DNA from: Lachnospiraceae bacterium
Lineage (GTDB): Bacteria > Bacillota > Clostridia > Lachnospirales > Lachnospiraceae
NCBI GenBank assembly: GCA_024692885.1
Contig: JAILLZ010000007.1
Coordinates: 1 to 32,534 of the forward strand
Direction of reading: 5' to 3'
DNA length: 32,534 nucleotides
The notes beneath the pieces are model-generated. The model was not told where the DNA came from, ran no database searches, and saw only the letters and a program-made list of their open reading frames with translations. A program made the position numbers and the translations under genes. Shown piece by piece: positions 1-32,534 of the stretch; the stretch's first letter is position 1, and each line of letters opens with the position of its first letter.

Positions 1-1552
1 GCTCAATGGCATGCATTATAGTCTCGCGCTGATCCGGATTCATTACGATATCCTCAAATCCAAACTTAGCCTCAACTCTTGTTGCCTTTTGGGAGAGTTC
101 GGAAGACATCTGTGCATTGCAGCTCTTAAACAATATAGCTCTGCTTATCTTGTCGGATTTTTCCATTGCGGCAAGGGATTTTGCGTATCTCACCGCATCC
201 TTTATCTTGCCAGGAGTAAAAAGGAATTTTGTGGACATCTCGAAAAAGTCCACATCATCCATAAACTGATAGCCTTTTGCATAATAATCCCAACAGGCCA
301 TACGTCCGTCTATATCAGGAGGAGCAAGCTCAAGCAGTGTAATCTGCTCCTTTGTAATCTCCTTAAAGTTAATACTCTCCTTAGAATTGGCAAATACAGT
401 AAATCCTTTTTCTGAAAGCTTTAAGAAAAACAGATCCATGTATCCAAAGAATTTTTCCTTTTCCTCCTCGCGATATGCCAACTCATCCAGTACACAGCAT
501 CCGTCCGTCAAAATGCATTCCCTGGTAACAGACCATATTGCCTTCTCCACAAAACCGTAATCATAAGCAAAAAGCTTTTTGCAATTCACCGCCAGTGCGC
601 GCATGTTTTTCCTGTTACAGAATTGTCTGACAAAGAATTTTCGTCCGCTTCCCTCATCTCCGAGGTATGAAAAAAGCCGGCTTCCATCGTTATATGCAAT
701 CTCCATGGCCTCAAGGACATTGGCATTGCACAGGATTTCATCCAGCTCGTCATTATCCCGGGTCAACATTCTCACAAAACGGGAATAGTTCTCATCCAGA
801 TTTAAAGGATGTCTTCCAAAAAGGAAATCTATTATTCTCTTGTCAGGGGATACTGCTGTGGAAAAAGGCATGGAAGGCACGACCCGAAGATCAAGAATCG
901 GCAAAAGCTGCTCAAGGCAGGCTGACATGTCTCCGTATGCTTTGGTTATCGAAAAGTCTACACCGTAATAAAGCTTTGCGGCAGACTCAATTGTCGGCGA
1001 TGAAAGACCGCCGTTTTCGTTGATTATTTGAAATACACCTGCATAATCGGTCTGAGTAGACGATAGAATGGCGCAGGCAAAACAGAAGTATGTAAAATCC
1101 TCAAAGTCTCGCTTTGTGCATAATGTATGAAACGGAAGGAGAATCCCTTCCGAAACGGCCGCATCGGCCCTCTCTCTTATATCCACGATTCTGTCGTGAA
1201 TGCTGATTTCGGTGTAAAAATCATCTTCCTTTTCCCCGAAATCAAAGCCTTCATCACCGGACGCAAACTCGGCGAGAAGGTCATCCAAATTATCGTCATC
1301 TGAAATATCGGAAGTATTCTCCGTACCTCCGCCTTCATCGACGCCATCCGACGCATATCTGTCATAAGAGATTATCTTATCCCTGGTAATGTCAGAAGCC
1401 ACTTCCAGGTCGGGATAGAGCACGTTTTTAAAGCCTCCCTGTCCGGAGGCAAAAACCTGTTTCATCCCCTCTAAATGAGCATCGAGAGCTCTGTTAACGC
1501 AGTCGAATACACTGCGCATGTATTCATCATAACTCTTAAAAGAACCCGCCAT
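1..1552 (-). CDS. AAA+ ATPase of contractile injection system (Afp15/Pvc15-like), C-terminus off window
   Basis: This gene is missing from the ORF track because it has no stop inside the window. Reading the minus strand from ATG at 1552 gives 517 open codons up to base 1. Residues 1-130 are soluble and include an acidic stretch. The following ~150 residues are helical, as in the N-terminal part of CIS ATPases. An AAA-like core starts near residue 298 with GDEGSGRK, which sits at the Walker A position but has Arg for the catalytic Lys. VLDE near residues 354-357 fits Walker B. A C-terminal lid-like segment contains FTPGKIKDAV, a pattern typical of this family. The start directly abuts the previous stop (TAA then ATG), with AAGGAAGAG upstream as ribosome site. 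Known family members sit at the end of CIS operons and are thought to help assembly or recycling. The family call is fairly secure; activity is uncertain because of the degenerate P-loop. Confidence 0.8.
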   Translation of the reverse strand, partial: MAGSFKSYDEYMRSVFDCVNRALDAHLEGMKQVFASGQGGFKNVLYPDLEVASDITRDKIISYDRYASDGVDEGGGTENTSDISDDDNLDDLLAEFASGDEGFDFGEKEDDFYTEISIHDRIVDIRERADAAVSEGILLPFHTLCTKRDFEDFTYFCFACAILSSTQTDYAGVFQIINENGGLSSPTIESAAKLYYGVDFSITKAYGDMSACLEQLLPILDLRVVPSMPFSTAVSPDKRIIDFLFGRHPLNLDENYSRFVRMLTRDNDELDEILCNANVLEAMEIAYNDGSRLFSYLGDEGSGRKFFVRQFCNRKNMRALAVNCKKLFAYDYGFVEKAIWSVTRECILTDGCCVLDELAYREEEKEKFFGYMDLFFLKLSEKGFTVFANSKESINFKEITKEQITLLELAPPDIDGRMACWDYYAKGYQFMDDVDFFEMSTKFLFTPGKIKDAVRYAKSLAAMEKSDKISRAILFKSCNAQMSSELSQKATRVEAKFGFEDIVMNPDQRETIMHAIE

Positions 1553-1813
1553 TTACAACTCTTCCTTCTTTACGTGAAAAACTGCCGTAGCATCAAAAAT
1601 GTTCGGTGCCTTGTTTATAGACTTCGAATCATCAAACTCACTTTTCGAAAGATTCCCCGGTTGGTCATTGATATATTTTGCCCGTTCAAAAGGCTTGTAC
1701 ATCAAAGTCTCTTCATCTTCGTCCAGAGCTGTATTTTTCTTTTTAGCATCGTTTCGGCGCTCATTCTGCTGCTGCAGAAATCTGTTGTCGATTCGGTTGC
1801 CCAATAACCCCAT
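1553..1813 (-). CDS. Small hypothetical protein between STAS protein and ATPase
   Basis: I do not recognise this 86-residue protein. The ORF track starts it at a TTG (1828). I prefer the ATG at 1813, because GGGAGG lies 7 nt upstream, giving the N-terminus MGLLGNRIDN. It is highly charged and hydrophilic, with a Gln/Asn/Arg-rich helical N-terminal third and no membrane segment or cysteine motif. Its stop is immediately followed by the ATPase start, so the two are almost certainly translationally coupled. Its position suggests an assembly or ATPase partner, but that is only inference. Confidence 0.6.
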   Translation of the reverse strand: MGLLGNRIDNRFLQQQNERRNDAKKKNTALDEDEETLMYKPFERAKYINDQPGNLSKSEFDDSKSINKAPNIFDATAVFHVKKEEL

Positions 1814-1835
1814 AAACAGCCCTCCCAAATATCAA

Positions 1836-2135
1836 CTATTCTATGTTGAGAATGTCTGAAAAACCGGTGGTTTCAAAAATCTCCATTATCATCTCGCCGA
1901 CATTGACAAGCTTCTGAACCCCACCCTTAGAAGCAGCCGTCTTCTGTCCTATCAATAAAGCACGAAGACCTGCACTTGAAATATAGGCCAAATCCTTCAT
2001 ATCAAGGATGACTTTACTGCCTTTCTGGAATGCATTTAATATAGCCTGCTGCAGTTCAGGAGCATTTGTTGTATCCACTCGTCCATCTATAAAAAGCTGT
2101 ACTACATCACCATCTCTTGTTTCCTGAATCGTCAT
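1836..2135 (-). CDS. STAS-domain anti-sigma-factor antagonist-like protein
   Basis: A 99-residue single STAS domain that fills the whole protein, the usual length for RsbV/SpoIIAA-type antagonists. The conserved core is visible as VILDMKDLAYISSAGLRALL. Ser54 in the SSAGLR motif aligns with the serine phosphorylated in partner-switching systems. In known systems a dephosphorylated STAS protein binds an anti-sigma or other kinase-like switch protein and frees its target. The ribosome site is AGAAAGGG, 8 nt before the ATG. It lies inside the CIS operon, between the gpI-like baseplate gene and a small protein gene. No HATPase-type switch kinase or PP2C phosphatase is visible in this window. It may control expression of the cluster or, as with some secretion systems, activity after assembly; that role is inference. 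Confidence 0.88.
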   Translation of the reverse strand: MTIQETRDGDVVQLFIDGRVDTTNAPELQQAILNAFQKGSKVILDMKDLAYISSAGLRALLIGQKTAASKGGVQKLVNVGEMIMEIFETTGFSDILNIE

Positions 2136-2177
2136 CTCAAAAACCCTTTCTAAACCTTAAAATATGGAACTAAAGTA

Positions 2178-3275
2178 TTACTCATATAGTATCAAACCAC
2201 CATCTATTTGTCCAGCATCCAGGGTGGCTTCTTTGAGCTTAAATACCATAGCATTAACGTCCAGATAGCTGTTTCCGTCAAGCAGACTTTCGTTGTTCAG
2301 TTCGACAATTTTGACCCTGCTTCTGATAGGTCTGAACTGATTCAAAAGTTGAAACAGAAATGTCTTTTTTTCTTCGTCCGCATGGTTTTTTATGAGGACG
2401 GTAACACCGTATCTGTCCTCCGGTCTCAAAGCGGAAATCTTCTCCTCGTTTTCCTTGTTTTCGTATGACACGATGGTATTCTGCTCGAGAATCAGAGGTT
2501 TCTCTCCGAGGACTATTTCCACACATCGCTCAAGGGCCCATCTCGATCCCTTCATGCGATTCAGCTGCCATGCTTCCTTCACTATTTCTCTCATGGTTTC
2601 TTCCGGGAACGAATCCGGAATAAGTTCCACGCCGAGCCATCTGGCATACTCAATAATCAGCTCCTGAGGGCACTTATCCATATCAAGAAGTTCAGGCAGC
2701 GCATCTATCTCAGCCTGTCTGTCATGATAAATCTCTGCAAATATGGAAATAAATCTGTGGAAAAAGCTGTCCCTCTGTCTGTATATCTCAGGAAAGATAT
2801 TTAAGAATATGTCCCCCTCCTGATCAAGGCGCATGCCATGTATATCAAAACGTCCCTCCTCCTTAACTATGATTGCAAGGAAAAGATATCTTCCCCTGCA
2901 TCCGTAGATAAGGATGTCGTTTTTCTGGGCAAAACGCTTTGCACCGAGTCGTTTCAGGAAATCCTCCTTCTCAAAAATGGAAGCATCGGATTTCAGATAT
3001 TCCCCTATATCGAGATATCTCTCTCCGTCGGTAATAACAGGGTCATCGGTGGCATAAGCATATATGTACCACGCACGCTCCTCGGCCGCATCAAGGTCCA
3101 TCACAAACCTGCCCCACTGCATTCCCTTCTCACCGCTGTCGAGAACATCGAGGAATATTCCTCCCGGAGATGCTTCGGGATCGGCGGAAACCAGGCAGTC
3201 ATCAGATTCATGAAAGCCCACCAGGCAGCTTCTCTTTATCCTGTTTTTCTTAATCGTAAAAACAATCTCAGGCAT
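2178..3275 (-). CDS. Phage tail protein I-like baseplate component
   Basis: 365 residues from ATG at 3275. The track start at 3293 is a GTG overlapping the previous stop; the internal ATG is preferred because GGAG lies 8 nt before it. The region from about residue 160 to 270 matches the P2 gpI/tail protein I pattern: FPEIYRQRDSFFHRFISIF, then a 'D..cP...L..lA..LGVEL' style segment and a helix-rich 'R..VKEAWQLNRMKGSRWALERCVE' stretch. The N-terminal ~150 residues are a beta-rich extension with WGRFVMDLD, common in CIS members of the family and absent from short phage gpI. The C-terminus carries the FRPIRSRVKIVELN segment. Gene order after two baseplate J-type genes agrees with a baseplate wedge or plate role. 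No receptor-binding domain is evident. Confidence 0.82.
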   Translation of the reverse strand: MPEIVFTIKKNRIKRSCLVGFHESDDCLVSADPEASPGGIFLDVLDSGEKGMQWGRFVMDLDAAEERAWYIYAYATDDPVITDGERYLDIGEYLKSDASIFEKEDFLKRLGAKRFAQKNDILIYGCRGRYLFLAIIVKEEGRFDIHGMRLDQEGDIFLNIFPEIYRQRDSFFHRFISIFAEIYHDRQAEIDALPELLDMDKCPQELIIEYARWLGVELIPDSFPEETMREIVKEAWQLNRMKGSRWALERCVEIVLGEKPLILEQNTIVSYENKENEEKISALRPEDRYGVTVLIKNHADEEKKTFLFQLLNQFRPIRSRVKIVELNNESLLDGNSYLDVNAMVFKLKEATLDAGQIDGGLILYE

Positions 3276-3289
3276 AAATAATGCTCCTA

Positions 3290-5386
3290 TCACGAATGAA
3301 TATATTCAATGTCCACACTGCCCAATGTACAGAGTACAAAACTGTCGGGATAAACATTTCCCTCCGAGAGCTTCACATTTGCGCTTCCGGACGGTCTTAT
3401 GGACAAATCGTATACGTAATCCACTTCATCTATTCTCTCGAGGTTTCTGAAAACGTCGCTGTAATAAAGAGGTTCTCCAAAGGTCTTGTCTGACAAACGG
3501 TATTCGCAGGTCTTTAACAATGCCGCCTGCACCTTTTCTCTTGCCTCTTTCTCATATCCACGCCTTACACTGAGTGTACCCCTGACATTCACGGAGACAA
3601 ACTTCGGATCCCTAAGCTCTATTCTGGTTGTTAAAAGCCTTCTCTCCATCAACTGCTCCAAAATGAGAGCTTTATAGGTGTCGGAGAGCACAGGATTTGG
3701 TGAGTCGCTGTAAGGAAGTACCACGACTTCAACCAGATTAAGGTCCTCGTTCATAACCGCATGCACCTTGCTTATGCAAAGTCCCGGTGTTTTCATGGCT
3801 ATGTCCTCATAGTCTTTTGCGCAAACCGCTACATAAGGCGAGTGCACATCCCTAAAGAACCTGTCCCTCATCTCCTCAAATGTCTCTGAAAATGCTCCGC
3901 CAACACCCGGTGCAGGATTTGAAAATGTGATTTCATCAGGCAGATTCTCACCCTTAAAAATCTTTCCCTTTAAGACATTTCCGTCGGAGCCTCTTGAGGT
4001 GGCAAGCGATGCCAAAAACAGTTCTGCTCCTATATAATCTCCGGCGTCCTCTATAACCACTCTTCCCTCGTTCTCGAGAAGATGATAATAGAGACTTCCG
4101 TCCTCATTCATATCAGGCCTTACAAAGTCATATATCTTTTCACCTGACGGCAGCTTTCTCTCCGCTATTAGGCAGAAGCTGCCTCGCACAATGTGATTGT
4201 ACGGAAGCTCGATTTCCTGATTGTCGTATCCGAAAACCTGACCCACACGGTACTGTCTCATGGACTCCGCCGTGTACATAACCACACGTATTGCGTTTTT
4301 TACGCGGTCAGGACCGTAACCATATTTTTGTTTGTTAAAAAGAAATTCATACTGACCGAATCCGTGACGCACCACGTCCACAAATCTGCCCTTTTCGTCC
4401 TCAGCATGATTTGCCTCGTAGATTCTATAGCTTTTACCACTCTCTTCTTTCACGTAGATTCTCATGTATCCGGTCTCGGCGAAATCACTGTAAAGTCTGG
4501 CTTCAGACGGCTTTTGAAAAGTGAAAGCCGTGCATTTTGTCTCCTTTTGCCAGACATCAAAAAGGAAGGCTGAAAAGGATATTAGCCTTGGTGCCACATC
4601 ATAGTTTGCGTAGTCCAATCTTGCCCGAATACAATAGCCCTCTATCGGTCCGTCCGCATAAACAGCCGCATTCTCCGGAACGCGGAATCTAAGCTCGCCT
4701 GTGATGAGAAAACCTGCCGTGTAATCTCTTACCGCAAGCTCCTTAAAACCATCCTCGCAATAGCATTCCCAAACTATAGAGGCAAACATGTTTCTGTTTC
4801 TCTCGCTAAGAGGATTTCGTTTTGCGTATTCCTCAAAAAGCGCGTAGCAGATAACCTCCTCACCTGCAGGTGGAAGGGAATCCGCAAAGAAATACACCGC
4901 ATTGTCCTTTTCAGGCTTTTTACCAAACACATTTGCCGGAATACTTGTCTCAGAGTCCAAAACAAAGCCGATATCTGAAAACCTGTCTTTGCCCGCCTCG
5001 GTCGTAAAAGCACCTGTCAATCTGCAACCGTAGACGCTTGTAAGTTTGTCGGTCTCAAAAGAAATATCCCCCAGTGAAAATCTCTGGTGAGCCGGAAGCA
5101 AAAGCGGCTCTTCTATTCCCTCTGCCCCCATCAAAACCTTCGTGTTCTTTGCCTTTCTCGGTTTTATTCCGGCCATGGCAAGAAGACGTAGTCTCACCAT
5201 AGGAGGAATAAAGTCCATGGCACTTTCAAGCATGATATTTGACACGGAAATGGTGTCAAGTATGGTCATGCCCGGATCCGAAGGGTTAAAGTTTGTCCAC
5301 TCCGGATCGTAAATCGGTATGGTGAGCATGGCATCCGAAAGACGCTCGGTCACATTTTTCACTTGTTCATTCTCAATACTTAACAT
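3290..5386 (-). CDS. Baseplate J-type wedge protein (Afp12/Pvc12-like)
   Basis: 698 residues. The N-terminus contains 'PEWTNFNPSDPGMTILDTI', the signature 'PeWtdfn.sDPGitLlE' of baseplate assembly J-like proteins. Long beta-rich middle sections follow. The C-terminal half has ETFEEMRDRFFRDV and the segment CAKDYEDIAMKTPGLCISKV, typical of gpJ/gp47 family C-termini, then repeated beta-alpha modules near VVVLPYSDSPNP. In phages and CIS, this wedge protein forms the outer baseplate together with the neighbouring larger J-type protein and gpI. It starts 4 nt after the stop of the 1014-aa gene. The stop overlaps the upstream GTG frame of the next gene, but the next gene probably begins a little further down. 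Confidence 0.87.
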   Translation of the reverse strand: MLSIENEQVKNVTERLSDAMLTIPIYDPEWTNFNPSDPGMTILDTISVSNIMLESAMDFIPPMVRLRLLAMAGIKPRKAKNTKVLMGAEGIEEPLLLPAHQRFSLGDISFETDKLTSVYGCRLTGAFTTEAGKDRFSDIGFVLDSETSIPANVFGKKPEKDNAVYFFADSLPPAGEEVICYALFEEYAKRNPLSERNRNMFASIVWECYCEDGFKELAVRDYTAGFLITGELRFRVPENAAVYADGPIEGYCIRARLDYANYDVAPRLISFSAFLFDVWQKETKCTAFTFQKPSEARLYSDFAETGYMRIYVKEESGKSYRIYEANHAEDEKGRFVDVVRHGFGQYEFLFNKQKYGYGPDRVKNAIRVVMYTAESMRQYRVGQVFGYDNQEIELPYNHIVRGSFCLIAERKLPSGEKIYDFVRPDMNEDGSLYYHLLENEGRVVIEDAGDYIGAELFLASLATSRGSDGNVLKGKIFKGENLPDEITFSNPAPGVGGAFSETFEEMRDRFFRDVHSPYVAVCAKDYEDIAMKTPGLCISKVHAVMNEDLNLVEVVVLPYSDSPNPVLSDTYKALILEQLMERRLLTTRIELRDPKFVSVNVRGTLSVRRGYEKEAREKVQAALLKTCEYRLSDKTFGEPLYYSDVFRNLERIDEVDYVYDLSIRPSGSANVKLSEGNVYPDSFVLCTLGSVDIEYIHS

Positions 5387-5390
5387 AGAT

Positions 5391-8300
5391 TTATCCTTGT
5401 GTTATGTGTATTTTATGTTCACCGCTCCTGCATACCATGTATGGCTTTACGGAAAGCTCCGAAAGATCCTGCTCATGTCTTCCGTCAGCATCGGTCCACG
5501 ACGCGCTAACGGATATTTTTCTGATTATGAGTCTGCTCTTTAAGTTTCCAAGCCTCATCATAATCTGCGGGATCTTAGGCATTACGCCTATTCTCCATCC
5601 GCCGTTTCCCTTTCCTTTAACAGGACTCAAATATGCATCCAGGACTTCTTTTACCATAGGCTGAAGTTCAAAACTGTCATCTATATCAACTACGTCGCCC
5701 CATATATCCACGGAAATGGCCACATACACCGGCTCCATGATTTTGATTCTCTCCGCCGGAATCGTGATCTCACAATGGTCACATATGTATTCCCTGAGTG
5801 GTGCCTCCGTCCTGTGGAATGAATATGAACCGCTTTCAAAGTCTGTCATCAGAAGAAGTAAAGCAATGTCATCTTCCCCAACTCCAAGTCCGCCGGAATC
5901 CTCGGTCACAAGACATTTCACCTGATCTATGCTGTCACTGAACCTCTTGCAGGCTCTCTCGTAATCCGAAACCGTTATCAGCCTGTAACGGCTGTGAAGT
6001 ATGTCAGCGCCTCTTTCAAGAGCTGCATCCATTGTCTCCATGTCGCTTCCGCCAAAGGCTTTAACCGGGTTTATAACCTCGCCCAGATGATGGAAGTTTC
6101 CAACCGGAGCCGTGATTGCTCCGACAGGAACATTTCCCGCTCTTCCGAGACAGCTCTTGATCTGCACCGTAAAAGCTATATTGTCGGTCACTCGTGGGAA
6201 GTCTGTCTTTAGCCCGTCACCGAAGATAATCTGTCTGTTCATCCTGTCGAGGACATATGCCCTTTTATCCTCCGCAGTGCTTAAGCTGTCCACCTCGTGC
6301 CATCTCACGTAAAAGGCGGTGATTCGTCCCGAAACATCGCGCTCCGATCTGATATTATCCGGGTCTTCCTGCTCTTTTCGCTTCATCGCAGGCTGACCGT
6401 AAAGGCCGTATTCGTTTACCCATACATCTGCCGAGAGGATATTTGAATGCGATAAAGCAAATTTCATATCCGGTACGGCTTCCTCGATGTAGTATTCCTG
6501 AACCTCATGGGTATCTATATTAGAAACCTCTACGGCATTAACCTGTATTCCCGCAACTCTTGGCAAGGAGGAATCTTTTTCATCGCCCGGTATGCGTGTA
6601 ATCCTGATCCAAAATCTTCTTCTCTCCTCAATCGAAACCGAATTCCAATCCGGCTGTGGAATGAAAAAGACGGTTCCGGATTTTGTGAATCCCTCCGTAT
6701 GATCAAGCACCTTAAGAGGCAGAAACTCTTCTCCCCTCGAATACTCAAATCTGCATCTCACACCCGAGAACCTCTGCTCATCGGCCAATGAGAAAAATAT
6801 TGATACAGGTCCGTCCGCTGGTCTTTTGTCAAATCCCAGATAAAGAGAATCTTCCGTGTATGCCGAAGGCTTAAATACTACGAGTTTTCCTTCGGAGGAA
6901 GACACTCTTGTCTCCAAAGTCACATCTTTTCTTGAGGAACCGCTTATTCTAAGGACTCTTGAAGCCTCCACCGGATTTCCGAGATATGAGAAGTCCATTC
7001 TAAGTCCGGTCACTCTCGGGCAAAAATGTACCGCCGGTCTCATATAGCAGTTGTCTGCCCGAACCAAACGCATTCGTAAAAACTTTCCCTCGGAGGCCAG
7101 CACAACGGTGCTCTTCCAGTCATCCGGCACGGTGAATGAAATGGTCTTGTCTCCCGAGATACCGTCAGCAAACAATCCTGCGTTCAACTCATCGCATTCC
7201 AAAATGCTCCAGCCAATACCGTTGTAGTACTCGATGGTTATCTCATCGGCATGTACCTGTACCGGCACATCGGCCTGAAGATTCCTTGGTTTTCTTTTTA
7301 TGACAAGTAGTCTTGCATCCTCCTCCACTCTAGATATTCCAAGTGACTCCTCCTCGTACTCCACGTGGAATCTCATTGTCACATGCGCACCGCTCATGGA
7401 AAAATAGCTGTCGTGCCCAATGTATATTTCAGAGTAAAGATTCAAAGTGTCGGAAAAAGGAAGAAAATCCTCCTTATCCCTCTCAATTCCGGAATCACAA
7501 ACTACCTCCGCCCGGACATTGTCTCCCGCTGAGGCAAATGAAAATCTCGTTGCCGTGATAACATTTTTAACAGCTCCCTCCATGTAAAGAGCCAAAACAC
7601 TGTACTCTTTTCCGGATAATGCCATCTTTCCGCACTTGAGGGATTTTTTGATTACCAAAGTTTCTCCGTCTCCCAATTCCTTTATCTCATCCACCGGAGA
7701 AAAGATCTCGTAATCATTGTAATAAAATACTTTTATGCTTCCATCCAGAATGCCTTTGTAAACGTCCGCTCCACCCTCAATCTTCATGTAAATCGAGGTG
7801 TTTTCCACATCAAATACAGACGGGTGGTAAAAAACCATCATGTTATCGCCTATGCCTTCATGCACGCCAAAAAGCGTGAACGGTTCCATAGGCGGCGCCA
7901 TAAGCATGTAACTTCCGTCCTCTTCGCCTTCTTCCCCATCGCTTTCACGGCTGCCCAGAAGACCCGGCATATCAAAATTGCCCTTAAGCGGAACAACTTT
8001 TCCACTCTTTGTGTCGGACATAAATATATCCGTAATGGAAGACGATGTTACATAGAGACTCTGTTCCGTCTCAAATACCACATTCTCTGCCTCAGAAACT
8101 ATCTCTGATGCCATGAGTTTTGTTCCCTTCGGGACATAGGCTCCGGCTATCGTATCTGAAGTCAAAGACATCAAAACTATACTCTTTGCCGGTTTTGCCG
8201 GAAGCAGAGAAAGATCCAAGAAATTGACGAACTCCCTGTGATAACGCTCCGTTATTCTGTTTCTCTTTTCACCTATGGCCTCGGTCTGATCGGCATAAAC

Positions 8301-8435
8301 CATTCCCAAGGCTGTACCTATATCGGGATTGTCCCTGTCAAACCGCCATTCGGGCGTATACGAAGAAGCCAGACGCTCTATTTTGTCCAGCGTTTCTTCC
8401 CGTATATCGTTTTCATTGGTCGATTTCTTCGTCAT
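5391..8435 (-). CDS. Baseplate J/gp47-type wedge protein, large (Afp11/Pvc11-like)
   Basis: 1014 residues, the usual size for the larger CIS wedge protein. The N-terminus contains 'YTPEWRFDRDNPDIGTALG', the variant signature of Afp11-type proteins. The C-terminal third has VNEYGLYG, FGDGLKTDFP and ITAPVGNFHHLGEVINPVKA, followed by ERGADILHSRYRLITVSDYE, all typical of baseplate J proteins. A short acidic loop (DGEEGEEDGS) interrupts the N-terminal third. The ATG overlaps the end of the gp25 gene by 23 nt, and AGGAG sits 9 nt upstream, so translation is coupled. Expected to form the inner wedge that links gp25 and the sheath to the baseplate periphery. Confidence 0.88.
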   Translation of the reverse strand: MTKKSTNENDIREETLDKIERLASSYTPEWRFDRDNPDIGTALGMVYADQTEAIGEKRNRITERYHREFVNFLDLSLLPAKPAKSIVLMSLTSDTIAGAYVPKGTKLMASEIVSEAENVVFETEQSLYVTSSSITDIFMSDTKSGKVVPLKGNFDMPGLLGSRESDGEEGEEDGSYMLMAPPMEPFTLFGVHEGIGDNMMVFYHPSVFDVENTSIYMKIEGGADVYKGILDGSIKVFYYNDYEIFSPVDEIKELGDGETLVIKKSLKCGKMALSGKEYSVLALYMEGAVKNVITATRFSFASAGDNVRAEVVCDSGIERDKEDFLPFSDTLNLYSEIYIGHDSYFSMSGAHVTMRFHVEYEEESLGISRVEEDARLLVIKRKPRNLQADVPVQVHADEITIEYYNGIGWSILECDELNAGLFADGISGDKTISFTVPDDWKSTVVLASEGKFLRMRLVRADNCYMRPAVHFCPRVTGLRMDFSYLGNPVEASRVLRISGSSRKDVTLETRVSSSEGKLVVFKPSAYTEDSLYLGFDKRPADGPVSIFFSLADEQRFSGVRCRFEYSRGEEFLPLKVLDHTEGFTKSGTVFFIPQPDWNSVSIEERRRFWIRITRIPGDEKDSSLPRVAGIQVNAVEVSNIDTHEVQEYYIEEAVPDMKFALSHSNILSADVWVNEYGLYGQPAMKRKEQEDPDNIRSERDVSGRITAFYVRWHEVDSLSTAEDKRAYVLDRMNRQIIFGDGLKTDFPRVTDNIAFTVQIKSCLGRAGNVPVGAITAPVGNFHHLGEVINPVKAFGGSDMETMDAALERGADILHSRYRLITVSDYERACKRFSDSIDQVKCLVTEDSGGLGVGEDDIALLLLMTDFESGSYSFHRTEAPLREYICDHCEITIPAERIKIMEPVYVAISVDIWGDVVDIDDSFELQPMVKEVLDAYLSPVKGKGNGGWRIGVMPKIPQIMMRLGNLKSRLIIRKISVSASWTDADGRHEQDLSELSVKPYMVCRSGEHKIHITQG

Positions 8436-8904
8436 TTACGTAATCTCCTACAGACTCCAAAACATCCGAAAGATTTACCTCTTCTTTCATTTCCTGCTGC
8501 TCTCCGATATCCACCGCCTTATCCAGATAAAACGGAAACACCAGGTTTTCCGGGACATTGTCTTCACGCACCGTGTACCTTAGGTTAAAGAGAAGAACTC
8601 CCTCCTGCGAATTGTCCGCTGTGAGTTCAATGTCATCTATTCTCGGCTCACACCGCGCGATTTGATTTATGATTTCACGGCGCAAGAGCTGCATATTCGT
8701 TGGATTGATGGCCATGAACGCGTAGTTGTTCAAAGTGGTTCCGAAATCGGAACGCAAAAGTCTCTCACCAACAGTGGTTTTCAATATCAAAAACAGGCTT
8801 TCCTTTACGGACTGTTTTCCCTCCGATGTCTCAATTCGACCGGTAGCCGCGTTTACCGAAAAAGGAAATGCCGCTCCTCTTCCCAAAAAATTCTCATCCG
8901 GCAT
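8413..8904 (-). CDS. GPW/gp25 family baseplate protein
   Basis: 163 residues, matching the gp25 lysozyme-like baseplate family in length and pattern. Visible hallmarks are FPFSVNAATGRIETSEGKQSV near the start, IRQ-type pattern ESLFLILKTTVGERLLRSDFGTTLNNYAF, and the EPRIDDIEL segment with a C-terminal NLRYTVRE strand. In phage and CIS, gp25 docks the first sheath ring to the baseplate and so is needed for contraction triggering. AAGGAGG lies 8 nt before the ATG. The gene sits between the spike gene and the J-type wedge gene and overlaps the latter by 23 nt. An acidic C-terminal tail of about 25 residues extends beyond the core fold. Confidence 0.92.
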   Translation of the reverse strand: MPDENFLGRGAAFPFSVNAATGRIETSEGKQSVKESLFLILKTTVGERLLRSDFGTTLNNYAFMAINPTNMQLLRREIINQIARCEPRIDDIELTADNSQEGVLLFNLRYTVREDNVPENLVFPFYLDKAVDIGEQQEMKEEVNLSDVLESVGDYVNDEEIDQ

Positions 8905-8914
8905 AGCTGCCTCC

Positions 8915-9721
8915 TTATATGTTTACAGATGGTGCATTCAACGTAATATTTGAGCCGCTCTTCACGAAAACACTTCCTCCGGATGCCTCTATGGACACCG
9001 ACTGACCCTTGATTGATGTGTTTCCGTCACTGGTTATTGAAAGCATCTGACCTGCCTTAACGTTCACGTTGCTGCCCTTGATGGTAATGTCGTTTTTCTT
9101 TCCGTTGATTACTATCTCGCAATCGGAAACCTTGACGGTGAATTTGTCGTCACACTCGATGTTGATACGGCTGTTTTTTGTGTCATATATCATCTTTGTG
9201 GTTTTTGTTTTATCAGCAATTGTTATCTTTTCGTTTTCATTGTCCAGTTCTATCTGATGGCTCTTCTTTGCCGTCTGAATCTGGATTTTGTCCTTTTCTC
9301 CGTCATACCCCGTATCCACAAAGGTCAGGGTTGAACCGTTTCTCGTGGTAATCTTTTTGTACACGTTATTTGCATCCACGGCTCCCTTCTCGAACTTGTC
9401 TCCCTCTCTCGGAACACAGCCTATAACGTAAGGGCGCTCGATATTTCCGTACTCGAAAGCCACCAGCACCTGATCCCCTATCTCAGGCAGGAAATAGTGT
9501 CCCCAGTTTTTACCTGCTGAAGGCATGGCTACACGGCACCATTGAAGCACATTTGCATCATCCTCCCTCGATGTTATGGCCACACAGACGCGCCCCGGGA
9601 AATTCTCGTTATAGTTTTGTATCACTTCGCCGATCATTACCCCGAATATTCGGTTGTCACCGGTCTCTGTTTTTTGGACATCTCGTTTGACCATGTCGGA
9701 TAAGGTGTCATAAAGTGCCAT
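8915..9721 (-). CDS. Baseplate spike protein (gpV/gp5/VgrG-like, Afp8/Pvc8 C-terminal part)
   Basis: 268 residues. Residues 20-115 form the OB-fold typical of phage baseplate assembly protein V and VgrG, with 'PGRVCVAI', 'WCRVAMPSAGKNWGHYFLPEIGDQVLVAFEYGN' pattern and PYVIGCV. From about 130 onward there is a long run of short strands (ITIKGSNVNVKAGQMLSIT and similar) typical of the trimeric beta-helix needle. The protein ends in NITLNAPSVNI without an effector domain. Unlike VgrG and many CIS proteins, the gpD-like hub is a separate upstream gene. The tip is probably capped by the DUF4280 PAAR-like protein encoded further upstream. AAGGAG provides the ribosome site. Confidence 0.92.
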   Translation of the reverse strand: MALYDTLSDMVKRDVQKTETGDNRIFGVMIGEVIQNYNENFPGRVCVAITSREDDANVLQWCRVAMPSAGKNWGHYFLPEIGDQVLVAFEYGNIERPYVIGCVPREGDKFEKGAVDANNVYKKITTRNGSTLTFVDTGYDGEKDKIQIQTAKKSHQIELDNENEKITIADKTKTTKMIYDTKNSRINIECDDKFTVKVSDCEIVINGKKNDITIKGSNVNVKAGQMLSITSDGNTSIKGQSVSIEASGGSVFVKSGSNITLNAPSVNI

Positions 9722-9747
9722 CTGTTATTCTCCTTAAGTTGTATTAT

Positions 9748-11352
9748 TTATAAAACTGCATTTGCATCAAACTCCACTGCCGGCGCCTTTGCTGTTATTC
9801 TGGTGATATATCCGTTTTCCGTATCATAGATATGTCTGACGCTAGTCACATAAAAATTGTTGCTTACGCCCTCGCCGAAGGATGTCACGCATATGAATCT
9901 TCCCGGCATCATCTCAGGCAGCCCCACCATTTCCATCTCAAGAGTACCGAAACGGTAAGAAATCTCATCTGCTATCGCCTTTGCCCTATCCTCGGCATCC
10001 TCCTTTGAAAAAAGGGTTGAATCCACGTAAACATATTTTGCGTTTGATACTATCTGTTTTGTCTTGCTACCCATGGAAAGCTTGGTTCCTATTTTTTGAG
10101 AACTCGATATAAGTGCCCCCTTTGTAGGGTTTGTTGCTCTAACCTCCACCTTCCCCACCTGTGTGGTAAGGTCGTACTCTATATCAAGAGCCTTTATGCC
10201 GTTATCACTGTTTAGAGTGATGAGCAAAGGTTTTATCGACTTTGCTTTTCTGAAATATGGTTTTCCCGCAACAACAAAAAATTCGTAATCATAACGTTTT
10301 GCTACCTTAATGACAAACTCGTAATCGCTCTCATCCACCATCTCAATGGTTTTTTCACGGGCCGGTTTTATAACTCCCGGCTTTGGAGTAGGCTTTCCCG
10401 GAGGCGCCGTGAGTGCGAGGGCTGCTTCCGCAGCCTCCTCTGCAGCCTTTTTGGCTTCCATGGCCTGCTTTATGGTCTCCTTAATCTGAGCCTCGGTCTC
10501 CTTTGCCTGTTTTATGGTATCCATAACGGTTGTTACCGTATCCGTAACCCTGTCTATGGTGTTCATGGCTGTCTGAGCTGCCTCCATGATACCTGCTGCT
10601 CCCGGAACGGATGCTACAGCTACACCGGCAGCTGTTCCCGCAGCGGTCTTTGCCGCATATTTAGCCTTTTCCGCAGCCTCAGATGCCGCTGTATCAAGGG
10701 CTTCGCCAAGACCGCCTATTATACTGTCCGTTACCTTGTCGGAAAGCGCTGCCCCCGCCTGTTGGATTGCTGCCTGCTGTGCCGCCTCCACGGCTGCCGC
10801 TGCAGCTCCAGCTGCACCCTGCTTTTTATCCGGCGAATCCTCTATCGTGTTTTCGAGGTCAGGTGCATATTCGGAAAGAAGTCCCGAATATCTGGAGTCG
10901 CCAAGAAGTGTCTTTACCGCATCCGAGTAATATTCGTCTTCCAGCTGCATCGACCTTTTTCCCGCCATCATCATTGCCTTGATATCGAGGGCCGTGACCT
11001 CGACGCACGCCGGGCTTTCCGTATCCACATGAAAAGCCACCTTGGCTATATAGCCCACAAAAACCATGGTTTCCTTCGCCTCATAGCCCACAGAGATTTC
11101 CACGGTGGCTCCGAGTTGAATAATCTTTGAGAATTCATCTGTTTTAAACTTATGATTCTCGGCATCGTAGGTTTCAAAAACCATGAAGGTTGCAATCGAA
11201 GCCTCGTAATTGCAAGTGTTCTCTATAACCACATTGCCCAGAAACAGTTTGCTGTCCCTAATGGAAGTACCGTTTATGACAGCATTTGCTCTAGGCCCCA
11301 CGAAATTTCCGTATTCTTTTTGTAAGGTTTCGTATTCGAATTCCGCTCCCAT
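9748..11352 (-). CDS. gpD-like baseplate hub protein with Ala-rich insertion
   Basis: The ATG at 11352 is preferred (534 aa), since GGAG sits 5 nt upstream and the longer track start at 11517 would overlap the previous gene by 118 nt. Residues 1-150 are the first hub domain (LFLGNVVIEN, VFVGYIAKVAFHVDTE, VEVTALDIKAMMMAGK). The gpD pattern continues at about residue 335 with DESDYEFVIKVAKRYDYEFFV and ends with a SEKIG-like stretch and RFGTLEMEMVG...PGRFICVTSFG. Between them, residues ~170-330 are an Ala-rich, helical and partly hydrophobic insertion with a glycine-zipper-like stretch and a Pro/Lys-rich tail, not part of the usual fold. The hub joins tube and spike in phages and CIS. Confidence 0.85.
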   Translation of the reverse strand: MGAEFEYETLQKEYGNFVGPRANAVINGTSIRDSKLFLGNVVIENTCNYEASIATFMVFETYDAENHKFKTDEFSKIIQLGATVEISVGYEAKETMVFVGYIAKVAFHVDTESPACVEVTALDIKAMMMAGKRSMQLEDEYYSDAVKTLLGDSRYSGLLSEYAPDLENTIEDSPDKKQGAAGAAAAAVEAAQQAAIQQAGAALSDKVTDSIIGGLGEALDTAASEAAEKAKYAAKTAAGTAAGVAVASVPGAAGIMEAAQTAMNTIDRVTDTVTTVMDTIKQAKETEAQIKETIKQAMEAKKAAEEAAEAALALTAPPGKPTPKPGVIKPAREKTIEMVDESDYEFVIKVAKRYDYEFFVVAGKPYFRKAKSIKPLLITLNSDNGIKALDIEYDLTTQVGKVEVRATNPTKGALISSSQKIGTKLSMGSKTKQIVSNAKYVYVDSTLFSKEDAEDRAKAIADEISYRFGTLEMEMVGLPEMMPGRFICVTSFGEGVSNNFYVTSVRHIYDTENGYITRITAKAPAVEFDANAVL

Positions 11353-11399
11353 ATCTTCTCCGTGTCCGTCCGAAATACTTATGTTAAACAAAAAGATGT

Positions 11400-12278
11400 T
11401 TACAATCCCAAAATATTCTGAGCATTCTGCGTCCAATTCGGTCCGAGCGATGTCTTTCCGTTTGTGAATGCTTTCTTGTAGTACTCCATCCAAGGTCCCT
11501 TTTCCTTGCCGTTCCATACAAGTACAGGGTTATTTGCATCTGCCAAGATTATCAATAGCTCTATGGTGGCTCTTGTAGGGTGACCGTTCGGATCGAATAT
11601 TGTATATGTGGAATTTGCACTGGTCAGTATTCCCGTATATGTCATGTCGCCCCAATAGAACGACACCATTCTCGTGTAATTGTTTCGAAGCATGGCTGCA
11701 AACATCTCCACGTCCCTTTGAATGGATCCGGATTCACCGTCCGTAAGCCATGATTCCGCCGATTCCAAATATGATTTTCCCGCATCAACCAATGATGAGT
11801 TCACACCCGGAATGCTGATTCCCATTGAAATCTGACTTGATATAGTCCTGTCCACAATAAGTGGAATTCTAAGCTCCAGGTTTGCCTGTCGAGTCTGGAA
11901 TGTAACCTGGATTCCCTTTGAACACTCGTTCATCGGAACCTCGGCAGTACCATGACCGGTCAGTGATATTCTGTTTGGATTAAAAAGCACTTCATAGCGC
12001 AAGAATTTTGTTCCGTTTTTTGCTTTTCTTGATGAAGAGCCCAAAACATCTCTCATGGTTCTTGCCATTGTGGCTTCAACCTGCTCAGTCACCTTCTTTT
12101 GAAGCTTTTCCGGATCAAGTCCCATGGACGCAAGCTGAAGTTCTGTTGAACTCTTTAAAGCCTGCCTCTTTGTATCTATTTCTTTTCCGACTTCACGCTG
12201 GTCCTCAAACTCTAGGATTGCCTTATCAAGCATTCCCGGAATGATGCCGGCGAAATTGCTCTTAAAACTATTAGACAT
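11400..12278 (-). CDS. CIS tube-domain baseplate adaptor protein, copy 2 (Afp7/Pvc7-like)
   Basis: 292 residues. Residues ~95-275 show the contractile injection system tube-protein fold seen in LysM-type adaptor proteins: YEVLFNPNRISLTG, a repeated strand pattern LELRIPLIVDRTI, VSFYWGDMTYTGILTSANSTYTIFDPNGHPTRATIELLI. The 'WG....F.G.l.....YT.Fd..G.P.RA.v' pattern is the family hallmark. The first 90 residues are helical and charged. I see no LysM domain at the C-terminus, where phage relatives often carry one. It shares the family with the gene just before it, so the two probably form successive rings linking tube to hub. AAGGAG ribosome site upstream. Confidence 0.8.
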   Translation of the reverse strand: MSNSFKSNFAGIIPGMLDKAILEFEDQREVGKEIDTKRQALKSSTELQLASMGLDPEKLQKKVTEQVEATMARTMRDVLGSSSRKAKNGTKFLRYEVLFNPNRISLTGHGTAEVPMNECSKGIQVTFQTRQANLELRIPLIVDRTISSQISMGISIPGVNSSLVDAGKSYLESAESWLTDGESGSIQRDVEMFAAMLRNNYTRMVSFYWGDMTYTGILTSANSTYTIFDPNGHPTRATIELLIILADANNPVLVWNGKEKGPWMEYYKKAFTNGKTSLGPNWTQNAQNILGL

Positions 12279-12290
12279 AGGACATTCTCC

Positions 12291-13055
12291 TTATCTGTAT
12301 GAGCTCATGTACTCATTCTTTCTGAAGACCTTCTTTATAACGTTATCCCAATACTTCTGATCTTCTTTGTCATTTTGATCGTAGATATGCTGAAGAGTCA
12401 TTCCGACTTTGGCGTAGATCGGATTTCCATCCTTGTTGAACATCGTGTACTCAACATTTACGTCCATCAGCTTTCCTCTGAAAGCCATGTCTCCCCACAT
12501 AAAAATCATATCCTGGGTCGCCTTGTTGTTGATGAGTCCAAGAAGTCCCTGCACCTGATTTATTACGCTGAAAGGACCGCCCGCCAAATCCTTGGCTAAA
12601 TCGTAAATCGTCTCAACATTGAACCCCATAGATGTCATATCAAAGGCATCCTGATTGTTGATATTCTCTATTATCAACTCAAAACTCATCTGCGTCTGAG
12701 AGATAAGCTGTGATGCCTGGGTTACATTGTTGCTTCCGATAAGATATCCGCCGCTTCCTTTACCTGTTGTATTCAGCTTTATCGATGAAGGATTGTACTG
12801 CACCTCAAGCGGAATGTATCCCTCGGTGGAAAAGCTGTTATTCTCCCCCATAAGAGACTGCAGACTGCTCATTCTTGCAGTTGCCTGCTTGTAGGATTCC
12901 TTTGCCTTACTTATCGCCGAAGTGGCAGCCGCAAAGGCATTTTGTCCCGCAACGTCATCCGCCTCTGTTCCCGTTATGCTGTTGTAATCCTTGATACACA
13001 GTATCGCTTTATTGACATTACCTACCGCGTTTTGCAAAGTATCCAGAATTGCCAT
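12291..13055 (-). CDS. CIS tube-domain adaptor protein, copy 1
   Basis: 254 residues in the same family as the following gene. Diagnostic segments are IPLEVQYNPSSIKLNTTG, MSFELIIENINNQ, and MIFMWGDMAFRGKLMDVNVEYTMFNKDGNP followed by AKVGMTL. These match the N-terminal domain of Afp7-like tube/baseplate adaptors, which have the same beta fold as tube subunits and start tube assembly. The N-terminal ~75 residues are Ala-rich and helical. No LysM is seen. It starts 5 nt after the stop of the 832-aa coiled-coil gene, and the stop is 12 nt before the second copy. Confidence 0.8.
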   Translation of the reverse strand: MAILDTLQNAVGNVNKAILCIKDYNSITGTEADDVAGQNAFAAATSAISKAKESYKQATARMSSLQSLMGENNSFSTEGYIPLEVQYNPSSIKLNTTGKGSGGYLIGSNNVTQASQLISQTQMSFELIIENINNQDAFDMTSMGFNVETIYDLAKDLAGGPFSVINQVQGLLGLINNKATQDMIFMWGDMAFRGKLMDVNVEYTMFNKDGNPIYAKVGMTLQHIYDQNDKEDQKYWDNVIKKVFRKNEYMSSYR

Positions 13056-13060
13056 ACAAA

Positions 13061-15559
13061 CTATACTCCTCTCCTGCTTCTTTCATTGGCGAGTCGCTTT
13101 TCTATCTGCCTGTACACCTTGTCTGAAATCGAATTCATCTTTCTGGTCATTCCCTCATCTATGAGTTCTTCCAGACGTCTTTCCTGATCAATTAGTTTTT
13201 TGTCAACTATGTTGCTTATGACTCTTTCATCTTTTTCGTGATGTTCTTCCACTGTATGATGTTCAACTGTTTTCGTGTTGGTTGTTCTGCTTCTCTGCAA
13301 TGCCTCCAGAGTCTCTTCATCAATAGCGGTTTCAGTGGTTTTATGAACCAGAGAAAGGTTTTCAACCGCTCTCTCCATCTTTTCCGATGCTCGTCTCTCC
13401 GTAGTATGAACCTGCCTTGCTTTTGCAAGTTCTCTTTCCAGAGTGTTTTTTATAAAACCTTCCGTCTCACGAATATTTTCCTCAGAGTCTCTTATCTCGT
13501 TTTGTATCAGCCTGTTTTCTCTGAGATGCTCCGTCGTGGCACGGCTTACTTCATTCTCGTAAAACTCTCTGTTTTCGCTTTCAGTGAGATTATTAAGCTC
13601 ATGTCTTTCATTTTCCTCTATAAGCTGATTTAAGCTGTTTTCCTCAGAGGTCCTAAGCTGCCTTTCCGTCTCCGAAAATGAGGTCTTAAATTGCTCCAGG
13701 TTGTTTATTTTCCGGTGTTCAGCCTCACGAAGTGTTTCTTCTCTCTCGGTGAATTCACTTTGATTTAAAACGTCCTGTCTCAAATGCTCTATCGAAGCCC
13801 TGTCTGTTTCGTTTTGATATACTTCATTAGACCTGTTCTCGGTAAGATTGTTAAGATTCCTTCTCTCATTCTCCTGTCTTCTGTATTCCCTTATATTCTC
13901 ATCCGAGATTTTCAGCTGCCTTTCAACTTCGCGATATGAATTTTCAACCTGGCGACTGTCATACAAAAGAGAACCTATGTCATTCTTTGTAATCTGCACT
14001 CCCTCCGGAATAATCTCCGGATGCTCCAAAAACTGCTGGATAAGAGTGAAAGCGTCAGGAGACTGGGTAAGTACGAGTTCACCTCTTTTTCTTTCGTACT
14101 CCTTCCTTCTCTCATCGGCCTTAATTCCTTCCTCACGGTATTTCTGCATGAATACCTCGGGACTTTTTAGAGCCTCCTTCTGTGCCTCCTCTATCTCTCT
14201 TCTTGTCTTTCTTGGGATGGATGCCTCATAATTTCTTGTCAGAGCATGCAGATGAGCTTCATAAGTAGCTCTCATCTGACGATTGTTTTCCTCAATATTC
14301 TGAGTGAGCTGCTGACGAAGCAAATTGTTTTCTGTTCTGCTTAAAGATGCATCTGTTCTCTCTGAAACAAATGTATTCTCCGCTATTTCATCACCTTTGA
14401 TATTTGTGATATCCGACGCGTTAAAAGCATTTTCATATGTATTTTGAGAAACGCTAAACTCCTCGCTGTCGTTCGTTTCAACAACATAGTTTAGGAGTTC
14501 GCTCTTTCTGGCATCGATATCCGATATCAGTTCCTCTCTGTTTATGCTTTGAAAATCCAGATTCAAAAAGCTTTCTGCATTTGTTATGCCTTCCTCAATC
14601 AAAGTCATGTTTCGGTGGAGATTTTCGGTAATCCTTTTAAAAGTGTTTTCCTCACTCCTGTAGAGGCTTTTTGCTATGGAATACCAACTGTTTTTGTATT
14701 CAAAATTCTCTTCACGCCGACTGACTGTTGCCGATCTTATCACCGACAAAAGCGCTGCCGCCGTGATACTTCTTTTTGCATCCTCCTCTGTCTCTTCCGG
14801 AAGAGCCGCCTCATTCTCATAATAATTGTCATGTCTGTAGATAAGCGGGAGTTCCTCTCCTCTGACCTCGTTTATGAGTGCCTGAAGCAAAAGCTTCTCG
14901 GCGGTTTCCTTCTGCTCGGAAATATTTATCTCGTTTTCCGTAATCTCGGAAAAGCCTTTTTCCTCCTGATAAAAATTGGATAAAACCTGATATAACGCAC
15001 CTGTCTGCAACCTTTTGAATATGGATTGATGCAGATTGTTTATATTGGTTTCATCAAAGCTTTGATTTTCTTCTTTTCTGCTCTCGGATGAGGAAATGTA
15101 TTCCTCCACCAGAGCCTTCATCTCTTCACTGTGATTCCAGTACGCATTCAGTTTTTCCGAAAAATCCCGCTGCTCGTTTTTTATATTTTCAACCCGCTTC
15201 ATAAAAGAAGCAGTTTCGGTAATTCCAAGCTTGTGCAATACATCCGTGATAAATACTCTGTCCTGATAGGTCAGGTTTACCGAATCGGACAGCGCAATAC
15301 GGTTCAAAAAATTATTTATGATCTCTATTTTTTTTGAGTTTATCTCCCTCACATTCACCGTGGAAGACATGTTTACACTGCTGCCTTCATCGAGAAGAAA
15401 AACCTCAGGTGGAGCGGTTAACAGATGAAGAAAATCCTCCCCCGTTACAGACAAATCAAAAAGCTCATAGTTTCCGATTATTCTATTGGCAAATCCTTCT
15501 CCCACAGTTGTGATGGGTGTACTTATTCTTGAGCGTATAGGTGCCTTTATTTTAAGCAT
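13061..15559 (-). CDS. 832-aa coiled-coil protein, probable tape measure
   Basis: No recognised enzyme or membrane segment. The first ~100 residues look folded (NYELFDLSVTGEDFLHLLTAP), while residues ~100-830 are Glu/Asn/Arg-rich helix with strong coiled-coil character. It lies between the tube and tail-assembly genes and the baseplate adaptor genes, which is where phages place the tape measure gene. If fully helical, 832 residues at about 1.5 A each would measure roughly 125 nm, a plausible CIS length. Two ~86-residue tandem repeats occupy residues ~546-717. GAGGT lies 8 nt before the ATG. Alternatives are a scaffold or a tube-lumen cargo adaptor. Function is inferred from position and shape only. 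Confidence 0.6.
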   Translation of the reverse strand: MLKIKAPIRSRISTPITTVGEGFANRIIGNYELFDLSVTGEDFLHLLTAPPEVFLLDEGSSVNMSSTVNVREINSKKIEIINNFLNRIALSDSVNLTYQDRVFITDVLHKLGITETASFMKRVENIKNEQRDFSEKLNAYWNHSEEMKALVEEYISSSESRKEENQSFDETNINNLHQSIFKRLQTGALYQVLSNFYQEEKGFSEITENEINISEQKETAEKLLLQALINEVRGEELPLIYRHDNYYENEAALPEETEEDAKRSITAAALLSVIRSATVSRREENFEYKNSWYSIAKSLYRSEENTFKRITENLHRNMTLIEEGITNAESFLNLDFQSINREELISDIDARKSELLNYVVETNDSEEFSVSQNTYENAFNASDITNIKGDEIAENTFVSERTDASLSRTENNLLRQQLTQNIEENNRQMRATYEAHLHALTRNYEASIPRKTRREIEEAQKEALKSPEVFMQKYREEGIKADERRKEYERKRGELVLTQSPDAFTLIQQFLEHPEIIPEGVQITKNDIGSLLYDSRQVENSYREVERQLKISDENIREYRRQENERRNLNNLTENRSNEVYQNETDRASIEHLRQDVLNQSEFTEREETLREAEHRKINNLEQFKTSFSETERQLRTSEENSLNQLIEENERHELNNLTESENREFYENEVSRATTEHLRENRLIQNEIRDSEENIRETEGFIKNTLERELAKARQVHTTERRASEKMERAVENLSLVHKTTETAIDEETLEALQRSRTTNTKTVEHHTVEEHHEKDERVISNIVDKKLIDQERRLEELIDEGMTRKMNSISDKVYRQIEKRLANERSRRGV
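13409..13924 (-). repeat. Tandem 258-nt (86-aa) repeats in coiled-coil gene
   Basis: Two adjacent copies encode similar ungapped segments: ERQLKISDEN...ENERRNLNNLTEN and ERQLRTSEEN...ENERHELNNLTES, continuing through DRASIEHLR and SRATTEHLR to matching NNLEQ and NTLER ends. The offset between the ERQL codons is exactly 258 nt. The copies have diverged at DNA level, so this is an old duplication within a coiled coil. Confidence 0.75.
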
Positions 15560-15565
15560 TCAATA

Positions 15566-16582
15566 TTACCTCGCTCTCTTATCTCCTTTTAAGAAGCTGA
15601 CCACGTCGGCTCTGTCCTTATCCTTTGAAGGTACAGTCGCATGTCTATTGTCAGTTTCGTTATCTTTCTTTTTACTGCCGTGTTCGGTGATTTTCCACGA
15701 TTTCAGCTTTGCTCTGTCCTTGTCCTTCACAGGCCTGGCTGCGCTTCTCATGTCGGATTCCGTATCCTTCGTAATATCATGCTCACCGATTTTCCATAAA
15801 CGCTGCGTTGCTCTGGCACTGTTCCACTCCGGGAAAGGATCGTTGGCGCGACTGTTCGGGTCGCTCCTTTTTTTATTCCAATCCACTATGTTCCACGGTT
15901 TCTTCACCATGTCGGCATTCGGTGTGGTGAGTGCAATCATTTCTCTGTAGGCTATGGTGGTAACCTCTTTTAAAAGACCGCTCTGCTCTGCGTTCAGTTC
16001 TCCGTATTCCTTGCCGGTAACTATGCATCCGGTAAAGGCATAAAACCTTATAAACTCGGTCTCTGTGAGAGTATCAGCAAATCCCGCTGAAGATGAGCTA
16101 ACTCTCGATACAGCTAAAATCAAAGGAAGAACCATCTCTGTTCCAAGCTGCAGAGGGTCCACCTTATCTATTCCCACATATCTTTCCACCTGAAGAGTAA
16201 AACGCCTTGTAATCGGCTTTCTTTTCAGGATTACGTAATCGTTTCGTCCGCCTTCCTGAATCTCTTCAAAATCATTTTCCTTTGTAAAAGCTCTTACGGA
16301 TCTGCACGGAGCATCAAAAACTCCTTCTACTCTCAGGAAAAAATTGAATGAAGGCGCAGGCTCTCTGTTATAGTTCCAAAAATAATCCGTAGTGAGAAGA
16401 TTTGAAAACCAGTCTGATGCCCCGGATCCTGTCTCTTCCTGATACCCGTAATTTCTGACTGACTCTGCCCTGGTGTCATCTTTAGAAACGGTTCTGCCGT
16501 CAGTGGTAGTGGCAATGTCCTTGTATTTCGGTGCATTTATAACGGATTTATTTGATTGTTGATTCTTGTTCTCATCCGCCAT
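15566..16582 (-). CDS. Second tail-tube-like protein with extended basic C-terminus
   Basis: 338 residues. The core (about residues 75-235) has tube-family features: PSFNFFLRVEGVFDAP, a KENDFEEIQEGGRNDYVILKRKPI segment and FTLQVERYVG, which resemble the tail tube/gp19-like 'F.V.V.G......F.evsG...e.i.eGG.n..v..lp' pattern. The first ~70 residues are disordered and charged. The last ~100 residues are highly basic and acidic, and hold two 34-residue repeats ending in KDKDRA. CIS typically encode more than one tube paralogue; this one may be a baseplate-proximal tube ring. The gene begins 13 nt after the DUF6760 stop, with AAAGGAGAAACT before the ATG. The C-terminal extension is not part of the usual fold. 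Confidence 0.78.
   Translation of the reverse strand: MADENKNQQSNKSVINAPKYKDIATTTDGRTVSKDDTRAESVRNYGYQEETGSGASDWFSNLLTTDYFWNYNREPAPSFNFFLRVEGVFDAPCRSVRAFTKENDFEEIQEGGRNDYVILKRKPITRRFTLQVERYVGIDKVDPLQLGTEMVLPLILAVSRVSSSSAGFADTLTETEFIRFYAFTGCIVTGKEYGELNAEQSGLLKEVTTIAYREMIALTTPNADMVKKPWNIVDWNKKRSDPNSRANDPFPEWNSARATQRLWKIGEHDITKDTESDMRSAARPVKDKDRAKLKSWKITEHGSKKKDNETDNRHATVPSKDKDRADVVSFLKGDKRAR
15607..15808 (-). repeat. Tandem ~102-nt repeats at 3' end of second tube gene
   Basis: Two copies encode WKIGEHDITK...PVKDKDRA and WKITEHGSKK...PSKDKDRA. The KDKDRA codons are 102 nt apart. The repeats are rich in Lys and Asp and look disordered, so they may form a flexible lumen-facing or docking tail. 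Confidence 0.7.
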
Positions 16583-16595
16583 AGTTTCTCCTTTA

Positions 16596-16778
16596 CTACA
16601 AGCGTCGTCCGCTCATTTCCGTGATACTCTTTTCCCTGCTTTCTCTGGAGGGTGAAAGCTCCTTGTTGATGGAGGATATTTCGCTGCACCATCGTCTGCG
16701 GTCCACATGCGGCAGTCCTGCTACCTCATCCTCCCCCCAATGGAAGTAATATGAGATGAATGCCATCTCACGGTACAT
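16596..16778 (-). CDS. DUF6760 family small protein; may be expressed by -1 frameshift from the preceding gene
   Basis: 60 residues from ATG at 16778, recognisable as DUF6760 by MAFISYYFHWGEDEV and the VDRRRWCSEISSIN segment. Family members normally begin a few residues earlier with a YP..xL-type stretch. Here the frame stays open upstream of the ATG and encodes KLYPKDE, which fits that conserved start, yet no ATG, GTG or TTG lies there in frame. AAAGG sits 5 nt before the ATG, so an ordinary start is possible. The frame is -1 relative to the tail-assembly gene, and an AAATTTT heptamer in the correct phase lies 12 nt before that gene's stop. The protein may therefore be the C-terminal part of a fusion analogous to phage G/GT. 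See the frameshift entry. Confidence 0.78.
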   Translation of the reverse strand: MYREMAFISYYFHWGEDEVAGLPHVDRRRWCSEISSINKELSPSRESREKSITEMSGRRL

Positions 16779-16798
16779 CTCATCCTTTGGGTAAAGCT

Positions 16799-17161
16799 TT
16801 AACCCTCCTCTGTAAAATTTAATGGCACCTCAAATGTCTTTCCGCAGTCCGGACATACAGCCGTAATCTTCGGTGGTTCGACATCGTTTATTCTCTGGTA
16901 CATGTCCTGGAGAAATGCCAAATCAGCCGTAAACAGTTTTTCTATGTGGGTGGCGGTTATAACCTCCACACCTTCCAAATCTGTTATGACCTTGGAAAGC
17001 ACTACTATCGTAAGATAAGACGGATTGGACAACACTCTCGGGTCTCTGGTTGCTGAGATTTCGTCACCTGCTGTGGCAAGTCTCATATGACCTTTTCTGT
17101 GAACGTTGCCTTCCTTGTCTACATACCCCTTTGGTAAAGTAAATTCATATACTGTCTCCAT
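16799..17161 (-). CDS. Phage tail assembly protein (CIS)
   Basis: 120 residues with the recognisable pattern YEFTLPKGYVDKEGNVHRKGHMRLATAGDEI, then LSNPSYLTIVVLSKVI and FTADLAFLQDMYQRIND. This is the conserved small tail assembly protein directly downstream of the tube gene in CIS clusters. Near the C-terminus it carries a single CPDCG pair, which could be half of a zinc site. By position it corresponds to the tail assembly chaperone of long-tailed phages. AAAGGGG lies 5 nt before the ATG. The 3' end contains a candidate slippery sequence that would connect it to the DUF6760 frame. Confidence 0.85.
   Translation of the reverse strand: METVYEFTLPKGYVDKEGNVHRKGHMRLATAGDEISATRDPRVLSNPSYLTIVVLSKVITDLEGVEVITATHIEKLFTADLAFLQDMYQRINDVEPPKITAVCPDCGKTFEVPLNFTEEG
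16814..16820 (-). other. Candidate -1 ribosomal slippery heptamer AAATTTT
   Basis: On the minus strand, the tail-assembly frame reads TTA AAT TTT ACA. This places A-AAT-TTT in the X-XXY-YYZ phase needed for simultaneous -1 slippage. A shift here would continue as YRGGLKLYPKDEM and run into DUF6760 with no stop. GAGGAGGG lies 4 nt downstream but no start codon follows it at a suitable distance. Not demonstrated. Confidence 0.45.
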
Positions 17162-17196
17162 ATTTTCCCCTTTCCCTCTCTAAAAATCTCTGGCAA

Positions 17197-17220
17197 TCCG
17201 GGGAGAAATATCTCCCCGGA
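17197..17220 (-). promoter_or_regulatory. Perfect hairpin after tube gene (attenuator or mRNA-stabilising stem)
   Basis: The arms TCCGGGGAGA and TCTCCCCGGA pair over 10 bp around a 4-nt loop, beginning 14 nt after the tube stop. The next T-run on the minus strand is only about 9 nt beyond the stem, so it is not a textbook intrinsic terminator. It lies exactly between the most abundant particle proteins (sheath, tube) and lower-copy components, so it may set stoichiometry by partial termination or 3'-end protection. Confidence 0.6.
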
Positions 17221-17233
17221 AGAACACAAACTT

Positions 17234-17734
17234 TTAGTTCGGTATAACGAGCTCCTCATATGCAAGTTCAACGCTCTCAATAGCAACGTCAGATGTCTTT
17301 GCATCAAGATCCGGTGCATTGTACTTGGTTACCCATGCATTTGTGAGAATCCATACACGATCACCTGTTACTGTTTCAGAAACCTGTGAAGGTGCCTCAG
17401 CGTTTATATCGATAAGCTCTATTGTGACATTTGAACGAGGTATCTGTCCTCTTCTCTCACTTACACACTCACGAATCCACTCTTTGAATGTGGAATCCAT
17501 TGTGTAGCCCATCTTTAATGTTACATTACCGTGTTTAACAAGTCCCGGTAACTTTACAGGTGCAAGGCTGTTTGCATTGCCCTGACGGAACTCAATTACA
17601 TCAATTGATGCCTCGATACCGGATACTTCAGAAAATGCTGCTGTACCTGCTACTCCATCCACATTGACGATGAAGTTCATCTTCGTCAACGGATAAGCCA
17701 GGCCATCATTAGTTTTATAAGGATCTGTAGCCAT
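17234..17734 (-). CDS. Tail tube protein
   Basis: 166 residues, the normal tube-subunit length. It begins with MATDPYKTNDGLAYPLTKMNFIV-type pattern and then FSEVSGIEASIDVIEFRQGN, matching the conserved tail-tube consensus 'f.e.sGle.e.e.i.yreGg'. It ends with a WVTKYNAPDLDAKTSDVAIESVELAYE segment typical of Afp1/gp19-like proteins. These subunits stack as hexamers to form the inner tube expelled on sheath contraction. The gene lies 25 nt after the sheath gene and is followed by a strong hairpin. Confidence 0.94.
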   Translation of the reverse strand: MATDPYKTNDGLAYPLTKMNFIVNVDGVAGTAAFSEVSGIEASIDVIEFRQGNANSLAPVKLPGLVKHGNVTLKMGYTMDSTFKEWIRECVSERRGQIPRSNVTIELIDINAEAPSQVSETVTGDRVWILTNAWVTKYNAPDLDAKTSDVAIESVELAYEELVIPN

Positions 17735-17759
17735 TGCATTTGCTCCTTTCGTTACTCAA

Positions 17760-19460
17760 TTATTCCTCGGTTCCGCCGCCGGCTTCGGCAGTGTGCTGTG
17801 TTACACGGAAGATTACGAACTCTGCCGGACGTGAAGGTGCAATACCGATATTGCAGATCAGGCGGCCATTCATAATGTCATCCTTCGACATTGTGGAAGC
17901 TCCTATTTCAACAAAATATGCCTCGCTTGGCGAAGATCCTGCCAACATGCCGTTTCTCCAAAGAGTATCTAAGAATCCTGATACAGTCATATTTACTCTC
18001 TGCCACAAAGCAGCATCGTTCGGCTCGAATACTACCCAGTTTGTAGCAGTCCTGATAGACTCCTCAACGAAGATGAAAAGTCTTCTGACATTGACATACT
18101 TGAATGCCGAATTTGTGCTGGCTGTGCGTGCGCCCCAAACTCTGATTCCCTGTCCAGGAAGTGCGCGAATGAGGTTGATGCCCTCAGGGTTTAAGATATC
18201 CTGCTCGTCCTTGGTGTAATTTACTGAAAGACCTGTACAGAATACAGCTTCATTTGCCGGAGCTTTGTGTACACCACGATTGATATCTGTCCTTGAGTAG
18301 ATTCCCATTACAGCTCCTGAAGGAGGAATGTATGCAGACTTGTTTGAAGCTCTGTCAAATACCTCGATCCAAGGATGATACATTGCTGCATATGTTGAAT
18401 CTATAATGCTTCGATAATTAATGAGTTCCTCAGGCTTTGTCATATCCTTCGGCATATCAAAAACTGCGAAACGGTTTTTAAGGTTCTCACAATGACCAAC
18501 CAGAGCAACTACTACTTCAGGCATAGTAACGCCCGGAACTGCGATCATGCTGATGTTGTCATTCTCTACGAATGATGCGATACCGGTTCTGTTTCCAGGT
18601 CCGTTATCCTCACCGATGAATGTTCCCGCATTAACTTTTCCGATGCTTCCGTCACTTCCGCCGTCAAGAGTAACAACACCTGCTGTTAAGCCTTCACCAA
18701 GGATTGCCTCAACAGGGTTTCCTGCTTCCTTAAGCTGATCGACTTTTATCTTTACGAGTTCACTCTTTGCCATTCTCGCATCGATGTAGTTTGGAGATGT
18801 CGGGTTGAAGTTAACCTCTGCATAGTTCTCAACCTCATCACCAGCTCTAACGCTGACATTTACTGTAACGAGATAAAGAACTGTCTTTGGAATAACTCCG
18901 TCATCAACAACTGATGCTGCAAAGTCTTTTTCGAAGGTGATTGTATCTTCGTAAATGGTAGCTATACGGTTGTACTCGCCATTCACTTCTACGATATCTC
19001 CCTCGCGGAATCCATCTGCACTTTTTGCTATATATCCGCTACCGCTCTCTGCGATAAGCTGTAATTTTCTTTTCTCCACCGTATCGAGAGAAATCTGAAT
19101 ACGGTTGCCCCATTTACCTTCGTTAGCTGCTTCCACCGTAAGAATTCCTGCTTTAGCGGTAGCTTTCTTAGCATCGTTAGGAATAACGCGGGCTATAAAG
19201 CATCTTGTTCCACCGTTTGCAAAGAACTGCTCAACGCTGTTTGCCAGATAACGATATTCACCGTGGGTAAACTCGCTTAAAAATCCGCCGTACTGACGTT
19301 TAAAGCTCTTTATATCAGTGACAAGCTGCGGTGCTCCCTTTACGGGACCTTTCTCGGCAAGTCCAACAAATCCTGCTGTACTTGTTCCTACGCCTTCGAT
19401 AGATCTGGGCGAATTATCATATTCCTCAACATATACGCCCGGTGATAAATATTCAGCCAT
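17760..19460 (-). CDS. Tail sheath protein (subtilisin-like sheath fold)
   Basis: 566 residues from ATG at 19460. The track start at 19490 is a GTG without a good ribosome site, whereas AAAGGAG lies 6 nt before this ATG. The N-terminus MAEYLSPGVYVEEYDNSPRS is the classic phage/CIS sheath start. Residues ~20-120 (TAGFVGLAEKGP, FKRQYGGF) and the C-terminal domain (SAYIPPSGAVMGIYSRTD, GIRVWGARTAS, YVNVRRLFIFVEESI, NMTVSGFLDTLWRNGML) are diagnostic. A beta-rich insertion lies at about 110-260. The C-terminus ends in a GGGTEE tail. Contraction of this polymer drives the tube outward. One sheath gene is present in this window. Confidence 0.96.
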   Translation of the reverse strand: MAEYLSPGVYVEEYDNSPRSIEGVGTSTAGFVGLAEKGPVKGAPQLVTDIKSFKRQYGGFLSEFTHGEYRYLANSVEQFFANGGTRCFIARVIPNDAKKATAKAGILTVEAANEGKWGNRIQISLDTVEKRKLQLIAESGSGYIAKSADGFREGDIVEVNGEYNRIATIYEDTITFEKDFAASVVDDGVIPKTVLYLVTVNVSVRAGDEVENYAEVNFNPTSPNYIDARMAKSELVKIKVDQLKEAGNPVEAILGEGLTAGVVTLDGGSDGSIGKVNAGTFIGEDNGPGNRTGIASFVENDNISMIAVPGVTMPEVVVALVGHCENLKNRFAVFDMPKDMTKPEELINYRSIIDSTYAAMYHPWIEVFDRASNKSAYIPPSGAVMGIYSRTDINRGVHKAPANEAVFCTGLSVNYTKDEQDILNPEGINLIRALPGQGIRVWGARTASTNSAFKYVNVRRLFIFVEESIRTATNWVVFEPNDAALWQRVNMTVSGFLDTLWRNGMLAGSSPSEAYFVEIGASTMSKDDIMNGRLICNIGIAPSRPAEFVIFRVTQHTAEAGGGTEE

Positions 19461-19497
19461 TACTATCTCCTTTCTTTGGGCCTTTGCCACTTAATTC

Positions 19498-19878
19498 TCA
19501 ATTAACCTCGGTTTGACCGGGATATGTGATGGATATCACTCCACCATACATGCACATACAGGTGCATTCATTGGAAAGACATGGGTTTCCTCCCGCAAGT
19601 GTCTTTGCCTTATTCCCCGGTATCCACGCCGTTGTTGCGGGCACACAGGGCTGCGGTGTCAAAACACCCAGTGCCGCTGCTGTTGCTGCCGCCACCTGTG
19701 GATTTGCGGGATTTTTGCACATTCCCATGGTCGGTATATTAACCATAGGTCTTGCATCCTGTATCGTAGCAACCGGCTTCCCCTTTATCAGGAACTTCTG
19801 CTGGCTTGTAACCATAAGTTGTCCGCCCACATCTCCGAAAGGGCACATAAGCTTTGCGGTTGCTGTTACATAACTCAA
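19498..19878 (-). CDS. DUF4280 PAAR-like spike-tip protein
   Basis: 126 residues. The segments CPFGD near the start, CKNPANPQVAAATAAALGV, LTPQPCVPATTAWIPG and CLSNECTCMCMYGGVIS are hallmark DUF4280 features. DUF4280 is a PAAR-like family that caps CIS or VgrG spikes; the Cys residues near both ends probably bind metal. The start is TTG at 19878, overlapping the previous stop as TTGA, with GGAGG 10 nt upstream. No effector domain is fused. Its position upstream of the sheath rather than next to the spike is a departure from many phage orders. Confidence 0.9.
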   Translation of the reverse strand: MSYVTATAKLMCPFGDVGGQLMVTSQQKFLIKGKPVATIQDARPMVNIPTMGMCKNPANPQVAAATAAALGVLTPQPCVPATTAWIPGNKAKTLAGGNPCLSNECTCMCMYGGVISITYPGQTEVN

Positions 19879-20663
19879 GTCTTCTCCACCTCCTCACGAT
19901 CAACCGGATTCTCGAATTTCTTTGCTTTTTGAAGCATCTCATGGGTCATCTCGTTAAAATCGCCTTTGATGTAATACCAGCAGCCGTCTTTCAGGTATCT
20001 CAGGATCACCGGTGTTTCCGGTGCCTGTCTCCTCATGGCGATTCGATACGTTCCCCCTTCTTCCACATTTCCGAATACAATTCTGCAAATCGGCGCATTT
20101 ACCGAAAACGGTTCTTTCAGCGGATATCTGAGCTTCATCTTTTTTGCATCGATGTTTTTTTCTATCTCGATATGTTCAAATGTCTCTTCCTGCGCATGCA
20201 GGATTCCATAATGCACATCTTCAAGATATCTGCTGCCCTCCATCTGAAATACGCTCATCTCCTGACGCCTTGCATTGTAGTCGCTTATGCAGCATCTGGG
20301 TTTTGTAAGCCCTATTGCCTCTATCTCGGAAAGCTTTGGAATCCTCCCGGTAATCTCTACAGTATTCAAGTTTACCAGGCTTCTTCCGTCCGGTATGAGA
20401 TAGACGATTGCCAACGGCTCGTTTTCATTCATAAGCTCGTATCTGATTTTTGTTGTCACCGGATAATACCCACGAACCTTTGTGAGAAGATCAAAATCCT
20501 CTCTGCCGGTATCCAGAAGAATGAATGTGCCCTCTCCCCTCTTTTCCGGTCTGATTGGTTCTCCGTTCCTAAAGAAATTAATATCTCTTTCCGGAACAGC
20601 ACGTCCGTTAGTGGTATCTACCAGCGAGATAACCAAATCGAGCTTGTAGGAAATGATCGACAC
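19875..20663 (-). CDS. Conserved hypothetical beta-rich CIS-associated protein
   Basis: 262 residues from GTG at 20663, with GGAGG 10 nt upstream. The first ~90 residues resemble an Ig or carboxypeptidase-regulatory-like beta-sandwich (LDLVISLVDTTNGRAVPERD, then GTFILLD and GYYPVTTKIRYEL). The remainder is mixed, with paired Cys in KPRCCIS. No signal peptide or membrane segment. It is sandwiched between the cap protein gene and the PAAR-like gene with 3-4 nt gap or overlap, so it is surely part of the particle operon. A role in sheath-cap or tip assembly is possible but not shown by sequence. Confidence 0.75.
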   Translation of the reverse strand: MSIISYKLDLVISLVDTTNGRAVPERDINFFRNGEPIRPEKRGEGTFILLDTGREDFDLLTKVRGYYPVTTKIRYELMNENEPLAIVYLIPDGRSLVNLNTVEITGRIPKLSEIEAIGLTKPRCCISDYNARRQEMSVFQMEGSRYLEDVHYGILHAQEETFEHIEIEKNIDAKKMKLRYPLKEPFSVNAPICRIVFGNVEEGGTYRIAMRRQAPETPVILRYLKDGCWYYIKGDFNEMTHEMLQKAKKFENPVDREEVEKT

Positions 20664-20666
20664 CCT

Positions 20667-21269
20667 TTATTGACCTCCTTCCATATCCTGCTCTCCGGTT
20701 ACATGCAGTCCAAACTGTGCTTCCGTTACGCGTGGCGTATCGATAACAACTTCACTCGACAGGAATACGGGTGCTGCTTTATAAAACAGGCTTATCTGAT
20801 ACGGCTTATTGATTGCCTGCCACACCCTGACCTTTTCCTCAAGGCTTATCTTCGCTTGAGACAGCACTATCGGGGGCTCCTGTGTATCGAGCCAGGACTG
20901 CAACTGGTTCGGCAGCACCGAGGAATTGTCATTCACTATCTGCGCCGCCTTACCTATTATCTTTTGTACATCCGGGTCTTTGAGGCCCATCTGGCCTCCC
21001 CCGTTTATAAAAAGCATGTAGTAAAGACCGTAAGGTCTCGGAGGTTTCTGTAACTGCACCCTGCCTTTTCTAATTGTTGGGGGCAAAGCTACATTCATCT
21101 CCTCCCTGATATCGTAAAGGTACAATCCCACGATATAGTCGACGTCCTGCGACGCCGGGGATGAGATTTCGATGTTGTTCGGAGACGGAATCGGTTCCGG
21201 ACACATCTTTTCTCTCAGTACCTTGCATATGTAATTGCTCACATCCGAAATGATGGGATAATCTGCCAT
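20667..21269 (-). CDS. DUF4255 tail terminator/cap protein (Afp16/Pvc16-like)
   Basis: 200 residues. The DUF4255 fold is supported by IISDVSNYICKVLREKM at the N-terminus, VDYIVGLYLYDIREE, then RPYGLYYMLFINGGG and ILGKAAQIV-like helical pattern, and PYQISLFYKAAPVFLSSE toward the end. Family members form a hexameric ring that terminates tube and sheath polymerisation at the distal end. AAGGTGAT serves as ribosome site and contains the stop of the previous gene. Its presence marks this system as extracellular-type CIS lineage rather than canonical T6SS. Confidence 0.9.
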   Translation of the reverse strand: MADYPIISDVSNYICKVLREKMCPEPIPSPNNIEISSPASQDVDYIVGLYLYDIREEMNVALPPTIRKGRVQLQKPPRPYGLYYMLFINGGGQMGLKDPDVQKIIGKAAQIVNDNSSVLPNQLQSWLDTQEPPIVLSQAKISLEEKVRVWQAINKPYQISLFYKAAPVFLSSEVVIDTPRVTEAQFGLHVTGEQDMEGGQ

Positions 21270-21278
21270 AATATCACC

Positions 21279-24200
21279 TTAACTGTTGTTTAAAAATGCT
21301 ATGAACTCCAATGCTCTTGCCTTAACATCCGATGTCACGCAAACAGCTATCTGTGTCTGTGGAATCGGCTCCTCCTCACAACTGAAGTAGGTTAAAGCAT
21401 CTTTCTCTCTTATGTAAGTCACGGTCTGTCTCACTGCCTTACCTGTCAGCGAACGTCTCTGTCCGTCTGCGTTCTTAACGACATCGCTTCCAGACAAAAA
21501 CGTGAGATTGCTTCCGTTTCCGGTCATTGTTGTCTCTTCCGTGCTTCCATAGTAAATGTATCTGTATATTGTCACATCACCTATGGCTTTCAGGCTTACA
21601 TATTCCGTATTTCTGTCTGCCATATATTGATCGTAAAGATAAAACAGATCATTCAAATGTGCTCTGGCCACCTGTGCCGCATAAGCACCGGCCACTGTGT
21701 TTCCATCATTTCCCAACATGGAAAACGCTGTAATCACCGCTGCGAGATCCTCGTCTGAAAGTGATGACAACGGACCTCCGAAGAAATCATCCAAAGCCGC
21801 ATCCAATCCGTTCACGGAATACAAATCTATTCCGTTTCCGGTTCCACCATCATCAGCATCTGCTGCAGCTTTATCCAATATGTTTTTCATCAAAGCGTTG
21901 TTGCCGCTGTCTTCTCCCGAACCGCTTCCGCTTCCTGAACTACTTCCGCTTCCTGAGCCGCTTCCGCTTCCCGTTCCACTTCCGCTTCCCGAGCCACTTC
22001 CGTCTCCCGTTCCACTTCCGCTTCCCGTTCCACTTCCGCTTCCTGAGCCACTTCCGTCTCCTGAGCCACTTCCGTCTCCCGTTCCACTTCCGCTTCCTGA
22101 GCCACTTCCGTCTCCTGTTCCACTTCCGCTTCCCGAGCCACTTCCGTCTCCTGTTCCACTTCCGCTTCCCGAGCTGCTTCCGCTTCCTGAGCCACTTCCG
22201 TCTCCCGTTCCACTTCCGCTTCCTGAGCCACTTCCGTCTCCCGTTCCACTTCCGCTTCCCGAGCTGCTTCCGCTTCCTGAGCCACTTCCGCTTCCCGAAC
22301 CGCTTCCGCTTCCTGAACCGCCGCTCATTGAAGAGAGCTTATCCTGAAGCTTTGCGAGTGCATCCTTTGCTCCAAGTGCCGCCAGTCCGGATACAGCTGC
22401 TTCCAGCTTTGTGGTATCTCCGCCTCCAAGGGCTGATACCGCTGAATTGTAAAGTGAATCTATAAGTTTATCCTCACCTGCACCCATGGCTGCTCTCGCC
22501 TGTTCCTTTTCTCTGGTGGATGCATTTTCGGAATTCAAAATTGCATTGAGCTTATCTGTCTCGTCCGTTATTTTTTTCTTTACTTCCTCGATTTCGGCTT
22601 CCTTCTGTTTAGCTCCCTGAAGGTCGTTATTATCGAGGCAGCCCTGCTTTTCCTCCTCAAGCTCGTTCATCTCACTCTGAAGGTTTTGCAGGTCACTTCT
22701 TAAGCTTTCATTCTCTGCGAGTATCTGTTCAACCACATCCCTGAGCCACTCTATATGCTCGTCGTTCACTATGGTGCAGTTGGCCTTCGCATTGTCTATC
22801 TTTATCCAATCGTAAAGTTCTGTCGTCCAATCTATCCTGTCAAATATAAAATCCAGTGCTTCCGCCGGTTCCATACGTTTGCGTTTGGCATCTATCAAAA
22901 ATTCAAGTTCGGACCTGGCAGCTTCCATATCGTCATACTGCGCCGTCAGATATGACTCAGCCGCAACCGCTCCCGATGATCTGAGTGCCGTAGTGTATTC
23001 CTCGGAAACACCTGACGAAATTGCACTTTTGTATAATGTGTCCGCTTCCGGAAGAAATACGCTCTCAATCCTTGTATACTCGGATGACTGGTTTGCTATC
23101 AATCCATCACGGATGTTATACAAATCCATGAGTCCGTCCACCGCATCCTTTGAGGAGGATTCTATAACCGACATACTGAAGTCATATTCGTATCTTCCCA
23201 GTATGGTTTCTCCGTCTTCTATGAGTGAATTTGACAAGTGATCGTAATATGCGTTTGAAGCGCTCTCTTCGGCACTTGAAAAACCTTCTGTCTCTGAGAT
23301 TGAGGTTACAAATGTTCCGCTGTAAAAACCGACACCCTCAAGAAGCTTATCTCCCAAAGGAGTCATCAAAGCTTCAGGCTCCTGGATGAGTTGTCTGAAT
23401 ACCTCGGCTCGTCTTGTGGAATCCACTTTTCCCATAAGGTTGTAAACAACCTCAGCTCTCTCATTGTCCCCATTTGCCATCAGAGAATTGTATAATTCCT
23501 GAAGAGTTGCCAACCTGCTGTCACAAAGATCTGTCAGATCGTTATGAACATCATTGTCAAAGAAATCGTAAAATGCATTGTATACGTAGGTGTCCATATC
23601 CACGGATCGCTCCGCGTTATCCCCTTCTTCGTAGATATCTCCGCCGCCAAAAAGGCTTCTGATTCCCGATACAACCCTCTGTCCTCTCATCTTTAGGAAG
23701 TCCGCAAGCGAAGGTTCCTCTGCGTTTTCGTCCCCTGCATAAGCTTTTCTCAAAGCCGACAATTCAGGCAAATGATACAAATCATAAGGATCCGGATCGT
23801 CGAATCCGCCAACCACGGAACCCGTCTTTGCATCCAGCATCACACCATCCGCTCCGACTACCTTTGTGATGTAGAGTTCCGCCAACTCTTCCTCTGTGGC
23901 TGCAACTCCACTTTCAGGTCCCAAATCCTTAAGCCCTGCTGCATCGGTGATGTTTCTCCATGCACCGCCTGCCAGTTCCGAATAATAGTATCTCGTGGTC
24001 TGTTCAGACTCCGATGCGCTCTCATCAGCCTCTGCAAAAAGGTCGTCCGTCAAAGCCGAAAGAGCAATCAGATAAGTTCCGATAAACAGGGTGGAATTCT
24101 CTATATCATGGGTTGCCCTGTAATCCTTGTACTTTATTGCAGTTGAGGGATCAAAGGCTGCAAATGATCTCAACTGGGGAACAGCTATGATTCCCAGGAT

Positions 24201-24308
24201 TAGGGTTGCCACAAGTACAAGAGCGGCCAAGAGCTTATCAAAGCCCTTTTTATTCTTTTTTATCCTATACCTCGTATCCTTACGAACCTTGTAATCCTTG
24301 TCCCCCAT
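21279..24308 (-). CDS. Large membrane-anchored protein with coiled coil and Ser-Gly repeat linker
   Basis: 1009 residues from ATG at 24308 (AGAGGG 6 nt upstream); the track start at 24329 is a TTG with no support. Residues 1-25 are basic, 26-45 are a membrane helix, and everything after would be extracytoplasmic by the positive-inside rule. Next comes a mostly helical region with FIGTYLIALSALTDDL and YYYSELAGGAWRNITDAAG, a coiled coil around residues 520-590, a ~135-residue Ser-Gly/Thr-Asp repeat, and a ~170-residue C-terminal domain ending near FLNNS. The C-terminal domain has weak resemblance to stalk-type surface domains. It directly precedes the cap gene and may begin its own transcription unit. 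I do not recognise the full protein; a surface or envelope tether for the particle is inference. Confidence 0.8.
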   Translation of the reverse strand: MGDKDYKVRKDTRYRIKKNKKGFDKLLAALVLVATLILGIIAVPQLRSFAAFDPSTAIKYKDYRATHDIENSTLFIGTYLIALSALTDDLFAEADESASESEQTTRYYYSELAGGAWRNITDAAGLKDLGPESGVAATEEELAELYITKVVGADGVMLDAKTGSVVGGFDDPDPYDLYHLPELSALRKAYAGDENAEEPSLADFLKMRGQRVVSGIRSLFGGGDIYEEGDNAERSVDMDTYVYNAFYDFFDNDVHNDLTDLCDSRLATLQELYNSLMANGDNERAEVVYNLMGKVDSTRRAEVFRQLIQEPEALMTPLGDKLLEGVGFYSGTFVTSISETEGFSSAEESASNAYYDHLSNSLIEDGETILGRYEYDFSMSVIESSSKDAVDGLMDLYNIRDGLIANQSSEYTRIESVFLPEADTLYKSAISSGVSEEYTTALRSSGAVAAESYLTAQYDDMEAARSELEFLIDAKRKRMEPAEALDFIFDRIDWTTELYDWIKIDNAKANCTIVNDEHIEWLRDVVEQILAENESLRSDLQNLQSEMNELEEEKQGCLDNNDLQGAKQKEAEIEEVKKKITDETDKLNAILNSENASTREKEQARAAMGAGEDKLIDSLYNSAVSALGGGDTTKLEAAVSGLAALGAKDALAKLQDKLSSMSGGSGSGSGSGSGSGSGSGSSSGSGSGTGDGSGSGSGSGTGDGSGSGSGSSSGSGSGTGDGSGSGSGSGTGDGSGSGSGSGTGDGSGSGDGSGSGSGSGTGSGSGTGDGSGSGSGSGTGSGSGSGSGSSSGSGSGSGEDSGNNALMKNILDKAAADADDGGTGNGIDLYSVNGLDAALDDFFGGPLSSLSDEDLAAVITAFSMLGNDGNTVAGAYAAQVARAHLNDLFYLYDQYMADRNTEYVSLKAIGDVTIYRYIYYGSTEETTMTGNGSNLTFLSGSDVVKNADGQRRSLTGKAVRQTVTYIREKDALTYFSCEEEPIPQTQIAVCVTSDVKARALEFIAFLNNS
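21918..22325 (-). repeat. Ser-Gly coding repeat (linker)
   Basis: About 400 nt of near-perfect low-complexity sequence encodes repeated GSGSGSGTGDGSG-type units of ten or so residues, with AGC/TCC-type and GGA/GGC codons alternating so that several other frames stay open. This explains several long overlapping shadow ORFs here. Such arrays are prone to slippage and length change between strains. Confidence 0.9.
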
Positions 24309-24349
24309 ATCATTCCCTCTGACTGTCAAAGAAAATCATCAGTTCATTT

Positions 24350-24371
24350 GTGTGTATTATACTTTACACAC
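24350..24371 (-). promoter_or_regulatory. Possible promoter -10 (TATAAT) within inverted repeat
   Basis: The only intergenic gap near 100 nt in the window (24309-24409) contains TATAAT on the minus strand at 24361-24356, about 50 nt before the ATG of the 1009-aa gene. It sits in an imperfect palindrome with 7-bp arms GTGTGTA and TACACAC. I see no good -35 at 16-18 nt; TTGACT lies too far upstream. No T-run follows the palindrome, so it is not a terminator. It could be an activator- or repressor-controlled start for the particle genes. Confidence 0.35.
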
Positions 24372-24409
24372 CTACACTCTTTCTGTACAAAAGTACTAGT
24401 CAAGAAACA

Positions 24410-26611
24410 CTACTCAGTTTGTTTTATTATTGCTCTGGCGTAGATGTCCGCCTTGGCATCATAAAGGTAATTCTTATCTGCGTCATAGCATTTGATTACG
24501 ACCTGATCTATGGACTCCTCCAATGCTTTCGGATATCTTATTCCTTCATCCACACCACATAACTCTTCAGAAATCAAAGCATGTCCATCTGCATCATATA
24601 CCACGAAATATTTCATGTTTTCTATGGCATTCGGTATAAGCTTAAATGTGACGGTCGTGTCATCCGAATTTTCTGTAAGTTCATAGCTTCCGACCTGATT
24701 TGGAAGTTCCGTTGTTCCCTCGTATGCAGGTATCAAAAGTTCACCCTGAAGTATTCCCGGATCTATCTCGCAATCTGCTATGAATGTATCTCCGTCGTAA
24801 AGTCTTATGATTACTTTTTCAACGTTGGCGGTAGCCGTCATAAGATGTGTTATGACACTGTCTGAAGCTGTTCTCTCGCCAACTTTTGTTCCGTCGCACC
24901 AAAGTTCGAAATCCGTAATGTTGTATTTGAAATCTTCAGGAACACTTATTCCCAAATCAAATACCAGGGTCTCATACTTCGGAACAATGTAATATGAGGC
25001 TCCCGAAATGTTATTTGCCACTACGAGCTGAGTCCCGAATTCATTTCCGAAATCTTCTCCGGTGAGTATCTTATCCAATGCTCCGCAGGTCAAACGGTTA
25101 AAGCTGTTTACATTCTGGCTGAAGGTAGTAAGTGCATCGAGTTCCTGTAGCTGTAAATCCTCGTAGGCATCAAGGATTGAATTGTATTCTGCTGCATCTA
25201 TCTCACCGAGCCTGTACTGTATTCCCGACTCCTTGTAGCCCTCTTCCTTATCCTGTCTCTGTTCCTGCAAAAGCGTGTATGTATTTCTAAGGCCAATGTA
25301 GGTATTGAATGCGTCTTCAACTTCGTCCTCTTTGTCGGACTCGGCGATCTTAAGCTCTGTCGTAGTGTTGTAATATTCTAAGATAGTGTCGTAAAGTGCA
25401 TTTGGGTCATCCTGCATATACCACGATCCGTCAGCTTTTCCTTTGAAAAGGGTCTTTGCAAAGCTGAATCTGATCGGCCAGATACCTATCTTGTAACTGC
25501 CTTCCCAATATCTGTCGATAGCCTTGAGAAACTGCTTGTTAGCCTGTTTCAGTTTTGTTTTGTTTATGGTCTTTCCTGCTACTACCGAATTATAGTATGG
25601 GGCAATTATAGCCATGTCCCCGGATTTCATATTGCTGCTTATTGCACTGTAGACCGTTGTAACATCAATGTAAGCAAGACTTTTGTTCGCTCTGCTTTCA
25701 TAGATTTCCGAATCGTTATCCAACGTATGTTGTTTAAGATACTTAAGGTCTTTTCTGTCCAGCTTATTTATGATATCCGTGGTGTAAGGTACCAAAAGCT
25801 TATAGTCGGAAAGTGTAGGGTCCGAAACATTGCCGTAATCATCCACAAAACCCACCAGCTTGGCTAACTTTTTACATGCCGCATTCGTAGAGCTTATGGT
25901 GGAAACTATCTTTGACTCTATGTCCTTTACTCCCTGCTCCGCCTCTTTTAAGTCAGCATCGTTTTTTTCTCCGGTAGCCACCATTGCCGCCACCTTAGCC
26001 TTCTTATCTTTTGCGATAAGCAGTCTTTCCTCATCCATTTCTATGGATTGACGCCCTTTATATATGGTGATATAGAGGTCTGTCACCTTCTCATTCAAAT
26101 CGAGTTTGAGCGCCTCTATCTCTTTTTTGGTTTCTCTTACCTCCTCCAATGCTTCCATAGGTTCATAGGTTGTCTCCCTTATTTCCTCAAAAGTGAGGTC
26201 CCTAGGAAAATCCATTGAAAAAAGGAATCTCCAGTGAAAATGTTTTACGTATTCTCTTTTTATCGCTGCGGACTTTACTTTGTTCTCATACTCGGCCTGT
26301 TTTTTTTCAAGCTTTTCGTTGAGATCGTCCAGTTTCACGCTTGTGGCATAGGCCAGCTTTTTTGCAGCATCCAAAGTGAGTGTCTTTGAAGGTACATGCT
26401 TTGATTCCGAACTCTCGGAAGTAGCAGTCGAGTTCGTTGCATCTCCCCAGCCACTGCCTGTACCCTGCTCTGAAGGCACATCAACGGTAACTGCTTTGGA
26501 TCTTCCCCCGGAAAAAAACACTATGACGCCGGCAAGAAGAAATGCTGTCGCGATAAACGCTTTCCACGGTATTCTTTTCTTTCTGATTCTTCTTACCTTG
26601 CGATCATTCAT
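24410..26611 (-). CDS. Membrane-anchored protein with TolC/OEP-like helical body
   Basis: 733 residues from ATG at 26611, where AAGGGG lies 9 nt upstream; the track start 19 codons earlier would overlap the MORN gene. A basic N-terminus and membrane helix (about 15-33) are followed by a Ser/Thr linker. Residues ~77-255 begin with LTLDAAKKLAYATSVKLDDL, like outer-membrane-efflux-family repeats, and continue as long helices. A second helical half (~370-535) has YRLGEIDAAEYNSILDAYEDL, a typical OEP second-repeat pattern. The C-terminal ~180 residues look like two beta domains. TolC-like proteins normally form outer-membrane channels; here it is tethered in an apparently single-membrane cell, so a periplasm-like stalk or scaffold is more likely. 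Domain call is by pattern only. Confidence 0.7.
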   Translation of the reverse strand: MNDRKVRRIRKKRIPWKAFIATAFLLAGVIVFFSGGRSKAVTVDVPSEQGTGSGWGDATNSTATSESSESKHVPSKTLTLDAAKKLAYATSVKLDDLNEKLEKKQAEYENKVKSAAIKREYVKHFHWRFLFSMDFPRDLTFEEIRETTYEPMEALEEVRETKKEIEALKLDLNEKVTDLYITIYKGRQSIEMDEERLLIAKDKKAKVAAMVATGEKNDADLKEAEQGVKDIESKIVSTISSTNAACKKLAKLVGFVDDYGNVSDPTLSDYKLLVPYTTDIINKLDRKDLKYLKQHTLDNDSEIYESRANKSLAYIDVTTVYSAISSNMKSGDMAIIAPYYNSVVAGKTINKTKLKQANKQFLKAIDRYWEGSYKIGIWPIRFSFAKTLFKGKADGSWYMQDDPNALYDTILEYYNTTTELKIAESDKEDEVEDAFNTYIGLRNTYTLLQEQRQDKEEGYKESGIQYRLGEIDAAEYNSILDAYEDLQLQELDALTTFSQNVNSFNRLTCGALDKILTGEDFGNEFGTQLVVANNISGASYYIVPKYETLVFDLGISVPEDFKYNITDFELWCDGTKVGERTASDSVITHLMTATANVEKVIIRLYDGDTFIADCEIDPGILQGELLIPAYEGTTELPNQVGSYELTENSDDTTVTFKLIPNAIENMKYFVVYDADGHALISEELCGVDEGIRYPKALEESIDQVVIKCYDADKNYLYDAKADIYARAIIKQTE

Positions 26612-26612
26612 A

Positions 26613-27851
26613 CTATGAATCCCCTTCATCCATAGACGATATAAAATACATATCAAAACCGCTGCCACCGGAATCTCTTGTCAAAAACGAATAAACAAGT
26701 CCGTTCTTTTCAAATGAATACAAGTAAACCGGATAATTGTACGTGTAGGAATTTACCGTTATCAAATCCTGAAGTTCCGTAACCACGTCCATCTCAGGTG
26801 CCCCTGAATATACGGATTTCAGTTTTGACATCTCATATATGCCCACAAGTTCCGGATATGTGGCATAGGAATCACCCTGATAAGAAGGATTTCCCAGCAC
26901 TTCTTTTATATCCGAAACCGAACTGCACACATTGTTGCCAAATTTGATGTAGTCCCTAAGGACATATATCTCTTTTATTGTTGAAGCATCTCCGATTTCC
27001 TCATTATCCACCGGAATCGAATAAATAACATCTATATCGGAAAGATATACTCCCATGTATTTGGATCCGCTGTAAACCTTGCGGTGTCCTACATATGCGC
27101 TTGCAAGCTCCGAGGTCTGCATTCCGACCATCTGGCTGTAAGCTATATCATCAGCTGCAAATGTTCCTGTGAATGCCATGTTTCCGGAAGTGTCGTAAAG
27201 CATTCCTGTGCCTTCCTTCATTCCGGCAACAAATTCTCCCTCATATTCCATGGCGCCGCTCTCACGAAACAGCTTTCCGTTGCCGCTAAAAAGGTTTTCA
27301 TGAAAATTACCGGTGTATTTAACTACCTCTCCCGGATAATAGAGTGTGCCGTTTCCCTCATACTTGCTCTTATCAAATGAGCCAATGTAGACCTTGTTGC
27401 CATCTCTGTCAAACAAAGTTCCGTAACCGCTCACGTAGCCCTTCTCGACATTTCCTTCATATGCCAAATATCCACCCTTACCCTTAATCCTTACAGTGCC
27501 AGACTGAATTCTAAGCATGGCGGATGTGTATTTGTATGTCTTAATGCCGTCGGCACTGCTGAAGGAACCGAAAGGCGCTCGCACCATCACTATGTACAAA
27601 AGCGAAACCGATCCGAGTATCACTACTACGGCAAACGCCAGTTTCTTAGATACCATCCAGTTTCCGATTGTATAGTAGTCATTCTTATGCTGTGGTTTGA
27701 TGTCCAGGAGCTTTACAAAGAATTCCCTGACCTTTGTAAATACCCTTGTCCTCAAATAAGAAAGACTGGTATACATCCGGAGTTTGGTGACGATTGGCAT
27801 TATTCTGGATTTAATTGCATTAACGATTACTGAAAAAAAACCCTGATTCAT
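26613..27851 (-). CDS. Membrane-anchored MORN-repeat protein
   Basis: 412 residues. The first ~70 are basic and amphipathic, followed by a membrane helix at 71-90. Residues ~130-231 hold at least four MORN repeats, such as YEGNVEKGYVSGYGTLFD, YIGSFDKSKYEGNGTLYY and YEGEFVAGMKEGTGMLYD. The remaining ~180 residues are a mixed domain with no recognised family. With basic residues on the N-terminal side, the MORN part would face outside the cytoplasm. MORN proteins often act as scaffolds. The gene follows the cyclase-like gene by 11 nt, and its TAG is one base before the start of the TolC-like gene, so these three are one transcript. Confidence 0.82.
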   Translation of the reverse strand: MNQGFFSVIVNAIKSRIMPIVTKLRMYTSLSYLRTRVFTKVREFFVKLLDIKPQHKNDYYTIGNWMVSKKLAFAVVVILGSVSLLYIVMVRAPFGSFSSADGIKTYKYTSAMLRIQSGTVRIKGKGGYLAYEGNVEKGYVSGYGTLFDRDGNKVYIGSFDKSKYEGNGTLYYPGEVVKYTGNFHENLFSGNGKLFRESGAMEYEGEFVAGMKEGTGMLYDTSGNMAFTGTFAADDIAYSQMVGMQTSELASAYVGHRKVYSGSKYMGVYLSDIDVIYSIPVDNEEIGDASTIKEIYVLRDYIKFGNNVCSSVSDIKEVLGNPSYQGDSYATYPELVGIYEMSKLKSVYSGAPEMDVVTELQDLITVNSYTYNYPVYLYSFEKNGLVYSFLTRDSGGSGFDMYFISSMDEGDS

Positions 27852-27862
27852 CTAATCACCCG

Positions 27863-30181
27863 TCAATCCATATGCAATCTTAAAAGTTCTTCAGCCGGAC
27901 CCTGATTCAATAATCTCTCACTCTCGAAGAGATACCATTTTACAAGTGCGTCCTTAGGCACTTCCTTCAAAATCTCCGAAAACAAATTTCTCGCAAGATA
28001 GAAATTTGAAGATTTAAAGCTTTCCATTGCCTTGCTGTATTTTTCCAGATTCTCTTTCTTGCCGTTCCTGATGCTTACAGGATTTGCGGCCAAAACTTCA
28101 TAGAGATCCAGTTTTATTTCGCCTTCGCGGATATATCCCACGTAACGAAGTCCATCGGAAATGCCCTCGTGTCTCTTCACACTCTCGGTAATGCAAAGGC
28201 AAAGACCAAGTTTTCTGAGCCACATCGAGTATTTCTCCAAAAGAGCTGATTCTTCCGAATACAAAAATGCTATGCTCTGAAGACTTGTTCCGGCCACCCC
28301 GTATCTAAACTGTCCAAAATGCAGCACCACTCCGGCTCTCGGGCTTCCCGGCCAGACGTTACTCTCCTCGTGGCAGAAATCAATTCCAAACGGAAGGACC
28401 TGTTCCTTCTCCTTGAACACTATTTTCACCAGGCCGACACTCATATCACTTGATACAAGGACACCTCCGCTTTTTTCCTGGTGTTTTTCCATAATTGAAA
28501 GAAGCCTGTTCATGTCGGAAATATTGTCAAGCATTCTCATTTGCTCATCTGCCACTGACAAAATGGCTTCTGTTCCGTTAAATTCCGCCACATCCCCGAC
28601 TTCCACTTCAGCGATTGAAGTCTTGTCCAGGATGGTCTCTATCTTTTTTGGGGCAAATCTGAAATATGCCTCATATACCTGATATGCGGTGTAATTCATT
28701 CTTCTGAATGCCATCGCTATCTCGCCCAATGCTTCCCAATGTTTGGCTATGCGATATGGTTTGTTCTCCGGTATTACAACTTCCTCTCCGCTTCCCTTTG
28801 ACACTTCACCCATCGTATCCGAAAGCTGATGTAATGCTCTGTATTCAAAGAAGCTCTTTACCGAGAATATAATGGCAAATATGAGAAGAGCCACTCCTAA
28901 AAATAACCAGACCCTTAACATATCCCAGATATTTATCTCTTCCAGCTTGTAAAGCCCTGCCAAAACGTACGGAACCTGATTGTCCCCTTCTTTCATGGAG
29001 ATTACCGACACGGCATATCTTTCTCCGCGATAACGTATCACGCCATGTGCACTCTTGTCAGAGACAGCCTTCATACAAAGCTTTTCAAATTCGCTGCCGT
29101 AAAGATCTTCGCAGCTCATATTGTTTCGTCCTCTCTTTGAGGCTACAGTTTCAAGGTTGCCGTCGATAACCAATGTATCCCAAAGAGATCCCGACAGGCT
29201 TGTCTTTAAGGAATCATAGTTGTCATCTAAAGTGAGTTCATCGGCAACCTTATCTTTAAGTGCATCCAAATAACCGTCCATAAATGACAAGGTGGCCTGC
29301 TCCGTCTCCCTTAACCCTCTCAAATGTCCCGGAACACCGGTAAGGGAAAGCAGAACTGCCATTCCGCAAATGCATAGAATGGCTACTGAAATAAACGGAT
29401 GTCTGTTGCAAAGGATGATTAGTGCAAGAATAGCTATCGCACCTGTTGCCAAAAGAACCAGAAATACAGTTGTTACCGTAGGAAAAGCATGCATTCGGTT
29501 TATAAATCCGATGCTTGCGGATAAATATGCGTTCTTAGCAGTTTCATCTATCTTGAAGTATTCCCCCGGTGCTTCTTTATCTGTCCAAATATTGAGGACA
29601 CCACCCCTGTAAACTGCTTCGAGATAAATTGAACCATCGGTGGATTTCTTCTCAAATATCTGCTTTGGAGTTTCTGTCTCCTCGTTTTCATTCGAAAACT
29701 CATGTATTACAGAACTCTCGATACTGAAAATGTATGCGCCTGAACCATCCTCCTCCACGACACCTATATAGAATTCCCCCGCCTCCTCTGAAGCGGATGA
29801 AACTCTGGTGTCTTCCGGAAGACTGAAAGCTGAAGATTGTTTCATTGGATTAAGATTGGCATCAAAAAGAACGAGAACATGATATCCCCCTGTGGCAGCG
29901 ACAATCATCGGGCCTTCTTTCCATGTTCCAATGTACTCAAAGGCAGATAATCCCAGTGTCTCAGCGCTGGTTAAGACATCTAATTTGTTCTCTGTAAATT
30001 TGTAAGCAGAGGAGCCATTGCTCCTTTGATCAATCACATATGACACTTCATCTGATGAACAGCCACCAAGATATGCACCCTTTCTTTCCGATGAATCCAT
30101 GGAAAGAAGTACCCCCTGCATAATGCATAAAATTGCGACAATCCAAACGATCAGCGCCAATATCAGCATTCTTCTTTTCAT
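27863..30181 (-). CDS. Four-TM membrane protein with degenerate class III cyclase-like domain
   Basis: 772 residues. Membrane helices lie near 4-27, 230-256, 259-278 and 419-443. Two large extracytoplasmic loops result: 28-229 is beta-rich, and 279-418 is sensor-like. After the last helix, a HAMP-like stretch leads into YEAYFRFAPKKIETIL, the entry segment of adenylate/guanylate cyclases, and then a domain to about 695 with GVVLHFGQFRYGVAGTS and DLYEVLAANP, both echoing cyclase consensus. The usual second metal-binding Asp motif and the catalytic Asn/Arg are not recognisable, so it is probably inactive or only nucleotide-binding. A TPR-like tail ends the protein. It could sense an outside signal and pass it to the injection machine; that is inference. 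Confidence 0.72.
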   Translation of the reverse strand: MKRRMLILALIVWIVAILCIMQGVLLSMDSSERKGAYLGGCSSDEVSYVIDQRSNGSSAYKFTENKLDVLTSAETLGLSAFEYIGTWKEGPMIVAATGGYHVLVLFDANLNPMKQSSAFSLPEDTRVSSASEEAGEFYIGVVEEDGSGAYIFSIESSVIHEFSNENEETETPKQIFEKKSTDGSIYLEAVYRGGVLNIWTDKEAPGEYFKIDETAKNAYLSASIGFINRMHAFPTVTTVFLVLLATGAIAILALIILCNRHPFISVAILCICGMAVLLSLTGVPGHLRGLRETEQATLSFMDGYLDALKDKVADELTLDDNYDSLKTSLSGSLWDTLVIDGNLETVASKRGRNNMSCEDLYGSEFEKLCMKAVSDKSAHGVIRYRGERYAVSVISMKEGDNQVPYVLAGLYKLEEINIWDMLRVWLFLGVALLIFAIIFSVKSFFEYRALHQLSDTMGEVSKGSGEEVVIPENKPYRIAKHWEALGEIAMAFRRMNYTAYQVYEAYFRFAPKKIETILDKTSIAEVEVGDVAEFNGTEAILSVADEQMRMLDNISDMNRLLSIMEKHQEKSGGVLVSSDMSVGLVKIVFKEKEQVLPFGIDFCHEESNVWPGSPRAGVVLHFGQFRYGVAGTSLQSIAFLYSEESALLEKYSMWLRKLGLCLCITESVKRHEGISDGLRYVGYIREGEIKLDLYEVLAANPVSIRNGKKENLEKYSKAMESFKSSNFYLARNLFSEILKEVPKDALVKWYLFESERLLNQGPAEELLRLHMD

Positions 30182-30195
30182 ATAGTTTATCTCTG

Positions 30196-31041
30196 CTATT
30201 TAGATAGATTCTCCGTTCCTATAACCTTAAAATGGTTATACAGGAAGGAAAGCCACAACACGTCTCCAAATATAATCTGAGAAATCAGTGATAAAAGTGC
30301 TATTACAACCAGTATCACGGATATACGCAACAGTATTGCAAATATCCTGTCGCGATTTCTCATATACACATTTTTTATCTTGGCAAGGATTCCTCTCTTT
30401 TCTTTAGGAACCGCTGCAATCCTTATATCCCTGTACAGCTCGCTGAACCTCGAATAGCTCCGATTGGCCATCTTTCTGGTTATCAACTGATAGCTTATTG
30501 TCTTGTCGGAAGACTGAGGTTCCAGGATATCTCGGATAATGTTGGCACAGGCATATACGCATTCCGCCTCACCATGGTCCAGGTCGAACTCCTTCAAATC
30601 TATCTCATATCCGAAGAAGATTTCATCATCCACATCTATGTTTACCTGACGCTGCTTGAGTATCAGATATAGCAGCTGCCATGGTATATGGGAACCTATG
30701 CAGGTCACCAGTATATTCATTGCGATGTCCTCGCATCTGGTGAGGCTGTACGCATCCCCCATATAAAAACTGTCGATGGGTCTGGCCTGTTTGTATGGGA
30801 AGACCATCATAAGGTCTCCCTCGGAGATAAAGGTATCCACGATTCTTTCTGCCGCTGTGTCCGATGTTTCCTCAAGAAGCTTCAGAAGATGCTTCACTAT
30901 CGAGTGATCGTGCACACAGAGCACGGTGTAAAGATCGTTTGCAGACGAGCGAAGGTCACGACAAACATAAACATCGTTTTTTTCGCCTTTTAAAGATACC
31001 TTTACAACCAGAAGCTGCTGTCTGGCAGATTCAAACGTCAT
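30196..31041 (-). CDS. Kinase-like (probable pseudokinase) protein with C-terminal membrane helix
   Basis: 281 residues. The body (1-225) follows a shortened protein-kinase-like layout: N-terminal strands, a helix with IVKHLLKLL, a hinge-like MMVFPYKQARPIDSF, then PWQLLYLILKQRQVNIDVDDEIFFGYEIDLKEF in the place of the catalytic loop and following strand. There is no HRD, no DFG and no clear lysine motif, so phosphotransfer is unlikely. A basic loop leads to a membrane helix at about 234-256 and a short outside tail. Its ATG overlaps the upstream stop as ATGA. Functionally it may be a cytoplasmic docking platform at the membrane. The kinase-like reading is tentative; the membrane topology is better supported. 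Confidence 0.65.
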   Translation of the reverse strand: MTFESARQQLLVVKVSLKGEKNDVYVCRDLRSSANDLYTVLCVHDHSIVKHLLKLLEETSDTAAERIVDTFISEGDLMMVFPYKQARPIDSFYMGDAYSLTRCEDIAMNILVTCIGSHIPWQLLYLILKQRQVNIDVDDEIFFGYEIDLKEFDLDHGEAECVYACANIIRDILEPQSSDKTISYQLITRKMANRSYSRFSELYRDIRIAAVPKEKRGILAKIKNVYMRNRDRIFAILLRISVILVVIALLSLISQIIFGDVLWLSFLYNHFKVIGTENLSK

Positions 31042-32534
31042 TCATTATCCCCATTGAAATCTTTTTTCTTTACGATGGCGTATGCATAAGTTGAAATCAT
31101 CGGCATATCCGTGCAGTAAATCCTGATTTCATATACGCCTTCCTTGGAAGGTGCCGTGTAGATACCGTCTGCAGATATCTCACCGCTTCCCGGTTCTGTA
31201 AGCTCGTATGAAATGGATGCCGGCTCCATATTGTGATATGAGATACCGAAATAATGATTCTCCTTGACTCCCATAACGAAGGTAGGTGTCTCAGCTGAAA
31301 TACTCTGATTTTTGTCGGCACGTACCTTTTTGGTATCCGTTCCCGAAGGGAATCTGATGGCTACCCAACGATATGTCAGCACCAGAAGATCCGCATCCTC
31401 CAAAAGCTGTGCAGCAACCACGAAACTTCCTTTATCATTCAGCACTTTCACGGCAGTCTCTGCCTTGGCTGCACCGGCCTGATTGAACAGACGGGAGTTG
31501 CCGTAGATTGTGCTCTTTGCATTCTGTCCCAAAGACTCGTCCTCAGAGAGATACTCGTATCCCACTTCCACATATACATTTCCGTTTCCGAGTCCGTGTA
31601 CTATCTCTCCGGAATAACAGATATCTCCTTCTCTTGCATCCATCCCGAGAGGTATCTCAACTATACCTGTAGCGTATTCGATACCGTTTGAAACAGGAGC
31701 CGCACTTTCCGTCACCGGAGAAGGAGCTGCTACGACATTTACATCTCTGATATCAACATCCTTCTTAAAGAACTCGAGTAAATCTCCTCGTTTCAAATCG
31801 TCCGAAGGAGCGGAAATGTATTTTTTGACGTTCTTTTCTTTTACTTCTTCTATTACATAAGCGCTGTCGGTTCTAACAAGACGAAGTTCGGCAAGCGGAA
31901 TATAATCTCCTGCTCCTCCCACTGAACGCATCTCGAGAGACATCTGTCCAAGGCGCTTATTTACAAGTTTTAATGGGGAAATATCTTCCAGGGAAATCCT
32001 GACTGAAAAATTGCTGTCAACCGGAATCTCCGTGCCATCTTCGCTTCCCACTGCCGAACGGGATTGAAGGATGACATTGGTCTCAACGGCATCTGTATTT
32101 AAAACCTTGAGCCAGTATTCAAGATTGCATACTTCACCTCTTGAAAGGTGGAGGTCCTTGACATCAATGGCTACATCATGGCCGCCTGCTGCGGTCTCAA
32201 AACCAGGCACCTGAAGTACACCGTGATAATCCAAATCCACATCGACGTTGCTTCGTTTGGTAATCTTCACGATGATTTTTACATTCTGGCCCTTGCACAC
32301 TGTTCCGGGCATGATTACTTCGCCGGAATAATTGCTTGTTGTAAACAGATTTTCGCGAGTCAGAAGCTCGCTCTCCATTTCAAAAGGTTTCTCCAGCTCA
32401 GCTGTATCGACGAGATACAGTTCGTATCCCTCCGTGATCCTGTTGTATTCGTATTCTTTGTCCGTATCCGAATGAATCGGTGAATATACGGTATGTGCAG
32501 GTTTCTCGCTGTAACGAAGGCAAAGCGTTACATC
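31038..32534 (-). CDS. Beta-rich protein with C-terminal Ig-like domain, N-terminus off window
   Basis: The track starts this at 32378, but the frame is open to the window edge (498 visible codons), and the extra upstream stretch is clearly coding: LCLRYSEKP, then YNRITEGYELYL. That pattern resembles a motif found in other CIS-cluster proteins, so the ATG at 32378 is internal. Most of the protein is beta-rich (repeated VxVxL strand patterns). Residues near the end, GSGEISADGIYTAPSKEGVYEIRI, look like a bacterial Ig-like repeat. A Ser/Pro-containing linker lies mid-protein. No membrane helix is seen in the visible part. Its ATGA overlap with the pseudokinase gene ties it to the envelope module. 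Function is unknown. Confidence 0.78.
   Translation of the reverse strand, partial: DVTLCLRYSEKPAHTVYSPIHSDTDKEYEYNRITEGYELYLVDTAELEKPFEMESELLTRENLFTTSNYSGEVIMPGTVCKGQNVKIIVKITKRSNVDVDLDYHGVLQVPGFETAAGGHDVAIDVKDLHLSRGEVCNLEYWLKVLNTDAVETNVILQSRSAVGSEDGTEIPVDSNFSVRISLEDISPLKLVNKRLGQMSLEMRSVGGAGDYIPLAELRLVRTDSAYVIEEVKEKNVKKYISAPSDDLKRGDLLEFFKKDVDIRDVNVVAAPSPVTESAAPVSNGIEYATGIVEIPLGMDAREGDICYSGEIVHGLGNGNVYVEVGYEYLSEDESLGQNAKSTIYGNSRLFNQAGAAKAETAVKVLNDKGSFVVAAQLLEDADLLVLTYRWVAIRFPSGTDTKKVRADKNQSISAETPTFVMGVKENHYFGISYHNMEPASISYELTEPGSGEISADGIYTAPSKEGVYEIRIYCTDMPMISTYAYAIVKKKDFNGDNE

Follow-up and report, generated by a model that had tools for sequence, protein, structure and literature searches.

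A probable -1 programmed ribosomal frameshift between a tail assembly chaperone and DUF6760 in contractile injection systems

How is a gene translated when no start codon precedes the conserved beginning of its product? The window (the whole 32,534-nucleotide stretch of Lachnospiraceae DNA analysed here) raises this question with its DUF6760 frame, which is free of stops on the minus strand from 16829 to the stop at 16598-16596 (77 aa), and in which the first ATG, at 16778, lies 3' of the KLYPKDE/YP motif, with no ATG, GTG or TTG upstream of it. An earlier note on this DNA had proposed a -1 programmed ribosomal frameshift in the preceding tail assembly gene. We consider such a frameshift very probable on comparative sequence grounds, and our best reading is that it represents the ortholog, in a contractile injection system (CIS), of the E/E+E' shift of phage P2, predicted to yield a 120-aa chaperone and a fusion of about 188 aa.

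Operon and junction

The gene content identifies the operon as a CIS, here a machine of gut bacteria that resembles a phage tail and injects proteins. It comprises a sheath, a gp19-type tube, two CIS_tube proteins, gp25, baseplate proteins V and J and Tail_P2_I, as well as a PAAR/DUF4280 tip and a Pvc16 cap, and there are no capsid genes in the window. The chaperone gene comes directly after the sheath and tube genes. None of 50,697 phage genomes contains DUF6760, a search of IMG/VR did not find it either, and it is therefore assigned to CIS biology. The features relevant to the junction are the following:

20667..21269, minus strand: Pvc16-family cap protein, a CIS marker (PF14065, E 2.5e-26)
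17760..19490, minus strand: tail sheath protein (PF04984/PF17482)
17234..17734, minus strand: tail tube protein of the T4 gp19 family, the upstream neighbour (PF06841, E 1.4e-32)
16799..17161, minus strand: 0-frame gene, tail assembly chaperone (G / gpE-like), 120 aa, with a C-terminal CPxC zinc-ribbon-like motif (ORF, PHROG 508, AF2 model)
16826..16831, minus strand: GAGGTG, candidate upstream SD-like stimulator (codon bias; putative function)
16814..16820, minus strand: slippery heptamer A_AAT_TTT (sequence, conservation, synonymous constraint)
16803..16810, minus strand: GAGGAGGG, purine run 3' of the heptamer, SD-like, with no start codon at usable spacing (sequence)
16799..16801, minus strand: 0-frame stop TAA, four codons past the heptamer (sequence)
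16596..16814, minus strand: -1 frame extension (T / gpE'-like) beginning YRGGLKLYPKDEMYREMAFISYYFHW, DUF6760, 72 aa plus stop (PF20546; hhalign to P2 gpE')
16596..16778, minus strand: ORF as automatically annotated from ATG 16778, 60 aa, without the YP motif (ORF list)

Read as an ORF, the first gene extends in the 0 frame from ATG 17161 to TAA 16801-16799 and ends in GTG CCA TTA AAT TTT ACA GAG GAG GGT TAA. Within the overlap of the two open frames the heptamer stands in exact X_XXY_YYZ phase (ttA AAT TTT aca gag gag ggt taa), and a -1 slip at this point enters a frame that matches DUF6760 (PF20546) with 62.6 bits against a cut-off of 27 (E 3.7e-17). The predicted shifted product would have 116 + 72 = 188 aa, with VPLNF followed directly by YRGGLKLYP. 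The earlier note had thus read the junction correctly with regard to the frame open upstream of ATG 16778, the start codon missing before KLYPKDE, the phase of the heptamer, the frame entered by slippage and the spanning peptide (VPLNF, then YRGG). It had also taken KLYPKDE for the conserved start of the family, and the YP motif upstream of ATG 16778 is indeed invariant in relatives. Judging from the sequence, ATG 16778 is probably not the true start of DUF6760, and the 60-aa ORF would be a truncated form.

Elsewhere in the operon, three large proteins of 1014, 832 and 1016 aa (5391-8435, 13061-15559 and 21279-24329, minus strand) have no Pfam match; possibly one of them serves as the tape measure or is a component specific to this operon. 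The ORFs of a CIS_tube gene (11400-12278) and a coiled-coil YQBQ-like gene (9748-11517, both minus strand) overlap by more than 100 nt, which probably reflects a mispredicted start of the downstream gene.

Conservation and turnover of the slip site

We aligned at the junction 105 close loci, consisting of relatives of the 120-aa protein in genome contigs (80 loci) and DUF6760 hits within the same GTDB family; the window itself accounts for two of them. A_AAT_TTT is intact in 103 of the 105, down to about 52% protein identity and always in phase, the two exceptions being C_AAT_TTT, a single base change (L027), and the canonical T_TTT_TTG (L020). The position of the 0-frame stop shifts from 1 to 6 codons past the site, and DUF6760 keeps the -1 phase in all 105 loci. 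The earlier note had held that a variable phase between the two genes, or a heptamer not conserved in relatives, would count against frameshifting; neither was seen. In two loci (L087 and L093) the 0-frame stop lies one codon past the heptamer (ACT TAA GAGGG), with the -1 frame unaltered.

Codon statistics from 99 distinct gene sequences (median pairwise nucleotide identity 72%) place an in-phase heptamer at this one position in 98 genes, the runner-up in-phase XXXYYYZ position being occupied in 19. The third base of codon 114 is A (CTA, TTA, ATA or GTA) in 98/99 genes against a fraction of 0.19 expected from codon usage, and both AAT and TTT are found at the site in 99/99, compared with 60% and 71% elsewhere, respectively. 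CTA makes up 67 of the 77 Leu codons at the site but 17 of 1053 in the rest of the gene. As judged from codon usage, the synonymous constraint over the heptamer is extreme, and its placement is not due to chance; conservation of site and phase together with such constraint is the pattern expected of programmed frameshifting. The motif A_AA.U_UU.U belongs to the class H_HH.U_UU.Y, among the most efficient -1 motifs in a survey in Escherichia coli (PMC4066793).

The wider set of relatives covers Bacillota, plasmids of Cyanobacteria, Actinomycetota, Pseudomonadota, Spirochaetota and an archaeon, and ten IMG/VR contigs. Overall, the -1 phase holds in 139 of the 140 loci resolved by script, and nearly all unresolved loci are -1 by eye. 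A locus with DUF6760 in frame 0 (L142) was rejected as a counter-example, being a decayed, degenerate remnant. The slip site itself varies at a constant place and phase: A_AAT_TTT, T_TTT_TTG/TTA, G_GAT_TTT and, most broadly, NNG GGG GA[AG] or GGN, the last being the form outside the A/T-type clade and matching the GGGGGAA of phage tail-chaperone shifts. This heptamer is the sole sequence of the PRFect "fivetwo" motif, which covers about a thousand annotated SEA-PHAGES shift sites (PMC10885494). In low-GC clostridial loci GGG supplies only 7-14% of the Gly codons, but every G-type site there contains it. A tree built from the tail protein groups the A/T-type sites in a single clade (support 99/89), with the G-type rows next to it, and two loci (L020 and L134) contain both kinds of run.

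Two elements flanking the slip site are candidate stimulators of frameshifting. In the clade of the window, an SD-like GAGG lies 8-11 nt 5' of the heptamer, and Glu111 is encoded by GAG in 84/88 relatives, against about even use of GAG and the other Glu codon elsewhere. A Bacillota sister clade (L002, L003, L007, L008, L010, L011, L016, L021, L024, L106 and L110) has a GCCGG/CCGGC stem that starts 6 nt past the heptamer; five of its pairs are invariant and two covary, the covariation being at both ends. The GAGGAGGG run of the window doubles as the 5' arm of a weak GGG/CCC hairpin. Folding of the window segment gives z -1.0, and the downstream region in its clade a mean z of -0.5 to -0.9 per sequence relative to synonymous resampling, with no covariation in that structure. 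Given the weak z and the lack of covariation, a downstream RNA structure is unproven as a stimulator in this clade.

Kinship of the two products

The 0-frame product is homologous to tail assembly chaperones. It matches PHROG 508 "tail assembly chaperone" (E 1.8e-8), and one relative (L123) matches Phage_TAC_7, the family of P2 gpE and Mu gp41, at E 5.6e-5, just under the cut-off. The nearest PDB folds to its AlphaFold (AF2) model (pLDDT 80) are YqbN (3KLU, Z 6.6, 87 aligned residues) and the HK97 chaperone (2OB9, Z 6.1, 84 aligned), both Z values being moderate, and viral fold matches include Mu FS-gp41 (BFVD, E 1.3e-2). A weak sequence match to Gp41_Mu was seen in a relative (E 0.11). A direct profile comparison with P2 gpE gave no match (score 12, inside the shuffle range), so the homology to gpE rests on PHROG 508, Phage_TAC_7 in the relative and the fold; P2 E relatives from viral contigs were near-identical and of no use for profile building. 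The shifted extension, for its part, is homologous to a known T/E' domain: DUF6760 aligns to the P2-like E' profile (FHW...W) with an hhalign probability of 92% (E 5.5e-7, score 36.4; maximum of 100 column shuffles 16.2). The NCBIfam search gave nothing useful, and no paper in the library searched names DUF6760. A sequence search retrieved no solved structure containing either protein, which is at most compatible with their absence from the finished particle.

The earlier note had likened the arrangement to the G/GT chaperones of phages. This is confirmed, and a closer relative is the P2 pair E/E+E', which occupies the same slot after sheath and tube, has an annotated -1 frameshift and carries in E' a C-terminal domain (FHW...W motif) homologous to DUF6760. 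The P2 heptamer, T_TTT_TTG, is of a class also found in some CIS relatives, L020 being identical. Thus, the P2 system is matched in both halves, in the recoding phase and in the gene order from sheath through tube to chaperone. There are differences: the P2 pair sits in a phage and that of the window in a CIS; P2 has the order sheath, tube, E/E+E', tape measure, whereas in the window another tube-like gene follows the chaperone; and the G part of the CIS, with its zinc-ribbon-like CPxC tail and PHROG 508 match, differs from gpE. The phage version of the shift may also be present in R-type tailocins that descend from P2-like phages.

The lambda G/GT and HK97-type chaperones likewise combine a short chaperone with a -1 fusion, and the HK97 chaperone and YqbN resemble the CIS 0-frame protein in fold. 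However, the lambda slippery site is G_GGA_AAG, unlike A_AAT_TTT, and we claim no kinship of the lambda T domain to DUF6760. Mu gp41 has a frameshifted longer form (FS-gp41), as in CIS, besides the structural match. In contrast to the -1 shift of CIS, the Mu shift is -2, according to a passage of PMC2628397 citing Xu et al. 2004. The SEA-PHAGES tail chaperones (PRFect annotations, mostly predicted) share G_GGG_GAA with the CIS of other phyla but are phage genes.

As the more plausible history, we propose that P2-like tails and CIS inherited the frameshifted chaperone pair from a shared ancestor, and that nearly all DUF6760-bearing CIS of Bacillota, Cyanobacteria, Actinomycetota, Pseudomonadota and Spirochaetota have it. 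In one Bacillota clade the slip site would have changed from six-G G_GGG_GAN to A_AAT_TTT or T_TTT_TTG, with phase and function persisting, and some lineages would have exchanged or supplemented shifting with stop-start reinitiation.

Routes to DUF6760 translation

In an alternative scenario, DUF6760 would be made as a separate protein by termination-reinitiation near the end of the tail gene, aided by the SD-like run at the junction (GAGGAGGG or GGGGGA) and starting at ATG, GTG or TTG or at a non-AUG codon (ATA, TTA or CTT). The presence of this run speaks for it, and so do the loci with a start codon at hand. The earlier note had expected relatives to lack an in-frame start before the YP motif. 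This stands for 69 of the 105 close loci, the window included, which have no ATG, GTG or TTG before YP in the open -1 frame, but not for about 25 of them, where such a codon lies between heptamer and YP. In nearly all of these it is there because the 0-frame stop is TGA, not TAA (ATGA/TTGA overlap), and all except L027 keep the heptamer. Outside the close set, 28/34 G-type loci from other phyla have no ATG, GTG or TTG near the site, while some Streptomyces and Rhizobium loci have GTG/ATG overlaps that possibly permit reinitiation, and the Nostoc gene is annotated by NCBI from ATA. Against this scenario, the residual codon varies (TTA, ATA, CTA, TTG, ATG), GGGGGA lies just 0-3 nt from the putative starts, and the base-perfect A_AAT_TTT upstream, as well as its swaps to other canonical slippery heptamers, would go unexplained. 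In some species reinitiation may contribute to expression; as a general route it fails, and we regard it as highly unlikely as the sole source of DUF6760. That both routes operate, with a -1 fusion everywhere and some free DUF6760 from reinitiation in species with a TGA-derived ATG/TTG or an ATGA/GTGA overlap, is a less remote prospect, yet still an unlikely one: start codons and slip site do coexist in the same loci, but the window has no such codon, and a neutral choice between TGA and TAA stops accounts for those that exist.

It is still harder to maintain, to the point that we would practically dismiss it, that the codons of the heptamer are kept for reasons of protein or codon usage, the -1 overlap being incidental and DUF6760 starting at ATG 16778. 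That ATG does exist in the window; however, the codon specifies L, I, V or F in most relatives, the invariant motif lies upstream of it, and CTA is otherwise a rare Leu codon, so that the comparative data already contradict the proposal. Transcriptional slippage was also rejected, because the runs of 3-6 bases are too short.

For the preferred reading, a -1 ribosomal frameshift, we infer the slippage, its rate and its role in assembly as follows. Most ribosomes would stay in the 0 frame and produce the 120-aa chaperone (G / gpE-like). At A_AAT_TTT, the P-site tRNA-Asn and A-site tRNA-Phe of some ribosomes would re-pair one base back (AAU to AAA, UUU to UUU), and reading would go on as TAC AGA GGA GGG through DUF6760, making the fusion (G-T / gpE+E'-like) a minority product. 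If the phage systems are a guide, the chaperone would coat the tape measure, and tube subunits would be recruited by the DUF6760 part of the fusion. If so, DUF6760 can be assigned the role of gpE'/T half in a tail chaperone, a recoding device of phages has been retained in injection machines, and CIS control of tape-measure assembly and length becomes directly testable. Frameshifting at this CIS pair appears to be previously unreported, with no report in the literature searched (subscription papers and preprints excluded).

Many CIS operons would then contain a component that has been overlooked or wrongly annotated, a point of practical weight for anyone who rebuilds these machines or deletes genes from them. 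NCBI annotation of DUF6760 is erratic: the gene starts from ATA in Nostoc (L118:2992-3162) and 3' of YP in Rhodococcus (L120:3016-3159), and is absent in Brasilonema (L127, no gene at 3001-3138). Such public records suggest systematic misannotation of the family. On a plasmid of Haloferax larsenii (L124:2453-3249, an archaeal CIS), where DUF6760 is a separate gene with its own ATG, the two genes have the same -1 phase and an ATGA overlap, with no clear slip site; this junction is a possible natural swap of shifting for reinitiation.
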